Positions 1 through 64,000 of a DNA stretch of 64,000 nt are shown one piece after another (position 1 is the first letter of the stretch; every line of letters begins with the position of its first letter). The notes beneath the pieces were generated by a model. That model was given only the letters and a program-made list of their open reading frames with translations. It had not been told where the DNA came from and ran no database searches. The stretch lies in assembly GCA_030827315.1 (NCBI GenBank), contig JAURER010000011.1, forward strand, positions 1-64,000. The letters run 5' to 3'. This DNA is from Gemmatimonadota bacterium. Lineage in GTDB: Bacteria > Gemmatimonadota > Gemmatimonadetes > Longimicrobiales > Gaopeijiaceae. Made by a program: the position numbers and the translations under genes.

Positions 1-1
1 C

Positions 2-37
2 TTCGATCCGGCGAGCATCGCCGACGCACCGGAATGA
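2..37 (+). CDS. C-terminal end of an upstream gene (partial)
   Basis: An open frame enters from the left edge and encodes the last eleven residues FDPASIADAPE before a TGA. That TGA overlaps the ATG of the next gene in an ATGA arrangement. The same four-base overlap recurs inside this operon, which supports a real upstream gene that is co-translated with the epimerase. Too little remains to assign a function. It may belong to the same catabolic operon and could be the missing transporter ATPase or another enzyme, but that is only a guess from context. Confidence 0.55.
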   Translation, partial: FDPASIADAPE

Positions 38-996
38 ACGGGCGAACGGCTCTCGTCACGGGGGCAGGCGGCTTCGTGGGCCAGGCGCTTGCGACGGGCC
101 TCGCCGATCGGGGGTGGGACGTGGTTGGCGTGGATCGCGCGTTCGATGCGGAGGTTGGGGATGCACGCGTCGCCCGCATCGTGGCGGATCTCGCCGACGG
201 GGTTCCTGCCGACGTGCCCACCGCGGATCTGGTGGTGCACGCCGCGTGGACGACCACGGATCCCGAAACGCTCGGCGTCACGGCCGCGGAGTACCACGAA
301 GCGAATCTTCGCCCGCTGGCAGCGACCCTTCACTTCTGCGCCCGCGTCACGCCCACGGCCTTCGTCTTCCTCAGTTCGTCCGGGGTCTTCGCGCCGGACG
401 ATGCCACCGGGGGACTGACCGATGCCGACGTGCCGACCGGGTCGACCCCCTATGCCGTCGCCAAGCGGGAAGGCGAGGCCCGGGTTATGGCCGCGGCGGT
501 TCCGGGTGCGACGGCGTTCCACATCGTCCGCCTCGGCTACCTGTTCGGCCCCGGCGAGGTGGCGCGGCCGAGCCGGCCGGGCGTCTCCCTCGTGGCCCGC
601 TGGTTCGCGGCGGCCCGGGAGGGAGGCCCGCTCGAGGCCCGGTCGGACGACCCCGAGAGGGAGTGGACCTTCACCCCGGATCTCGCCCCCGCACTGGAGA
701 GGGTCGTGCAGGCCCCTCCGGCCGGACATCCGATCCACCTGGGCAGTCCTCACGTCTGCCGTGACCGCGCGCTGGCAGGTCTGGTGGCCGACCTCTTTCC
801 GGGCACCGAGGTCGGGACGGTCCCCGCCGTGGGACGGGTGAAGCCGCCGATGGTGCCGAGCGACGTCGCGGCCCTCCGCGGCTTTGCGTGGACGGACGTG
901 CCTATGGGCCTCCGCGCGCTCGTCGCCGGGGGCGCCCACGGTCCGGTTCCCGCGGCGGAGCTCACGGCGCTTGGCGTGGGAGGGGAGACCGCATGA
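34..996 (+). CDS. NAD-dependent epimerase/dehydratase (extended SDR)
   Basis: A 320-residue extended short-chain dehydrogenase/reductase, probably an NAD(P)-dependent sugar-nucleotide epimerase, dehydratase or reductase in the cytoplasm. The N-terminal Rossmann motif TGAGGFVG lies at residues 10-17. The catalytic pair is in a YAVAK motif (YxxxK) preceded by a serine-rich strand (FLSSSGVF), and the length fits the family. The start overlaps the stop of the preceding gene, and its own stop overlaps the ATG of the following Gfo/Idh/MocA gene (ATGA), so the genes are translationally coupled. The substrate cannot be read from the sequence. The context of two Gfo/Idh/MocA enzymes, another SDR and an ABC importer suggests catabolism of a modified sugar, polyol or opine-like compound. 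Confidence 0.85.
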   Translation: MNGRTALVTGAGGFVGQALATGLADRGWDVVGVDRAFDAEVGDARVARIVADLADGVPADVPTADLVVHAAWTTTDPETLGVTAAEYHEANLRPLAATLHFCARVTPTAFVFLSSSGVFAPDDATGGLTDADVPTGSTPYAVAKREGEARVMAAAVPGATAFHIVRLGYLFGPGEVARPSRPGVSLVARWFAAAREGGPLEARSDDPEREWTFTPDLAPALERVVQAPPAGHPIHLGSPHVCRDRALAGLVADLFPGTEVGTVPAVGRVKPPMVPSDVAALRGFAWTDVPMGLRALVAGGAHGPVPAAELTALGVGGETA

Positions 997-2021
997 CCCC
1001 GCTCCGGTTCATCCTCGTCGGGCTCGGCGCCCGATCGCGCATCTGGCGCCGCGTGATCGCGGAGCACCCCGACTGCCGGCTGGTCGGAGTCGTGGAGACC
1101 GATGCGGACCGCCTCGCGTCGGCGCTCGCCGAGATGCCCGACGTGGCGGGAGGACCGTCCCTGGAAGACGTCGCCGGCCGCGTCGATGCCGACGTCGCCC
1201 TGCTGTGCACGCCTCCCGCGGGACGTCACGCACAGGTGGCTGCCGCCTGCCGCGCGGATCTCGCGATCCTGGCGGAAAAGCCGCTCGCCGACTCCCTCGC
1301 CGACGCCGAAGCCCACGTGGCCGCCGCCGCGCGGGCCGGCGTCCCTCTCGCCGTGGGGCTCAACTTTCGCTATCTGGCGGTGACGAAGGCGTTGAAGGAA
1401 CTCTTCGCTCCGGACCGGCTGGGTCCACCGGAGTTCGGCCGGTTCACGTACGAGCGGTGGCGCGACGGTCGTCTCCCGCACCTGAACCGGTACCCCCTGA
1501 CGATGTCACAGCCGATGCTCTGGGAGCAATCGATCCACCACTTCGACCTCATGCGCTACGTCTATGACGCCGACCCGGTCCGGATCTCGGCGCGGACCTT
1601 CAATCCGTCGTGGTCGATGTACGAGGGAGACGCAAACGTGGGGGCGCTCATCACGTTCACCGGAGGGGTCGAGGTGACGTACCAGGGGACCTGGGCGGGG
1701 AACTGGCAGAAGATGGGGTTCGAGTGGCGGACGGAGTGCCGTCGTGGCGTTGCCCTGCAGCAGGAGATGTTCGGCGCGCTCGGCTATGCGCTCCGCGACG
1801 ACCCGGCGCTGACCACCGTGCCGCTCCTCGCCGAGGAGCCGTGGGTGGACGACGCGCGCGGCCTCCTCGAGGACTTCGTGGGTCACTTCCGGGACGGCAC
1901 GCCGCTCCCCTGCCCGGGAACCGATCACCTGATTTCGCTGCGCATGGTCGAGGCCTGCATCCAGGCTTCCGCGGGCGCGGGCACCGTAGAACTGCGGGAC
2001 ATGGGTCCACAGCAAACGTGA
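993..2021 (+). CDS. Gfo/Idh/MocA family oxidoreductase
   Basis: A 342-residue NAD(P)-dependent oxidoreductase. It has an N-terminal Rossmann fold (ILVGLGARSR near residue 7) and the family signature EKPLA at about residue 94, where the lysine normally takes part in catalysis. A C-terminal alpha/beta domain follows. The ATG at 993 is preferred over upstream candidates because it follows a GGAGGGGAG Shine-Dalgarno run and overlaps the previous stop by four bases. The frame upstream of it is out-of-phase shadow. The dipeptide/opine transporter lipoprotein starts 13 nt downstream, so all are probably one transcript. Family members oxidise sugars, inositols or related polyols; the substrate here is unknown. 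Confidence 0.88.
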   Translation: MTPLRFILVGLGARSRIWRRVIAEHPDCRLVGVVETDADRLASALAEMPDVAGGPSLEDVAGRVDADVALLCTPPAGRHAQVAAACRADLAILAEKPLADSLADAEAHVAAAARAGVPLAVGLNFRYLAVTKALKELFAPDRLGPPEFGRFTYERWRDGRLPHLNRYPLTMSQPMLWEQSIHHFDLMRYVYDADPVRISARTFNPSWSMYEGDANVGALITFTGGVEVTYQGTWAGNWQKMGFEWRTECRRGVALQQEMFGALGYALRDDPALTTVPLLAEEPWVDDARGLLEDFVGHFRDGTPLPCPGTDHLISLRMVEACIQASAGAGTVELRDMGPQQT

Positions 2022-2034
2022 GGATGATCCGCCG

Positions 2035-3591
2035 ATGAAGCTTCGCATGCACATGCCCCGGGTCGCCGCGGCCGGACTGCTCGGGGCGATCGCGCTCACG
2101 GGATGCGCCGAGCCGTTGGAGGACACGATCGTGGTGGGGCTCAGCGCCGACATCACGACCTTTGAGCCGGGGATGATCTCGAGTCGCGACAACGCGAACA
2201 TCGCCCGGCACATCTTCGCCTCCCTCTTCACGCTGACCGCGGAGGGAGAGCACGTCCCGGAGCTCGCGCACACGCTCGAGATCTCGGATGACGGAACGTC
2301 CTACGTCTACACCCTCAACGAGGGGCTCACCTGTCACGACGGGGAGCCGCTCACGGCCGAGGACGTGGCGTACGTCTTCAACCGGATCGCCGACCCGGCG
2401 AACCGCTTCACCGGGAACACGCCGGGCTTCGTCTTCACCTCCATCGGCTTCGTCAACGCCGAAGCGCTCGACGACCTGCGCGTCCGGGTCGACATCGCGC
2501 AGAAGAACCCGATCGCGTTCGGCCTGATGACCGAGGTGTACATCCACTGCAAGGACGCCTACGAGGCCATGACGCTCGACGAGGCGGCCTCGAACCCCGT
2601 CGGGTCGGGCTCGTACCGCCTCGCGTCGTGGACGCGAGGCTCGGAGGTGGTGCTCGAGAAGGTCCGGGAGCCGGGCAACTTCCAGCGGATTGCTTGGCGG
2701 ATCATCCCCGAGGCGTCCACGCGGACTGCGGAGCTCATCGCGGGGAACGTGGACATCATCACCAACGTGGTGCCCGAGCAGGTCGAGGCCATCGACGGGT
2801 CGGGCAGGGCGGAAGTGCAGGTGGTGTCCGGCACCCGGCGGATGTACCTGGGCTTCAATCTGTCCGACGAGCACGCCCGGATGCCGGGTGGCGATGCCAT
2901 CCAGGATCCGCGCGTGCGCCGCGCGCTCCAGTACGCCGTGGACGTGCCCACCATCTGCCGTCAGCTCCTCAGCGTCGAGTGCGAGCGTGCCACGAGCCTG
3001 GTCAACCCGCCCAACGGGAACGCCAGCCTCACGCCGTACCCGTACGATCCGGAGCGGGCCGAACGGCTCCTCGACGAGGCGGGCTGGCGCCGGGGCGCGA
3101 ACGGAACGCGCTTCTCCATCCGGCTGCAGGCGGGCCAGGGGCGCTATGTGAACGACGTGAACGTCGTCCTCGCGATCGCCCAGTACCTCGAGGACGTGGG
3201 TCTCGACATCGACCTCGAGCTGATGGAGTGGGCCTCGGTGTACACGCCGCTCCTGCGAGAGCGCCAGGCCGGCCCTCTCTTCTTCCTCGGGACCGGGGGC
3301 GGGCTGTGGAGTCCCATCTACGACATGACCGATCTCGCGCAGGTCGGCTCCGGCACCAACTACACCCACTGGGACGACCCGCGCTGGTTCGACCGGTGGC
3401 CCGACGTGGTGAATGCGGAAACGCCGGAGGCGCGGCGCGTCGTCCTCGACGAGATGCTCCAGGTATTCCACGACGACGGGCCGTGGCTCCTTCTCTACTT
3501 CCAGCCGGATTTCTACGGCGTGTCCAACCGCATCGCGTGGCAGGCGCGGCGGGACGAGCACGTCGAGATCTTCGAGGCCAGGCTGAAGTGA
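2035..3591 (+). CDS. ABC transporter substrate-binding lipoprotein (SBP_bac_5, DppA/OppA type)
   Basis: A 518-residue extracytoplasmic solute-binding protein of the peptide/opine/nickel class (SBP family 5). The N-terminus has a basic n-region, a hydrophobic core and a lipobox ending LTGC (Cys at about residue 23), so it should be a lipid-anchored receptor. Family features include the ADITTFEPG segment early in the mature protein and a long two-lobe domain over the remaining residues. Two permease genes follow, with a 34-nt gap and then a 4-nt overlap. Ligands of this family include peptides, opines and oligosaccharides; the flanking Gfo/Idh/MocA enzymes make a sugar- or opine-like ligand plausible here (inference). 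Confidence 0.9.
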   Translation: MKLRMHMPRVAAAGLLGAIALTGCAEPLEDTIVVGLSADITTFEPGMISSRDNANIARHIFASLFTLTAEGEHVPELAHTLEISDDGTSYVYTLNEGLTCHDGEPLTAEDVAYVFNRIADPANRFTGNTPGFVFTSIGFVNAEALDDLRVRVDIAQKNPIAFGLMTEVYIHCKDAYEAMTLDEAASNPVGSGSYRLASWTRGSEVVLEKVREPGNFQRIAWRIIPEASTRTAELIAGNVDIITNVVPEQVEAIDGSGRAEVQVVSGTRRMYLGFNLSDEHARMPGGDAIQDPRVRRALQYAVDVPTICRQLLSVECERATSLVNPPNGNASLTPYPYDPERAERLLDEAGWRRGANGTRFSIRLQAGQGRYVNDVNVVLAIAQYLEDVGLDIDLELMEWASVYTPLLRERQAGPLFFLGTGGGLWSPIYDMTDLAQVGSGTNYTHWDDPRWFDRWPDVVNAETPEARRVVLDEMLQVFHDDGPWLLLYFQPDFYGVSNRIAWQARRDEHVEIFEARLK

Positions 3592-3625
3592 TCGCCGGCC
3601 GGATCGCGACGGGAGCGTAGGCCAC

Positions 3626-4615
3626 ATGGGCGCCTACGTCGTGCGGAGGCTGCTGCAGAGCGTCGTCGTCGTGATCGGCGTGACGCTGGTGACCTTCCTC
3701 GCGCTCCAGGCCGGCGGTGACCCGACCTATCTCTTCGTGAGCGAGCGGGCCTCGCTGGAGGAGATCGAGGCGACGCGGCGGGCGCTCGGCTTCGATCGCC
3801 CTCTGCACGTTCAGTACCTGAGCTTCGTGGGTGATCTCGCCCGCGGAGACTTCGGCCAGTCGCTGTCGTACAGACAGCCCGCCATGGAGATCGTCCTCGA
3901 GGCGCTGCCGGCCACAGTGGAGCTGACGGTCTTCGCGATGGTGTTCGCGCTGCTGCTCGCCATCCCGCTGGGCGTACTGGCCGCGATCCACCGGGGGACC
4001 GCGTGGGACGGCTCCATCACGACCTTCTCCATGCTGGGCCAGTCCATCCCGAGCTTCTGGATGGGGATCATGATGATCCTCTTCTTCGGGCTGTACATGC
4101 GCCTCTTCCCCATCTCCGGGAACGTTCCCTTCCTCGCCCCGCTGCTCTCCGGCGATGTCGTGACGGCCTTCACCAACCTTCCGCGCACGATCTTCCACCT
4201 GGTTCTTCCCGGCATCGCGGTCGGCACCTACTCGCTGGCCCGCAACACCCGGCTCGTCCGGTCGTCCCTGCTCGAAGTCCTGGAACAGGACTACGTGCGC
4301 ACCGCCCGGTCGAAGGGGCTTCGCGAGCGGCGTGTGCTGATCCACCACGCCCTCCGCAACGCCTGGCTCCCCGTGGTCACCATCGTCGGGCTCGAGTTCG
4401 GCTTTCTGCTCGGAGGCGTCGTGGTCGTGGAAACGGTCTTCAGCTATCCGGGCATCGGGCGCCTCCTCTTCGCCGCCATCAATCAGCGCGACATCCCGCT
4501 CGTTCAGGCCGGCGTGGTGCTGCTGGCCGGCATCTTCATCGTCCTGAATCTCGTCGTGGACCTGGTCTATCTGCGGCTCGACCCGCGGGTGAAGCTGGCC
4601 GGAGGGCGGGGGTGA
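3626..4615 (+). CDS. ABC transporter permease (DppB/OppB family)
   Basis: A 329-residue integral membrane permease of the binding-protein-dependent transport family. It starts with the typical YVVRRLLQSVVVVIGV first helix and has about six membrane segments. The EAA-loop region (YVRTARSKGL) contacts the ATPase subunit. It pairs with the DppC-like gene that follows, whose GTG start overlaps this stop (GTGA), a coupling expected for two subunits of one heterodimeric channel. It would form the inner-membrane pore for the preceding lipoprotein's ligand. No ABC ATPase gene is present in the operon within this window. Confidence 0.92.
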   Translation: MGAYVVRRLLQSVVVVIGVTLVTFLALQAGGDPTYLFVSERASLEEIEATRRALGFDRPLHVQYLSFVGDLARGDFGQSLSYRQPAMEIVLEALPATVELTVFAMVFALLLAIPLGVLAAIHRGTAWDGSITTFSMLGQSIPSFWMGIMMILFFGLYMRLFPISGNVPFLAPLLSGDVVTAFTNLPRTIFHLVLPGIAVGTYSLARNTRLVRSSLLEVLEQDYVRTARSKGLRERRVLIHHALRNAWLPVVTIVGLEFGFLLGGVVVVETVFSYPGIGRLLFAAINQRDIPLVQAGVVLLAGIFIVLNLVVDLVYLRLDPRVKLAGGRG

Positions 4616-5535
4616 GCGATCACACGGCCGAGGGCCTGGTGCTCTCGAATCCCCGGGGGAGCGGCTTTCGGCGCGAGGCCGAGCGCGCGGTCCGCGTCAT
4701 GGTGAACGCCCGCTGGCCGATCTTCGCGGTGGTCTTCCTCCTCCTCGCCGCCTTCGCCGCGGTCTTCGGCGCCTGGCTCGCACCGTTCGATCCGAACCGT
4801 CAGAACCTCGTGCTACGGCTGGCGGCGCCGATGGCCGCGGGACCGGACGGGGGTGTCTTCTGGCTGGGGTCGGACGCACTGGGCCGAGACGTCTTTTCGA
4901 GGCTCCTCTACGGAGCCCGCGTATCGCTCACCGTCGGGTTCGCGGCCATCACGGTGGGCGGGACCATCGGGATCGTCGCCGGGCTGCTCGCGGGATACTT
5001 CGGCGGGTGGGTCGACGACGTGATCATGCGGCTCGGTGACATCCAGCTCGCGTTTCCGTTCATTCTGCTGGCCATCATGTTCCTGGTGGTGCTCGGCTCC
5101 GGCGTCTGGAACCTGATCCTCGTCCTGGGCGTGGGGCAGTGGGTTACTTATGCGCGTATCGTGCGAGCGGACACCCTGTCGCTCCGTGAGAAGGAGTTCG
5201 TGGAGGCGGCGCGCGCCCTCGGGGACAGCACGCCCTCCATCATCTTCCGTACGATCCTCCCGAACATCCTGGCGCCGCTCACCGTGATCGCCTCGTTCAA
5301 CGTGGCCAGCGTGATCCTCTCGGAAGCCGCTCTGTCGTTCCTCGGCCTCGGGGTGCCCCCCGAGGTGCCCACGTGGGGGAGCATGCTGGCCGAGAGCCGC
5401 GACACGCTCGTGGCCAACAAGTGGTGGCTCGCGGTCTTTCCGGGGGTGGCCATCATGCTGACCGTGCTGAGCTTCAACATCCTCGGGGACTGGCTGCGGG
5501 ACTTCCTCGATCCACGCCTGAGGGAACGCACCTGA
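4612..5535 (+). CDS. ABC transporter permease (DppC/OppC family)
   Basis: A 307-residue second permease subunit of the peptide/opine importer. The GTG at 4612 is chosen because it overlaps the previous stop, follows a GGAGGGCGGG ribosome-binding run and begins the conserved cytoplasmic N-terminus. The first helix is at about residues 33-55, followed by the family's periplasmic motif (WLGSDALGRDVFSRLLYGAR). The EAA loop (FVEAARALG) and the last helices with LSFLGLGVPPEVPTWG are also present. Together with the DppB-like subunit it would form the translocation channel. The next gene starts 37 nt downstream. Confidence 0.92.
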   Translation: MSDHTAEGLVLSNPRGSGFRREAERAVRVMVNARWPIFAVVFLLLAAFAAVFGAWLAPFDPNRQNLVLRLAAPMAAGPDGGVFWLGSDALGRDVFSRLLYGARVSLTVGFAAITVGGTIGIVAGLLAGYFGGWVDDVIMRLGDIQLAFPFILLAIMFLVVLGSGVWNLILVLGVGQWVTYARIVRADTLSLREKEFVEAARALGDSTPSIIFRTILPNILAPLTVIASFNVASVILSEAALSFLGLGVPPEVPTWGSMLAESRDTLVANKWWLAVFPGVAIMLTVLSFNILGDWLRDFLDPRLRERT

Positions 5536-5572
5536 TGCGCCGTATTCCGTCACGCTTCTCGGAGAGACGCTC

Positions 5573-6655
5573 ATGAAGGTCGGAATCATCGGTGCGAGCT
5601 TCGCGCGGGCCGCCTATCTGCCCGCGCTGCGGCACGTGCCGGACGTCGAGGTGGTGGCGCTCGCTTCCGCCCGAATGGAGAGCGCCCGGCGGGCGGCCTC
5701 GGAGTTCGATGTCCCGCACGCGTACGACGACTGGGCGGCGATGCTCACCTCCCACGACTTCGACCTCGTCTGCATCGCTACGCCCACCGTGCTCCACGAG
5801 GTCCAGACGCTTCGGGCCCTCGAGCGCGGCGCCCACGTCCTGTGCGAGAAGCCGACGGCCATGGACGCCGCCGAAGCCGCCCGGATGCTCCGCGCCGCCG
5901 AGGCTGCCGGGCGTGTCCACATGATCGACCACGAACTGCGCTTCAACCCCAACCGCATGCGGATCGCCGAGCTCATCGCCGAGGGCGCGCTCGGCGAGGT
6001 CCGGCACCTGGACATCTCCAACATCGGGAGCGCCTGGTGCGATCCGGCCAGCCGCCCGATGGGTGACTGGTGGAGCCTCGCGGGGCAGGGCGGGGGACGA
6101 CTCGGTGCCAACGGCAGCCACCAGGTCGATCTCCTGCGCTGGTGGCTCGGCGAGGTGGCCTGGGTGACCGGGGCCGCGCCGGTGATGGTGCCCGAGCGTG
6201 TCGATCCGGGGTCGGGCCAGGCGTGGACCGCCACCGCCGACGACGCGGCGTACTTCACGGTGGAGATGGTGTCGGGCGCGGTCGCCCAGGTCTTCATGTC
6301 CGGCGTCGCCGCGCACAACATGGGCAACATGACGCGCATCTTCGGGTCCGAGGGGACGGTCCTGCTGAGCAACGACGACGAACGGCTTCTGTTCGCTCCG
6401 GCGGGAGGGGAATTTCGGGACCTCACCGTTGTTGACCCCCACGCCCAACTCCAGGGCGTCAACCCGGGGATCTGGAACGTCTCGGTGGTCTCCCTCATGC
6501 AGGAGCTGTGCACCGCGATCCGCGAGGGGCGAGCCCCGTCGCGGGGCGCGACGTTCGCCGACGGGCTGGCCAACCAGATCGTGCTCGATGCCGTGCGGGT
6601 GTCGCATGCGGAGCGGCGTTGGGTACGCCCGGAGGAGATCGATGTCGGAGACTGA
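5573..6655 (+). CDS. Gfo/Idh/MocA family oxidoreductase (second copy)
   Basis: A 360-residue NAD(P)-dependent dehydrogenase with an N-terminal nucleotide-binding fold (VGIIGASFARAAYLPAL) and the EKPTAMD signature at about residue 97 that carries the family's catalytic lysine. The C-terminal substrate domain includes a GGRLGANGSHQVDLLRWW segment, typical of the His/Asp-containing active site. It is not a close duplicate of the gene at 993-2021, so the two probably act on different intermediates. Its last codons overlap the start of the SDR gene by 14 nt, with the SDR's GGAGGAG ribosome-binding site inside this gene. It is likely part of the operon's oxidation/epimerisation pathway. Confidence 0.88.
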   Translation: MKVGIIGASFARAAYLPALRHVPDVEVVALASARMESARRAASEFDVPHAYDDWAAMLTSHDFDLVCIATPTVLHEVQTLRALERGAHVLCEKPTAMDAAEAARMLRAAEAAGRVHMIDHELRFNPNRMRIAELIAEGALGEVRHLDISNIGSAWCDPASRPMGDWWSLAGQGGGRLGANGSHQVDLLRWWLGEVAWVTGAAPVMVPERVDPGSGQAWTATADDAAYFTVEMVSGAVAQVFMSGVAAHNMGNMTRIFGSEGTVLLSNDDERLLFAPAGGEFRDLTVVDPHAQLQGVNPGIWNVSVVSLMQELCTAIREGRAPSRGATFADGLANQIVLDAVRVSHAERRWVRPEEIDVGD

Positions 6656-7430
6656 GGGGACGCCGATCGTTGCCGGGCCGCTCGGGGTCGCAGGTCAGTC
6701 GATCCTCGTCACCGGGGCGGCCCAGGGGCTCGGGGCGGCCATTGCGCGGCACCTGAACGGGCTTGGCGCACGTCTCATCCTCCTCGACCGGGACGCGGAC
6801 GGGCTGGCAGAGACATGCGCTGCGTGTCCCGGCGCCACGGGGGAGGTCGTCGATCTCGCCGACGCGGACGCGACCGCTCGGGCGATCGAAACGGTCGTCA
6901 CGGGCCCCGTGGACATGCTGGTCCACAACGCCGCCGTGCTGCGCATGGAGCCGATCGAGGCCGTGAGCCTGAGCAGCTTCAGGGCGACACTGGACGTGGG
7001 AATCCAGGCAGCCTTTCAGCTCACCAAGGCGGTGTGGCCGGTCATGAAGGAGCGGGGGGGGACCCTGGTCTTCGTGTCGTCCCGGTCCGGAATCGAGGGT
7101 TTTGCCGAGGAGACGGCCTACTGTGCCTCCAAGCATGCGCTGGAGGGCTTTTCCAAATCCCTGGCGCTCGAGGGTGCCCCGCATGGCATCCTGTCGGTGA
7201 CCATCACGCCGGGGATGTTCATGCATACACCGATGTCCGAGACGACCTACCCACCCGAGCTTCGGAAGAAGTGGGTGGACCCTCTGGAGCTCGCTCCCGC
7301 CTTCGCCTACCTGGCGACGCGCCCGTTGCAGTGGTCGGGGCGCCGACTCGATGCCTGGGCGCTGTCCAGGGCCGTGAACGGAAGGCCTGACGGCGGCGGA
7401 ATTCACGACTCGTCGTCGCCCGGCGGGTGA
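6642..7430 (+). CDS. Classical short-chain dehydrogenase/reductase
   Basis: A 262-residue SDR. The cofactor motif TGAAQGLGAAIA lies at residues 24-35, the NAG-like motif appears as HNAAV, and the catalytic serine and YCASK (YxxxK) follow in the usual spacing. The start at 6642 has a GGAGGAG Shine-Dalgarno and overlaps the upstream gene by 14 nt. A longer frame to the left is shadow of that gene. It probably interconverts a hydroxyl and a ketone in the pathway served by the neighbouring Gfo/Idh/MocA enzymes and the ABC importer. The exact substrate is not evident. Confidence 0.88.
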   Translation: MSETEGTPIVAGPLGVAGQSILVTGAAQGLGAAIARHLNGLGARLILLDRDADGLAETCAACPGATGEVVDLADADATARAIETVVTGPVDMLVHNAAVLRMEPIEAVSLSSFRATLDVGIQAAFQLTKAVWPVMKERGGTLVFVSSRSGIEGFAEETAYCASKHALEGFSKSLALEGAPHGILSVTITPGMFMHTPMSETTYPPELRKKWVDPLELAPAFAYLATRPLQWSGRRLDAWALSRAVNGRPDGGGIHDSSSPGG

Positions 7431-7433
7431 CCG

Positions 7434-7841
7434 ATGGCAATCCGCGCTCCCGGGACCCCGGCGGCCGAGGAGAAGCTCTGCGCCACATGCGGGCGGCGGA
7501 TCGAGCCCCGAGCGAAGTGGGCGCGCGTCTGGCCTGAGGTCCGTTACTGCAGTCGGCGATGCCGCGACCAAAGGCCGTCGGCCGTGGATGCCCAACTGGA
7601 GAAGACCATCGTCGATCTGCTCGAGGCGCGCACCGCGCAGGCGTCCATCTGCCCATCGGAGGCCGCGCGGCGCGTCCAACCGGACGCGTGGCGTCCGCTT
7701 CTGGAGCGAGCGCGGCAGGCAGGTCGACGTCTGGCGGCGCGCGGGGTCGTCTCGTTCACGCAGGGAGGAGCGTTCGTCGACCCGTCGCGGGCCCGTGGAC
7801 CCGTTAGGCTGAAGCGAGGTCGGATGTGGGCCGAGCGATGA
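7434..7841 (+). CDS. DUF2256-DUF3253 fusion protein
   Basis: A 135-residue protein with two recognisable small domains. Residues about 13-45 carry the DUF2256 cysteine pattern (CATCGRR, then YCSRRCR with the intervening W-rich segment), which looks like a metal-binding knuckle. Residues about 52-120 resemble DUF3253, a winged-helix-like domain with the typical CPSEAARRV and RQAGRRLAARG segments. The gene starts 3 nt after the SDR stop. Its own stop overlaps the ATG of the photolyase gene, so the two are coupled. DUF2256 proteins are, from general knowledge, often encoded next to Fe-S photolyase/cryptochrome genes. The biochemical role is unknown. Confidence 0.8.
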   Translation: MAIRAPGTPAAEEKLCATCGRRIEPRAKWARVWPEVRYCSRRCRDQRPSAVDAQLEKTIVDLLEARTAQASICPSEAARRVQPDAWRPLLERARQAGRRLAARGVVSFTQGGAFVDPSRARGPVRLKRGRMWAER

Positions 7842-9367
7842 ACGCACGTCGCCATCTTCTCGTCCTCGGAGATCAGCTCAATCGGTCGGTGCATCCGCTG
7901 GCAGGGGCAGATCCGGAGCAGACGACTGTGCTCATGATTGAGTCTCAGGAGATCGCGGACGCACTTCCCCACCACAAGCAGAAGCTGGTGCTCGTCTTCT
8001 CCGCGATGCGCCACTTCGCAGAAGAGCTTCGAGGCGCTGGCTTCACGCTCGACTACCGCAAGACGGCGGGCTTTGCCGAGGGTGTTCGTGAGCATCTGGA
8101 GGCGACCGGGGCGACGACGCTGGAAGTCATCGACCCGACGGACTGGGGCGTGCGCGAGGTCCTCGAAGAAGCTGCCGGTGTGAGCGGAGCGAAGCTTCAG
8201 GTGCACGAGAACGAACTCTGGCTGACTTCGGAGGGCGAGTTCAACGCGTGGGCCGATGGGAAGAAAGCGCTCAGGCTCGAGTACTTCTACCGGGACATGC
8301 GCAAGCGCTTCGGGTGGCTGATGTCCGAGGGAAAGCCGGTCGGTGGCACGTGGAACTACGATGCCGACAATCGGCAGACGCCCGAAGCGGGTCATCTCTT
8401 TCCGGGCATGCGGCGATTCCCTCCGGATGCGCTCACCGGCGAGGTGATCGCAGAGGTGGCTGCCCGCTGGCCGGGCCACTTCGGTAGTCTCGAGGGTTTT
8501 GCCTGGCCCGTCACGCGCGAGCAGGCTCTCGGGGCGCTCGATGACTTTCTCGAGCATCGCCTGAAGATGTTCGGTCCCTTCGAGGACGCGATGGTGGAGG
8601 GCGAAGCGGTCCTTTATCACAGCCTTCTGAGCATCCCCCTCAACCTCGGCCTGCTCCACCCCCTCGAAGTATGCGAGCGCGCACTCGCCCACGCCGCCGT
8701 GCCCGAGCACGACGTTCCCATCCACTCCATCGAAGGCTTTCTTCGTCAGATTCTGGGCTGGCGAGAGTTCATCCGTCACATCTACCGAAGGACGATGCCT
8801 GCCCTTCGTGACGCGAACGGTCTCGAACACACGAGCCCGCTTCCCGAGGCGTACTGGGGTGCTCCGACCCGGATGAGGTGCCTCTCCGAGGCTGTGCGCC
8901 AGCTCACGGAGACGGGTCATACGCATCATATCCAGAGACTCATGGTGCTGGGCAACTTCGCCCTCGTTGCCGGGGTCGATCCCAGGGAGCTCAACGACTG
9001 GTTCCTCACCTGTTACGTGGACGCCCTCGACTGGGTCGTGACGCCGAACGTCATGGGCATGAGCCAGTACGCGGACCTCGGGTCCTTTACGTCCAAGCCC
9101 TACGCCGCAAGCGGAAAGTATGTCGACCGCATGAGCGATCACTGCCGCGGGTGTGCCTATGACCCAAAGCGGACGGTGGGCCCGGGCGCCTGTCCTCTGA
9201 ACAGCCTGTACTGGACCTTCATCGATCGGCACCGCCATCGCTTCGAGAGCAATCCGCGGATGGCGGTAATCGTGCGGGGCTGGATCAAACGTGATCCCGC
9301 AGTGCGATCCGACATCCTGGCTCATGGCGCGTCCGTGCTGGATGCGCTGCGCAGCGGGTCCCTGTAA
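7838..9367 (+). CDS. Fe-S bacterial photolyase/cryptochrome (FeS-BCP, (6-4)-photolyase type)
   Basis: A 509-residue photolyase-superfamily protein of the prokaryotic Fe-S class, which repairs UV (6-4) photoproducts using FAD and a lumazine-type antenna. The N-terminal antenna domain begins LLVLGDQLN. The C-terminal FAD domain includes the IEGFLRQILGWREFIR segment, and the 4Fe-4S cysteines are visible at about residues 348, 436, 439 and 452. That spacing matches the cluster ligands of Agrobacterium PhrB as I recall them (350, 438, 441, 454). I chose the ATG at 7838, which overlaps the upstream stop; a GTG at 7826 is possible. Close coupling to the DUF2256 protein suggests that protein helps this enzyme. 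Confidence 0.9.
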   Translation: MNARRHLLVLGDQLNRSVHPLAGADPEQTTVLMIESQEIADALPHHKQKLVLVFSAMRHFAEELRGAGFTLDYRKTAGFAEGVREHLEATGATTLEVIDPTDWGVREVLEEAAGVSGAKLQVHENELWLTSEGEFNAWADGKKALRLEYFYRDMRKRFGWLMSEGKPVGGTWNYDADNRQTPEAGHLFPGMRRFPPDALTGEVIAEVAARWPGHFGSLEGFAWPVTREQALGALDDFLEHRLKMFGPFEDAMVEGEAVLYHSLLSIPLNLGLLHPLEVCERALAHAAVPEHDVPIHSIEGFLRQILGWREFIRHIYRRTMPALRDANGLEHTSPLPEAYWGAPTRMRCLSEAVRQLTETGHTHHIQRLMVLGNFALVAGVDPRELNDWFLTCYVDALDWVVTPNVMGMSQYADLGSFTSKPYAASGKYVDRMSDHCRGCAYDPKRTVGPGACPLNSLYWTFIDRHRHRFESNPRMAVIVRGWIKRDPAVRSDILAHGASVLDALRSGSL

Positions 9368-9406
9368 CGTGCCACCGCGATCATGCCTTCCGGAGGAATC
9401 CACCCC

Positions 9407-10768
9407 ATGAGCATGCAGCCCGTCTACGACTGGATCGACGCCCACGCGGAGGAGTGCATCCGGGACCTTCAGCGCCTGGTGCGCCAGCCGTCCATCTCTG
9501 CCCAGGGCGTCGGCCTGCGCGAGTGCGCCACGCTCGTGCGCGACATGATGCACGACGACGGGCTGCCGGCGGAGTTCCACGAGCTGGACCAGGGCCCGCC
9601 GGTCGTGTTCGGGCATCTCAAGGCGAGGAAACCGGCCAAGACGATCCTCTGCTACTCGCACTACGACGTTCAGCCGCCCGAGCCGCTGGACGCCTGGACC
9701 CACGGAGGGCCGTGGTCCGCCGACATCGTGGACGGCGTCCTCTACGGACGCGGGGCCACGGACAACAAGTCGGGCGTGCTGGCCTTCAACAAGGCGGCCA
9801 AGGCGTTCCTGCAGGTGCGCGGGGAGGTCCCGGCTAACCTCAAGTTCCTCATCGAGGGCGAGGAGGAGATCGGCTCGCCGAACCTGGCCGCCTGGGCGGA
9901 GCGCAACAAGGAGCTCCTCGAGGCCGACGGCATGCACTGCCTGGATGGATCCCTCGAAACCGGCACCGACGTGCCGGACGTGTCGCTCGGGCTCAAGTCC
10001 GTGCTCTTCGTCGAGCTCGTCGCCCGCGGAGCGAAGGCGGACGTGCACTCGCTCAACTTTCCCCTGGTACCCGCGCCCGTGTGGGAGCTCGTGTGGGCGC
10101 TCAACACGATCCTCGACCGGGACCGGAAGATCCTCATCGAGGACTGGGCGGAGGGCATCTGGCAGCTCGGGCCCGACGACGAGCAGCAGCTGGCGGACAA
10201 GGAGAAGCGCGTCGACCTCGGCGCCATGAAGGAGGAGTGGGGGATCCCGGAGTTCGCGCTCGGCCGGGACGGAATCGACGCCATCCGGGCGCGTACGTAC
10301 GAGCCCACCGCGAACATTCAGGGGATCATCGCCGGCTACACGGGACCGGGCACCAAGACCATCGTCCCGAACGAGGCGAGGGTCCGCATGGACTTCCGGC
10401 TCATTCCGAACATCCAGCCCGACGCCGCCATCCGGAAGCTGAAGGCGCACCTCGACAAGCACGGCTTCGGCCACATCGAGGTGCGTGCCTACGACGGCGC
10501 GGAGCCGCCATACAAGATCTCCGTGAAGGAGGACATCAGTCAGGCGATCATCGCGGCCGCGACCGAGGTGTACGGCGAAATGCCCGTGGTGAACGGGGTG
10601 TCGGCCGAGGGGGCCATTCTGCGCCACGTGTGGATCCCGTGTGTCCTGACCGGCTTCGCCAATCCGGGTGCCAACCTCCATGCCCCGGACGAGAACATCC
10701 ACATCGACCGGTACATTCAGGGCATCAAATACGCGGCGGCGATCATGGAGCACTTCGGGAGGATGTAG
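9407..10768 (+). CDS. M20 family dipeptidase
   Basis: A 453-residue zinc/manganese metallopeptidase of the M20 carnosinase-like dipeptidase group, cytoplasmic and without a signal peptide. Metal ligands and catalytic residues are in place: YSHYDVQPPEP (His85, Asp87), GRGATDNKSG (bridging Asp119) and EGEEEIGS (catalytic Glu153 with metal Glu154). The lid/dimerisation domain follows in mid-protein, and the last metal His is near ANLHAPDENI. The ATG at 9407 is preferred over the one at 9383 because GGAGG lies about ten bases upstream and the shorter N-terminus fits the family. The gap to the photolyase is 39 nt, so co-transcription is possible. Confidence 0.9.
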   Translation: MSMQPVYDWIDAHAEECIRDLQRLVRQPSISAQGVGLRECATLVRDMMHDDGLPAEFHELDQGPPVVFGHLKARKPAKTILCYSHYDVQPPEPLDAWTHGGPWSADIVDGVLYGRGATDNKSGVLAFNKAAKAFLQVRGEVPANLKFLIEGEEEIGSPNLAAWAERNKELLEADGMHCLDGSLETGTDVPDVSLGLKSVLFVELVARGAKADVHSLNFPLVPAPVWELVWALNTILDRDRKILIEDWAEGIWQLGPDDEQQLADKEKRVDLGAMKEEWGIPEFALGRDGIDAIRARTYEPTANIQGIIAGYTGPGTKTIVPNEARVRMDFRLIPNIQPDAAIRKLKAHLDKHGFGHIEVRAYDGAEPPYKISVKEDISQAIIAAATEVYGEMPVVNGVSAEGAILRHVWIPCVLTGFANPGANLHAPDENIHIDRYIQGIKYAAAIMEHFGRM

Positions 10769-10817
10769 GCAGTCGCCTCCCTCGCGCACCGTCGCGTCGC
10801 ACGCCAAGGAGCATCCG

Positions 10818-11984
10818 ATGGATCGCCGAACCCTGCTCGAGCTTTTCGCGGGCATTCCCCTCGCCGCGACGCTGGGCGTTCGCACCCGGGCCGACCGCGT
10901 GGTCGTGATCGGAGGTGGAATTCTCGGCTGCGCGGTGGCCTACCGGCTCGCACGGCGCGGCGCGGAAGTCACCCTCTGCGAGCGGGACCTCATCGGCGCG
11001 GGGGCGTCGAGCAAGTCGGCGGCGTGGATCAACGCCCACCACGCGAAGTCTCCGCAGCACTACTTCGAGATCAATCGACTCAGCACGCTCGCCTGGCGGG
11101 AGCTGGAGCGCGAGGTGGACGGCGTGCGTGTGAAGTGGGGCGGCCGGATCGAGTGGAGCGCGGACGAAGAGGGTACGCGCGTGCTCGAGGAGGCGGCCCG
11201 CCAGCAGCAGCGCTGGGGGTACCCCATCGAGCTCGTGGACGACGCTCACCTCCAGGAGATGGTGCCGTCGCTCGTCGTGGATCCGGATCTCCGGCTCGCC
11301 GCCTACGCGGCCCTGGAGGGCGGTGTCGACCCGATGGGGAGCCTGCACGCGCTCGTCGCGGCCGCGGAGGCGAACGGCGCGGTCGTTCGGATCGACACCG
11401 AGGTGACGGGCATCGACGTTCGCGGTGACCGGGTGTCGGCGGTGCGTACCTCCACCGGCACGATCGAGGCGGACGTCGTGGTTGTGGCGGCCGGCGTGGA
11501 CACGGAGACCATCGCGGGCTGGCTCGACGTGCGCGTGCCGCTCCGCGCGGCGCCCGGGGTGCTCGGGTACACGTCGGGGCCCGGCGTAGATCTGCCTTGC
11601 ATCGTCGCCGGACCGGACGTGAACATTGTGCCGCGCCCTGGCGGGAGCCACGTCATCGCGCGGGGATTCGTGGGCGAGCCCGTGTACAGCGAGCAGCGGC
11701 CCTCGTCCGCGGTGGACGAGGCAGAGGACGTCCTCCGCCTGATCAAGCGGCGCTTCCGGGGCATGGACGATGCGCCTCTCGATACGGTCACACTCGGCTG
11801 GCGACCGCTCCCCGTCGACGGGCATCCGGTCGCCGGCTTCGCGCGGAGCGTGACCGGCCTCTATCCGCTCGTCACGCACAGCGGATACTCTCTCGCGGCG
11901 ACGCTAAGCAGTCTGGCCGCGATCGAGATTCTCGACGGCGTCTCCGTGGACCTGCTGGCGCCGTACCGTCCGACCCGGTTCTGA
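10818..11984 (+). CDS. DAO-family FAD-dependent oxidoreductase
   Basis: A 388-residue flavoprotein of the D-amino-acid oxidase/glycine oxidase (DAO) superfamily. The FAD-binding motif VVIGGGILGCAVAYRLARRG starts at about residue 29 and is followed by the acidic strand end CERD. A GASSKSAAWIN segment is the usual flavin-contact region, and the C-terminal portion contains GWRPLPVDGHPVAGF. The first about 20 residues (MDRRTLLELFAGIPLAATLG) are hydrophobic and resemble the start of a Tat or Sec signal without a clear cleavage site, so membrane association is possible. The AAGGAGC ribosome-binding site supports the ATG at 10818. It probably oxidises an amine or amino acid. Confidence 0.85.
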   Translation: MDRRTLLELFAGIPLAATLGVRTRADRVVVIGGGILGCAVAYRLARRGAEVTLCERDLIGAGASSKSAAWINAHHAKSPQHYFEINRLSTLAWRELEREVDGVRVKWGGRIEWSADEEGTRVLEEAARQQQRWGYPIELVDDAHLQEMVPSLVVDPDLRLAAYAALEGGVDPMGSLHALVAAAEANGAVVRIDTEVTGIDVRGDRVSAVRTSTGTIEADVVVVAAGVDTETIAGWLDVRVPLRAAPGVLGYTSGPGVDLPCIVAGPDVNIVPRPGGSHVIARGFVGEPVYSEQRPSSAVDEAEDVLRLIKRRFRGMDDAPLDTVTLGWRPLPVDGHPVAGFARSVTGLYPLVTHSGYSLAATLSSLAAIEILDGVSVDLLAPYRPTRF

Positions 11985-12044
11985 GTCTCGGGCGGAGCCC
12001 GCCCGGCGCGCGAGGCGTCCGGGGGAGCTCGCCGGAACCCGAGG

Positions 12045-13034
12045 TCAGATCGCGCAGCCGCCCGTGAAGTTCACCGCCGGATAGGTGGTCGTAGCCTCCG
12101 CGGTGCGGGTGTCGAGCTTCACGCGAATGGTCAGCTCATTGCTCACGCCGCCCCGCCTCGGCGAACAGTACGCCAGCACGTAGTAGCTGTTGGCCATGGC
12201 CTCGATCTGGCTCCCCACACCGGAAAACTCGGTGAGAAGCGCCGCGCTGTTGTCGGCGAACGCCGAGCCCGATCTGCCGATCCGTTTGAGGAAGGTCTCG
12301 TCGATCTCGCCCCGCAGGCCGATCGAGTAGATGGAGATTTCGCTCGCCTCCACCGCGGACAGCGCCGCGGACGCCGGCACGCGGTTCGCCTGATCGGTCC
12401 CGTCGGTGAAGATCACGAGCGCCCCGGCCTGAGTGACGCCGCCCGCCAGACCATCCTGCATGCGCTGCTCGACCAGCTGAATTCCGAGCTGGATCGCGCC
12501 GTTCAGGTTCGTCGAGTTGTCACGGGTCACATCTTTCGTGAGTCCGTCGATGGCCGAGTTCAGTGCGCCCGCGTCGCTCGTGAAGTCGACGAGTCGGACC
12601 AGGTCGGCGCTGCCGTCGAACCACCAGACGCCCACGGCGACGCCGGCGGCGTCGAGCGATTTGTCGACAAAGGCCTTCGCGGCGGTCTTCAGGAGAGGCA
12701 GGGCGTCGGAGCCGGTGATGCTCCCGCTCATATCGAGCAGCAGGGCGACGCTCGTCTGGAACCGCCCAGGCTTTGGCTGGAATGCCTTGGAAGATTCGAA
12801 GCCGGAATCCGACAGGCCGTTGTCGAGGAGCTCGAACGCCTCCACGGGGAGGTTCGGGACCGGCTCTCCGTCCTCGGTGGAAACCCGGAACGTCACCAGC
12901 ACCTTGGCGGGCGGCTCCGTACCCGTGTCGAGGATGTCGATGACGAGGGGCGAGAGCTCCGGGCCGGTGGAGTCGCCGCACCCCAGCAGGGCCAGCAGTG
13001 CGAGGACGGTGGTGCCCGAGCGTCCGATCTTCAC
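12045..13034 (-). CDS. VWA-domain lipoprotein
   Basis: A 329-residue secreted lipoprotein with a von Willebrand factor A domain. A GTG start at 13034 follows an AGGT ribosome-binding element and gives an n-region, a short hydrophobic stretch and the lipobox LLGC (Cys at about residue 18). After a linker with an immunoglobulin-like look (residues about 30-95), the VWA domain begins with the metal-ion-dependent adhesion motif DMSGS. It continues to the FTDGTD strand and further metal-site residues. VWA lipoproteins usually mediate protein binding at the cell envelope; the partner is unknown. It converges with the FAD oxidoreductase, leaving a 60-nt gap. Confidence 0.82.
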   Translation of the reverse strand: MKIGRSGTTVLALLALLGCGDSTGPELSPLVIDILDTGTEPPAKVLVTFRVSTEDGEPVPNLPVEAFELLDNGLSDSGFESSKAFQPKPGRFQTSVALLLDMSGSITGSDALPLLKTAAKAFVDKSLDAAGVAVGVWWFDGSADLVRLVDFTSDAGALNSAIDGLTKDVTRDNSTNLNGAIQLGIQLVEQRMQDGLAGGVTQAGALVIFTDGTDQANRVPASAALSAVEASEISIYSIGLRGEIDETFLKRIGRSGSAFADNSAALLTEFSGVGSQIEAMANSYYVLAYCSPRRGGVSNELTIRVKLDTRTAEATTTYPAVNFTGGCAI

Positions 13035-13214
13035 GGCCGTGTACCTTCGATGGGAAAGGGGATGGTCCGGATGCCTCGCGAGCCTCATACCCGGACGCGG
13101 CCCGCGAGGATCCCCCCGGACTTCATGTTTCTACCCATATCTTCGCGCCCCGGGCCGGAAACTCCTAACCGGGCTCTCGCCCCTGCCGGCAGGCCCAGCC
13201 GATGCGCGGGCGCG

Positions 13215-16614
<3,400 letters not shown>

Positions 16615-16621
16615 GGTCTCG

Positions 16622-16792
16622 TTAGCGCTCCTTCAGGGCCCGTTCGATCCGCACCAGGCGTTCCTCGATCTGCTGCAGCCGGTGCAGGATGATAACGTGC
16701 GTCTTCTTGGCGTCGATCCCCACCGGACTGTCCGCGCTCGCGATCTCTCCGGCGATGGCGTCGTAGACGTCCTTCGGCACTTCCATCGGCAT
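16622..16792 (-). CDS. Small coiled-coil hypothetical protein (56 aa)
   Basis: A 56-residue protein lying between the persulfide dioxygenase-rhodanese gene (4-nt gap) and the TauD-like gene (7-nt gap). The N-terminal half begins MPMEVPKDVYDAI and contains a conserved-looking GIDAKKTHVI segment. The C-terminal half (LQQIEERLVRIERALKER) has heptad-like hydrophobic spacing and should form an amphipathic helix or coiled coil, so oligomerisation or partner binding is likely. The next ATG (16786) has better spacing from an AGGA element and could be the true start. I do not recognise a named family. The tight spacing makes a role with its neighbours plausible. Confidence 0.6.
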   Translation of the reverse strand: MPMEVPKDVYDAIAGEIASADSPVGIDAKKTHVIILHRLQQIEERLVRIERALKER

Positions 16793-16796
16793 GGTC

Positions 16797-18224
16797 CTAG
16801 ATCGCGCACGCCTTTCCGGCGGCATCCACCCTCGGAAGCCCCGCGTGCTCCCAGGCCTCCATTCCCCCGGTGACGTTGTAAAGTTTCGCGTACCCCTCCC
16901 GCAGCAGGAGACCGATGGCCGTGCTGGAACGGTTGGCCGTCGCGCACGTCACCGCGATGCTCGCATCCTTCGGCAGCCCGAGCTCGTCGAAGCGCGGAGG
17001 CCTTCCCAGCTGCGGAGCCAGGTGCGTGTAGGGCATGACCAACGAGCCTTCGATGTGGCCCTCGTCCCACTCGTCCGTCTCGCGGACGTCGAGCACGCGC
17101 ATCCCGTTCGTGGAAAGCCGCTCGTGCAGCGTCCGGACGTCCATCTGGGGCGTCGTCTCGACGGGACGTCCCGAATCCATCCACGCGGTCAGCCCACCCT
17201 CGAGGAAGCCTGCGACGAACTGGTCCAGCCCGATGAAGCCCATGTTGTAGATGCATCGCTGGGCGTCGTCGTCCTTGTCCGTGAGCAGGATGATGGGTGC
17301 GTCGTCGGGAACCACCCAGCCCACGCGCTGCTCGAACTCAGAGCTGCTCATCTGCACGTTGATGGACCCCCGGATGTGCCCGCCGCCCCACGCCGCGGAC
17401 GAGCGCGCGTCGACGAGGTAGTGCCCGTCGTTCAGGAGCGTTTCGACGGCATCCGGGGTGAGGGGCTTCGCCTTCGGCCTGCCCAGCGTCAGCGCACGCC
17501 GTCCCTGATTCGTGGCGACGATGTTGAGGATGTTCGCCGGCTTGATCGGCTGGTCCTCGTCCATGTACGCCGTGAACCGATCTCGGTCCCTGATCTTCAG
17601 CGCGTCGTTGAAGCGCCGCTCGTACCCTACGCTTGTGACAACCTTGCCACTGGAGACGCGGCCTCAGGTGGAGCCGGCCAGATGGCCGGGATATACCTCC
17701 ACGTGGTCGGGAAGATCGAGGAATCGGGGGATGGCGACGTCGAAGAGCACCGGAGCGCCCTGCTCACCCTTCTGCGCGAGATCGGGCCGGGCCACGTCAC
17801 CCACCATCACGAAGTCGGCGGTGAGGATGAACCAGGGCTCGTCGCCGCGGGGGTAGTCGTAGACCAGGAGGTTGATCTGCTCAGGACGGTGCCCGGGCAC
17901 GTGGACGACCTCCATGCCGACGCCGCCCAAGCGGATCATGTCACCGTGCCGGACCCGGGTGGCCTCGTAGGTAACGTCGGCCAGCTCGGGAAGGATCAGC
18001 TCGGCGCCGGTGGCCTCCGCCAGAGGGCGGGCGCCCGAGATATGGTCCGCGTGACTGTGGGAGTCGATGACGTACCGGATCTTCGACTTCTGTTTCTTGG
18101 CCATCGCCAGATACGGCTCGATGTCCCAGAGAGGGTCGAAGACCGCGCACTCGTCGGTTCGCTGGCAGCCGATCATATAGGCTGCGCAGCCGGTCTCCTC
18201 ACGTATGATGGTTTCGAACCACAT
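16797..18224 (-). CDS. Persulfide dioxygenase-tandem rhodanese with in-frame UGA (candidate selenoprotein)
   Basis: Read through one UGA, this frame encodes a 475-residue CstB-like fusion for oxidising sulfide-derived persulfides. Residues 1-186 form a metallo-beta-lactamase/persulfide dioxygenase domain with SHSHADH (His56, His58, Asp60, His61), His112, Asp137 and His181, the usual non-haem iron set. UGA is codon 187 (17664-17666), directly after GHLAGST, where relatives have cysteine. The frame continues for 33 open codons with the family-like segment GYERRFN. It then runs into a rhodanese domain lacking a catalytic cysteine (about 256-355) and an active one with Cys427 in TCATANRSS (about 361-468). 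The downstream ATG at 17564 has no ribosome-binding site. The alternative is a nonsense-split pseudogene or a sequence error, giving pieces at 17664-18224 and 16797-17564. Confidence 0.75.
17635..17666 (-). promoter_or_regulatory. Candidate bacterial SECIS hairpin after the in-frame UGA
   Basis: Counting from the base after the UGA (17664-17666), nucleotides +14 to +19 (GUGGCA) pair with +24 to +29 (UGUCAC), including one G-U pair. They enclose an AGGU loop at +20 to +23 (plus-strand 17641-17644). An outer CGC/GCG pairing is possible below an internal loop. A small apical loop with G in its first two positions, about 16-37 nt after UGA, is what bacterial SECIS elements show. The loop also resembles the AGGU start of the E. 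coli fdhF loop as I recall it. A hairpin of this size can occur by chance in GC-rich coding DNA. Confidence 0.5.
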
Positions 18225-18450
18225 GCCGAGATTCCCGCGTTGAATGGGATTGCAGATCCGGGTACCTGGCCCAATGTCGGCCGCGCCCGTTGGCACCACA
18301 AGGCGGGCCCCGAGGGTGCGCGGAGCCCGCCCCCGCGGAGGCTGTGGCAGGCGGCCGCGGGGTCCGTCGCGGCATTGCGCGACTTTCCGGCCCACCGTCC
18401 TATTCAGCGTGTCGCGGGCCATGTCGGTCCGCCCAGCCAGGAGCCCATGG

Positions 18451-21400
18451 ATGTCCCTCCGCCCCGTCCAGACGGCCGGTATCGCCACCGCCTCGTCACT
18501 CCTCCTTCTCGCCTTCGGTCTGAGCCGTTCTCCCTCGGAGGGCTCGGCACCGGGCTCGGTGGGTGTCGGCGCACCGGCGGCCGGTGTCGAGGTCACCATC
18601 CACGAGGGCACGAACATGGCCGCCGCGCTGTCGCCCGACGGGCGCACGCTGGCCATTGACGCTCTCGGCAGGATCTGGACGCTTTCCGCCGCGGGCGGTG
18701 AGGCGACCGCCCTGACCGATCCGTTCGGAGACGCGCGTCAGCCGGTGTGGTCGCCGGACGGCAGGCGGATCGCGTTTCAGGCCTACTGGGACGGCAACTA
18801 CGACATCTGGGTGATGGAGTCGGACGGCTCCGCGCTCTCACGGCTGACGGCGGGTCCCTTCGACGACCGCGAGCCGCACTGGTCGCCGGATGGGGCACGG
18901 GTCGCGTTCTCGTCGGACCGTGGCGGTACGTACGACGTGTGGGAGGTCGCCGTGAACGGCCGGAGCGAGCCCGTGCGTCTCACCGACGGGTCGGACAACG
19001 AGTACGCTCCGGCGTACGGTCCGGGCGGACGGATCGCGTGGGTCACCGACGGAGACGAGGCGGGCGTGTGGGCGCGCGTCGGGTCTGCCGCGGCCGAGCG
19101 CGTGGTCGACCTCGAGGGCGCCGAGGGATTCGCGCCTTCGTGGAGCCCGGACGGCGCGCGCATCGCGTACAATCGGCTCGTCTACGGGCGCAGCACGCTC
19201 CATGTGGCCGACGTTTCGGGGCGGGGGGCTGCGCCGGTGCAGGTGAGTGAGCCGGACGAGGACGTCTTCCCATTCCGGGCGAACTGGGGCGCGGACGGCC
19301 GGATCGTGTACACCTCCAACGGGAGGATCCACGCGCGCCCCGCTGCGGGGGGGAGCGCGGCCGAGATCCCCTTCTCGGCGACGGTCGAGGTCACGCGCAG
19401 CGCGTACAGGAAGGCCCTGCGGAGCTTCGACGCGACGGGGCCGCGACCCGTGCGCGGCATCCTGTCGCCTGCCGTCTCGCCGGACGGGGCAAGCATCGCC
19501 TTCACCGCCCTCGGCGACCTATGGATCATGCCCGTCGGCGGCGAGCCCCGGAGGCTCACCGACGACCCGTGGGTGGAGTTCGACGCGGCGTGGTCGCCCG
19601 ACGGGAGCAGCCTGGCCTTCTCGTCGGATCGGGCCGGTGAGATCGACGTCTGGGTTCACGACGTCGCGAGCGGGCGGGATCGTCAGGTGACCCGGGGCGG
19701 GGGAAGCGGACCGGCCTGGTCTCCGGACGGCTCGGAGATTGCCTACGTCGGTGGAGCCGGCCCGGATGCCGGTCTTCGGGTGGTCAACGTGCGGACCGGG
19801 GGCGCCGTGACCGTGCGACGGGGCCTCAACGGGCCGGGGCGACCGACCTGGTCGCCCGACGGGACTCGGATCGGCGTCTCCGCGCTGTCGCCCTACTCGA
19901 CCCGGTACCGCGAGGGCGTGAACAAGGCGCTCCTGATCCGGGTGCCACGGCCGGCGGCGGAGGACAGCGACACGGACCCGTTCCACGACGGGATGGCCCA
20001 GCAGGTCGACGAGCGCTGGCTCGACTTCCTGCCGCACTCTTCCGTGGGCACGCGCTCCACCGACGGGCCGGTATGGTCTCCGGACGGGGACCGGCTCGCG
20101 TACGTTTCGAACGGCGTCCTCTGGGTGATCCCGGTGACCCTCGACGGCGATCCGCTCGGGCCGCCACAGCGGCTCAACAACGAGACGACGTCGGACATCT
20201 CGTGGGCCGGTGACTCGAGGTCGATCGTGTATCTGACCACTGATCGACTGCGCCGCGTATGGCTGGAGAGCGGAGCGATCGAGGACATCGCCGTGCCCCT
20301 CACATGGGCGCGGGTGGTGCCCGACGAACGCACGCTCATCCACGCCGGCGCGGTCTTCGACGGCGTCTCGGACGAGCTCTCCCGCGACATGGACGTCGTG
20401 ATCGTCGGCAACCGCATCGCCCGGGTCGAGCCGCACGACCCGCTCCTCCACGACGACGCGCGTGGCCGGGGCCGGGTGGTCGACGCCTCGGACGGTGTCC
20501 TCTCCCCCGGACTCATCGAGATGCACACGCACGGAGGGATCGGCGAGGGAGAGGCGATCGGCCGGCAGTGGCTCTCGTACGGGGTGACGACGATTCGCCG
20601 TGTATCGGCGGATCCGTACGACATGACCGAAGCCAAGGAGTCGGTGGAGTCGGGCCGGCGGATCGGTCCGCGCATCTTCGCCACCGGAAATTCCATGGAC
20701 GGAAGCCGGATCTTCTACGGCGGCGGGGCGTCGATGGGGGCCATCGCCCAGGTCGAGCTGGAGTTGCAGCGGGGCGCTGCGCTCGGGTACGATCTGATCA
20801 AGACGTACGTCCGCCTGCCGGATGCGGTGCAGCGCCGGGTGATCGAGGCCGCACATGCACGCGGCATGTCGGTGACGTCGCACGAGCTCTACCCCGGGGT
20901 CGCGTACGGCGCCGACGGCGTCGAACACGTCCGTGGCACCAGTCGGCGAGGGTATTCGACGAAGGTCACCGAGCTCAACCGCAGCTACCAGGACGTCGTG
21001 GAGCTGCTCGCCCGTTCGGGCATGTCCATCACGCCCACGGTCGGGCTGTACGGTGGATTCGGGCTGCTCGCGGGCGACGACCCTGCGCTCCTCGAGGACG
21101 CGCGACTCGAACACTTCGGAGGGAGCACCGGGCGGGGGCGCCGTGGCGGGGACGTCGAGGTGGTCCGCCGGATGGTCTCCGACATGGGGTCTCTCGCCCG
21201 GCGGGTCGTCGAGGAGGGCGGCGTCGTCGTCGTGGGCACGGACTTCGGGCCGGCAGGACTCTCGCTCGTCGCGGAGATGGAGGTCCTCGCGCGCTACGGC
21301 GGGATGGATCCCGCGGACGTGCTGCGCGCGACGACGTCGATTCCGGCCGCGGTGATGGGCTACGGCGACGACCTCGGAGTGATCCGGCCGGGGATGCTCG

Positions 21401-21522
21401 CGGACCTCGTCGTCTTCGGCGGCGATCCGGTACGGGACATCTCGGCGGTGCGCGACGTTCGCTGGGTGGTGACCAACGGCCGGGCCTACTCGCTCGCGGA
21501 GCTGCTCGACGCGCCCGACTAG
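18451..21522 (+). CDS. Secreted TolB-like propeller/amidohydrolase fusion
   Basis: A 1023-residue exported protein. The ATG at 18451 has a CAGGAG ribosome-binding site and is followed by a Sec-type signal (hydrophobic LLLLAFGLS core). Residues about 50-630 contain many PD40/WD40-like beta-propeller repeats, each marked by WSPDG-type motifs. The C-terminal third is an amidohydrolase of the imidazolonepropionase-like group: SPGLIEMHTHGG gives the HxH metal pair, later histidines occur in SHELYP and GVEHVRG, and GTDFGPAG supplies the metal aspartate. Such fusions are common in Gemmatimonadota and Bacteroidota and are thought to act on peptides or cyclic amides in the periplasm. It is divergent from the persulfide dioxygenase gene. 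Confidence 0.9.
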   Translation: MSLRPVQTAGIATASSLLLLAFGLSRSPSEGSAPGSVGVGAPAAGVEVTIHEGTNMAAALSPDGRTLAIDALGRIWTLSAAGGEATALTDPFGDARQPVWSPDGRRIAFQAYWDGNYDIWVMESDGSALSRLTAGPFDDREPHWSPDGARVAFSSDRGGTYDVWEVAVNGRSEPVRLTDGSDNEYAPAYGPGGRIAWVTDGDEAGVWARVGSAAAERVVDLEGAEGFAPSWSPDGARIAYNRLVYGRSTLHVADVSGRGAAPVQVSEPDEDVFPFRANWGADGRIVYTSNGRIHARPAAGGSAAEIPFSATVEVTRSAYRKALRSFDATGPRPVRGILSPAVSPDGASIAFTALGDLWIMPVGGEPRRLTDDPWVEFDAAWSPDGSSLAFSSDRAGEIDVWVHDVASGRDRQVTRGGGSGPAWSPDGSEIAYVGGAGPDAGLRVVNVRTGGAVTVRRGLNGPGRPTWSPDGTRIGVSALSPYSTRYREGVNKALLIRVPRPAAEDSDTDPFHDGMAQQVDERWLDFLPHSSVGTRSTDGPVWSPDGDRLAYVSNGVLWVIPVTLDGDPLGPPQRLNNETTSDISWAGDSRSIVYLTTDRLRRVWLESGAIEDIAVPLTWARVVPDERTLIHAGAVFDGVSDELSRDMDVVIVGNRIARVEPHDPLLHDDARGRGRVVDASDGVLSPGLIEMHTHGGIGEGEAIGRQWLSYGVTTIRRVSADPYDMTEAKESVESGRRIGPRIFATGNSMDGSRIFYGGGASMGAIAQVELELQRGAALGYDLIKTYVRLPDAVQRRVIEAAHARGMSVTSHELYPGVAYGADGVEHVRGTSRRGYSTKVTELNRSYQDVVELLARSGMSITPTVGLYGGFGLLAGDDPALLEDARLEHFGGSTGRGRRGGDVEVVRRMVSDMGSLARRVVEEGGVVVVGTDFGPAGLSLVAEMEVLARYGGMDPADVLRATTSIPAAVMGYGDDLGVIRPGMLADLVVFGGDPVRDISAVRDVRWVVTNGRAYSLAELLDAPD

Positions 21523-21686
21523 GGTCGACGCGCCCGCTCCTCCTCCATCTCGAGGCACCGCTCCGCGCCTGGATGGAGACCGATCCGTTCGGGCGTGCGC
21601 CGGCCGTGCCGGATCGGTGCCTTGACTCCTCCGGCGCCCCCGATCACGATGCGGCGCCATTCGACGCACACCCGGGGGAGGGGCCG

Positions 21687-22868
21687 TTGCCGGAGACACC
21701 AGCGTACGAGCGGGATCCCCGCCGGACACGACTCGACACGGCGATTCTTCGTTCCGGATCCGATGGGGGGCGCACGTACGTCGTGCTCGCCGACACGATC
21801 CTGTACCCCGAAGGAGGCGGGCAGCCGGCCGACCACGGCGCGATCGACGGCGTCGAGGTCATCGATGTTCAGAAGGTCGACGGGGAGATCCGTCACTACG
21901 TCGAGGGGATGCCGCCGGGGCTGTCCGGTGCGGTGCGCGTCGACCTCGACTGGCGCCGGCGGTTCGATCACATGCAGCAGCACACCGGGCAGCACCTGCT
22001 GACGGCCATCGCGGACTCGCGCTTCGGCTGGGCCACGACGGCATTCCACCTCGGCGAGGCCGTGTCGGACATCGAGGTCGGCACGCCGGACGTCGATCCC
22101 GGCCGGCTCGCCGAGCTCGAAGAGGCCGTGGCGGCCGAGATACGGGCGGGGCGGCCCGTGACCTCGCGCCGGGTGAGTCACGAGGAGTACGCGGCGATGC
22201 CGGTCCGCTCGAGGGGGCTGCCTGCAGGGCACACGGGGAGCGTCCGCCTCGTCGAGATCGAGGGCGTCGACCTCAACACGTGCGGCGGCACGCACTGCGC
22301 GTCCACCGGGGAACTCGAGGCGATCAAGCTCCTGGGCACCGAGTCGGTGCGGGGCGGGACGAGGATCTTCTATGTGGCGGGCGCCCGGCTCCGGGGCCTG
22401 CTCGGAGCGCATCATCGACGCAACGCCGAGCTGCGCGCCCTGCTCGGCGCTTCGGACGAAGGCTTGCCGGAGGCGGCGGCGGCCCGCCTCGATCAGCTCC
22501 GGGAGAGCCAGAAGGCGTTGCGTGCCCTGGAGGACGATCTCGCCACGGCGAGCGCCGAGGGGCTCGCCGCGCGACCGGATCAGGTGCTCGTGGCGCACTG
22601 GCCCGACCGCTCCCTGCCGTTCCTCCAGAAGGTGGCCCGCGATCTGGACCGCCTCGCACCGGACCGCGTCGCGTTGCTCACGTGCGGCTCAGGAGAGGAC
22701 GGCGCCTTCGTCGTGTGCGCGGGAGAGGCGAGCGAGGCAGACGTGCGCGAGGTGGGCGGGCGTGTGGCCGAGGTCCTGGGGGGACGCGGCGGGGGGTCGG
22801 GCCGTCTCTTCCAGGGCAAGGCGAGTGCCCTTTCGAGGAGAGCGGAGGCGGCTGCGCTTCTCGCGTGA
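21687..22868 (+). CDS. Alanyl-tRNA editing protein (AlaX-like, with DHHA1 domain)
   Basis: A 393-residue trans-editing factor related to the editing and C-terminal parts of alanyl-tRNA synthetase, expected to hydrolyse mischarged Ser- or Gly-tRNA(Ala). Zinc-site motifs are intact: HTGQH (His99, His103) and CGGTH (Cys199, His203). The glycine-rich LYPEGGGQPADHG segment sits near the N-terminus, and a coiled linker plus DHHA1-type domain fills the last 130 residues, ending with GGGSGRLFQGK. I chose a TTG at 21687 because a GGGGGAGGGG run lies just upstream and the family N-terminus begins there. An in-frame ATG at 21573 would add 38 unconserved residues. Confidence 0.88.
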   Translation: MPETPAYERDPRRTRLDTAILRSGSDGGRTYVVLADTILYPEGGGQPADHGAIDGVEVIDVQKVDGEIRHYVEGMPPGLSGAVRVDLDWRRRFDHMQQHTGQHLLTAIADSRFGWATTAFHLGEAVSDIEVGTPDVDPGRLAELEEAVAAEIRAGRPVTSRRVSHEEYAAMPVRSRGLPAGHTGSVRLVEIEGVDLNTCGGTHCASTGELEAIKLLGTESVRGGTRIFYVAGARLRGLLGAHHRRNAELRALLGASDEGLPEAAAARLDQLRESQKALRALEDDLATASAEGLAARPDQVLVAHWPDRSLPFLQKVARDLDRLAPDRVALLTCGSGEDGAFVVCAGEASEADVREVGGRVAEVLGGRGGGSGRLFQGKASALSRRAEAAALLA

Positions 22869-22872
22869 AGAG

Positions 22873-22917
22873 TGAACGGTCGCCGTGCGGGCCGACGGTC
22901 GCCTGCCGTCCCGTTCA
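22873..22917. terminator. Nested inverted repeat between convergent genes
   Basis: TGAACGG (22873-22879) is complementary to CCGTTCA (22911-22917), and inside it GACGG (22894-22898) pairs with CCGTC (22906-22910). It lies exactly between the ends of the AlaX-like gene (+) and the FAD dehydrogenase gene (-) and could end transcription from both sides, but it has no U-tract. Confidence 0.3.
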
Positions 22918-24501
22918 GCCGCGCGGTCTGGCGACTACCGCCGCGACCGCCCGGGCCACCCGGATGCCGTCCATGGCCGCGCTCATGATCCCGCCGGCGT
23001 ATCCGGCTCCCTCTCCGCACGGATAGAGCCCGTCGAGATCGGGACTGGTCAGACGCTCCTGGTCACGCGGAACCCGCACGGGCGAGCTGGTTCTCGATTC
23101 GACCCCTGCGAGCACCGCCTCGTCGCTCACGTACCCGCGCATGCGCCGATCGAAGACCTCGAGGGCACGGCGCATGCGCGCGGCGATCCCGAGGCCCACC
23201 ACGTCCAGGACCTCCCCGACGTCGGTCGCCGCCAGGCCGGGCTGGTAACTCGTCTTCGGCACGGTGGTGGAGCCTCGCCCCGCCACGAAGTCGGTGGCGC
23301 GGGTGGCGGGGGCGCGCAGGCCGCCGCCTCCCGCCTGGAACGCCGCCTCCTCGATACGACGCTGTAGGTCGACGCCGGCCAGGGGGCCCCGGAATCCCGC
23401 CCGCAAGGCGTCTTCCGGCTCGATGCCCACCACCAGCCCCGAGTTCGCGTACGGCGAGTCACGCCGGGAGAGACTCATGCCGTTCAGCACCAGTTCGCCG
23501 GGGTTCGTGGACGCCGGGACGATGAATCCCCCGGGGCACATGCAGAAGCTGAAGACGCCGCGCTCCGACTCGGTATGCGCCAGCCGGTAGGCGGCGTTGG
23601 GCAGCTTCGGGTGCTCGGCGTTTCTCCCGTACTGGATGCCGTTGATGAAGGGCTGTGGATGTTCGATGCGCACGCCAAGCGCGAACGGCTTGGATTCCAG
23701 CGAGACGCCCGCGTCGAGCAGCATCGCGAAGACGTCGCGCGCCGAGTGTCCCGTCGCGAGCACGACCGCGTCCGCGCCGACCTCCTCCCCGGAGCTCAGG
23801 CGGACGCCGGCGACGCGCCGCCGTGTCCCCTGTGCGCGCGTGATCAGCTCCACGACGCGCGTTTCGAAGCGGAAGCCGACGCCGTGGCCCTCGAGGCGTT
23901 CGCGCAGCGCCGTGACCACCTTCGGGAGCCGGTTGCTGCCGATGTGCGGGTGGGCGTCAGTGAGGATGGCGTCGGGCGCCCCGTGCAGGGCCAGCACCTC
24001 GAGCACGTCCCGACAGTCACCTCGCTTGTGGGAGCGCGTGTACAGCTTGCCGTCGCTGTACGTGCCCGCGCCGCCCTCGCCGAAGCAGTAGTTGCTGTTC
24101 TCGTCGACGACGCCGAACTGGTTGAGTCCCCGGAGGTCGCGGCGGCGAGGCTGGACGGTCTTTCCGCGGTCGATCACCGTGCATCCGATGCCGTGCCGTG
24201 CCAACTCATAGGCGCAGAAGAGCCCACCGGGGCCGTCCCCAACGATCACCACCCGCGCGAGCCGGTCGACGTCGACCGGATGCGGCGTGCCCAGCTCTCT
24301 CGGCTCCGGATCCACCTCCAGCAAAAGCCGGAAGACGGCGCGGCCGTGGCGCGCGTCGATGGATCGCTTGCGCAGCGCCAGCGGCGGGAGGTCGGTGGCG
24401 GTGATGCCGAGGCGCTGCGCGGCCCTGGCGCGCAGGGCCGCGTCGTCGTCGGGCTCGTCGAGCCCGAGCTCCACTTCGATCACGGACGGCAGTTCGATCA
24501 T
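22915..24501 (-). CDS. FAD-dependent dehydrogenase (COG2509 type)
   Basis: A 528-residue flavoprotein of the uncharacterised FAD-dependent dehydrogenase family. An N-terminal domain of about 85 residues precedes the dinucleotide-binding motif VVIVGDGPGGLFCAYELARH. Typical family segments follow: GEGGAGTYSDGKLYTR, then the cysteine-containing FCMCPGGFIV, and the C-terminal flavin-binding LYPCGEGAGYAGGI. These motifs are diagnostic, but the substrate is unknown and the gene is not in an obvious operon. The ATG at 24501 lacks a strong ribosome-binding site. It converges with the AlaX-like gene and diverges from the methyltransferase gene, leaving about 100 nt for two promoters. Confidence 0.85.
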   Translation of the reverse strand: MIELPSVIEVELGLDEPDDDAALRARAAQRLGITATDLPPLALRKRSIDARHGRAVFRLLLEVDPEPRELGTPHPVDVDRLARVVIVGDGPGGLFCAYELARHGIGCTVIDRGKTVQPRRRDLRGLNQFGVVDENSNYCFGEGGAGTYSDGKLYTRSHKRGDCRDVLEVLALHGAPDAILTDAHPHIGSNRLPKVVTALRERLEGHGVGFRFETRVVELITRAQGTRRRVAGVRLSSGEEVGADAVVLATGHSARDVFAMLLDAGVSLESKPFALGVRIEHPQPFINGIQYGRNAEHPKLPNAAYRLAHTESERGVFSFCMCPGGFIVPASTNPGELVLNGMSLSRRDSPYANSGLVVGIEPEDALRAGFRGPLAGVDLQRRIEEAAFQAGGGGLRAPATRATDFVAGRGSTTVPKTSYQPGLAATDVGEVLDVVGLGIAARMRRALEVFDRRMRGYVSDEAVLAGVESRTSSPVRVPRDQERLTSPDLDGLYPCGEGAGYAGGIMSAAMDGIRVARAVAAVVARPRG

Positions 24502-24604
24502 GGCCCAAGGAGACGTGGGGGCACCCTCCCGTCAAGCTGGCGCGCGCCCCGGGCGGGGGCTACATGGTGGCCGGGCGGCATCGACGACGACCACGAGGGA
24601 CGGC

Positions 24605-25219
24605 ATGAAACGCTACGATCGCGCGTATTTCGATCGATGGTACCGGGGCGACGACTCCGGGATCGGCGCGCCCGAGGATCTCGAACGCAATGTCGCCCTC
24701 GCGGTGGCCGTCACCGAGTCGGTACTCGCCGGCCCCCTCGAGAGCGTGCTTGACGTGGGATGCGGGGAAGGGAGGTGGCAGACCGTGCTGGGTCGGCTCC
24801 GGCCCGAAGCGACGTACCTCGGCATCGATCCGAGCGAGTACGTGGTCGAGCGGTACGGCGATACACGTAACCTGCGCTCAGGCTCGTTCGAGGATCTCCG
24901 GCTTCATGTCTTCGACGAGCCCTTCGACCTCGTCGTGTGCTCGGACGTACTGCACTATCTCGACGACGACGCCATTCGCGCCGGCTTGCCCGCGCTGGTC
25001 GAGCGGTGTGGCGGCGTCGCGCTCCTCGAGACGTTCACCGCGGAGGACGACCCCGAGGGCGACCGCGTCGATTTCAGACTGCGGAGCGCGGCGTGGTACC
25101 GGGAGACATTCGCGGAGTTCGGACTCGTCGCGCTCGGACTGCAGCTCTACGTTCCTGAGGACGTCGCCGAGGATCTGGACGCCCTGGATCTGGCATCGTG
25201 GCCCGGGCGTATCGGCTGA
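24605..25219 (+). CDS. SAM-dependent methyltransferase (class I)
   Basis: A 204-residue Rossmann-fold methyltransferase. Motif I is VLDVGCGEGRW (residues about 48-58), motif II ends LGIDPSEY, and the FDLVVCSDVLHYL segment is motif IV. This order is typical of small-molecule methyltransferases. The ATG at 24605 follows a GAGGGA element, and a longer upstream frame is shadow of the divergent dehydrogenase. The MFS transporter begins 21 nt after the stop, so the two are probably co-transcribed. The methyl acceptor is unknown; pairing with an exporter might suggest modification of a small metabolite (inference). Confidence 0.85.
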   Translation: MKRYDRAYFDRWYRGDDSGIGAPEDLERNVALAVAVTESVLAGPLESVLDVGCGEGRWQTVLGRLRPEATYLGIDPSEYVVERYGDTRNLRSGSFEDLRLHVFDEPFDLVVCSDVLHYLDDDAIRAGLPALVERCGGVALLETFTAEDDPEGDRVDFRLRSAAWYRETFAEFGLVALGLQLYVPEDVAEDLDALDLASWPGRIG

Positions 25220-25240
25220 TCGGCACGCGGCTCGCCACCC

Positions 25241-26506
25241 ATGACCGACCTCCCCGACTCCCTGCGCGAGTCGACGCCCAGCGCTCGGGATCTGCTCTCG
25301 GAGCGGGACTTCATGGTGTACCTGGTGACGCGGGCGCTCGGCGTGCTGGGCACCGTCGCGCAGAGCGTGACCATGGGCTGGCAGGTCTACGACCTGGCGC
25401 GCGCGGAGCGGGGTGTGGCGGAATCCGCGCTTTGGGTCGGGCTGCTCGGGCTCGTGACCTTCGTCCCGCTCTTCGTGCTCGCGCTCCCTGCCGGGGTGGT
25501 GGCGGACCGTTATCCGCGCAAGACGCTCCTGTCGCTGTGCTTCGCCGGGGAGGCGCTGTGCGCGGTCCTTCTGGTCTGGAGTGCGGCGGCGGGCCTGCTC
25601 ACCGTGCGCGTGCTGCTCGGCATCGCGTTCCTGTTCGGCATCGCGCGTGCCTTCCGGGCACCGGCGGGCGTGGCGCTCGCCCCGATGCTGGTACCGAAGG
25701 CGTTGCTGCCGCGAGCGATTGCATGGAACTCGCTGGCGTTCCAGATCGGCACCATCAGCGGGCCGGCGCTCGCCGGCTATCTGGTCGGCCGGTGGTCTTC
25801 CACACACTCCTACGGGGTGTCGCTCGTCCTGTACCTGATCCCGATCGTGGGCCTCGCCCTGATCCGCCGCCCCACGCGCCCCGCGCCCCACATCGGCTCG
25901 CGCCGGGATCGCGTCGCGGAAGGCCTCACCTACATCCGCACGAATCGGGTCGTGCTCGGCGCCATCTCCCTCGACCTCTTCGCGGTCCTGCTCGGCGGCG
26001 CCACGGCACTGCTGCCCGTCTTTGCGCGCGACATCCTTCACGTTGGACCCGAGGGCTTCGGTCTGCTCCGGGCGGCCCCCGCCGTGGGTGCAGCGATGGT
26101 GGCGCTCGTGCTCGCCAGCCGGCCCATCTACCGGCACGCGGGCACGGCGATGTTCGCAGGAGTCGCCGTGTTCGGCATCGCGACGGTCGTCTTCGGGCTC
26201 TCGCGGTCGTTCCCGCTCTCGCTGCTCGCGCTGGCCACGCTGGGGGGAGCCGACATGGTCTCGGTGTACGTGCGCCAGACGCTCATTCAGATCGTGACGC
26301 CGGACGAGATGCGGGGAAGGGTCGCGTCGGTGTCGTTCCTCTTCATCGGCGCTTCCAACGAGCTCGGCGAGTTCGAGAGCGGGGTGACCGCCCGCCTGTT
26401 CGGTCCCGTCGTCGCGGCGCTGTTCGGCGGCGTCGCCTCGCTCTGCGTCACGGGGCTCTGGGCGCGTCTGTTTCCGGAGCTGCGGCGCGTCGATCGTCTC
26501 GGGTAG
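25241..26506 (+). CDS. MFS transporter (EntS/MFS_3-like)
   Basis: A 421-residue major facilitator protein with about twelve membrane segments. The A-loop between helices 2 and 3 reads LPAGVVADRYPRK, and the N-terminal region MVYLVTRALGVLGT is like that of enterobactin-exporter-type MFS_3 proteins. A second loop (MRGRVASVSFLFIGASNELG) in the C-terminal half is also characteristic. It probably exports a small molecule across the inner membrane by proton antiport. It lies directly behind the methyltransferase gene and converges with the KAS III gene. Confidence 0.88.
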   Translation: MTDLPDSLRESTPSARDLLSERDFMVYLVTRALGVLGTVAQSVTMGWQVYDLARAERGVAESALWVGLLGLVTFVPLFVLALPAGVVADRYPRKTLLSLCFAGEALCAVLLVWSAAAGLLTVRVLLGIAFLFGIARAFRAPAGVALAPMLVPKALLPRAIAWNSLAFQIGTISGPALAGYLVGRWSSTHSYGVSLVLYLIPIVGLALIRRPTRPAPHIGSRRDRVAEGLTYIRTNRVVLGAISLDLFAVLLGGATALLPVFARDILHVGPEGFGLLRAAPAVGAAMVALVLASRPIYRHAGTAMFAGVAVFGIATVVFGLSRSFPLSLLALATLGGADMVSVYVRQTLIQIVTPDEMRGRVASVSFLFIGASNELGEFESGVTARLFGPVVAALFGGVASLCVTGLWARLFPELRRVDRLG

Positions 26507-26558
26507 GCGGGCCGGTGCCCCGGCCGCGAGACTAGTCCGGTGAGCGGGAGCCCGGCCG

Positions 26559-27692
26559 CTACTCCGGGGCGCGCGCCTCGGGGAAGACCGGAGCCAGGAG
26601 CCCGCTCTTCGAGCGCCCCCAAGGGTCCTGACCGGCGCGCACCCGGTTCACCATCTCGAGCGCGCTCTCCGTGCAAGGGGGCAGCTCCGCGTCACTTCGG
26701 CCGAGCGGAGTGATCCGATCTCCCCACCGCACCAGGAGCGAGCAGTACGTGAGGCCGCCGCCGAACGCCGGCATGAGGAGCCAGCTTCCGGGCTCCACGC
26801 GTCCCTCCTCGAGCGCCTCGACCAGCGCGACCGGGACGGTGGCGGCGCTCATGTTTCCGTACTTCTCCACGGTGAGCATGACCCGCTCCATCGGGATGCC
26901 CGCGTACTTCGCCACGGACTCGATGATCCTCAGATTCGCCTGGTGCGGCACCACCAACCCCACCTGGTCGGCACTCACGCCGGCGCGCTCCAGCACCTGA
27001 CCCGAGGCACGCGCCATCGCCTGGACCGCCCGCTTGAAGATCTGGGGTCCGTCGAAGTCCCAGAAGGTGTCGCCGAGGGTGATGCCGAGCCCGGCGTAGC
27101 CGCATCCGAAGCCCCGGACGCGGAGCGTCTGGCGGGCCTCGGCGTCGCAGCCTAGAACGCTGGCCATGAGCCCTTCCTCGCGGTCGGTGGCCTGCAGCAC
27201 GACGGCTGCCGCGCCGTCCCCGAAGAGCACGGCCACGCTGCGGTTGCTCCAGTCCATGTATCGGCTGATCAGCTCCACGCCGATCACCACGGCACTTCGG
27301 ATCGTGCCGTCGCGGATCATCGCGGAGGCCGCCGCCAGGCCGTAGCAAAAGCTCGTGCACGCGGTGTTGAGGTCCATCGCGGCGGCGTTCGTCGCGCCGA
27401 GGGCCACCTGCACGCCGGACGCGCTGTTGGGGCACAGTTCGTCGTTGCTGACGCCGCCGTAGACGATCAGATCCACGTCGGCCGGATCCAGGTCGGCGCA
27501 TGCGAGGGCCCGGCGCGACGCGAGTGTCGCGAGCTCCGTCGCCGTCACGTGCGACACCCGCCGCTCCTTCATGCCGGTGCGCGTGGTGATCCACTCGTCC
27601 GACGTGTCGAGGAAGGTGGAGAGGTCGTCGTTGGACAGGACCGCGGGGGGCATGCAGCTCCCCCAGCCGGTGATGGCGGCGTGGGTCTTCAT
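26559..27692 (-). CDS. 3-oxoacyl-ACP synthase III family protein (FabH-like)
   Basis: A 377-residue thiolase-fold condensing enzyme. The catalytic triad is present: Cys112 in NTACTSFCYG, His250 in VPHQANLRI and Asn280 in KYGNMSAA. It begins ITGWGSCMPP, like FabH. It is about 50 residues longer than E. coli FabH, with an extra C-terminal tail rich in charged residues. No other fatty-acid genes are adjacent, so it may be a FabH paralogue that starts a specialised acyl chain rather than the housekeeping enzyme. It sits 37 nt upstream of the cyclodeaminase-like gene on the opposite side of a clear block boundary. Confidence 0.88.
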   Translation of the reverse strand: MKTHAAITGWGSCMPPAVLSNDDLSTFLDTSDEWITTRTGMKERRVSHVTATELATLASRRALACADLDPADVDLIVYGGVSNDELCPNSASGVQVALGATNAAAMDLNTACTSFCYGLAAASAMIRDGTIRSAVVIGVELISRYMDWSNRSVAVLFGDGAAAVVLQATDREEGLMASVLGCDAEARQTLRVRGFGCGYAGLGITLGDTFWDFDGPQIFKRAVQAMARASGQVLERAGVSADQVGLVVPHQANLRIIESVAKYAGIPMERVMLTVEKYGNMSAATVPVALVEALEEGRVEPGSWLLMPAFGGGLTYCSLLVRWGDRITPLGRSDAELPPCTESALEMVNRVRAGQDPWGRSKSGLLAPVFPEARAPE

Positions 27693-27729
27693 CGCTTCAA
27701 GTTATCACCGGCGGACGCCGCTCGCCGGA

Positions 27730-28719
27730 TCAGCCTCGGAGGAACGCGCCGGCCACCATCTTCGCGATCTGGATGTCCTGGATGGCGACTCCGGTCAGGT
27801 CCGCGATCGTGATCTGGTCTTCGTGCGTCCGTCCGCGCGACGCGTCTTCGATCACCTCGCCCAGCTCGACGATGGAAGACGCCGAGAGGTGTCCGTCCCG
27901 CACGGCGGGCGCACACTCGCCGTGATCGACACACTGGGAGCGACTGTCCGCCACCACGACATCCGCCCTTCCGAGGAGGGCCGCGTCGAGCTCCTGTTTG
28001 CCGTGGTCGTCGGAGCCCATGGCGGTGATGTGCGTGCCGGCCCGAACGAGCTCGGCGGCGAAGAGGGGCGCGCGTGCGGCCGTGGTCGTCACGATGAGGC
28101 GACACTCTGCGGCGAGCGCCTCGAGCGTCGGCGCGGGCTCGACCTGCAGTCCCCACGCGCGGACCCAGTCCGAGCGGCGCAGCTCTTCGGTCATGGCGGT
28201 CACCTTCGCCGGGTTCCGGCCCCACACCAGGCAGCGGCCACAGTCCACCACGTGCCGCAGGAGCTGGAGCTGCATCCGCGCCTGCACGCCCGTGCCGATG
28301 ATCCCGATGCACCCGACGTCCGATGGCGCGAGGTACCGGGCCGCCACCGCGCCGGCCGCGGCGGTGCGCATGTCCGTGAGCCAGCACCGATCGTGGAGAA
28401 CGAGCGCGAGGGCGCCCGTCTTCTGGCTGAACACGAGGATCGCGCCGTCGCTGGGGGGAAGGCCCACCCCGGGGTTCGCGTAAAACGCGGAGGCCACCTT
28501 GAGTACCCACCATTCGTCGCCGGGCACCGCTCCGTACTTGATGTGCACGTCGCCCGGTGGCTCTTCGAAGTGGAGGAAGCCAACCGGCGGCACCGTGACC
28601 CGACCCCGGGAGTAGAGCCGGAAGCCGTCCTCGATGTCATGGATGAGCCGGGGGACGTCGACGAGTCTCCGGATTTCGTCGAGCCCGAGAACGGCCGGTG
28701 CGGGCCCGTGCTCCCCCAT
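27730..28719 (-). CDS. Ornithine cyclodeaminase/mu-crystallin family protein
   Basis: A 329-residue NAD(P)-binding enzyme of the OCD/mu-crystallin family. It has the substrate-site segment VHIKYGAVPGDEWWVLK, the TDMRTAAAGAVAARYLA stretch and the Rossmann motif IGIIGTGVQARMQLQLL. A later SDDHGKQELD motif carries the proposed catalytic acidic residue. Its ATG overlaps the stop of the amino-acid permease gene (TGATG), so transport and metabolism of one amino acid or imino acid are linked. Members cyclise ornithine or reduce ketimines; which one applies here cannot be told. Confidence 0.88.
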   Translation of the reverse strand: MGEHGPAPAVLGLDEIRRLVDVPRLIHDIEDGFRLYSRGRVTVPPVGFLHFEEPPGDVHIKYGAVPGDEWWVLKVASAFYANPGVGLPPSDGAILVFSQKTGALALVLHDRCWLTDMRTAAAGAVAARYLAPSDVGCIGIIGTGVQARMQLQLLRHVVDCGRCLVWGRNPAKVTAMTEELRRSDWVRAWGLQVEPAPTLEALAAECRLIVTTTAARAPLFAAELVRAGTHITAMGSDDHGKQELDAALLGRADVVVADSRSQCVDHGECAPAVRDGHLSASSIVELGEVIEDASRGRTHEDQITIADLTGVAIQDIQIAKMVAGAFLRG

Positions 28720-30026
28720 CAGTCCTGTCGCTTCCGGTTCCAGATCAGGTACGCCGGCACGCCGAGCAGTACGATGCCGAGTCCGAACGCGGACTCCTTC
28801 GGCTGCTCCATGACCTGGTTCGCCACGATGGCCGCCGCGGCGAGGACGAAGAGCAGCGGCGGGAGCGGGTACCCCGGGACCCGGAAGGGGCGGGGCGCGT
28901 CCGGCCTCCTGACCCGCAGGGCGATGACCGCGGCCGCGCCGAGCGCGTAGAAGATCCATCCGACGAAGACGACGTACGTGAGCAGCTGCTCGAAGGTCCC
29001 GGTCGCGGCGAGGACCGCGGTCCAGGCGCACCCCGACACGATCGCGAACGCCGGCGTACCGTGCTTCGGGTTCACCTCGGCGAGCTTCGCGAAGAAGACG
29101 CCGTCCCGCGCCATGGCGAGGTAGGCGCGCGGGGCCGTGAGCACCACCGTGTGGCCCGCGGAGAACATGGACACGATGATGGCGAGCGCGATCGAGGTGC
29201 CCGCGAGGGGGCCCAGCACCGTGGTGACAGCCTCCGCAGCGACCCGGTCGGAGGCCGCGACCCGATCGGCTCCCATCGCGGCGAGGTAGCCGAAGTTCGC
29301 CAGCAGGTAGAGCCCGATGAGGGTGGCCGTGCCGAGAACGAGCGAGCGTGGGATCGTCCGCTGCGGCTCGATCGCCTCCCCGTCGATGAAGGTGACGTAC
29401 TGCCAGCCCTCGAATGCCCACAGCACGGAGATCATCGCGAGGCCGACGGCTCCGAGCGTCGTGCCGCGGGCATCCGCCGTCGACGCGACCATCGAACTTT
29501 CGCCGAGGCCGAGCAACAGTGCGCTCATGACGAGAATCGCCGCGATCTTGATCCACGCGCTCACGTTCTGGACCGTTGCGCTCTCGCGGGTGCCGTAGAC
29601 GTTGATGCCCGCGGTGATCGCCACCAGACCGACCGCGACGACTTTCGCGCCCAGAGGCGACAGGGCCACGAACTGGCCCATGTAGCTGGTGGTCGCCACC
29701 GCGAGGGTGGCGACCGTGCCCGCTCCGATCACGAAGAAGAGCGTCCAGCCGTACAGGAACGCGGGGAAGGTGCCGAACGCCTCCTGCACGTACCCGTAGA
29801 GTCCTCCGGACCGGAGGTTCATGCCGCTGAGCTCAGCGTAGGACAGCGCCCCGAGCAGCGACAGGCCCCCGCCGACCAGCCACACGAGCATGGCCGTGGG
29901 CACGTGCCCACCACTCTGACGCAGGACTACGCTCGGCACGATGAAGATGCCCGACCCGATCACGCTTCCGACCACGAGGAGCGTGAGGTCGCGCAGGGTC
30001 AGGATGCGGCGGAGATCGGAAGACAC
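28719..30026 (-). CDS. APC-family amino acid permease
   Basis: A 435-residue amino acid/polyamine/organocation transporter with about twelve membrane helices. The first helix carries the substrate-binding glycine motif VVGSVIGSGIF, and the sixth-helix region has WAFEGWQ. I use the GTG at 30026 because it places about eight residues before the first helix, as in relatives. A TTG at 30077 would add 17 residues. Neither start has a strong ribosome-binding site. It is translationally coupled to the ornithine cyclodeaminase-like gene, suggesting uptake of that enzyme's substrate. Confidence 0.87.
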   Translation of the reverse strand: MSSDLRRILTLRDLTLLVVGSVIGSGIFIVPSVVLRQSGGHVPTAMLVWLVGGGLSLLGALSYAELSGMNLRSGGLYGYVQEAFGTFPAFLYGWTLFFVIGAGTVATLAVATTSYMGQFVALSPLGAKVVAVGLVAITAGINVYGTRESATVQNVSAWIKIAAILVMSALLLGLGESSMVASTADARGTTLGAVGLAMISVLWAFEGWQYVTFIDGEAIEPQRTIPRSLVLGTATLIGLYLLANFGYLAAMGADRVAASDRVAAEAVTTVLGPLAGTSIALAIIVSMFSAGHTVVLTAPRAYLAMARDGVFFAKLAEVNPKHGTPAFAIVSGCAWTAVLAATGTFEQLLTYVVFVGWIFYALGAAAVIALRVRRPDAPRPFRVPGYPLPPLLFVLAAAAIVANQVMEQPKESAFGLGIVLLGVPAYLIWNRKRQD

Positions 30027-30129
30027 GGCAGGTCTCGGCTGGAGGGCGGTCCGCCGGGCGGACTGTTGGCGCGCCAAGGGTACGGGGCCCCGCCGCGCGA
30101 TGCGAGGGGCAGCGGCCTCGGACCTTCGC

Positions 30130-31095
30130 TCAGCCGTCGACGGCCTTCAGTGCCTCGAGGGCCCCGGTGCGGCCCAAATACGCGGCCCAGCGCAGCGGCG
30201 TGGCGTGGTGCTCGAGGTCCCGCAGGCGAGGGTCGGCACCGGCTTCGACGAGGAGGCGGACCGCATCGGCGTGGTCGCCCATTGCCGCGCGGTGAAGCGC
30301 CGTCGCCCTGGAATCGAACGGGGGGCGATGGTTCGGGTCCGCCCCCGCGTCGAGCAGGAGCCGGAGCGCCTCCACGCGCCCGTGCAGGGCAGCATAGGCC
30401 AGCGCGAGGCCGAGCACGTCCTGCAGATCGGGTGTCGCGGGCCAGGGGACACGGCTGTAGTGGGCCAGCCGGTCGGCAATCGACCCCGGGGAGCCCGGGC
30501 GGGCGAGGAGTGCTGCCTCGAGCCGGGCCTCGTCGTTCAGGATCTCGCTCAGGCGCCCGATGTCGCCGACGCCGGCTGCCGCCGCGAGGTCGAGCATTGC
30601 GCCGTTCCGCGCGAGGCGCTCGGCGGCCTCGGACTCTCCGTAGTAGAGCGCCCCCATGATGCATCCGCCGGCGCGCGCGTCGACGTCGGCGCCCGCGCCG
30701 ATGAGCAGCTCCATGAGCGCCGCCTGATGCCCGGCCTCTCGAGCCACGCTGCTCGTGGCCACGAGGCCGAGCGTGGTCCAGCCGATGTCGTCGGGCTGGC
30801 CCGGACCCTGGAGCGTGACGGCGTCGACGTCGGCGCCGCGCTCGAGGAGGAGTCGCGTCATCGCCACGATCCCGGCAGGGAGCGGCGAGACGAACGGGTT
30901 GCCCGCCACGTGGTGGAGCAGCGTGGCGCCGTGGAAGTAGCCGTCGTACGGCGCCCTCGTCGACGAGGCCCGGAGCCCGACGAGGTCCGGCTCACGATCG
31001 AGGGCGAGCGCCAGCCCGGATTCATCTCCTCCGAGCAGGAGGTCGAGGGCCGCGGAGAGGCTACGATCGGGGCGGTGGACGGATCGGCCGAACAT
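30130..31095 (-). CDS. Ankyrin-repeat protein
   Basis: A 321-residue protein built of ankyrin-type repeats. Clear copies are ATALHRAAMGDHADAVRLL, LLLDAGADPNHR, LLLERGADVDA, LLIGAGADVDAR and a final repeat ending near ALEALKAVDG. It has no signal peptide or enzymatic motif. A cytoplasmic protein-protein interaction role is likely, with the partner unknown. The ATG at 31095 is chosen because upstream codons show no ankyrin or other conserved pattern. It is divergent from the phosphatase-like lipoprotein gene, with about 150 nt between the starts. Confidence 0.85.
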   Translation of the reverse strand: MFGRSVHRPDRSLSAALDLLLGGDESGLALALDREPDLVGLRASSTRAPYDGYFHGATLLHHVAGNPFVSPLPAGIVAMTRLLLERGADVDAVTLQGPGQPDDIGWTTLGLVATSSVAREAGHQAALMELLIGAGADVDARAGGCIMGALYYGESEAAERLARNGAMLDLAAAAGVGDIGRLSEILNDEARLEAALLARPGSPGSIADRLAHYSRVPWPATPDLQDVLGLALAYAALHGRVEALRLLLDAGADPNHRPPFDSRATALHRAAMGDHADAVRLLVEAGADPRLRDLEHHATPLRWAAYLGRTGALEALKAVDG

Positions 31096-31247
31096 CGGAC
31101 GGGGGTGAGCGGGACGAAGGAGACGCTCACTCAGGGTACGTCGGCATACTCCCTCGCCGCCACGGCGGTTGATCGGGCTTCGGGTCCGCACGAGGTTGTT
31201 CCCGCCGGACCATGCCGGCGCCGTGCCCCGAACCCAGAGAGCTCGTC

Positions 31248-31880
31248 ATGTCCCGTCGCGATCTTCTCCGAGCCCGTCGTGTCGCTCGTGCCCTTCTCTC
31301 CCCGGCGCTCGCCGTGGCACTCCCCCTCGCGATGCTCGCGTGTTCGGGCGGGGATCGTGAGCAGGCGCAGACGTCGCCGGGGAACCCGTCGGGTGACGCT
31401 GCGCACGAAGCGGGACCGACGCTCGAGGTCGCGAACGCCGTGGGACTGGGCAACGCGCGCATGCCGCGCCCCGGCCTGCTCACCGGCGGACAGCCGACGA
31501 ACGCGCAGCTCGAGGCCCTGGCCGAGGCGGGGTACACGCGCTTCATCTCGCTGCGCCCCGAGGAGGAGGCGGGCGGTGGGTGGGAGGAGGCCGACGCGGC
31601 CGTGCACGCGCACGACTTCGATCGACTGGCCATTGCCGGGGCGGGTGACCTCACCCGTGAGAACGTCGAGGCGTTCGCGGCCCTGCTCCGGGAGGCGGGC
31701 GACGCGCCAACGGTGATCTACTGCGCGAGCGGGAACCGCGTGGGCGCGATGCTCGCGCTGAAGGCCGCGTGGATCGACGGTGTGGCACCGGAAGAAGCGC
31801 TTCGCCTCGGGCTCGACGCAGGCATGACGCGCCTCGAGGCACCGGTTCGGCAGCTGCTCGGCCTCTCAGGGAGCCCGTAG
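31248..31880 (+). CDS. Phosphatase-like lipoprotein (DUF442/dual-specificity phosphatase fold)
   Basis: A 210-residue predicted lipoprotein. A long positively charged n-region and hydrophobic stretch end in a lipobox LAMLAC. The mature domain has TGGQPTNAQLEAL followed by FISLRPEEE, hallmarks of the BLH/DUF442 phosphatase-like family. The signature YCASGNRVGAM fits CxxGxR(x)G, placing the nucleophilic cysteine and arginine of a dual-specificity-phosphatase fold. Catalysis on phosphate esters is plausible but unproven, and sulfur-transfer roles have been proposed for relatives. A strong terminator follows 25 nt after the stop. Confidence 0.8.
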   Translation: MSRRDLLRARRVARALLSPALAVALPLAMLACSGGDREQAQTSPGNPSGDAAHEAGPTLEVANAVGLGNARMPRPGLLTGGQPTNAQLEALAEAGYTRFISLRPEEEAGGGWEEADAAVHAHDFDRLAIAGAGDLTRENVEAFAALLREAGDAPTVIYCASGNRVGAMLALKAAWIDGVAPEEALRLGLDAGMTRLEAPVRQLLGLSGSP

Positions 31881-31905
31881 CCGAAGGACGTTGCGACCGC
31901 GCGCG

Positions 31906-31945
31906 AAAAGGCCCCGCCCGAGGTGAACCTCGGACGGGGCCTTTT
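31906..31945. terminator. Strong bidirectional rho-independent terminator
   Basis: A near-perfect inverted repeat: AAAAGGCCCCG (31906-31916), CCCGAGG (31917-31923) and a four-base TGAA loop, then CCTCGG (31928-31933) and CGGGGCCTTTT (31935-31945). A single unpaired A interrupts the 3' arm. The stem begins with four A and ends with four T, so it works on either strand. It lies between the convergent phosphatase-like lipoprotein (+) and LVIVD lipoprotein (-) genes and should terminate both. Confidence 0.9.
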
Positions 31946-31981
31946 CGTCGAGATTGGCTGCTCGACGTGCGGGACGGGCGA

Positions 31982-33979
31982 TCAGCCCGCGGCCAGCCCC
32001 CGGACCGCTTCGGCCAGTGCGCGCACGCGATCACCGTCCGCGGAACGGGCAGCGTCGGCGTCGAGCTCCCTGCCCAGGGCCTCGAGCCCCGTGCGCCGCG
32101 CGGACCCCGAGGCGGCCTCCGCGCCCGTCAGTGCAGCGCGTACGGCTGCAACACGCGAGGCGGGCAGCCCCCGGTTCCGCTCGAGCTGGTCGACGTACGC
32201 CCGGGCGAGCGCGAAGGTGGTGGGCCACTCGAAGATCGGCTGGCCCTGCGAGTTGAGCTCGGTCATGACCACGGACTTCGCCGCGTCGATCTCGTTCTGC
32301 GAGAGGGCCTCGCTCGGAACGAGCTCGAAGATGTCGAGGCCCCGGGCGATCTCGGAGCTGACGATGAGTCCGTTGTACCAGTAGACGGACCAGCTTCCAC
32401 CCATGCCCATGCGGTTGGCGTCGATGGGTCCGCGATCGTGGAAGGCGATCTCCACGGGGTTGGCGGGGTCCGTGAAGTCGTAGATGGACACGCCGCCCTG
32501 GTACCACGCCTGCACCATGATGTCGCGCCCGGGGATCGGGATCAGCGAACCGTTGTGCGCGACGCAGTTCTCCGCGGATGTCTGGGCCGCGGGCATCTTG
32601 TAGTAGCTCTTGAAGTCGAGTTCGCCGTCGACGATGGAGAAGATGGCGTTGGCACCCCACTCCATCGGATCGGTCGCGCGGCACTTCGGGCCGCCGCCGC
32701 CGCCCCACTCGTCGGTGAAGACGACGGACGAGCCGTCGTTGCTGAACGTGGCGGAGTGCCAGTACGAGAAGTTCACGTCGGCGACCGCGGCGAGGCGGCG
32801 GGGGTTCGCGACGTCGCGGATGTCGAGAAGGAGGCCGTACCCCTCGCACGCGCCCCCGGCGAGGCCGATCGCCGGGTAGACGGTGATGTCGTGGCACTGC
32901 GTCGGACCCATCTCCTCGCGACCGTCCGCTCCCCCCATGACCGCCTCGGCCCACGCGGGCAGATACGCTCGCAGTGCGGAGCTGTCGGCGGCCGTCGGGG
33001 CTCCGGAACCGCCGCGCGCGACGACCATGCTGTCGAGCATCTGGCTCACGAACCGGTTCGGGAGGACCTGGGGCTGACCGCCCAGATCGACCACGAACGC
33101 TCCACGCGCGCGCGCCTCCTCGACCAGCCTGAGGTCCTCGGGGGCGAGCCCGTGACTCTCCGGCGCCGTCAGACCCTCGAAGATGCGCGGTGAGCTCACG
33201 ATTGCGGCCTCCTGCGGCGCGGCGAGCGGTACCCGGATGACCTCGATGCGGAAGAGCGCGGAGTTGGGATCCTCCGTCGGAAGCAGCGACGAGCACCCCG
33301 GGAGCTCCTCGGCCGGACGCACCGGCGCCGAACCGGAGACGTAGATGTAGACGTTCTCGTCGTCGTTTGGATCCTCCACGACGGTGTGCGTGTGCGATCC
33401 TCGGCACGTCTGCACGTTGGCCAGGTAGCGCGGATTGCGGATGTCGGTGATGTCGAAGATGCGGATGCCGCGGAGGCGCTCCTGGCTCACCGCCTCACGG
33501 ATCCCCTCCGAGCCACAGTCGAGGCGGCCCGTCATCCCCTCGCCGGAGACGAACATCAGGTTGCCGTAAACGGACACGTCGCTCTGCGACGCGGGGCAGA
33601 CGTACGTGATCACGCTCCGGGGAGCGTCCGTGTTCGAGATGTCCCACACCTGCACGCCGTCGTAGTTGCCCTGGATCGCGTAGCTCCCCGTGAACGCGAG
33701 GTCGGAGTTGGTCTTGCCGACGAATTCCTGCTGCGGAGGGGTGGTCGACACCAGGCGCATGTTCCACAGGGCCTGGCCGGCGTCGAAGAGTCCGGCGCTC
33801 AGGCCGACGCGCGGGTCGGGGTTGGGAGCATCGATGGTCAGCGGCGCGAGCTGCTGCGCGAAATTCACGGGCGCCGGCGCCGGCGCCGTACCTCCACCGC
33901 ACGCCGAGAGGACTGCGAGGCCTCCGGCGAGAGTCACGGCGATCGCCGGCCGCGGGAACGAGGATGGTATCGGCTTCAT
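31982..33979 (-). CDS. LVIVD-repeat lipoprotein
   Basis: A 665-residue surface lipoprotein. The signal peptide ends in a lipobox LSAC before a GGGT-rich linker. The body contains LVIVD-type beta-propeller repeats such as GVQVWDISNTDAPR, GIRIFDITDIRNPR, LLLDIRDVANPR and VSIYDFTDPANP. A C-terminal helical region of about 110 residues is rich in Ala and Arg. The ATG at 33979 follows a GAGAGGTG element. It lies 58 nt downstream of the DUF305 lipoprotein gene on the same strand, so the two are likely one operon. The function is unknown; the propeller suggests binding at the cell surface. Confidence 0.85.
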   Translation of the reverse strand: MKPIPSSFPRPAIAVTLAGGLAVLSACGGGTAPAPAPVNFAQQLAPLTIDAPNPDPRVGLSAGLFDAGQALWNMRLVSTTPPQQEFVGKTNSDLAFTGSYAIQGNYDGVQVWDISNTDAPRSVITYVCPASQSDVSVYGNLMFVSGEGMTGRLDCGSEGIREAVSQERLRGIRIFDITDIRNPRYLANVQTCRGSHTHTVVEDPNDDENVYIYVSGSAPVRPAEELPGCSSLLPTEDPNSALFRIEVIRVPLAAPQEAAIVSSPRIFEGLTAPESHGLAPEDLRLVEEARARGAFVVDLGGQPQVLPNRFVSQMLDSMVVARGGSGAPTAADSSALRAYLPAWAEAVMGGADGREEMGPTQCHDITVYPAIGLAGGACEGYGLLLDIRDVANPRRLAAVADVNFSYWHSATFSNDGSSVVFTDEWGGGGGPKCRATDPMEWGANAIFSIVDGELDFKSYYKMPAAQTSAENCVAHNGSLIPIPGRDIMVQAWYQGGVSIYDFTDPANPVEIAFHDRGPIDANRMGMGGSWSVYWYNGLIVSSEIARGLDIFELVPSEALSQNEIDAAKSVVMTELNSQGQPIFEWPTTFALARAYVDQLERNRGLPASRVAAVRAALTGAEAASGSARRTGLEALGRELDADAARSADGDRVRALAEAVRGLAAG

Positions 33980-34037
33980 GCGTGGAACACCTCTCAAGGG
34001 ATGGATGGACGGGTTCGAAGAGAACAGGACGAGCTGC

Positions 34038-34748
34038 TCAGCGCATCGTCTCGAGCATGCGCTCCATGCGCGCGACCTCGGTGGTCTGATCCACCTGGAT
34101 GTCGGACGCGAGCTTGAAGACCAGGTCGTCCTGAGCGGCACCGTCGGTGGCAAACAGTTCGTGGACCATGGTGACGGCGCCGCGGTGGTGCTGGATCATG
34201 TACGTCAGGAACAGCCGGTCGAAGTCGGGGCCGGTCGCTGCGCGAAGCGCTTCCAGTTGCTCGGGGCTGAGCATGCCGGACATCCGCATGTCGGGAGCGT
34301 GGGCATCGTGGGCGTGCATGTCGTGGCCCCGGACCACGGTGCCCGACGACTCCACCTCCGGCACCGGCCGACCGCGGTCGCGCAGCCAGCCCTGCATGAC
34401 GGCGATCTCGTCGGTCTGCGCGTTGAGGATCCGTGCCGTGAGCACGCGGATCTCGTCGCTGGCGCCGTTCTCCGGGGCCATGTTCGACATCACGAGTGCC
34501 TGGGCATGGTGCCCGATCATACCGGTCATGAAACGGACGTCTGCTTCGTGCACGTCCATGGTCGCGCTGTCGGCGCGCGCGCGGTACAGGGCTTCGAGCG
34601 CGGCGAGCGACTCCCGGGTGTTCTCCTGGCGTACGGCGCCCGTGGATGGCCCCGCCGCGGGTGGCACCCCGGTGTTGCCACCGGCGCACGCAGCCAGGAC
34701 GATCGTCAGGATCGCGGTCGGCAGACGGCTCGGCACGGGAAATCGCAT
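34038..34748 (-). CDS. DUF305 (ferritin-like) lipoprotein
   Basis: A 236-residue exported lipoprotein (lipobox VLAAC) with a duplicated DUF305 domain. Each half carries an HH motif in a helix: FMTGMIGHHAQAL and LTYMIQHHRGAV. Between them is a histidine- and methionine-rich stretch (HDMHAHDAHAPDMRMSGM) that looks suited to metal binding, probably copper, as suggested for several DUF305 proteins. It is upstream of the LVIVD lipoprotein gene (58-nt gap) and 113 nt below the S9 peptidase gene, all on the minus strand. Metal storage or detoxification at the envelope is an inference. Confidence 0.85.
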   Translation of the reverse strand: MRFPVPSRLPTAILTIVLAACAGGNTGVPPAAGPSTGAVRQENTRESLAALEALYRARADSATMDVHEADVRFMTGMIGHHAQALVMSNMAPENGASDEIRVLTARILNAQTDEIAVMQGWLRDRGRPVPEVESSGTVVRGHDMHAHDAHAPDMRMSGMLSPEQLEALRAATGPDFDRLFLTYMIQHHRGAVTMVHELFATDGAAQDDLVFKLASDIQVDQTTEVARMERMLETMR

Positions 34749-34861
34749 GCGCGCGGGTCAGGGAACGTGGAGTGGGCGGATCAGTTTTCGTGCCGATCCT
34801 TCCTTTCGGGAACGTCGATGAGTATAGGGTCCGCGGGGCCGATCCGTCATCACCTCCGGCC

Positions 34862-37486
34862 TCAGTTCCGCTCGCGTTCGAGGTTCAGGGGTGTCATGTC
34901 CACTTCCCAGCGGTCGTCGCCGAGGAGGTGACGCACGAAGTACTCCGCGCGGAGCCAGTACCAGTAGTCGCTCATGTTTCCGTACCCGTGGCGCTGTCCG
35001 GGGAAGACGAAGTAGTCGAAGCGCTTGTTGGCGCGGATCAGCGCCTCCGCCATGCGCACGGTGTTGGCGTGGTGCACGTTGTTGTCCCGATCGCCCGTCG
35101 TGAGCAGGAGGCGTCCCTTGAGGTTCTTCGCGATGTCGGGGTTGGTGTCGATCTCGTACGCCCAGCGGATCGAATCGCCCTCCGCGATCTCGTCGACTCC
35201 GTGGTGACTCTCCGACCACCAGCGGTTGTAGATGTCGTTGGTGTGGTTGCCGGACGAGGACACCGCGACGTCGAAGAAATCCGGATACACGAGCATGGCC
35301 GCGGTCGACATGAAGCCTCCGCCCGAGTGCCCGTAGATCCCCACCCGGCTCTGGTCGATCCATGGGTGCCGCTGGGCGAGCTGCTCGACCGTCACCTTCT
35401 TGTCCGCGAGACCGTAGTCCCGCAGGTCTCCGTACCCGTAGTTGTGATACCACTTCGAGCGGAGCGGGTGGCCACCGCGGTTGCCCACCGTGACCACGAC
35501 GAAACCGAGCTGCGCGAGCGAGACCTCGGTGCGCGATGCGACGTTGTCACCCTGGTGGAACGCCTTGGCCACGCTCTCCGTCTGTGGACCCGGATACACG
35601 AACTCGATGATCGGGTAGACCTTCGTAGAGTCGAAGTCGAACGGCCGGTACATGACGCCGTAGAGGTCCGTGACGCCGTCGGCCGCCTTCACCGTGAACG
35701 TCTCGGGCATCTGCCACCCCGCCTCCTCCAGACGCGATACGTCCGCGGTCTCCAGTGGCATGACCACGTCGCCGCCGGCACTTCGCACCACCGAGACCGG
35801 AACGGCGTCCACCCGCGAGTACGTCTGCACGGCGAAGCTCGACGACTCGGTCATCTCGAACTGGTTGTCGAAGTTGCCCGGGCTGAGCCTCTGTGCGCCG
35901 CCGCCCGCGAGAGGCACGCGGTAGAGCTGCAGGTAGTACGGGTCCATCCCGGCCTCGCGGCCCGCGGCGGTGAAGAAGACCGTGCCTGCGTCCTCGTCGA
36001 CGGACACCACCTCCGCCACGGTCCAGGGGCCCTCCGTCAGGCGCGCCTTTCGGGCGCCGTCGGGTCCGTGGACGTACAGGTGTCCGCGTCCATCCTCTTC
36101 CGACCACCAGAGGATGTCGCCGTTCGCGAGGACCCGCGGCGTGGGTCGTTGACGCTCCTCCAGGTAGGTGTTGGATCGCTCCTCGATGAGTACGGTGCTC
36201 GAGCCCGTCCCGACGTCCGTCCGGACGAGGTCGAGCTTCTTCCGGTCACGTGAGCGACGCAGGAAGTAGATCTGGTCGGGCTCGGCGGACGCCCACGTGT
36301 CGGTGCGCGGGTCCGTGGAACCCGGGTACGTGAAGGTCGGGCGATCGACCAGGGCCATGGTCTGATCGACCCACGGAGCGTCGTCGATCTTCGCAGCGCT
36401 TCCCGGGGCGCCGTCGGCGCCGAACTCGTACACCCAGAGCTCCTGCTGGGTGACGGTCTGTTCGCCCGGCATGTCATAGCAGTACGTCTCCAGCTCCGGT
36501 CGGTCGCTCCCGGTGTTGTGGATCACCCAGAGCTTCCCGACCTCCCGGCAGTCCGACCGGACCGTGGCGAGGCGGCGCGAGTCCGACGCCCACGAAACCG
36601 GCGCGCGGTTCCGCCTGGCGAACTCCTCGTCCTTCTTCGAGTCGACCGGGCCGGAGCCGCGTCCGTTGCTTCCCCACGAGTAGTAGAGCTCGCCGTCCCG
36701 GGTCAGGCGTACCTCCTCGACCTCGAGCTTCTGGTCGGCGGAGTCCGCGGCCTCCCCGCTGAGTCCGCGGCGCGCGTCGAGGACCCTGGCGTAGTCCTCG
36801 CCCGTCATCATGTAGAGGTCGTGGTTGCGGGCGAAGACGACCGTGCGGCCGTCGGGCGAGACGCTCGCCCAGGAGGGATGGTCGTCCGGTCCCTCGTACC
36901 CCTCGAGCTGGCGGAGCGTCCGACTCGGGACGTCGTACTCGAAACGGAAGACCTTCTTCTTCGGTCGGTTCCGCGGGGCCCGTTCCTCCTGCTGGTCCTC
37001 ATCCTCTCCGGCCTCGTCCGCCTCCTCGTCCTGCGACGACGTCACGTCGAACCGGATCGTGTTCGGGTCGACGAACCGGATGGTCTGAATGGGGAGGTGC
37101 TGGCCGTCGTAGGGGTCGAGCGTGATGCGCGTCAGCTCGGCGGCGATGCGGTCGCGGTCGAAGATCTCGGTCCGGGACGCGCGGGCCGGATCGACGAGCC
37201 AGAACCGCGACCCGTCGCTGTCGTTCCACCGGTACCAGAAGCGATCGGATCCCTCGATCCACTGGGGGTCGACCGCCATCGAATACGTCATCGCCTCGAT
37301 GCGGTAGGGCGCCCACCGCGAGGCCAGTTCGAAGTTCGCCGATCCGTGGCCGCCGACCCAGCCGTCGGGGCGGGGGTGCTGGGCTTCCAGCGCGAAGGGC
37401 GTGAGCCCCAGGGCGAGGGTGGCGATCCAGCGGGTCGCGCGGCCATGGCGGCGGAGCAGTCGGGTGAGCGGGGCAGGAAGGCGCAT
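34862..37486 (-). CDS. Secreted S9 family peptidase (DPP-IV-like)
   Basis: An 874-residue serine peptidase of the prolyl-oligopeptidase clan. It has an N-terminal signal (hydrophobic segment ending FALEAQ), an eight-bladed DPP-IV-type propeller over residues about 50-610, and a C-terminal alpha/beta hydrolase domain. The catalytic triad is visible: Ser721 in GHSGGG, Asp801 in TGDRDNNVH and His833 in GQRHGYG. A strongly acidic run (DEEADEAGEDEDQQEE) interrupts an early propeller blade and is probably a disordered loop. It should release dipeptides from peptides in the periplasm or outside the cell. The ATG at 37486 precedes the signal peptide; the ribosome-binding site is weak. Confidence 0.92.
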   Translation of the reverse strand: MRLPAPLTRLLRRHGRATRWIATLALGLTPFALEAQHPRPDGWVGGHGSANFELASRWAPYRIEAMTYSMAVDPQWIEGSDRFWYRWNDSDGSRFWLVDPARASRTEIFDRDRIAAELTRITLDPYDGQHLPIQTIRFVDPNTIRFDVTSSQDEEADEAGEDEDQQEERAPRNRPKKKVFRFEYDVPSRTLRQLEGYEGPDDHPSWASVSPDGRTVVFARNHDLYMMTGEDYARVLDARRGLSGEAADSADQKLEVEEVRLTRDGELYYSWGSNGRGSGPVDSKKDEEFARRNRAPVSWASDSRRLATVRSDCREVGKLWVIHNTGSDRPELETYCYDMPGEQTVTQQELWVYEFGADGAPGSAAKIDDAPWVDQTMALVDRPTFTYPGSTDPRTDTWASAEPDQIYFLRRSRDRKKLDLVRTDVGTGSSTVLIEERSNTYLEERQRPTPRVLANGDILWWSEEDGRGHLYVHGPDGARKARLTEGPWTVAEVVSVDEDAGTVFFTAAGREAGMDPYYLQLYRVPLAGGGAQRLSPGNFDNQFEMTESSSFAVQTYSRVDAVPVSVVRSAGGDVVMPLETADVSRLEEAGWQMPETFTVKAADGVTDLYGVMYRPFDFDSTKVYPIIEFVYPGPQTESVAKAFHQGDNVASRTEVSLAQLGFVVVTVGNRGGHPLRSKWYHNYGYGDLRDYGLADKKVTVEQLAQRHPWIDQSRVGIYGHSGGGFMSTAAMLVYPDFFDVAVSSSGNHTNDIYNRWWSESHHGVDEIAEGDSIRWAYEIDTNPDIAKNLKGRLLLTTGDRDNNVHHANTVRMAEALIRANKRFDYFVFPGQRHGYGNMSDYWYWLRAEYFVRHLLGDDRWEVDMTPLNLERERN

Positions 37487-37653
37487 GGTGCGTTCTGGTC
37501 CGGAGTCCGAGGTACGGGAGACGGGGAAATGGCCGCGCGGACCGTCCGAGTGCAAGTGCGCCCGGATCCGCGCCGGCGCGCGTGCCCGGGACCCTTCGTA
37601 GCGGGGTGTCGAAGACCCGCGCGCCCCGGCCCGTCTCGCGAACGGGCCGGGCG

Positions 37654-38586
37654 TCAGCGGAGCTGCCAGATGTCGACGCGGTTCAGGGCGATGTAGGGGA
37701 CCGCGATCCGGCCCCGGGACGGGTCCACCGCGATGTCGGCGGGGCGGCCGGCCACGCGCACCAGGGGCGTCACGGTTCCCTCCCCGACGTCCACCGCGTG
37801 GATCGTGGAGTCGGCCTGGCTCGCGATGATCACGAGCCCGTCGAGCACCTCGATCCCGTCGAAGTTGCCGCCGACCAGCTCGGCGACGTCGTCGAAGACG
37901 CCCGTCACGGGGTCCCACGCGCGCAGCTTCGTGCCGCCGCCCCACGGGGCCAGCAGGAAGCGTCCGGAGCCGTCTTCGGCGGTGATGCCGTTCGGGGGGC
38001 CGGTCCGGTCGTCCTCGACGGCCACCGACGCGACGCCGTCCACGACGCGGTAGATCCGGCCACGCCCCGTGTCGGTGGCGTACAGCGCTCCGCCGGCGTC
38101 GACGGCGAGGTCGTTGATGAAGCCGGGCTCGAGCGCGGTGAAGTCGACGAACGCGAGGTGCGTGCCCGAGACGCGGTCGAAGCCGTGGACGCCGTCGACG
38201 TCCGCGACCCAGAGCGTGTCGCCTTCGAGCGCCATGCCCCGGGGCATGTGCAGCCCTGCCAGCGCGGAGCCGACCATGAAGCGCAGGTCGACCACCTCAC
38301 CGTCCGGGGCGACGCGGCTCACGAAGCCGTCGCCGTCCCGGTCGTCCTCTCCCTGCGAAGGACCGAAGTTGGCCACGAACCAGATGTCCTGGTCGGGATC
38401 CCAGCGGACGGCCTCCGGGCCGGAGAGACCCTCGACGCGTGCGAGCACGTCGCCGGAGTCGAGGGTGGCGGGTGCCGGTGCTTCCTCGGAACGCTCGGTC
38501 GCCGCCTCGGGGCCCGGGGTGCAGGCGGCCAGGAGGGCGGCGAGCATGGTCGACCACGCCACGGTTCCACGTTGTCCTGATGTCAT
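37654..38586 (-). CDS. NHL/SMP-30-like beta-propeller lipoprotein
   Basis: A 310-residue lipoprotein with a lipobox LAAC after a short hydrophobic segment. The mature part is a six-bladed propeller of the SMP-30/gluconolactonase or NHL type, with segments such as GPEAVRWDPDQDIWFVANF, PRGMALEGDTLWVADVDG, FINDLAVDAGGALYATDTG and PPNGITAEDGSGRFL. The acidic and asparagine residues in the last two match calcium-site positions of SMP-30-type lactonases, but catalysis is not proven. The ATG at 38586 has an AAGGAGCG ribosome-binding site. It is divergent from the TfoX-like gene. Confidence 0.85.
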   Translation of the reverse strand: MTSGQRGTVAWSTMLAALLAACTPGPEAATERSEEAPAPATLDSGDVLARVEGLSGPEAVRWDPDQDIWFVANFGPSQGEDDRDGDGFVSRVAPDGEVVDLRFMVGSALAGLHMPRGMALEGDTLWVADVDGVHGFDRVSGTHLAFVDFTALEPGFINDLAVDAGGALYATDTGRGRIYRVVDGVASVAVEDDRTGPPNGITAEDGSGRFLLAPWGGGTKLRAWDPVTGVFDDVAELVGGNFDGIEVLDGLVIIASQADSTIHAVDVGEGTVTPLVRVAGRPADIAVDPSRGRIAVPYIALNRVDIWQLR

Positions 38587-38708
38587 CGAGCGCTCCTTCG
38601 GCGGCGATCCCGTGGACCGCTTGCGCACGCCTGCGTGAATGTCGAGCATCGAAGCGGTGGTGCGCGACGGGCGCGGGCCGAGCCGATGCAGGTCTTTGCG
38701 GAGGAATG

Positions 38709-39044
38709 ATGGCGTCCGACCTCGGTTTCGTCGAATTCGTCGTCGATCAGATCGCACCCGACTGCGCGGTGACGCACCGGCGGATGTTCGGTGAGTTCGG
38801 CCTCTACAGCTCGGGGAAGATGTTCGGCGTGATCTGCGACGACCGTCTCTTCATCAAGCCCACCGAGGGAGGGCGCGCGTTCATCGGCGCCCCGGTCGAG
38901 GCGCCTCCGTATCCGGGAGCGCGGAACAGCTTTCTCATCGAGGACCAGCTCGAGGACGGGGCGTGGCTGAGCGAGCTGGTCCGGATCACCACCCGCGAGC
39001 TCCCCGAGCCGAAGCCCCGGAAGCGGAGCGCGAAGAAGCGATAG
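38709..39044 (+). CDS. TfoX N-terminal domain protein
   Basis: A 111-residue protein consisting of a single TfoX-N domain, with motifs VTHRRMFGEFGLYSSGKMFGVI and the lysine-rich tail KPRKRSAKKR. TfoX proteins regulate competence genes in some gammaproteobacteria, but stand-alone TfoX-N proteins elsewhere have unknown roles. The first of two tandem ATGs (38706) lies only 2 nt from GGAGG, so the second at 38709 is more likely used. The basic tail might bind nucleic acid. It faces the DUF5916 gene convergently. Confidence 0.82.
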   Translation: MASDLGFVEFVVDQIAPDCAVTHRRMFGEFGLYSSGKMFGVICDDRLFIKPTEGGRAFIGAPVEAPPYPGARNSFLIEDQLEDGAWLSELVRITTRELPEPKPRKRSAKKR

Positions 39045-39114
39045 TTCCGACCCCTTCCGGGGGCTGAACGCCTACCTCGACGCGGCGGCGCGCGCGGTGC
39101 CGGGGACGGTCGCC

Positions 39115-41457
39115 TCAGAAGGCGAGCAGCTTCGTGAACTTCAGGGTCAGGAAGCGGTCGAGGACGCGGTCCGTGGCGGTGTCACGCCGTTCCGTCAGCA
39201 CCAGATAGAGGTCGGACAGCGGGGCGTGAATCCAGCGGAAGCGCAGGTTCGTCACGAAGTCCTCGGTGGCCGCGTTGTACTGCACGAATGCGCTCGTGAG
39301 GAGACGGGTGGAGAAGAACACGTCGAGGTTCGCCCCGTACACGTCCGCGGTCGTGACCGGCTGTCCGGGGAGCGCGATCCGGTTGTGATCGGCAGAGAGC
39401 TGGAGCAGGACCTGGTGTCCCACCCGGCCCAGCACGTTGCCGCCGAACGAGAAGCGTTCGCCGCCGAAGTACCCTCCTCCTCCCACGGAAGCCCTGCCGG
39501 ACACGCGACGGGCCCCGCTGGTCTGATACGATGCCTCCGCTTCGCGGAAGGCGTACCTGCCCGCCCCGACCTCGGAGCCGCGCACGGCGAAGGATTCGAA
39601 CACGTGCTCGTACCGGTCGGAGGCGTTGATCGTCGCGACGCTCCCGTCCCGGAAGTCGAAGTCGAGACCGACCGTGCTCGTCCGGGTCTCCAGGACGCCC
39701 TGCAGGTTGCTGTAGACGTGCGCCTCGAGATACGGGTTGATCTCGAGGACGCCGGGCCAGTCGGGGCGTGGCCGTACGCCGATCGTGGCGTACCCGTGGT
39801 CGATCGCGGTGCGTCGCACGAAGCCGATGCCCGGGGCAAAGTCCTCGTCGAAGTGCCGGTACAGGGCGAAGACCTCCCAGAAGGGATCCCTCCACCCCGC
39901 CGAGAGTCGTCCGGCCATGCGCCGCTGCACCGGAGCGCCGAGCGTGTCCGTTCCCTCGGTTGCCGCGACGTAGGACTGGACGAGGAGGTATCCATTGAGC
40001 GCCTGGAAATCCAGGTCCGCACCGTAGCTGCGGTTCTTCGCGAGCCCTCCGGCGGTGGCGGCGCGGTTTCCGAAGAGGCCCCCGAGCGTGAGCCCGGTCA
40101 CCGGCTCGGTGCGCACGCGCGCCACCGTGAAGTTCTCGGGGTCGAAGTCGCCTTCGCGCAGCGTCTGCATGTTCAGGACTCCGACTGATACCGGTCCCGC
40201 GGTCCCGCTGACACGCCCTCCGCCGAGAATCGGAAGCGGGGATCCGCGGGGGGTCAACCCGATGCGACGCGAGTGGAAGAGCGTGAAGTCCCGGTTCGTC
40301 GCCCCCGTGCGGGTGGAGTACGTTCCCTGATCACCGAACTGGAAGACGCCGGCGTTCTCGAGGAAGAACTCGCGCTTTTCCGGCAGGAAGAGCGAGAAGC
40401 GCGTGAGGTTGACCTGTTCCTGGTCGACCTCGACCTGGCTGAAGTCCGTGTTCAGGGTCAGGTCCAGCGTCATGCTGGGCGTGATGCCGTATTTGAGATC
40501 CCCGCCGACCTCGAAGCTCGTGGTGTCTGACGCCTGCAGGTCACCCGACGGCTCCGAGCCGAGCACGAAGGGCTTGAGGGAGAGGTTTCTGCCGGTCTCC
40601 AGTCCATCCAGTCCGTGGAGGGTGCCGCCACGGGAGCTCACGTAGATCTGCCACTGCCGGTCCATGGGCGCCCACGTGGCATCCTCGTTCTTCCTGCGGA
40701 TCCGGCGGAGCATGTTCATCCCCCAGACCTGCGGTGCCCGGGCCGCATCGAAGCGCAGCTGTGACCAGGGGATCGCCACTTCGAGGGTCCACCCGCGGTC
40801 GTGCACCCGCGTGTCGAGGTCGAAGGCGGCGTCCCAAGCCGCGTTGTTGATGCGCCCGTCGTCTGCGGACTGGATGTCGCGTACGGCGCCGCCCGGATTG
40901 AAGAAGAAGGAGAAGACCGTCTTTCCGTCGAGGAAGGGGTCGAACATGATCCCGAACGCGTCGCCGTCGCGGGTGTTCGGGTCACGCTGCAGCGTGGGAA
41001 TGATGGGGCGGTACCCCGGCTGGTCGTGCATCTCCGCGCCGATGTAGAGATTCTGGTCGTCGAAGAGAATTCGCACCTCGGTGCGTTCCGTGGCCGGGGC
41101 GCCCGAGCGGGGCTTCTGCTGCCAGAAGGCGTCGATGACCGGTGCGGCCGCCCACGTGGCGTCGTCGAGCACGCCGTCGACGCGGACCGGGCCGGTGGCG
41201 CGCGCCGCGTTCGCGGACGGCCGCGGGGCCAGGTCGGGATCGAGCGGCATGGGCAGGGGGGCGCCCCCGGGCTCGACCTGCGCCCACGCGGGGCGGTCGC
41301 ACAGGGCGACCGCGAGGAGCGTGACGAGTATGACGGCCACGAGGGTGGAAGGGCGGCGGCTCAGGTGGGACCTCGGGTCGGATCGGGAAGGGCACCGTGC
41401 GACGGCGGCGGCACACGATACGTGCTTTCGTTGGTCCGAGACATAGGGGGGTGACAT
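39115..41457 (-). CDS. DUF5916/CBM9-like outer-membrane protein
   Basis: A 780-residue envelope protein. The mature part begins with a CBM9-like sugar-binding domain (VRVDGVLDDATW at its start, later LYIGAEMHD). It continues as a DUF5916 region with alternating short beta strands typical of an outer-membrane barrel, including VEVDQEQVNLTRFSLFLPEKREFFLEN. The barrel ends LTLKFTKLLAF, with a C-terminal phenylalanine as usual. The start is uncertain: the ATG at 41457 gives a long basic n-region before the signal core, while a GTG at 41340 would begin directly with a normal signal peptide. Gene function is unknown; such proteins often accompany peptidases in this group. Confidence 0.85.
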   Translation of the reverse strand: MSPPYVSDQRKHVSCAAAVARCPSRSDPRSHLSRRPSTLVAVILVTLLAVALCDRPAWAQVEPGGAPLPMPLDPDLAPRPSANAARATGPVRVDGVLDDATWAAAPVIDAFWQQKPRSGAPATERTEVRILFDDQNLYIGAEMHDQPGYRPIIPTLQRDPNTRDGDAFGIMFDPFLDGKTVFSFFFNPGGAVRDIQSADDGRINNAAWDAAFDLDTRVHDRGWTLEVAIPWSQLRFDAARAPQVWGMNMLRRIRRKNEDATWAPMDRQWQIYVSSRGGTLHGLDGLETGRNLSLKPFVLGSEPSGDLQASDTTSFEVGGDLKYGITPSMTLDLTLNTDFSQVEVDQEQVNLTRFSLFLPEKREFFLENAGVFQFGDQGTYSTRTGATNRDFTLFHSRRIGLTPRGSPLPILGGGRVSGTAGPVSVGVLNMQTLREGDFDPENFTVARVRTEPVTGLTLGGLFGNRAATAGGLAKNRSYGADLDFQALNGYLLVQSYVAATEGTDTLGAPVQRRMAGRLSAGWRDPFWEVFALYRHFDEDFAPGIGFVRRTAIDHGYATIGVRPRPDWPGVLEINPYLEAHVYSNLQGVLETRTSTVGLDFDFRDGSVATINASDRYEHVFESFAVRGSEVGAGRYAFREAEASYQTSGARRVSGRASVGGGGYFGGERFSFGGNVLGRVGHQVLLQLSADHNRIALPGQPVTTADVYGANLDVFFSTRLLTSAFVQYNAATEDFVTNLRFRWIHAPLSDLYLVLTERRDTATDRVLDRFLTLKFTKLLAF

Positions 41458-41490
41458 CTTCCCCCTGGAGCCACTCCACCGAGGACGCCT

Positions 41491-41940
41491 ATGGATCCGC
41501 AGCAGCACTTCGCGGCCCTGGAACGGATGTACCGGGCAGGTCCCATCAATCGCCTGTACCGACCTGAAATCACCGTGACCGACGGGGAGGCCGTGGTCGA
41601 GATGGAGGTGTCGGAGGACTTCTTCCACGCGGGCCGTTCCCTGCACGGTTCCGTCTACTTCAAGATGCTCGACGACGCAGCCTTCTTCGCCGCCAACTCG
41701 CGCGAGCGCGAGGTGTTCGTCCTGACCGCGTCGTTTGCCACCCGGTTCCGGCGCCCGGTGACGGGCGGCCGGCTCAAGGCCGTGGGGAAGATCATCGGAG
41801 CGGAAGGAGGTCGGTATCGGGCCGAGGCGGCGCTGTTCGACGAATCCGGCACCCGGGTGGCCGAGGGCAGCGGGGTCTTCGCACGGAGCCGGATGCCGCT
41901 CACGGAAGCCATGGGGTACGCGGAACCTGGATTCCCCTGA
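41491..41940 (+). CDS. PaaI-like hotdog thioesterase
   Basis: A 149-residue hotdog-fold protein. The central motif AGRSLHGSVYFKMLDDAAFFAAN combines the HGSVYFKMLDDA loop and helix that carry the catalytic acidic residue in PaaI-type acyl-CoA thioesterases. The substrate is unknown. A GAGGACG element precedes the ATG. The start is 33 nt from that of the divergent DUF5916 gene if the latter uses 41457, leaving almost no promoter space, which is another argument for the shorter DUF5916 start. Confidence 0.85.
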   Translation: MDPQQHFAALERMYRAGPINRLYRPEITVTDGEAVVEMEVSEDFFHAGRSLHGSVYFKMLDDAAFFAANSREREVFVLTASFATRFRRPVTGGRLKAVGKIIGAEGGRYRAEAALFDESGTRVAEGSGVFARSRMPLTEAMGYAEPGFP

Positions 41941-42081
41941 GAAGTTCCGGTGGGTACGCCGGCGAGCGGTCCTACGGGGCGCGTAGAGGTTTTCCCGACA
42001 TGCATTCGGGTCGTGCCGGTCCTATCGTGGACAGGCCCTCCCAGGCTGCAGCGACCCGTCTCGCTCGCGCGGAGGTGAGCC

Positions 42082-42942
42082 ATGACCGGATTCGTCGTAA
42101 CGACCCTCGTGGTCGGGGCCGTCCTCGTCGGCGCCTTCTGCGTCGCGATGCTCTTCGACGTGGCGCTCGCGGGCGGTGCGCGCGCGCTGGCCGTACGGGA
42201 AGTGGAGAGCCGCCGCTGGCGCCCGCCCTTCGTCCGCGGGCAAGAGCTGTTCGACTGGGCCCGCTCGGCCGCGTGCGGAACCGTCGACCGGGTCCTGCGC
42301 GAGCCCACGGACGCGCGTACGCCCCGCCGGCTGATGAGTGAAATCGAGGCGGGGCTCGAGCACGCCCTCGTGCCTGGTTCCGTGCCGCGAAGGCACGCCG
42401 GACCCGTGCCGTGTCCGGAGGTGGGCCAGGGCGTCGTCGCGCTGACCGCGCCCGAGGCCCTCGCGCTGGCGGACTGTCTGCGGGAGTATCTGTCGCCGGC
42501 GGAGCTCGAGCTCATGCGGCGCGAGTCCGACGACAACGTCGGATGGATTCGGCGGATTTCCAGCGTGTACGGCAGCGATGCGCCGTGTGCACTCCAGCGG
42601 GCGGACTGCGTGTGCAAGGCCTGGCGTGCGCGGCCTCTGCACTGCCGGGCTGTCCATGGGGTGACGCTGGCCAGGGCCACCGGCTGCGAGGACCCGTGGC
42701 TCGATCAGGACGCGTTCCGTCATGCCGAACAGATCTGCGCCGGCGCCCGGGTCGGACTGCGGGAGGGGCTTGGACGCGTGGGACTCGACGACGGGCTGTA
42801 CGAGATGCACGGTGCCCTGGCGCGCGCGCTCGAAGTCCCGAACGCCGCCGAGCGGTGGGCCCGGGGCGAGCGGCTCTTCGCCGCGTGCCTCCCGGGTGAC
42901 GTCGAGGCGCTCGGGCTCGATTCGGCACGGGTTCTCCACTAG
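42082..42942 (+). CDS. Membrane-anchored protein with YkgJ-like cysteine cluster
   Basis: A 286-residue protein with an N-terminal transmembrane helix (residues about 4-30). Its C-terminal half contains a cysteine pattern like the YkgJ/UPF0153 zinc- or iron-chelating domain: APCALQRADCVCKAWRARPLHCRAVH, with a preceding Cys near LADCL. YkgJ-like proteins bind a metal through CxxxCxxCC-type clusters, and their roles are poorly known. A strong GGAGGTGA ribosome-binding site precedes the ATG. The domain assignment is tentative because the spacing differs from the canonical one. Confidence 0.55.
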   Translation: MTGFVVTTLVVGAVLVGAFCVAMLFDVALAGGARALAVREVESRRWRPPFVRGQELFDWARSAACGTVDRVLREPTDARTPRRLMSEIEAGLEHALVPGSVPRRHAGPVPCPEVGQGVVALTAPEALALADCLREYLSPAELELMRRESDDNVGWIRRISSVYGSDAPCALQRADCVCKAWRARPLHCRAVHGVTLARATGCEDPWLDQDAFRHAEQICAGARVGLREGLGRVGLDDGLYEMHGALARALEVPNAAERWARGERLFAACLPGDVEALGLDSARVLH

Positions 42943-43057
42943 GGGCGGACCCGGGGGCCGGGGAGGCCTCCGCGGGAGCCACGCCGGTTCGTGTTCGCCC
43001 GTGGACGCTCCCGTCGGAAGCGGTTAGCGTCGTTCCGTCCCCCGGCTTCGAGGCGTC

Positions 43058-43957
43058 GTGACCCTCCCACTTTCCGTCGTGTGTCGCGTCCGAGGTGCGG
43101 GCGTCGTCCTCGCAGGGATCGCCGCGAGCGTCGCCGCGCTGCTTGTTCCGCCGTCTGCCGCGGCGCAGCAGCGCCCCGCTGGCGCGTATCCCGACTTCGA
43201 TGTCCCTCGGGAGGTCGTCTTCATCGGCGCGGGGGCCGGCCTCGTCCTCGGGGCGCTGGTCGTCCCGGTCGAGATCGTGGACGTCCCCTCCGGCGGGCTC
43301 GACCCGGAGGGGATCACCTGGAAGTTCGATCGCCGTGTCGTGGGGAGCCGGAGCACGTCGGCCGCGACCGCGAGCGACTGGACGCGTAACGCCGCCATGG
43401 CGTTCCCCGTCGTCCTCGCGTTCACCTTCGGCGAGCCGGGCGCCCGCCTGGACGGAGTCGTGAGAAGAGGGGTCGTCTACGGCGAATCCCTCGGCTTCTC
43501 CGTGGGCACCACCATGCTCGCCAAGAGGCTCACGGGGCGGGCCCGACCGTACGCCTTTCTCGCCGTTTCGGAGCGCCCGGACGATCCGGCCTACGACGTC
43601 ACCCGTGAGCGGACGTTCTATTCGGCGCCCTCGGGTCACTCCGCAGGTGCCTGGAACGGGACCGCCCTGGCCGTCACCGAACACCTCCTGACGCGACCGG
43701 ATGCGCACTGGGCGGAGCGCTTCGGCGTCGGTTTCGTCGGGGGTGCGCTTGCAGGTGCCACGGCGACGCTCCGCGTCGAGGCCGGCCAGCATTTTCCGAC
43801 CGACGTGCTCGCCGGCGCCGGACTCGGCATCGCCTCCGGCATCGCGCTGCCCCTCGTGCACCGCGGCGCGCTGGCGCTCCCGTCGCGGTCGTCCGTACTC
43901 GAGGCGCTCGCCGGCGTCGTGTCGGGGACCCTCGTCGGCATCGCGCTGAGCCGCTGA
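43058..43957 (+). CDS. PAP2-family phosphatase
   Basis: A 299-residue exported or membrane phosphatase of the PAP2/acid phosphatase superfamily. The three signature blocks are present: KRLTGRARP (motif 1), PSGHS (motif 2) and RVEAGQHFPTD (motif 3, with Arg, His and Asp), though motif 3 lacks the usual leading Ser. A signal-like N-terminus ends SAAAQ, and further hydrophobic helices give about four membrane segments. It probably dephosphorylates lipid phosphates or undecaprenyl diphosphate at the periplasmic face. The start is a GTG. Confidence 0.87.
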   Translation: MTLPLSVVCRVRGAGVVLAGIAASVAALLVPPSAAAQQRPAGAYPDFDVPREVVFIGAGAGLVLGALVVPVEIVDVPSGGLDPEGITWKFDRRVVGSRSTSAATASDWTRNAAMAFPVVLAFTFGEPGARLDGVVRRGVVYGESLGFSVGTTMLAKRLTGRARPYAFLAVSERPDDPAYDVTRERTFYSAPSGHSAGAWNGTALAVTEHLLTRPDAHWAERFGVGFVGGALAGATATLRVEAGQHFPTDVLAGAGLGIASGIALPLVHRGALALPSRSSVLEALAGVVSGTLVGIALSR

Positions 43958-43970
43958 GGCCGGGCCGCCC

Positions 43971-44786
43971 TTGCTGCCAGTGCTTCTGCTCCTGACGCTC
44001 ACGGTCGTGCCGCTGTCGGCGCAGGAACTCCGCCTGCCTGCGCGACCTGCGGATGCGCCCGGGGGCTCGGAGATCGTTCGCGCCGTCCGGTCGATGGAGC
44101 AGGCCGAGCGGGAGGCCCGGATCTACGCCGAGGTCGCTCGCGGGAACGTGCCGTCGTGGCTGCGAACGCTCAAGCCCGTGCGGATGGCCCGCCCCGGGCG
44201 TGAGGGCCCGCGCACGGTCGTCGTCCACGTGGCGCCGGACTACCTCGCCGTCGGGTCGGACGACGACTACTTCCGGGTTCCCCTGACCCCCGCCACCGCA
44301 CAGCGGTTGGCGGACCTCACCGGCACGTCACTCCCCACGCCGGCGATTGTCGACGCCATCTGGCGGGCGGCGGACGTTCGACTCGGGCCGGATTCCCTTC
44401 CGCCGGGACCCGCCATGACGACGCTGCCCGTCTTCGAGCGCCACGAGTGGATGGTGGAGGCGAGGCGGGCCGTTCACGAGGCTCCCGCGGGCGCGCTCGT
44501 GGCAGGACACCACAAGGACGTGGTCCTCACGGCGCGACTCGATACGCTCCCCGACCGCGTTGCGATCTACGGGTGGCACCGGCCCGACGGGCGACCCATC
44601 CAGCCGCTCTACACGGGCCACGAGGTCGACTGGGTCGACTACAGCCACGGCGTCCGGCTCGTGTGGCGCACGGTCCGGGTCGACGGCACGGCGCTGGATC
44701 TGCTCGACCTCCTGGCAGATTCTGACCTTGCCGGCCTGGTGAGCGACGAGGGGGTGGTCGGGCGGCGGCGGTACGGCGGCGGTTGA
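43971..44786 (+). CDS. Secreted hypothetical protein
   Basis: A 271-residue protein with a TTG start and a signal peptide (LLLLTLTVVPLSAQ). It lies 13 nt after the PAP2 gene and is likely co-transcribed. The mature part includes VVVHVAPDYLAVGSDDDY and a C-terminal VAIYGWHRPDG...PLYTGHEVDWVDYSHGVRLV segment. I recognise the latter pattern in other secreted hypothetical proteins, but not a function. No catalytic motif is clear; a conserved His-rich end (GHHKD and YSHG) might bind metal. Confidence 0.7.
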   Translation: MLPVLLLLTLTVVPLSAQELRLPARPADAPGGSEIVRAVRSMEQAEREARIYAEVARGNVPSWLRTLKPVRMARPGREGPRTVVVHVAPDYLAVGSDDDYFRVPLTPATAQRLADLTGTSLPTPAIVDAIWRAADVRLGPDSLPPGPAMTTLPVFERHEWMVEARRAVHEAPAGALVAGHHKDVVLTARLDTLPDRVAIYGWHRPDGRPIQPLYTGHEVDWVDYSHGVRLVWRTVRVDGTALDLLDLLADSDLAGLVSDEGVVGRRRYGGG

Positions 44787-44868
44787 CGAGAGGAACTGCG
44801 GGGCCCGAGCGCGTATCTTCAATTGACGTGCGCGTTCGCGTCCCTTTCCCGAAAGACGGTGAGTCCAC

Positions 44869-45108
44869 TTGAACATCCGCGGCCTCAACTGCTTCTAGCA
44901 CGACTCCTCGGCATGTCTCCTCGAGGACGGAGCGCTCACCGTCGCGATCGAGGAAGAGCGTCTGACCCGTGAGAAGCACCCTTGACAGTTTCTTTACGGT
45001 GCGATCCGTCGCTGCCTCGAGGATCGCGGCCTTCAGCCCTCCGTCATCGACGCGATCGTGCTCTCGGTCAAGCCGGAGCCGGACTGGCAGAAGAAGATCG
45101 CCGACGTC
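44869..45108 (+). pseudogene. Decayed carbamoyltransferase (NodU/CmcH-type) N-terminal fragment
   Basis: The frame starting near 44869 reads NIRGLNCF, stop (TAG at 44896-44898), HDSSACLLEDGALTVAIEEERLTREKHP, stop (TGA at 44983-44985), QFLYGAIRRCLEDRGLQPSVIDAIVLSVKPEPDWQKKI, and then ends where the next gene's 3' end begins. Intact NodU-type O-carbamoyltransferases start with a GLNCFGHDSSACL-like sequence followed by EEERFTRxKH, so this is clearly the first ~80 residues of one. Two in-frame stops and the missing remainder show it is a remnant, perhaps of a polysaccharide-modification locus. The upstream 80 nt contain no promoter I can name. Confidence 0.75.
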
Positions 45109-45111
45109 GGG

Positions 45112-46287
45112 TCAGCTTCCGGTGCGGGGGGGCTCGCCGCGAAGCACGGATCGAAGGAACCTCTCGGCGGTGAAGCGTAGCCGATGGTGCTGGAGCTCGA
45201 GCCAGTGCACGGGCTCGCCCGGGTCGGTGAAGAACTTCTTGTAGCTCTCCTGCGCGTCGGGCAGAAGGTCGTAGTGCCGGACGCCGTTCGCCGCGAAGTG
45301 GCGAATCGCCTCGAAGTGGCAGACGTATCCCGGCCGTAGCGCGTTGTCTTCGGTGACCTCGAAGCCGGTCTGGTGCATGTAGACGGTGTCGCCGTACTGG
45401 TGCCCATACAGCACGCCGATGGGCCGACCCGCGCACGTGATCCGGAGCAGGCGGATCTGGTCGTGCGGGAAGCCACGGTCGATGACGTCCCTGTGGAAGG
45501 CTACCCACCGCGGATTGCCAAAGGAGCCGGGCAGGCCTGCCGCCTCCCAGCGCACCGTATGCAGCTCTTCCAGCTGGTCGAACATCCTGTGCGCCTCGTC
45601 GGGACTCGCGGCGACGTCGAGTCGAAGCTCGCCGAGTCGCTCGTAGGCCTTCAGGGACTGGCGCATCTGCTGTCGCGACTTGCGTTTGAGTCGCGCGAGA
45701 AGTCGATCCGTCTCGGCGCAGTCGGCATCGATGTCGAGCATCCAGTGAACGAACGTCTTCTCATGGCGAATCCCGAGCCCGGACCGAGCCTGAACCGCCG
45801 CCGACGCGTTCTTCGAGGCCAGCGACGATAAGAAGAGTTCGTCCCAGCGTTCCTCGAGAGTCTCGGCGGTCGTCACCAACTCGGCCCAGACTTCGTTCTC
45901 CAGTCCGGCTTCCGTGAGCAGGCCATTGTAGGCCATCACCATGTTGAAGCCGGCTGCGGGATATTCGTTGAGGTGCAGCTGACGGATCGGCATCCGGCCC
46001 TTGAGACGATGCCCCCGGTGGAGGGTCAGCAGCGCGGCGCCGACCGCGCGCCCCTCCTTCCGACACTCGAACAGCCAGACCCGCGTCGCCGGCACGACGA
46101 GGCGAAGCCAGCTGCCGATCCATGTCCACGAGAGGAAGAAGTGCGGGGCGCCGCGTGCCTCGAGCTCGCGCCATACGCGCTCGACGGCGTCCACCGACCC
46201 GACCCGGGTGATGGATGCCTCGAGAGGTGCGGACATGCCGGGACCGGCGTCGGTCACGGGCCTCTCGTGGCGGTGGTGCGAGGGCAT
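45112..46287 (-). CDS. GNAT/FemAB-like acyltransferase
   Basis: A 391-residue protein of the BioF2-like/FemAB acetyltransferase group often linked to exopolysaccharide or peptidoglycan modification. Typical segments are FFLSWTWIGSWL near residue 50, the basic LKRKSRQQMRQSLKAYERLGEL in the middle and GVLYGHQYGDTVYMHQTGF in the second GNAT-like domain, ending with a pattern like DLLPDAQESYKKFF. The start at 46287 is uncertain; an ATG at 46236 (MSAPLEA) also fits. It overlaps nothing but abuts the carbamoyltransferase remnant, so it may be the surviving part of a former polysaccharide cluster. Confidence 0.8.
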   Translation of the reverse strand: MPSHHRHERPVTDAGPGMSAPLEASITRVGSVDAVERVWRELEARGAPHFFLSWTWIGSWLRLVVPATRVWLFECRKEGRAVGAALLTLHRGHRLKGRMPIRQLHLNEYPAAGFNMVMAYNGLLTEAGLENEVWAELVTTAETLEERWDELFLSSLASKNASAAVQARSGLGIRHEKTFVHWMLDIDADCAETDRLLARLKRKSRQQMRQSLKAYERLGELRLDVAASPDEAHRMFDQLEELHTVRWEAAGLPGSFGNPRWVAFHRDVIDRGFPHDQIRLLRITCAGRPIGVLYGHQYGDTVYMHQTGFEVTEDNALRPGYVCHFEAIRHFAANGVRHYDLLPDAQESYKKFFTDPGEPVHWLELQHHRLRFTAERFLRSVLRGEPPRTGS

Positions 46288-46597
46288 CGGGTCAGCGTCG
46301 GCCTGTCGTACACGAATGATTCAGAGGACAATGCCCCGACCGGTGTCGCTGCGATCGGACCCGCACCGTAGGCTTCGTGCCGGGAGTCACAGCGCGAAGT
46401 CGACCAAGAACATCTCCCATGTTTCATGGCTCCCGAGGTACCGAGGTGCCTCAGATGCGATCAATCTAACATCGCGCTCCGCCCCGCCATGACGAGGGTG
46501 CGAGGCAGGCGCGGGAGCGGGCCGGGAGCGAGCGGCGGACGCAGGCGTCGCTCGGCCGGAGGAGCATCGCCGGCGCACCCGGCCACACCTCGACCGG
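46288..46597. other. 310-nt region without a supported gene
   Basis: No convincing ORF, tRNA or repeat. One short minus-strand frame gives the coding-looking tail RYLGSHETWEMFLVDFAL at about 46387-46440, but it joins no recognisable protein. The region probably holds the promoter of the GNAT-like gene and may include more debris of the carbamoyltransferase-containing locus. Confidence 0.4.
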
Positions 46598-47890
46598 TCA
46601 GTGCGGCCAGTTGCCGAACGGATCCTCGAGAGAAGGACTCTGGGGGGTGAACAGCTCCGCGCCGTCGTCGGTGACGTACATGCAGTCTTCGAGTCGCACG
46701 CCGAACTCACCCGGCACGTAGATGCCGGGCTCGTCGCTGAAGGTGTTGCCCTTCACCAGCGGGGTGCGGTTTCCCTTCACCAGGTACGGCCACTCGTGGC
46801 CGTCCATCCCGATGCCGTGGCCGACGCGGTGGGTGAAGTACGTGTACCCGGGGCCGTAACCGGCGTCCTCGATCACCTTGCGCGCGGCTGCGTCCACGTC
46901 CTCCGGCAGGACTCCGGGGCGGGTGGCACGGTGGGCCGCGGTCTGGGCCTCGAGCTCGATGTCGAAGCGTTCCTTCATGATGTCCGTGGGCTGCCCGAGC
47001 ACGAAGGTCCGGCTCATGTCGGACCGGTAGCCCTCGACGCCGCAGCCGCCGTCGATGAGCAGGATGGTCCCCTCGCGGATGATCTGCGGGGTTATGGAGC
47101 CGTGCGGCAGGGCAGACCATTCCCCGGTCTGGACGCTGGCCGAGCCGGAGAAGCCGAGACGCTGGTGCGCCTGGCTGATCAGGCGCCCGACGTCACCCTG
47201 GGTCATCCCTTCCTCCATGGCGAGATAGGCGGCCTTGTAGGCGGTGAGCGTGACTTCGTTGGCGAGCTTCATGAGCTCGAGCTCGTGCTCGTCCTTCACG
47301 CCCCGGCATCCGGCCGTGACGGGCGTGGCGTCCACCACCTCGATCGCGGGGGCTGCGAGAGCGATCCCGTTGCTGAAGCGGAACTGCATCGTCTCCTCGG
47401 CACCGAGCCGGCCCGTCGTGATGCCGCGGTCGCGGAGTCCCTGCGTCACGCGCTCGTAGGGGCTCTCGTGCTCTTCCCAGGTGTAGACCTGCGAGCCCGC
47501 GAGCGGACCGAGCGCGAGTTGCTCGCGCGCGCGGTCCTCCTCGAACGCCGGACAGACGACGAACGCGTCACCCTGGACCGGCACGACCACCGTGAAGAGC
47601 CGTTCGCTGCCCCCCCACCGGACGTTGGTGAAGTACACCATCGACGTGCCCCCGCACATGGCCAGCGCGCTCAGTCCCTGGTCGCGCATGAGACGTCTGG
47701 CGTTCTCCACCCGCCCCGCGCGCTCCTCCGTCGTGATGGGGGTGGCCCGGTCGGCCCAGGAGGTGAGGCGCGCGATGGACTCGGGGAGTGCCTGATCCTG
47801 CGCCTCGGCCTGCGCGCCCTCGCATCCGCTAAGGGTCATGCCGGCGGCGGCGGCGGTCGAGGCGCCGAGGAAGTGACGTCGCGAGATCAT
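46598..47890 (-). CDS. Tat-exported M24 family Xaa-Pro peptidase
   Basis: A 430-residue metallopeptidase of the M24 (pita-bread) fold. The N-terminus carries a Tat motif (RRHFLG), a hydrophobic core and a lipobox LSGC, so it is probably a lipoprotein exported folded. Five metal ligands are evident: two Asp in LLIDGGCGVEGYRSDMS, His in HRVGHGIGMD, Glu in FSDEPGIY and Glu in VRLEDCMYV. It probably removes residues next to proline or cleaves small peptides. The ATG at 47890 follows a GGAG element. A second M24 peptidase lies at 60352-61707. Confidence 0.9.
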   Translation of the reverse strand: MISRRHFLGASTAAAAGMTLSGCEGAQAEAQDQALPESIARLTSWADRATPITTEERAGRVENARRLMRDQGLSALAMCGGTSMVYFTNVRWGGSERLFTVVVPVQGDAFVVCPAFEEDRAREQLALGPLAGSQVYTWEEHESPYERVTQGLRDRGITTGRLGAEETMQFRFSNGIALAAPAIEVVDATPVTAGCRGVKDEHELELMKLANEVTLTAYKAAYLAMEEGMTQGDVGRLISQAHQRLGFSGSASVQTGEWSALPHGSITPQIIREGTILLIDGGCGVEGYRSDMSRTFVLGQPTDIMKERFDIELEAQTAAHRATRPGVLPEDVDAAARKVIEDAGYGPGYTYFTHRVGHGIGMDGHEWPYLVKGNRTPLVKGNTFSDEPGIYVPGEFGVRLEDCMYVTDDGAELFTPQSPSLEDPFGNWPH

Positions 47891-48021
47891 GGGTCGGTCT
47901 CCGTGGAGCGCAGGCTGCATGAGTCGGCCCGGGGGCCGGGTCTGAGGCCGCCATGATACGATGCGGGCACGTCGGCCACCACCGGAGGTCACAGGAGCCG
48001 GTCCGGAGAGTAAGTTAGGCC

Positions 48022-49818
48022 GTGGAAGACTCCTTCGTGATCGGACTGGTCTCCGTCGCCGTCCTCGGCGGCGCGGCGCAGTGGCTCGGGTGGCGACTCG
48101 GGCTGCCGGCCATTCTTCTGCTGCTCCTGTTCGGGCTGGCGGCGGGCCCCGACGGCCTGGGGCTCGTGCCGACCGAGGAGATGTTCGGCGATCTCCTCGG
48201 CCCGTTCGTGGCCCTGGCGGTCGCCATCGTCCTCTTCGAGGGTGCGCTCACGCTTCAGCTGCCCGAGCTCGGAGACTCCGGGGGGGTCGTCGCCAGGCTC
48301 GTGACCCTCGGCGCGGCGGTGACGTGGGGGCTCGGGTCCCTGGGCGCCCGCTACCTCCTCGACCTTTCCTGGTCTCTCGCCATCCTCGTGGGTGCGATCC
48401 TGATCGTGACCGGGCCGACGGTCGTGATTCCGCTTCTCCGGCAGATCCGCCCGGTGGGCCCGGGCGGGGTCGTGCTCAAGTGGGAGGGGATCCTGATCGA
48501 CCCCGTCGGCGCGGTCCTGGCCGTACTCGTCTTCGAGGCGCTCATCGGCGGAGGCTCGCTGGACGCCATGGGTGGGATCGGACGGACGATCGTGGCCGGC
48601 GCGGTGTTCGGCGCCGGACCGGCGTGGATCCTCGTCGTCTGCCTGTCCCGCTTCTGGATCCCCGATCACCTCCACAACCTGGCCGCGCTCGCGCTGGCCC
48701 TCGCCGGATACGCGCTCGCCAACGTGATCCAGCACGAGGCCGGGCTCCTGGCGGTCACGGTGATGGGCGTCGTGCTCGCCAACCAGCGACGCGTGGACAT
48801 CCGGCACATCACGGAATTCAAGGAGAACCTCCAGGTTCTCCTGATCTCGGTCCTGTTCATCGTGCTGGCCGCCCGCATCGAGTGGTCGGATCTGCAGGCC
48901 CTCGGGGCGCCCGAGTTCGTCTTCCTGGGCCTGCTCGTCCTCGTGGTGCGCCCGCTCAGCGTCGCAGCGTGCACCGTCGGCACTGGCCTCTCCATGAGGG
49001 ACCGCGTGCTCGTGGCCGTCATGGCTCCGCGCGGCGTGGTCGCCGCCGCCGTGACCGCGGTTTTCGCGGTTCGTCTCGAGGACGCCGGGTTCGAGGGAGC
49101 CGAACGGCTGGTCCCCATCGTCTTCCTGATCATCGCCGGGACCGTGACGATCTACGGCCTCCTCGGTCGCCCGCTGGCCATCCGCATGGGCCTCGCGGAG
49201 CGGACGCCGAATGGTGTGATCATCATCGGAGCCCACGCGCCGGGAAGGTCGCTGGCCGCGGCGCTTCGCGATCTGGGGGTGTCGGTGCTGGTGGTGGACA
49301 CGAACGTCGCGCTCATCCGCGCGGCGCGCATGGAGGGCCTGCGGGCGTACCATGGCAGCGTGCTCAGCGACCAGGCCGACTACGCGCTCGAGCTGCCCGG
49401 GATTGGCAAGCTGTTCGCCATGACGGCCAACGACGAGGTCAACGCACTGTCCGCGCTCCACTTCGTCCATCTCTTTGGCCGCCAGAACCTCTTCCAGCTG
49501 GCCCCGAGCTCCCGGCCCAGGGAGGGAGCATCGAAGCTCGGGAGTGAGATGCGCGCGCGAGTGCTCTTCGGGCGGGACGTCACCATCGAGGAGCTCCGTC
49601 GCCGCTACGCCGAAGGACAGCGCCCGAAGGCGACGCACCTGACGGAGCGGTTCGGATTCCGAGCGTGGCGCGAGCAGCATGGTGAAGAGGCGCTCCCCCT
49701 GCTCACCGTTTCGGAGGACGGAGCGGTGACGGTGGGCACCGTGGACAAACCCCTCGATCCCCGTCCGGGCGACACGCTTCTGGCGATCACCCGGTCCGAC
49801 GCGACCCGAGCCTCCTGA
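48022..49818 (+). CDS. CPA1-type Na+/H+ antiporter with TrkA-N domain
   Basis: A 598-residue protein with about 12-13 membrane helices of the CPA1/NhaP family, with ILIVTGPTVVIPLLRQI and the helix EGILIDPVGAVLAV (ion-binding acidic residue). The C-terminal cytoplasmic part begins with a Rossmann-type TrkA-N nucleotide-binding domain (GVIIIGAHAPGRSLAAAL followed by VLVVDTN) and a further regulatory region. It should exchange sodium or potassium for protons across the inner membrane, gated by nucleotide binding. The start is a GTG. It is divergent from the M24 peptidase gene. Confidence 0.88.
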   Translation: MEDSFVIGLVSVAVLGGAAQWLGWRLGLPAILLLLLFGLAAGPDGLGLVPTEEMFGDLLGPFVALAVAIVLFEGALTLQLPELGDSGGVVARLVTLGAAVTWGLGSLGARYLLDLSWSLAILVGAILIVTGPTVVIPLLRQIRPVGPGGVVLKWEGILIDPVGAVLAVLVFEALIGGGSLDAMGGIGRTIVAGAVFGAGPAWILVVCLSRFWIPDHLHNLAALALALAGYALANVIQHEAGLLAVTVMGVVLANQRRVDIRHITEFKENLQVLLISVLFIVLAARIEWSDLQALGAPEFVFLGLLVLVVRPLSVAACTVGTGLSMRDRVLVAVMAPRGVVAAAVTAVFAVRLEDAGFEGAERLVPIVFLIIAGTVTIYGLLGRPLAIRMGLAERTPNGVIIIGAHAPGRSLAAALRDLGVSVLVVDTNVALIRAARMEGLRAYHGSVLSDQADYALELPGIGKLFAMTANDEVNALSALHFVHLFGRQNLFQLAPSSRPREGASKLGSEMRARVLFGRDVTIEELRRRYAEGQRPKATHLTERFGFRAWREQHGEEALPLLTVSEDGAVTVGTVDKPLDPRPGDTLLAITRSDATRAS

Positions 49819-49943
49819 TCGCGGAACCGGGGAGGGAGGAGCCTGGTCGGCGGCGAATCACACGGATCGATGCGATCGCTGAGCTGCGGGCTCTGGAGCC
49901 GGCGTGGACGGCGCTCTTCGCGGCGGGTGCGGGTGCCCATCTC

Positions 49944-50186
49944 ATGAACTCCTGGCCCCTCCTTTTCGCCTCCGCCTCGGCATTGTGGCGCGACTGCGAC
50001 TGGCTGACCGAAGAGGGGTGGCAAGCCGTGCGCACGTCGGCCCACCAGGCGGGCCTCCGGTGCATGTGGGGACCCGCCGGCTACGGGTACGCGCGGGACG
50101 CGTGGTTCGACAGCTGGCGGCCCCGCCGTGTTCCGTTCACGCAGGTGCGGGTCTTCAGCGACGCGCCCGCAGGTCGGGGACGCTAA
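49944..50186 (+). CDS. Short hypothetical ORF, probably part of a broken gene
   Basis: An 80-residue ORF in a frame with strong G/C third-position bias. The same frame is open upstream of the ATG and reads RITRIDAIAELRALEPAW, resembling the N-terminus of FemAB/GNAT proteins. After the TAA at 50184 the frame continues with coding-like codons to a TGA at 50271 (LQGELRRHLTAHGQEEADPEIRYL). The whole 49818-50273 stretch may therefore be a decayed or interrupted gene rather than a short protein. I do not recognise its C-terminal half (WGPAGYGYARDAWF). Confidence 0.4.
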   Translation: MNSWPLLFASASALWRDCDWLTEEGWQAVRTSAHQAGLRCMWGPAGYGYARDAWFDSWRPRRVPFTQVRVFSDAPAGRGR

Positions 50187-50263
50187 GGCCCGAGCCGGCT
50201 GCAGGGCGAGCTGAGACGCCACCTGACGGCCCACGGACAGGAAGAGGCCGACCCGGAGATACG

Positions 50264-51265
50264 CTACCTGTGACTGGCCGGACCGTCGGGTTCCGGCAGA
50301 CGTAGATCCGCGTCCCCCAGCACGATCGGCGAGTTCAGGCCCACGCGCACCTTGCCCACGCGTGGCTCCACTTCGCGCATCGATCCGTGGAGACGATCGA
50401 GTGCCAGCTCGATTTCCGACGTACGGAGGTCACGACGCAGTTCAAGGTCGACCTCCACGGCGATATCGACGCTGCCCGAGAAGGTCGCCGTGAGCGCGTT
50501 GACGGCCTCGACCTCCGGCAGGGCGAGGGCGGCGTCCCGGAGCCGCTCTCGGACGTCGTCCGGCACGGGGCGGCCGGTGATGAAGTGGTGCATCTGGGTC
50601 ACGAGCACGACCCCGAACGCCATCATCATCGTTGCGATGGCGATGGCGCCGAGGGCGTCGAAGAGGGGCACTGATCCGAAGGCGCCGTACAGAAGGAGCG
50701 AAAGGAGTCCCACGACCGCAGAGGCGGTGCCGAGGCCGTCCTGCAGGAACGCCGTCTTCACCAGGGGCTGCCCCTCGTCGCGAAAGGCACGGCGGAGCGG
50801 GAGGCCGGTGGCACGGAGGCGCCGGACGCTCTGCGACACTGCGTATCCGTTGGTGGTCACGGAGATCACGAGGATGACGAGAGCGAGCAGTGGCCGCTCG
50901 AGGAGCTCGGGCCGCACGAGCTGTGCATGCCCGCGCCAGAAGGAGAGGCCGCTTCCCACCACGAGCATCACGAGGGCGGACAGGAGCGCCCAGAAGAACA
51001 CCTCGCGCGTATGGCCCGAGGGGTAACGACGATCATTCGGCAACCGGGAGCGGCGCTCGCCGATCACGAGGAGCACGGAGCCGATCGCGTCCGCGATGCC
51101 CTGGGCCATCTCGGCGAAGATCACCGCACTGCCCGTGAGGGCGGCGACCACCGCGTTGGACGCGATGTCGAACAGGTCCACAGCGAGGGACACGGCCACG
51201 ACACGACGGGTCGAGGGCACCGGCGCGGGATTTGCGAAATGGGTGCTGCGTCGCGTAACGCCCAT
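50264..51265 (-). CDS. Cation diffusion facilitator (CDF) metal transporter
   Basis: A 333-residue CDF-family metal/proton antiporter. Six membrane segments are visible, with acidic/His sites in AEMAQGIADAIGS (helix 2) and AFLQDGLGTASAVVG (helix 5). The first metal-binding position is unusual: the helix 2 motif lacks the HxxxD/DxxxD pattern and has E and D in its place. The cytoplasmic C-terminal dimerisation domain ends around residue 300. It probably exports Zn2+, Fe2+ or a similar divalent cation. It lies downstream of the large ATPase-like gene on the same strand with a 31-nt gap. Confidence 0.85.
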   Translation of the reverse strand: MGVTRRSTHFANPAPVPSTRRVVAVSLAVDLFDIASNAVVAALTGSAVIFAEMAQGIADAIGSVLLVIGERRSRLPNDRRYPSGHTREVFFWALLSALVMLVVGSGLSFWRGHAQLVRPELLERPLLALVILVISVTTNGYAVSQSVRRLRATGLPLRRAFRDEGQPLVKTAFLQDGLGTASAVVGLLSLLLYGAFGSVPLFDALGAIAIATMMMAFGVVLVTQMHHFITGRPVPDDVRERLRDAALALPEVEAVNALTATFSGSVDIAVEVDLELRRDLRTSEIELALDRLHGSMREVEPRVGKVRVGLNSPIVLGDADLRLPEPDGPASHR

Positions 51266-51296
51266 CTATGAATCTCGCCGCCTCGGCGTCGAGGGC

Positions 51297-54200
51297 CTAG
51301 TGGACGATGTTTCGTCCCCTCAGGTGCGCGGTGACCGCCCCGACCAGCACCGGGCGTACCCGGTAGCGCAGCCGCTCCTCGACTTCGGACCTCGAGAAGA
51401 GATCGACGCCCTTCGACGGCAGCGCTTCGATCAGGTGACGATTCCCGAGAGATTCGAAGATCTGGTAGCTCTCGTGGTGCGGCATACGGAAGATCCGGTC
51501 GTGCTCGTCGATCGTCAGGGTACGGTGCTCGAGGAAGGCCTTGAGCGTGAAGTTCTGTGCGAGGCTGAGCGATTCCAGGATCGAGAAGTCGGGGCGTGTG
51601 GGCGGGTCCATCCATACGCCGTCCGACCGCTCGAAGTCCGCCGCCGCGAGCCACTGGTACAGCGCCAGGCCGAGGTGCCCCGCCGAGGTGCGTGTAAGCT
51701 GGTCGAAAAAGTCCGTCTCCAGCAGCGCCTGGTACGCAGCGGGGTCACGCATGCGCTTCAGCCGGTGCCTGAGCAGCTTGCGACCGGTCGCAGGCTCGAC
51801 ATAGCTGACCGGAAGCCCGCTGCGGCGATGCCGTGTCGTGATCGCGGCGCGCAGCGCCGCCGGCCCGAGGGGGGCGAGCTCGAGGACGTCGATCTGCGAC
51901 ACCGCCGTCGGCTCGGAGGCCGAGATGATCTGCCAGGCCGAACTCGTGACGCCCCCGATCCAGAAAATCCGGGGCTCCGTCTCGGCCATGAGCGTGAGGA
52001 GGCGCTCGACGAGGTCCGTGCCGTTGGGGACACGCAGGTACAGGTGCTCGAGATTGTCCAGCGCGCACGCGTCCGGCAGCGACCCCTGCGGCGCCGCGAA
52101 GATCGCGCGCGCCAGTTCGTCGATGGTCACCACCCGGGGTAGCTCGAGCTGGCCCGCGAGCCAGACCGCCAGTTCGGCTTCGTCTCGAACCCGGCCGTCC
52201 AGGCTCAGATAGCGTGACGTGCCTCCGATGTCCTTCACGGAGTCGATCAGCACGCGGATGAAGCTGGTGATCCCGCTGCCGGGGCGTCCCTGGACGATGA
52301 GCGGAACACCGTCCTCCTGGCGCCACCGCCCCCAGCGGGCACGCGCGGCCGTGAGCTGCGCCTCTCGTCCGGCCAGCAGCGACGCATCCGAGAGCGGCTC
52401 CGGGCTGAAGAGACGCTGATAGACGAGAGGAAGACGGTCGGAGAGCGCCGTGCGGTTGCCCAGCTCCCTCATGGAGCGCGCGGACGCCTCCTCGTGAACA
52501 GGGGCGCCCGCCACGATCGCGGTGCCCCGGCGCAGCAGGTGGGCCACCAGACCCCGCAGCCAGACGACTCTTCGCGCGAGGTGCCGGTACGCGTGGTCCA
52601 CGGGCGGGCCCCACCGCTCGTTGAGCCAGGCGCGGAACCTCGTGATGCGGGAGCGGGCGGCGAGCAGTCGCGCCTGCACCCGCCCGGCGGAGAGATGGTC
52701 GAACAGTCGACTCGATCCCGTGGCGAGCTCCGTGGCGAGCTGGATCTGACTCGCGCGGACGTGACCGAAGAGGGACCTTCGCGTCGCACGCAGGGACTCG
52801 GCCATGCTGCGCAGCGCTTCCCGGATCAGGGCGAGCGCTCGGCCCTCGGGGGTGTCGCTCGCGTCGTCGAGGGGCTCGTCGTCGTCGACCCCCTCGGCCA
52901 GCTCGCGCCGCGCGGCCTCGAACGCGAACGAGGCGACGCGGTCGAGCTCCTCGATGTCAGCCCGCGCTTCCTCGATCGACAGGACGACCCCCTGTGCAGA
53001 GCCACGGACCCGCTCGATGCGCAGCGCGTCGAACGCCTGCCCGGCGAGGTCCTGGAACGCCAGCGGACGGAGTTCGATTCGCCGTCTGGCGCTTCGCGGC
53101 CGAGCCTCGTCGGTGCGCAGCGTGATACTCCCCGGTGCCTGCCGTACGATCGCGACGAGCGTCTCCACGCCGGTATCGGCCGCGGCCGAGAGCGTTTCGA
53201 CGATCGCGTCGGATGCGGGAATCGCTTCCAGCGCCGGATGCAGAGCATGTCGTGCCTCGGTCTCGAGCTGCGCGATCCGCGCGAGAAGGTCGTCACGCTC
53301 CAGATCGGAGTCCGTCTGCGCGTGCAGGGCGTCGAGCTTCGCCGCGACATCGAGAAGCCGGTCGATGTCCCCGAGACACCGTTCGTGGACGCGCAAGACC
53401 AGGCGCTGCTGCACGGCGGTCGCACCGGCGAGAAGCGACAGAAGCCCTTGGTACAGCTTGAGGCGTCCCACCATCGCCCGCTCCGCGTCGTGGGCGCTGC
53501 GGAGCGCTCGCTCCGAGCGCCGGAGCCGCGGGAGCGCGGAGGGCGCGTCGCGGCCGCGGAGGACGAAGCTGCCGGCCACCGCGAGATCCGCCTCGAGCAT
53601 GGCCCCCGCCCGATGCGCGCCCGCGCGACCCTGCTCGGCGAGAGACGTGTGGGGTGCTGCATGCACGACTTCGTCGAGTGCCGCCGTGAGGGTGGTGGCG
53701 GCGCTTCGGACGAGCGTCCACGGATCTTCCTCCTCCGAGGCCTCCTCGCCCGCCGCGCGCCACGGTCCATCGACCAGCGCGGGACGGGGCACCTCGGCGC
53801 GTATGAGGGCCGGTAGCGCCTCATCGCTCCATTCGATCCAGATTCGCTCGAGCTCGGTGATCCATTCAGACCATGCGCCGAGGGCGGGAAGAAAGCCCTC
53901 GTCGATGCCGGGGCCGACGACGGCGTGAAGGTGCCGTGCCGCGACGAAGCGCAGCGGAAGGGGACGTGTCCTGCCCGCGCGCCTCGCCGAACTCACGAGG
54001 CGCGCGGCCGCCTTTCCGAGCCGGCGCGTACGGGTGTCCGTGTCGACCGCGGCGAGCGCTCCTTCCTGCCACGGCGCGTCGATCACGGTCGGAAGCTCGG
54101 CGGCGCGGCGTGTGGCCTCGGCGAGCGCGTCGGCCAGGGCACTGGCGGTGTGACTCGCCGGGCCCGCGTGCTCGAACACGTCGAGGAGCGGTTCGAGCAG

Positions 54201-54494
54201 CTCGGACGAGACCACGCGTCGATACCGGAGCAGCCGTTCCGTCCTCTCCGACCAGTCCGCTGGGGGCGCGCCGTGGAGTTCGATCTCCTCCGCGATCGCG
54301 CGATGCCGCTCGAGCCCATGCACCAGGGTCGCGACGAGGCCCTGCGCGATCGACTCCTCGACCCGGCTCCACGCCGCGAGGACGGGATCGTGGACCGCCG
54401 TCGCCGCGAGCTCACCGGGGCCCGGCGTGAGGGGCTTGCTCACCGGTCGGCTCTCCATCGGGGCGCGAGGGGTCCCGGACGGTGCGTCACTCAT
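51297..54494 (-). CDS. Large helical protein with degenerate P-loop NTPase domain, coupled to MscS
   Basis: A 1065-residue protein that I cannot assign to a named family. Residues about 1-680 are Ala/Arg/Leu-rich and predicted to be mostly helical. A STAND/AAA-like ATPase region starts near residue 730, with a Walker-A-like GRPGSGIT at 736-743 that has isoleucine in place of the usual lysine. A Walker-B-like CALDNLEHLYL lies near 805-820, with DN instead of DE. A C-terminal winged-helix-like region follows. The ATG at 54494 overlaps the MscS stop codon by 8 nt, so the two proteins are co-translated. A regulator or scaffold working with the channel is plausible, but ATP hydrolysis is doubtful. 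Confidence 0.7.
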   Translation of the reverse strand: MSDAPSGTPRAPMESRPVSKPLTPGPGELAATAVHDPVLAAWSRVEESIAQGLVATLVHGLERHRAIAEEIELHGAPPADWSERTERLLRYRRVVSSELLEPLLDVFEHAGPASHTASALADALAEATRRAAELPTVIDAPWQEGALAAVDTDTRTRRLGKAAARLVSSARRAGRTRPLPLRFVAARHLHAVVGPGIDEGFLPALGAWSEWITELERIWIEWSDEALPALIRAEVPRPALVDGPWRAAGEEASEEEDPWTLVRSAATTLTAALDEVVHAAPHTSLAEQGRAGAHRAGAMLEADLAVAGSFVLRGRDAPSALPRLRRSERALRSAHDAERAMVGRLKLYQGLLSLLAGATAVQQRLVLRVHERCLGDIDRLLDVAAKLDALHAQTDSDLERDDLLARIAQLETEARHALHPALEAIPASDAIVETLSAAADTGVETLVAIVRQAPGSITLRTDEARPRSARRRIELRPLAFQDLAGQAFDALRIERVRGSAQGVVLSIEEARADIEELDRVASFAFEAARRELAEGVDDDEPLDDASDTPEGRALALIREALRSMAESLRATRRSLFGHVRASQIQLATELATGSSRLFDHLSAGRVQARLLAARSRITRFRAWLNERWGPPVDHAYRHLARRVVWLRGLVAHLLRRGTAIVAGAPVHEEASARSMRELGNRTALSDRLPLVYQRLFSPEPLSDASLLAGREAQLTAARARWGRWRQEDGVPLIVQGRPGSGITSFIRVLIDSVKDIGGTSRYLSLDGRVRDEAELAVWLAGQLELPRVVTIDELARAIFAAPQGSLPDACALDNLEHLYLRVPNGTDLVERLLTLMAETEPRIFWIGGVTSSAWQIISASEPTAVSQIDVLELAPLGPAALRAAITTRHRRSGLPVSYVEPATGRKLLRHRLKRMRDPAAYQALLETDFFDQLTRTSAGHLGLALYQWLAAADFERSDGVWMDPPTRPDFSILESLSLAQNFTLKAFLEHRTLTIDEHDRIFRMPHHESYQIFESLGNRHLIEALPSKGVDLFSRSEVEERLRYRVRPVLVGAVTAHLRGRNIVH

Positions 54495-55755
54495 GGGAGC
54501 CGCCCTCCCCTTCGTTCGCGCTGCTGCTTCGTGCGCCCGTGTCGGCACGAGCCGTCGATCCGTGGCCGGGGGGGTGCAGACGCAGGTGGTTCTCCATGTG
54601 CTCGACGTTCAGGAGCCCCGCCTCGCGGAAGCCGGCGCGGGCCCGCTCGGTCACGTCGCTCTGGAACTGGAACTCGAGCCGCGGGTCGAGCACGTACGCT
54701 TTCACCCTGACGCGGGTCAGGAAGGTCTCCTCGAAGACATCGGCCACGAGCACGACGACCGGCTTCCTGAGGTAAACGAACTTCGAGCTGATCGCGGCAT
54801 TGAATGCGATCCGCTTCGCCGTCTCCTCGTCCGCCCATCCCGGCAGGTAGAGGTCGGTGACCACCTGGCAGTTCAGTTCGCCGGCGTTCGCATTGGCCAC
54901 CTGCTGATCCACGACCTGGGCGTTGGGGACGCTCACGAGGTTGTCGTCCGGCGTGACGATTCGGGTCGAGCGCAGTCCGATGGAGACGACTTCACCGTAC
55001 GTCCCTCCGATCGAGATCTTGTCCCCCACCTGGAAGGGCTGATCGAAGACCAGGATCATGCCCCCGAAGAGGTTCTTGAGCAGGTCCTGCGCCGCGAACC
55101 CGACGGCCACACCGAAAGCCGCGGTCGCGGCGATCAGGCTCTGCGCGTCGATGTTGAAGATGACCGCGACAATGAGGTAGGCAGCGAAGAGCCAGAGCAC
55201 GATCCGGACGATCGGCACCAGTCGCTTGTAGAAGAGACGCCGATTCGGGCTGCGCTCCGCGAGCGTGTCGAGGAGCCAGGCCATGGACGCGATCAGATAG
55301 TTGAACAGCACGACGGCCGCGATGGACCACGCGACGCCCACGCCGAAGCCGCGCACGCTCTCCCGGGCCTGACCGAGAACTTCGCCGGACCTGGGGCCTG
55401 CCTGGTCCGCGGCGTCTTCGCTCTCGCGGGTCGAGCCGGCGGAGGCCCGCTCGGCGGTCGCGGCGGCCAGCGAATCGAGCCGCCTGCTGATGCTCTCCTG
55501 CCCGGCGATCAGTCGGTCGATGCGCGCTTCGAGGGACTCCGAGTCGTCGGGCGGACTCTGGACGGCGTCGACGGCCGCGGCGCTGGACGCCACGGCGCCA
55601 GCGTCGGCGGTATCGGCCTGCGCCCGCGCCACGGGCCTGGCCGGCACCGAGTCCGATGTGGACGGGGATTCCTGACGCGCACGGTCCGCCAGAGATCCAC
55701 ACGCACCCACGGCGAGGAGCGCCGTGACACTGAAGAGGCGAAGTCTCGCCGACAT
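54487..55755 (-). CDS. MscS-family mechanosensitive ion channel
   Basis: A 422-residue small-conductance mechanosensitive channel. It is preceded by a signal-like N-terminus with lipobox-like VGAC and a low-complexity linker of about 120 residues. The channel core includes the pore helix region FGVAVGFAAQDLLKNLFGGMILVFDQPFQVGDKI, which is the MscS TM3 and beta-domain junction. A C-terminal region follows with VQVRVKAYV-like beta strands. It protects against hypo-osmotic shock. The start is the ATG at 55755; the TTG at 55809 would extend it into non-conserved sequence. Its 3' end overlaps the ATPase-like gene. Confidence 0.87.
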   Translation of the reverse strand: MSARLRLFSVTALLAVGACGSLADRARQESPSTSDSVPARPVARAQADTADAGAVASSAAAVDAVQSPPDDSESLEARIDRLIAGQESISRRLDSLAAATAERASAGSTRESEDAADQAGPRSGEVLGQARESVRGFGVGVAWSIAAVVLFNYLIASMAWLLDTLAERSPNRRLFYKRLVPIVRIVLWLFAAYLIVAVIFNIDAQSLIAATAAFGVAVGFAAQDLLKNLFGGMILVFDQPFQVGDKISIGGTYGEVVSIGLRSTRIVTPDDNLVSVPNAQVVDQQVANANAGELNCQVVTDLYLPGWADEETAKRIAFNAAISSKFVYLRKPVVVLVADVFEETFLTRVRVKAYVLDPRLEFQFQSDVTERARAGFREAGLLNVEHMENHLRLHPPGHGSTARADTGARSSSANEGEGGSHE

Positions 55756-56072
55756 CGGGGAGTGCTGCTCCGGGAACGAATGGCTCGCCTCGTCACGAGG
55801 TCTGTGCAAGGAAAGATCGCAGTTCGGCGCTGTGGCGAAAGCACACCCACCGCGGTGACGCGATCGAGCCGGATCTCGACGCCGTTGGCCATCACCAGGT
55901 ACTCAGCCCCGCCGCGCGTCACGATGTCCCGGATCGAACCCCGGGTCACGTGCGGGGCGCCGCCCGCCGAGACGAAGTCCACGCGCACGACGTCACGCTT
56001 CACCGCGGCCGCTTCGAGGCGGTCGTGGAGCGAGCAGGAGACGGGGCGGCAGGGGTCCGGGGGAGTAGCCAT
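55509..56072 (-). CDS. Rof-like (Rho-binding antiterminator family) protein without its own stop
   Basis: The first ~77 codons from the ATG at 56072 encode a Rof-like domain: CRPVSCSLHDRLEAA, then RDIVTRGGAEYLVMANGVEIRLDRVTAV. These match the E. coli Rof pattern of PINCDDYDNLE and EYL...RLDKI. An AGGAGG element sits about 11 nt upstream. After the domain the frame shows no stop until 55509, running 246 nt into the MscS gene out of phase, where it becomes an Arg/Ser-rich shadow sequence. A frameshift near 55840 would end the protein within 20 codons, so the C-terminus is likely wrong or the gene is damaged. Rof inhibits the Rho termination factor. Confidence 0.5.
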   Translation of the reverse strand: MATPPDPCRPVSCSLHDRLEAAAVKRDVVRVDFVSAGGAPHVTRGSIRDIVTRGGAEYLVMANGVEIRLDRVTAVGVLSPQRRTAIFPCTDLVTRRAIRSRSSTPRCRRDFASSVSRRSSPWVRVDLWRTVRVRNPRPHRTRCRPGPWRGRRPIPPTLAPWRPAPRPSTPSRVRPTTRSPSKRASTD

Positions 56073-56402
56073 GACCCACCATACCTCCTGCGGTGATGCC
56101 GGGGGAGGTGAACGTCCCGACGCGCGAGCGGTTATCGTATGGGTGGCAGGGAGTGAGCCGTACCGGGGCTTCCCGGCAGCGCATGCCGGACCCGGCCGAG
56201 AGCCCGATTCCGAGGATGCCGTGAACCGTGCGATCCGTTCCGCGCCCATGAACCGACCCGCCGGGCGGGCGTCTGCGCAGTCGCGACCGAGGTCACTCCG
56301 TGCCTGGCGTGTCCCGTGGAGCGTGGGAGGTCGCCGTGCCTCGACCGACCGCCGGTGTGCGTCCGGTCGTTCTGCGGCGAGCGCCGGGGCGGGGGTGCCA
56401 CC
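56073..56402. other. 330-nt divergent intergenic region
   Basis: Between the Rof-like gene (-) and the P-type ATPase gene (+). It contains the Rof ribosome-binding site at its left edge and no supported ORF. A TTATCGTAT string near 56131 could be a -10-like element, but no matching -35 was found. Confidence 0.4.
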
Positions 56403-59087
56403 GTGAGCTGGCACACGCTGACTCCGGAGCAGACGCTCGCGCTCATCGATTCGCACGAGCCCGGGCTGTCTTCCACGGAGGCGCAGCGGCGGCTCGGTCG
56501 CTTTGGGCTCAATCGTCTCGAGCGGGTCGAGCCGGTGCGCGGGTGGAAGATCCTCTTCGATCAGTTCCGGAGCGTGGTCGTGCTCCTCCTGTTCGGTGCG
56601 GTGCTCGTGGCCCTGGCCTTGGGCGACGGGCTCGAAGCCATCGCGATCGGCGTCGTGCTCTTCATCAACACCTCCATCGGATTCGGGGTGGAGTTCCGGG
56701 CGCGTCGGGCCATGGACGCGCTCCTGCGCTACGAGGTGCCGTTCGCGAAGGTCGTTCGTGACGGTCAGGCGCAGTCGGTCCCCTCGGACCTCCTCGTCCC
56801 CGGCGACATCGTCCTTCTCGAGGAAGGCGACGCCGTACCGGCGGATGCGCGTCTGATCGAAGCGACCGGTCTTCGCACGGTCGAGGCTCCGCTGACGGGT
56901 GAGTCGGTGCCCGTCGACAAGGACCCGAGCCCCCTGCCGGATCCCGAGACCGTACTGGCCGAGCGTACGTCGATGCTCTACACGGGCACCGAGGTCGTCG
57001 CGGGCCGGGCTCGGGCCGTGGTGGTGCACACCGGGGAGGAGACGGAGCTCGGCCGGATCGGGACGCTCATCGCCGGCGTGGAGCCGGGACGGACACCGCT
57101 CGAGGTTCGCCTCGACGCTCTCGGGCGTCGTCTGGTGTGGCTCGCCCTGGGCGTGGCCGCGGTGGTCACCGGGCTCGGGGTCGTGCGCGGGGCCCCGCTC
57201 GGTCTCATGATCGAGACGGGCCTCGCGCTCGCGATCGCGGCCGTGCCCGAGGGGCTCCCCGCGGTGGCGACGATCGCGCTCGCCGTCGGGCTTCGCCGCA
57301 TGGCCCGGCGCCACGCCCTCGTCAGGCGCCTCGTCGCCGTCGAGGCACTCGGCGGGACCACGGTCGTGTGCACGGACAAGACGGGAACGCTCACCGCCGG
57401 GCGGATGACGGCCGTCGAGATCGCCGTCGGCGGTCGCGCGTTCGTGGTGACGGGGGAAGGATACGGGGTCACGGGGTCGTTCCTCGAGCGCCGCGCCGGT
57501 GCCCCGGCGGCGGACGTGGGCGATCGCGCGGTGCAGCCCTCGGAGGCTCCCTCTCTCGTCCGGCTGCTCGAGGCCTGTGCCCTGACGAGCCGCGCCTCGC
57601 TCACCCCCGAGGGGGACCTCCCGGTCGGCGACCCGACGGACGCGGCGCTCGCGGTCGTCGCGATGAAGGGCGGCCTCGACCCCGACGGGCTGCGCACGAG
57701 GTTCCCCACGGTAGACGAGATCCCGTTCAGCAGTCACCGGCGGTCGAGCGCTTCGATCCACGACGTCGAGGGACGCCGCGTCCGGTACGTGAAAGGGGAC
57801 CCTGGCGTCGTGCTGGATCAGTCGGCTGCCTGGATGTCCGAAGCCGGCGAGCGCCCTCTGACGCCAGACGACCGGAAACGGCTCGCCCGGCAGAACGAAG
57901 AGATGGCCGCCCGAGGGCTGCGGGTCATCGCCGTCGCCGGCGGCTCCGATGACGCCCCGGACAGACTCACGATGCTCGGACTCGTCGGCATCCTCGATCC
58001 GCCCGCGGAGGGGGTGGAGGAGACGCTCGAGGTCCTTCGCCGGGCCGGCATCCGGACCGTGATGGTCACCGGCGATCAACAGGCCACGGCGGAGGCGATC
58101 GCGCGGCGGCTCGGTTCGGTCCGGGAGGGTGACACGACGCTCGACGGTCGTGACCTCGCCCGACTGTCGGATGCCGACCTGACGGCGCGCGTCGACGGGG
58201 TCGGGGTCATGAGTCGCGTCAGCCCGGAAGACAAGGTGCGCATCGTATCGGCCCTGCAGCATCGTGGGCAGATCGTGGCGATGATCGGCGACGGCGTGAA
58301 CGACGCGGCCGCGCTCAAGAAGGCCGACATCGGGGTCGCCATGGGCGTGCGGGGCACGGACGTCGCGAAGCAGACTGCCGCGATGGTCCTGACCGACGAC
58401 CGCTTCCAGACGATCGGCGTCGCCGTGGAGGAAGGCCGTGTCATCTACGACAACATCCGGAAGTTCGTCTACTACCTGTTCAGTTGTAATGTCGCCGAGG
58501 TGCTGGTGTTGCTCGGCGCCAGCGTCGCCGGGATGCCCGTACCGCTCCTGCCGCTGCAGATCCTCTGGCTCAACCTCGTCACGGACACCTTCCCGGCGCT
58601 CGCGCTCGCCCTCGAGCCGGCGGAGCCGGGGATCATGGAACGGACGCCCCGTCGCCCGGACGAGACCATCCTGTCGAGGCGCTTCGCCCGCTCCGTGGGG
58701 TTCTTCGCCCTTCTCATCACGCTCTCGACGCTGGCGGCCTACGGGTGGGGGCTGCGCTCGGGGGGTCCGGAGCGGGCCATCACGATCGCGTTCATGACGC
58801 TCGCGATCGCACAGCTCTTCCACCTGGGCAACGCACGGAGCCGGGGACCCGTACTCCATCCTTCCCGCGCCTTCGCGAACCGGTGGGCTCTGGCCGCGGT
58901 GCCCCTCGTGATCGGACTCCAGCTGCTGGCGGTCTACTGGCAGCCCCTCGCCCGGGTGCTGCGCACGGAACCACTCGACCCGTGGGACTGGGTCGTCGTC
59001 GCTTCCTTCTCCGTCGTGCCGGCGGTCGTCGGGCAGGTGCTCAACGTGGTCCGCGGGCGCCGGCGCCCGTCGTCGGACGGTCCCTGA
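56403..59087 (+). CDS. Cation-translocating P-type ATPase (Ca2+/P2A type)
   Basis: An 894-residue P-type ATPase. The actuator domain has TGES (165-168). The M4 helix carries VPEGLPAV (PEGL at 282-285, typical of Ca2+ and related pumps), and the phosphorylation site is Asp325 in DKTGTLT. The hinge is GDGVNDAAALKKADIGVAMG. Ten membrane helices are expected, with the C-terminal six in the last 250 residues. It probably exports Ca2+ or another divalent cation. The GTG at 56403 begins the family-like N-terminus (WHTLTPEQTLALI); a longer upstream frame is unsupported. Confidence 0.92.
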   Translation: MSWHTLTPEQTLALIDSHEPGLSSTEAQRRLGRFGLNRLERVEPVRGWKILFDQFRSVVVLLLFGAVLVALALGDGLEAIAIGVVLFINTSIGFGVEFRARRAMDALLRYEVPFAKVVRDGQAQSVPSDLLVPGDIVLLEEGDAVPADARLIEATGLRTVEAPLTGESVPVDKDPSPLPDPETVLAERTSMLYTGTEVVAGRARAVVVHTGEETELGRIGTLIAGVEPGRTPLEVRLDALGRRLVWLALGVAAVVTGLGVVRGAPLGLMIETGLALAIAAVPEGLPAVATIALAVGLRRMARRHALVRRLVAVEALGGTTVVCTDKTGTLTAGRMTAVEIAVGGRAFVVTGEGYGVTGSFLERRAGAPAADVGDRAVQPSEAPSLVRLLEACALTSRASLTPEGDLPVGDPTDAALAVVAMKGGLDPDGLRTRFPTVDEIPFSSHRRSSASIHDVEGRRVRYVKGDPGVVLDQSAAWMSEAGERPLTPDDRKRLARQNEEMAARGLRVIAVAGGSDDAPDRLTMLGLVGILDPPAEGVEETLEVLRRAGIRTVMVTGDQQATAEAIARRLGSVREGDTTLDGRDLARLSDADLTARVDGVGVMSRVSPEDKVRIVSALQHRGQIVAMIGDGVNDAAALKKADIGVAMGVRGTDVAKQTAAMVLTDDRFQTIGVAVEEGRVIYDNIRKFVYYLFSCNVAEVLVLLGASVAGMPVPLLPLQILWLNLVTDTFPALALALEPAEPGIMERTPRRPDETILSRRFARSVGFFALLITLSTLAAYGWGLRSGGPERAITIAFMTLAIAQLFHLGNARSRGPVLHPSRAFANRWALAAVPLVIGLQLLAVYWQPLARVLRTEPLDPWDWVVVASFSVVPAVVGQVLNVVRGRRRPSSDGP

Positions 59088-59146
59088 CGTCGGGGCGCCC
59101 GGGAGAGCGAGCGGTTCGCGGGCGTCGCGCGGTTCACGTGCGCTCG

Positions 59147-60355
59147 TCAGGTGAGGCGGCCAATGGCCCGGGCCGCGATCTCCTCCCCGATCGCGAGCGA
59201 TGCCGTGGCCGCGGGACTCGGCGCGTTCACCGCGTGCACCGCGCCCGGGCCTTCGACCCAGAGAAAATCGTGCACGAAATCCCCCGAGGGGAGAACCGCC
59301 TGCGCCCGGACGCCGGCGCCACCGGAGACGAGGTCCTCGGCGCGAACCTCGGGGACCAGACGCTGTAGGGCCGCCACGAAGCGACGTCGGCTTACGGACT
59401 GTGCCAGTTCCCGCGTGACCATGCGCCGGTGCCGCGCGGTGAACCGCCAGAGCCCGGGGAAGGTGACCGCGTCGGCCATGTCGCGCACGTCCAGCGTGGT
59501 GAGGTGGTATCCCTCGCGGGCGAAGGCGAGGACCGCGTTGGGGCCCGCGTCCACGCCGCCTCCCACCCTCCTCGTGAAGTGCACGCCGAGGAAGGGGAAG
59601 CCCGGTTCCGGCAGGGGATAGACGAGATGGCGCACGAGGTGCTCCCTGTCCGGGCGGAGCCGGTGGTATTCGCCCCGGAACGGGACGATCCGTACGGGCG
59701 TGCGGCCGCCGGCGAGCGTGACGATACGGTCCGAGTGAAGGCCCGCGCAGTTCACGAGGACGCGGCTTCCGAAGTCCCCGCCGGTGGTGACGACCTGCCA
59801 TCGGTTCTTCGCCCGGTGGAGCGAGCGGACCTCGGCGCCGCATACCACCTCACCGCCTGCGGCACCGATCTCCCGCTCGAGCACACGACACACCGCACCG
59901 TAATCTGCGATCCCCTCCTCCGGCACCAGGATCGCGGCGGCGCACCGTACGTGCGGCTCGATCTCCTGAGCCTCGGCCCCGGAGAGTCGGCGCAGTCCTT
60001 CAAGCCCGTTGGACCGCCCGCGCTCGAGCATCGCGTCGAGCCGTGGCAGCTCCTCGGACCGCGATGCGACCACGAGCTTGCCGCAGATCTCGTGCGCGAT
60101 TCCGTGATGCAGGCAGAACTCCGTCATGCGACGGATTCCCGTGCGGGCGAGTCTCGCCTTGGCGGAGCCCGGCGTGTACTGGAGGCCGGCGTGCAGCACG
60201 CCGCTGTTGTGGGTGCTCTGGTGCTGGGCGACCGCCTGCTCCTTCTCGAGCACGCGCACCGTTCCGGCGTTCCTCTTCAGCAGGGCATGCGCCGTCGCCA
60301 GCCCGACGATGCCGCCGCCGATGACGGTGAAGTCCACGTCGGGGGCGCCGGTCAC
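59147..60355 (-). CDS. lhgO: L-2-hydroxyglutarate oxidase
   Basis: A 402-residue FAD-dependent oxidase of the LhgO/L2HGDH group, which oxidises L-2-hydroxyglutarate to 2-oxoglutarate. The FAD motif [16 protein letters not shown] starts at residue 11. The family's [21 protein letters not shown] segment (with flavin-linking residues) and [25 protein letters not shown] are present, ending with [15 protein letters not shown]. The GTG at 60355 overlaps the stop of the upstream M24 peptidase gene (GTGA), so it is translationally coupled to that unrelated enzyme. The family could also include other 2-hydroxyacid oxidases. Confidence 0.9.
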
Positions 60356-61707
60356 GGCGAGCCGACCAGGTAGAGGGCGTCCTGACGCGGCCGGAAGAAC
60401 CGCCAGCCGTCCGCCGTCAGGTGCGCGGGGTCTTCCTGCATGATGAACACCTCCTGACCCTCCCACTCGGGCACCGGGGTTCGCGTGTTCAGCTCGATCG
60501 AGATGTACGCACCCTCCACGAGCACCTGCGCCGCCGCCTCGCCGTTTCCGGAGCTTCGGAAGTCGATGCTCGGACCCAGGCCGTGTCCGTGGTTGCCCAG
60601 GGGATGGGAGTACACCTGCGCCGTGATGCCCCGCTCGTCCATGTCCGCCATCGTCATCGCGTAGACCTCGCCCACCGTGCGGCCCGGCCGCGAGGCCCGC
60701 AGCATGAGCGCGTCCTGCAGCGCGTGCGTGTTCGCGAGTGCGTCGACGAGACCGGCCGGTGCCTCGGTCTCTCCCGGCAACAGGAGGTAGGCCATCTTCT
60801 GCCAGTCGCTGTCGAGGCCCATGTACGAGATCCCGAAGTCCACGTGAACCAGATCGCCGGGCTCGAGCACGGTCCCCTCGGGGGCGATCGCCAGGAAGCC
60901 ACGTGACCCGACCTGCTCCATCCCCCGCCGCTGTACCCGGAGGTCGGGCTGGAACCAGGTGGTCACGCCGGCATCCCACATCGCGTCGTACATGAAGCGC
61001 CGCACGTCGGCGACCGTCGTGGTCCCCGGCCGGATGACCTCGGAGGAGAGGGCCCGGCGCGTGATGTCCTCCGTGAGTGCCACGAGCCGCTCGTAATGCT
61101 CGAACTCCTCGGGAATGCGCGTGGCCAGGTACTCGACGATGAGGGGTTCGGCCGAGACGAACCGGGTCCGTGCCTCGGGGCCCATCGCGTCGGCGAGGAA
61201 GCCCCAGCTGTCGTGCGTCAGCGAGCGGGTCATTCCGCGCCGTCCCCCGGTACCGAGGCCGATCGCCTCGGGGCGGTACTCCTCCCAGAGCCCCCGGAGC
61301 ACCTCCTCGGCGGGGGCCGGGTCGACGGGCGACTCGAAGAAGCGCGCCACGTTCTCCTCCCAGTACCCGGTCGCGGCGACCCTGCGGAGTCCCTGCTCGC
61401 CTGCGTCCACGAAGACGAAGATGTCGCGCCGGCCGGTGTAGGGGCGGGCCGGCGCGACGTACTCCGTGAGCGGGTCGTCGTGGAATTCCTCGTTCACGAC
61501 GATCCACATGTCGATGTCGTGGCGCCGCATCATCGGGAGGAGCATCTCGTGCCGCTTCACGAGCCATTGGTCGCGGACGTCCATCTGTTCGGACCAGGTC
61601 AGGAGGGCGAGCCGCTCGGTCCCGGCCTCCTCCCGGGGCTGGGCGGCGCCGGTGCAGCCGAGCAGGGTCAGCGTGGGCAGAAGGAGGGCGACGGACAGAG
61701 GTCTCAT
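60352..61707 (-). CDS. M24-family Xaa-Pro peptidase lipoprotein
   Basis: A 451-residue lipoprotein (signal ending LLGC) of the M24 metallopeptidase family. A creatinase-like N-terminal domain (residues about 45-225) precedes the catalytic domain with the metal ligands [20 protein letters not shown] (two Asp), GNHGHGLG (His), ISIELNTRT (Glu) and IMQEDPAHL (Glu). One ligand position differs slightly from classical prolidases, but the set appears complete. It starts the operon with lhgO, whose GTG overlaps its stop. It resembles the M24 peptidase at 46598-47890 in architecture but is a distinct gene. Confidence 0.88.
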
Positions 61708-61859
61708 GTCCTAGGGCCGCGGGTTCGGGAAGGGGGTTCGGGACGCGGAATCGGCCGGCTTCCGTGGTCGGCCGCAAGGCCGCGACCTCTGGCCGGTCGC
61801 CGTCCACCGGCGCACATTGGCGGCCTGACCGTCTCTGCCCCGTCCGACCCGAGGTTCCG

Positions 61860-63029
61860 ATGGATCTGCTCCTGCGCTCCGTTCTTCCGACTTCACGACT
61901 CCTCCGCCCGGCCCTCGTCGCCGTGGTGGCGCTCGTCACCCTCGGCGTCCTGCCCGCCGCGGCGCAGCGAGGCACTTCCGGCCCGCCCGAGCACGCGAAC
62001 CAGAAGCCGGTGAATCACCTCCCGAACCCCTACGAGACGGTGCGCGACTGGGGTACCCTGCCGGACGGGAGGAGCTGGGGCTCGGTGAGTGCGGTGAACA
62101 TCGACGTGGACGGCATCCACGTGTGGGCCGGCGACCGATGCGGAACGAACTCCTGCGCGGAGTCGAACGTCGACCCGATCGTGAAGCTCGATCCGGACGG
62201 AAACGTGGTCATGGCGTTCGGGGCCGGGCTCATCACGTGGCCTCACGGAATGGACGTGGACGCCGAAGGCAACGTGTGGGTCGCGGATGCGCGCTCTCCG
62301 AACGCGCAGGAGCTCGAGCGCACACCGAACGCACCCCGGAACGGCCACGTCGTCCGGAAGTTCAGCCCGACGGGCGAGCTGCTGCTGACCATCGGCGTGC
62401 CGGGCGAAGCCGGTGAGCCGCCCCGGCGTCTCAACGCCCCCAACGACGTCCACGTGGCGCCGGACGGGAGCATCTTCGTGGCCGAGACCCACCCGTCGCA
62501 GTACGTCGACGACCCGGCCCATGCCGACGCGGTGAGCCGGATCCACAAGTACGCGCCGGACGGTACCTTCCTCATGAGCTTCGGCTCCTGGGGGTACGCG
62601 GACGGCCAGTTCCGTTCCCCGCACTCGCTGGCCATGGACTCCCGCGGCCGCCTCTTCGTCGCGGACCGGGGGAACCGCCGTATCCAGATCTTCGATCAGG
62701 ACGGGAACCATCTGGACACGTGGTATCAGTTCAGCCGCATCTCGGGGCTCTTCATCGACGAGAACGACGTGCTCTACGCGATCGACTCCGAGTCCGACCC
62801 CAACTACAACCCGGGCGGGTGGCGGAAGGGACTCCGCGTCGGCAGCGCGTCCACCGGCGAGGTCTGGTACTTCGTGCCGGAGCACATGTCCGAGCGCGCC
62901 TCGGGAATGGGCGGCTACGGGTCGATGGGAGAGGGCGTGACCGTCGATCGCGACGGCAATGTCTACGCCGGCGAGGTCGGCCCGGTCCAGGGGATGACGA
63001 AGTTCATCCCCCGGCTGGTCCGCAGGTAG
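61860..63029 (+). CDS. Secreted NHL-repeat six-bladed propeller protein
   Basis: A 389-residue exported protein. The ATG at 61860 has a CGAGG element and begins a signal peptide ending in PAAAQ. NHL repeats form the rest: SVSAVNIDVDGIHVWAGDR, ITWPHGMDVDAEGNVWVADA, NAPNDVHVAPDGSIFVAET, RSPHSLAMDSRGRLFVADRG and GVTVDRDGNVYAGEVG. Such peptidyl-glycine-monooxygenase-like propellers have no conserved enzymatic role in bacteria and are often extracellular binding proteins. The sirtuin gene follows 62 nt downstream on the same strand. Confidence 0.85.
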   Translation: MDLLLRSVLPTSRLLRPALVAVVALVTLGVLPAAAQRGTSGPPEHANQKPVNHLPNPYETVRDWGTLPDGRSWGSVSAVNIDVDGIHVWAGDRCGTNSCAESNVDPIVKLDPDGNVVMAFGAGLITWPHGMDVDAEGNVWVADARSPNAQELERTPNAPRNGHVVRKFSPTGELLLTIGVPGEAGEPPRRLNAPNDVHVAPDGSIFVAETHPSQYVDDPAHADAVSRIHKYAPDGTFLMSFGSWGYADGQFRSPHSLAMDSRGRLFVADRGNRRIQIFDQDGNHLDTWYQFSRISGLFIDENDVLYAIDSESDPNYNPGGWRKGLRVGSASTGEVWYFVPEHMSERASGMGGYGSMGEGVTVDRDGNVYAGEVGPVQGMTKFIPRLVRR

Positions 63030-63091
63030 CCGGCCGCCGAGCACCGACCGCGCTCTCCTTCGGCTGCACGGCTGGCGACCAGGGAACGATC

Positions 63092-63979
63092 ATGATCCAT
63101 GCCGTCCCCCCCGATTCCGCCGCGCTCGAGTCCGTGGTCCGGCTCCTGACTGAACGGCGTACCGTCGTGCTCTCCGGCGCGGGCTGCAGCACCGAGTCGG
63201 GGATCCCGGACTACCGGGGTCCCGAGGGCAGCCTCCGCAAGCGAAGCCCGGTCCAGTACGGTGACTTCGTCCGGTCCGAAGCGGCGCGCCGGCGGTACTG
63301 GGCCCGCAGCACGGTGGGCTGGCGGCGCGTGGCCTCGGCTCGTCCAAACCCCGCGCACGTCGGGATCGCGCGGCTCGAGCGGGCCGGGATCGTGCCCGGG
63401 GTGATCACGCAGAACGTGGACGGGCTCCATCAGGCCGGCGGCAGCCGCCAGGTGGTGGAGCTCCATGGCTCGCTGTCCCGGGTGGCGTGCCTCGCCTGCG
63501 GGGACCGGACGTCGCGCACGGAGATGCAGTCCCGGCTAGAGGCGGCCAACCCCGCGTGGCTCGGGGATGTCCGGGGCCGGGGGGAGACCGAGGGCCGGCC
63601 TGCCGGTACGACGGCGGAGCCGGCACCCGACGGGGACGTCGAGCTCGGCGACGTGGCCTACGACGCCTTCGAGGTGCCCGTATGCCTGCGTTGCGGCGGG
63701 GTGCTCAAGCCGGACGTCGTCTTCTTTGGCGAGAACGTGCCGAAGGAGCGTGTGCAGGACAGCTGGGCGATGTTGGATGGTGCCGATGCCCTCCTGGTCG
63801 TGGGTTCTTCCCTGACCGTCTATTCGGGACGCCGCTTCGTGTACGGGGCCGTGGAGCGGGGGCTTCCGATCGCGGTGGTCAACCTCGGACCGACGCGCGC
63901 GGACGAACACGCGGTCACGAAAGTGGAGGGCCGTCTGGGCGAGGTGATTCCGCAGCTCGCCGCAGCCCTCGACGCCTGA
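63092..63979 (+). CDS. Sir2-family NAD-dependent protein deacylase
   Basis: A 295-residue sirtuin. The NAD site GAGCSTESGIPDYRG (residues about 30-44), the TQNVDGLH catalytic loop and ELHGS with the catalytic His are intact. The zinc ribbon has CLACG and CLRCGG pairs. Between the two Cys pairs is an insertion of about 50 residues rich in Gly, Glu and Pro, longer than in E. coli CobB. It should remove acetyl or other acyl groups from lysines using NAD+. The ATG at 63092 follows an AGGGA element; the remaining 21 nt of the window contain no further gene. Confidence 0.9.
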   Translation: MIHAVPPDSAALESVVRLLTERRTVVLSGAGCSTESGIPDYRGPEGSLRKRSPVQYGDFVRSEAARRRYWARSTVGWRRVASARPNPAHVGIARLERAGIVPGVITQNVDGLHQAGGSRQVVELHGSLSRVACLACGDRTSRTEMQSRLEAANPAWLGDVRGRGETEGRPAGTTAEPAPDGDVELGDVAYDAFEVPVCLRCGGVLKPDVVFFGENVPKERVQDSWAMLDGADALLVVGSSLTVYSGRRFVYGAVERGLPIAVVNLGPTRADEHAVTKVEGRLGEVIPQLAAALDA

Positions 63980-64000
63980 GGGAACTCGACGGCCCTACGC

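Follow-up and report, generated by a model that had tools for sequence, protein, structure and literature searches.

A UGA codon inside a CstB-like gene is almost certainly read as selenocysteine (Sec): some 34 related genes, spread over at least three phyla, have kept both the codon and the hairpin that follows it. The gene lies in the window—by which we mean the whole stretch of 64,000 nucleotides analysed here, from a Gemmatimonadota bacterium—and its product is, on comparative grounds, very probably a selenoprotein CstB-type persulfide dioxygenase-sulfurtransferase, a single explanation that takes in recoding of UGA 187, oxidation at an iron site and transfer by a rhodanese domain. An earlier sequence-only reading had already proposed a Sec-containing persulfide dioxygenase, and that proposal gains strong support from the selenocysteine machinery of the host, the split between UGA and Cys codons among homologues, a conserved selenocysteine insertion (SECIS) hairpin, and low dN/dS. 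Here we describe the gene and its homologues, the probable function of the protein, and the evidence on how the UGA is read, and we close by setting the protein beside known systems.

The Gene and Its In-Frame UGA Codon

The gene, its UGA codon and the small open reading frame that follows are as listed:

16797..18224, minus strand: putative Sec-persulfide dioxygenase-rhodanese gene, 475 aa with U187; MBL-fold dioxygenase, degenerate rhodanese and rhodanese domains
17664..17666, minus strand: UGA codon, residue 187, almost certainly read as selenocysteine; equivalent to CstB Cys201
16622..16792, minus strand: 56-aa ORF beginning 4 nt past the Sec gene stop; possibly co-translated

Translation of 16797-18224(-) gives a 475-aa frame with a single internal stop, a TGA within ...YPGHLAGST-U-GRVSSGK..., and so bears out the sequence-only reading, which had described a CstB-like frame broken once, by the UGA at 17664-17666. 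The same reading had the downstream frame open for 33 codons; it is indeed open, but it continues for 288 codons, to a TAG. The protein starts with MWFETI at 18224, and MWFE is kept in nearly all homologues. A Shine-Dalgarno-like sequence precedes the start in most of these, and all 27 homologues examined have the UGA at a spacing of 185-187 codons from the start. Relatives of the 56-aa ORF were sought beside other Sec genes, and none were found.

When the sequences are aligned, U187 pairs with a Cys both in 3TP9 and in 3R2U (S. aureus CstB). The Cys of 3R2U is chain residue 225; query residue 2 corresponds to chain residue 26, and the offset of 24 gives Cys201, the very position at which relatives had been said to carry their cysteine.

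Homologues and Phylogeny

Three sources supplied homologues: one scan across 84,980 species genomes, a search among 59 relatives, and three sampled sets with 396, 392 and 396 genomes. The comparison set consists of 96 distinct proteins that cover the UGA position. Variation between UGA and Cys at codon 187, which had been suggested as a check, takes the form of a clean split: TGA stands there in all 34 distinct proteins with 49-100% identity, and TGC or TGT in all 62 with at most 42% identity. Among the 34 proteins of the Sec group, neither a reversion to Cys nor another stop codon was seen.

The Sec group forms a single branch in a quick tree (33 rows, SH-aLRT 99), and its members are found in Chloroflexota (mostly Anaerolineae), Acidobacteriota and Gemmatimonadota, and also in one bin (L076) that carries no phylum name. 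The Gemmatimonadota Sec genes, including that of the window, nest among Chloroflexota genes, which suggests that the Sec gene may have moved by horizontal transfer. Its distribution is patchy; in the family to which the window belongs, only four sampled genomes carry it (G000, G010, G013 and G024). Viral contigs scanned with a DNA pattern of UGA plus hairpin gave no match.

Two other genes of the same family of bacteria are of interest in their own right. The window's genome (G000) carries a Cys-type CstB-like paralogue (G000:C67:26110-27504, 34% identity) without a stop, which provides a natural Sec/Cys pair in one genome. A gene on G031:C16 (34% identity, one TGA) was considered as a Sec member and rejected—its TGA is the ordinary end, and its loop has a Cys (SICGG). 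This locus (L160, G031:C16:19000-21200) encodes a short CstB-like protein comprising the dioxygenase part only, with HIAADY in place of the usual HxHxDH motif.

Domain Architecture and Proposed Function

Pfam places a metallo-beta-lactamase domain first and two rhodanese stretches after it. Among solved structures, 3TP9 and 3R2U come closest in sequence and cover nearly the whole length, and an AlphaFold model (pLDDT 87.8) matches 3TP9 over the full length with a TM of 0.84 (484 columns). The residues expected to form the active sites are as follows:

18042..18059, minus strand: HSHADH, residues 56-61, first metal-site motif; H56, H58 and D60 invariant; aligned to persulfide dioxygenases
17889..17891, minus strand: His112 (PGHRPE), expected iron ligand; invariant
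17814..17816, minus strand: Asp137 (TADF), expected iron ligand; invariant
17682..17684, minus strand: His181 (YPGH), metal-site second-shell His, six residues before U187; invariant
16944..16946, minus strand: Cys427 (CATANRSS), C-terminal rhodanese active-site Cys; invariant; Pfam Rhodanese

Invariance of H56, H112, D137 and C427 was scored over 21 proteins; the iron-site residues and Cys427 are the same in every one, in agreement with the earlier statement that both halves of the frame keep intact active-site residues. A 2-His-1-carboxylate iron triad is described in PMC12856154. The position of the Cys in the GSxC loop of CstB (Cys201) is taken by U187.

We picture the following sequence of events. 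When the ribosome reaches UGA 187, SelB and Sec-tRNA(UCA) would bind the hairpin 19 nt downstream; selenocysteine would be inserted, and translation would carry on to the full-length protein. To judge by family membership, the N-terminal MBL-fold domain probably has a mononuclear Fe(II) site, presumed to consist of His56, His112 and Asp137, at which a persulfide, either protein-bound or of low molecular weight, is oxidised to sulfite, and the C-terminal rhodanese (Cys427) probably moves sulfane sulfur among persulfide, thiosulfate and sulfite. Persulfide oxidation is the likely reaction. Sec187 lies six residues past the metal-loop His181, at the CstB Cys201 site; most likely it either accepts or retains sulfane sulfur close to the iron site, in a selenenyl sulfide (Se-S), or recovers from over-oxidation more readily than Cys would. 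In another persulfide dioxygenase, surface cysteines are essential, yet a direct part in the reaction was thought unlikely and a protective or stabilising role was proposed (PMC6060420); catalytic and protective roles of Sec187 are therefore both possible. That Sec187 is catalytic, and that the protein belongs to a new selenoenzyme class—a persulfide dioxygenase with mononuclear iron that relies on an Se-S intermediate to ferry sulfane sulfur between its rhodanese Cys and the iron—is a tentative idea that we regard as rather less likely true than false. If true, it would make selenium an integral part of sulfide/thiosulfate oxidation in bacteria, and some hosts would combine this use with a selenoprotein-type sulfide:quinone oxidoreductase (SQR).

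The gene neighbourhood speaks to the same question. In Anaerolineae the Sec gene commonly comes after a molybdopterin oxidoreductase of ~1,000 aa (12 loci, several of them cut by contig ends), and nearby are a TorD/nitrate-reductase-delta-like chaperone (11 loci), the two halves of a YeeE/YedE sulfur-transport system (8 and 7 loci), and NrfD (5 loci). The best NCBIfam scores of the molybdenum enzyme are to PhsA/DMSO-reductase-type models, below their cut-offs. These neighbours fit oxidation of sulfane sulfur to sulfite and then an SoeABC-like oxidation of sulfite, steps described in PMC9774590, with the molybdenum enzyme as the putative agent of the second; the Anaerolineae genes as a whole point to a pathway from sulfide/thiosulfate through persulfide and sulfite to sulfate. 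The sulfur-gene neighbourhood of Anaerolineae was not found in the window or in the Gemmatimonadota relatives L052 and L053, and the neighbours in the window are different ones: the 56-aa ORF, a TauD-like dioxygenase and katG.

Among the Anaerolineae loci, L054, L055, L057-L060, L065 and L078 have a conserved cluster, its parts varying by locus, of NrfD, molybdopterin oxidoreductase, Sec gene, YeeE/YedE halves, TorD-like chaperone and SulP transporter. At L066, a gene for an SQR-like flavoprotein (208-1401) lies 110 nt upstream of the Sec gene.

Selenocysteine could also be inserted into an enzyme that is not a persulfide dioxygenase and carries out some other redox reaction or S/Se transfer, with selenopersulfides or organoselenium among the conceivable substrates. 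Solved CstB-like proteins are only ~29-34% identical to it, and a host that has a Cys paralogue on C67 may keep the Sec form for a specialised purpose; we nonetheless consider this unlikely, as the expected Fe-site residues and the rhodanese Cys are invariant and the neighbours in Anaerolineae are those of sulfur oxidation.

The Predicted SECIS Hairpin

The element proposed to direct insertion follows the UGA closely:

17635..17650, minus strand: predicted SECIS hairpin GUGGCA-AGGU-UGUCAC, 6 bp, loop G at position 2, UGA-to-loop distance 19 nt

Judged by comparison, this hairpin has the geometry of a textbook bacterial SECIS. It starts 14 nt past the UGA, consists of a 6-bp stem and a 4-nt loop (AGGU) with G at loop position 2, and is present in this form or a close variant in all 34 Sec-group members. 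The published bSECIS model (PMC13188914) describes a stem of 4-16 bp and a loop of 3-9 nt, 16-37 nt after the UGA, with a G within the first two loop positions and an energy of at most -7.5 kcal/mol. In stem, loop, loop G and distance the hairpin falls within these ranges; its energy on its own is -6.8 kcal/mol, short of the limit, and reaches -11.3 to -17 kcal/mol with flanks (40-50 nt), the hairpin being present in the folded structure of those stretches. The isolated hairpin of L072 has an energy of -9.0 kcal/mol.

Taken alone, the window sequence gives a 59-nt fold no better than shuffles (z = 0.46), and a stem of such length in such geometry arises in 3.9% of synonymous resamplings. Since the single-sequence signal is weak, the case for a SECIS rests on comparison. 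The stem pairs in 24 of 24 distinct aligned sequences (100% of cells), as well as which only one of 500 shuffles does. Covariation was uninformative in the first 27 sequences, where five of the six pairs are invariant; compensatory changes came from more distant Sec-group members, and two stem pairs are now seen changed on both sides, one as G-U, G-C, A-U and C-G and the other as U-A and C-G. L113 (AGCGCCAAGUUUGGCGC) has two fully compensatory stem changes. Third codon positions are fixed across the hairpin, even where synonymous codons would be available, and synonymous difference there is the minimum of the gene (0.137 versus a median of 0.756 in 7-codon windows, 471 windows). No Cys gene matches the hairpin pattern.

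The constraint on the hairpin bears on whether the UGA mainly terminates translation, ending a stand-alone dioxygenase protein while the downstream part is produced on its own or through a low level of read-through. Even E. coli recodes UGA incompletely (30-40% in vivo; PMC4513850), and some termination would be in keeping with this. As the main fate of the codon, however, it is very improbable: a constrained hairpin right after the UGA fits Sec insertion, other family members have Cys at this place and never a stop, and the downstream ATG at 17564, said earlier to have no ribosome-binding site, shows no visible Shine-Dalgarno sequence.

Selection on the Protein Past the UGA

Compared with the closest relatives, dN/dS is 0.05-0.07 before the UGA and ~0.13 after it—far below 1 on both sides. 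The value after the UGA indicates that the downstream half is constrained at the protein level. General decay of the gene among homologues, which the sequence-only reading had said would refute it, is not found.

That reading had named a nonsense mutation, or an error turning TGC or TGT into TGA, as the main alternative, in which case the gene would simply be broken in the window's genome. Such an event would leave one TGA, a single base change away from TGC or TGT, in a frame with nothing else unusual, as is seen; the comparative data, however, refute it and reduce its probability to almost nothing. This TGA is shared by 34 distinct sequences, which were assembled independently and come from at least three phyla; an assembly or sequencing error is thereby excluded in practice. 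Purifying selection past the UGA and the conserved hairpin tell against a broken gene as well.

Selenocysteine Machinery in the Host

The window's genome (G000) is a draft of 3.07 Mb in 99 contigs, 98% complete with 1.7% contamination. Selenocysteine insertion by the host had been offered as something the genome could confirm or deny, and the complete set of selA, selB, selC and selD is present: selA at 518.5 bits, above the cut-off; selB at 344.7 bits, in a frame including neighbours; selD at 386.6 bits; and tRNA-Sec (selC) at 68.8 bits, with anticodon TCA. The selD gene (L010, G000:C99:22175-23098) has an in-frame TGA of its own in the catalytic loop (HGAGUACKLGM), so the Sec gene is accompanied in G000 by at least one more gene for a selenoprotein, this one of a familiar type.

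Of 26 other genomes that carry the UGA gene, 7 gave no selB match above the cut-off; two of the seven show selB fragments at contig ends, and the remainder may be incomplete metagenome-assembled genomes. As selB is also frequent in relatives without the UGA gene, co-occurrence of the two is by itself weak evidence. Reassignment of UGA as a sense codon (e.g., Trp or Gly) would let a conserved protein continue in frame past the UGA, but it can be all but dismissed because several members end at a genuine terminal TGA (L052, L060, L062, L065, L066, L069, L073, L075 and L076), so that the code is not reassigned, and because the hosts have Sec machinery and the family residue at this position is Cys, not Trp or Gly.

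Comparison with Known Systems

In kind, the protein belongs to a known enzyme family, of which it is the selenocysteine version; as a selenoprotein persulfide dioxygenase family it is probably new. A 2026 inventory of 119 prokaryotic selenoprotein families contains no metallo-beta-lactamase or persulfide-dioxygenase selenoprotein, and a full-text literature search, which covered few subscription papers, found no report of a Sec persulfide dioxygenase. No model of any kind in NCBIfam release 20.0 fits the protein, and none of its selenoprotein models scores above the cut-off (the best are NF041203, 36.1 against 115, and NF045694, 28.7 against 805).

Rhodanese-containing selenoproteins (forms 1-5, TsoB NF045694, NF041203) have a rhodanese domain in common with the Sec protein. 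They list Sec under UxxS, UxxG, CxU and UxxxxU motifs, whereas in the Sec protein the rhodanese keeps its Cys and the Sec sits in a loop of the dioxygenase domain (GSTUGRV). The UxxV motif string of selenoprotein TsoY (NF047643) also fits UGRV, but the NCBIfam scan of the Sec protein gave no NF047643 match. A type III SQR selenoprotein subtype (NF049943) is a reported Sec enzyme of a neighbouring step of sulfide oxidation; it is a flavoprotein, unrelated in sequence to the Sec protein. Nine of the 26 genomes with the UGA gene (G062, G063, G064, G066, G068, G072, G073, G076 and G082) have an NF049943 match above the cut-off, and in none of them does an in-frame stop break the part that matches. 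Use of this SQR by the window's host was considered and rejected, as G000 has no match.

Persulfide dioxygenases of the ETHE1/Blh type share the metallo-beta-lactamase-fold dioxygenase domain; however, one that was aligned (4YSB) has no GSxCG loop, and their rhodanese arrangement is different or absent. Against the NCBIfam Blh model NF040641 (bifunctional ST/SDO), the Sec protein scores 41.7, below the cut-off of 625.

The nearest likeness is to S. aureus CstB (3R2U) and Alicyclobacillus 3TP9, which have the same PDO-pseudorhodanese-rhodanese architecture and fold, the same metal-site motifs and rhodanese Cys, and the GHxAGSxCG loop; they differ in the loop residue, Cys where the Sec protein has Sec, and in overall sequence (29-34% identity). 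With the Sec protein, the selenoproteins gain a family that departs from the usual thioredoxin-fold pattern and that belongs to persulfide oxidation, a pathway in which the chemistries of sulfur and selenium come together. Current annotation likely splits or truncates such genes in many genomes. With conservation across phyla, and with Cys relatives in the same families and in the same genome, these genes offer a natural Sec/Cys test of the role of the CstB loop Cys.
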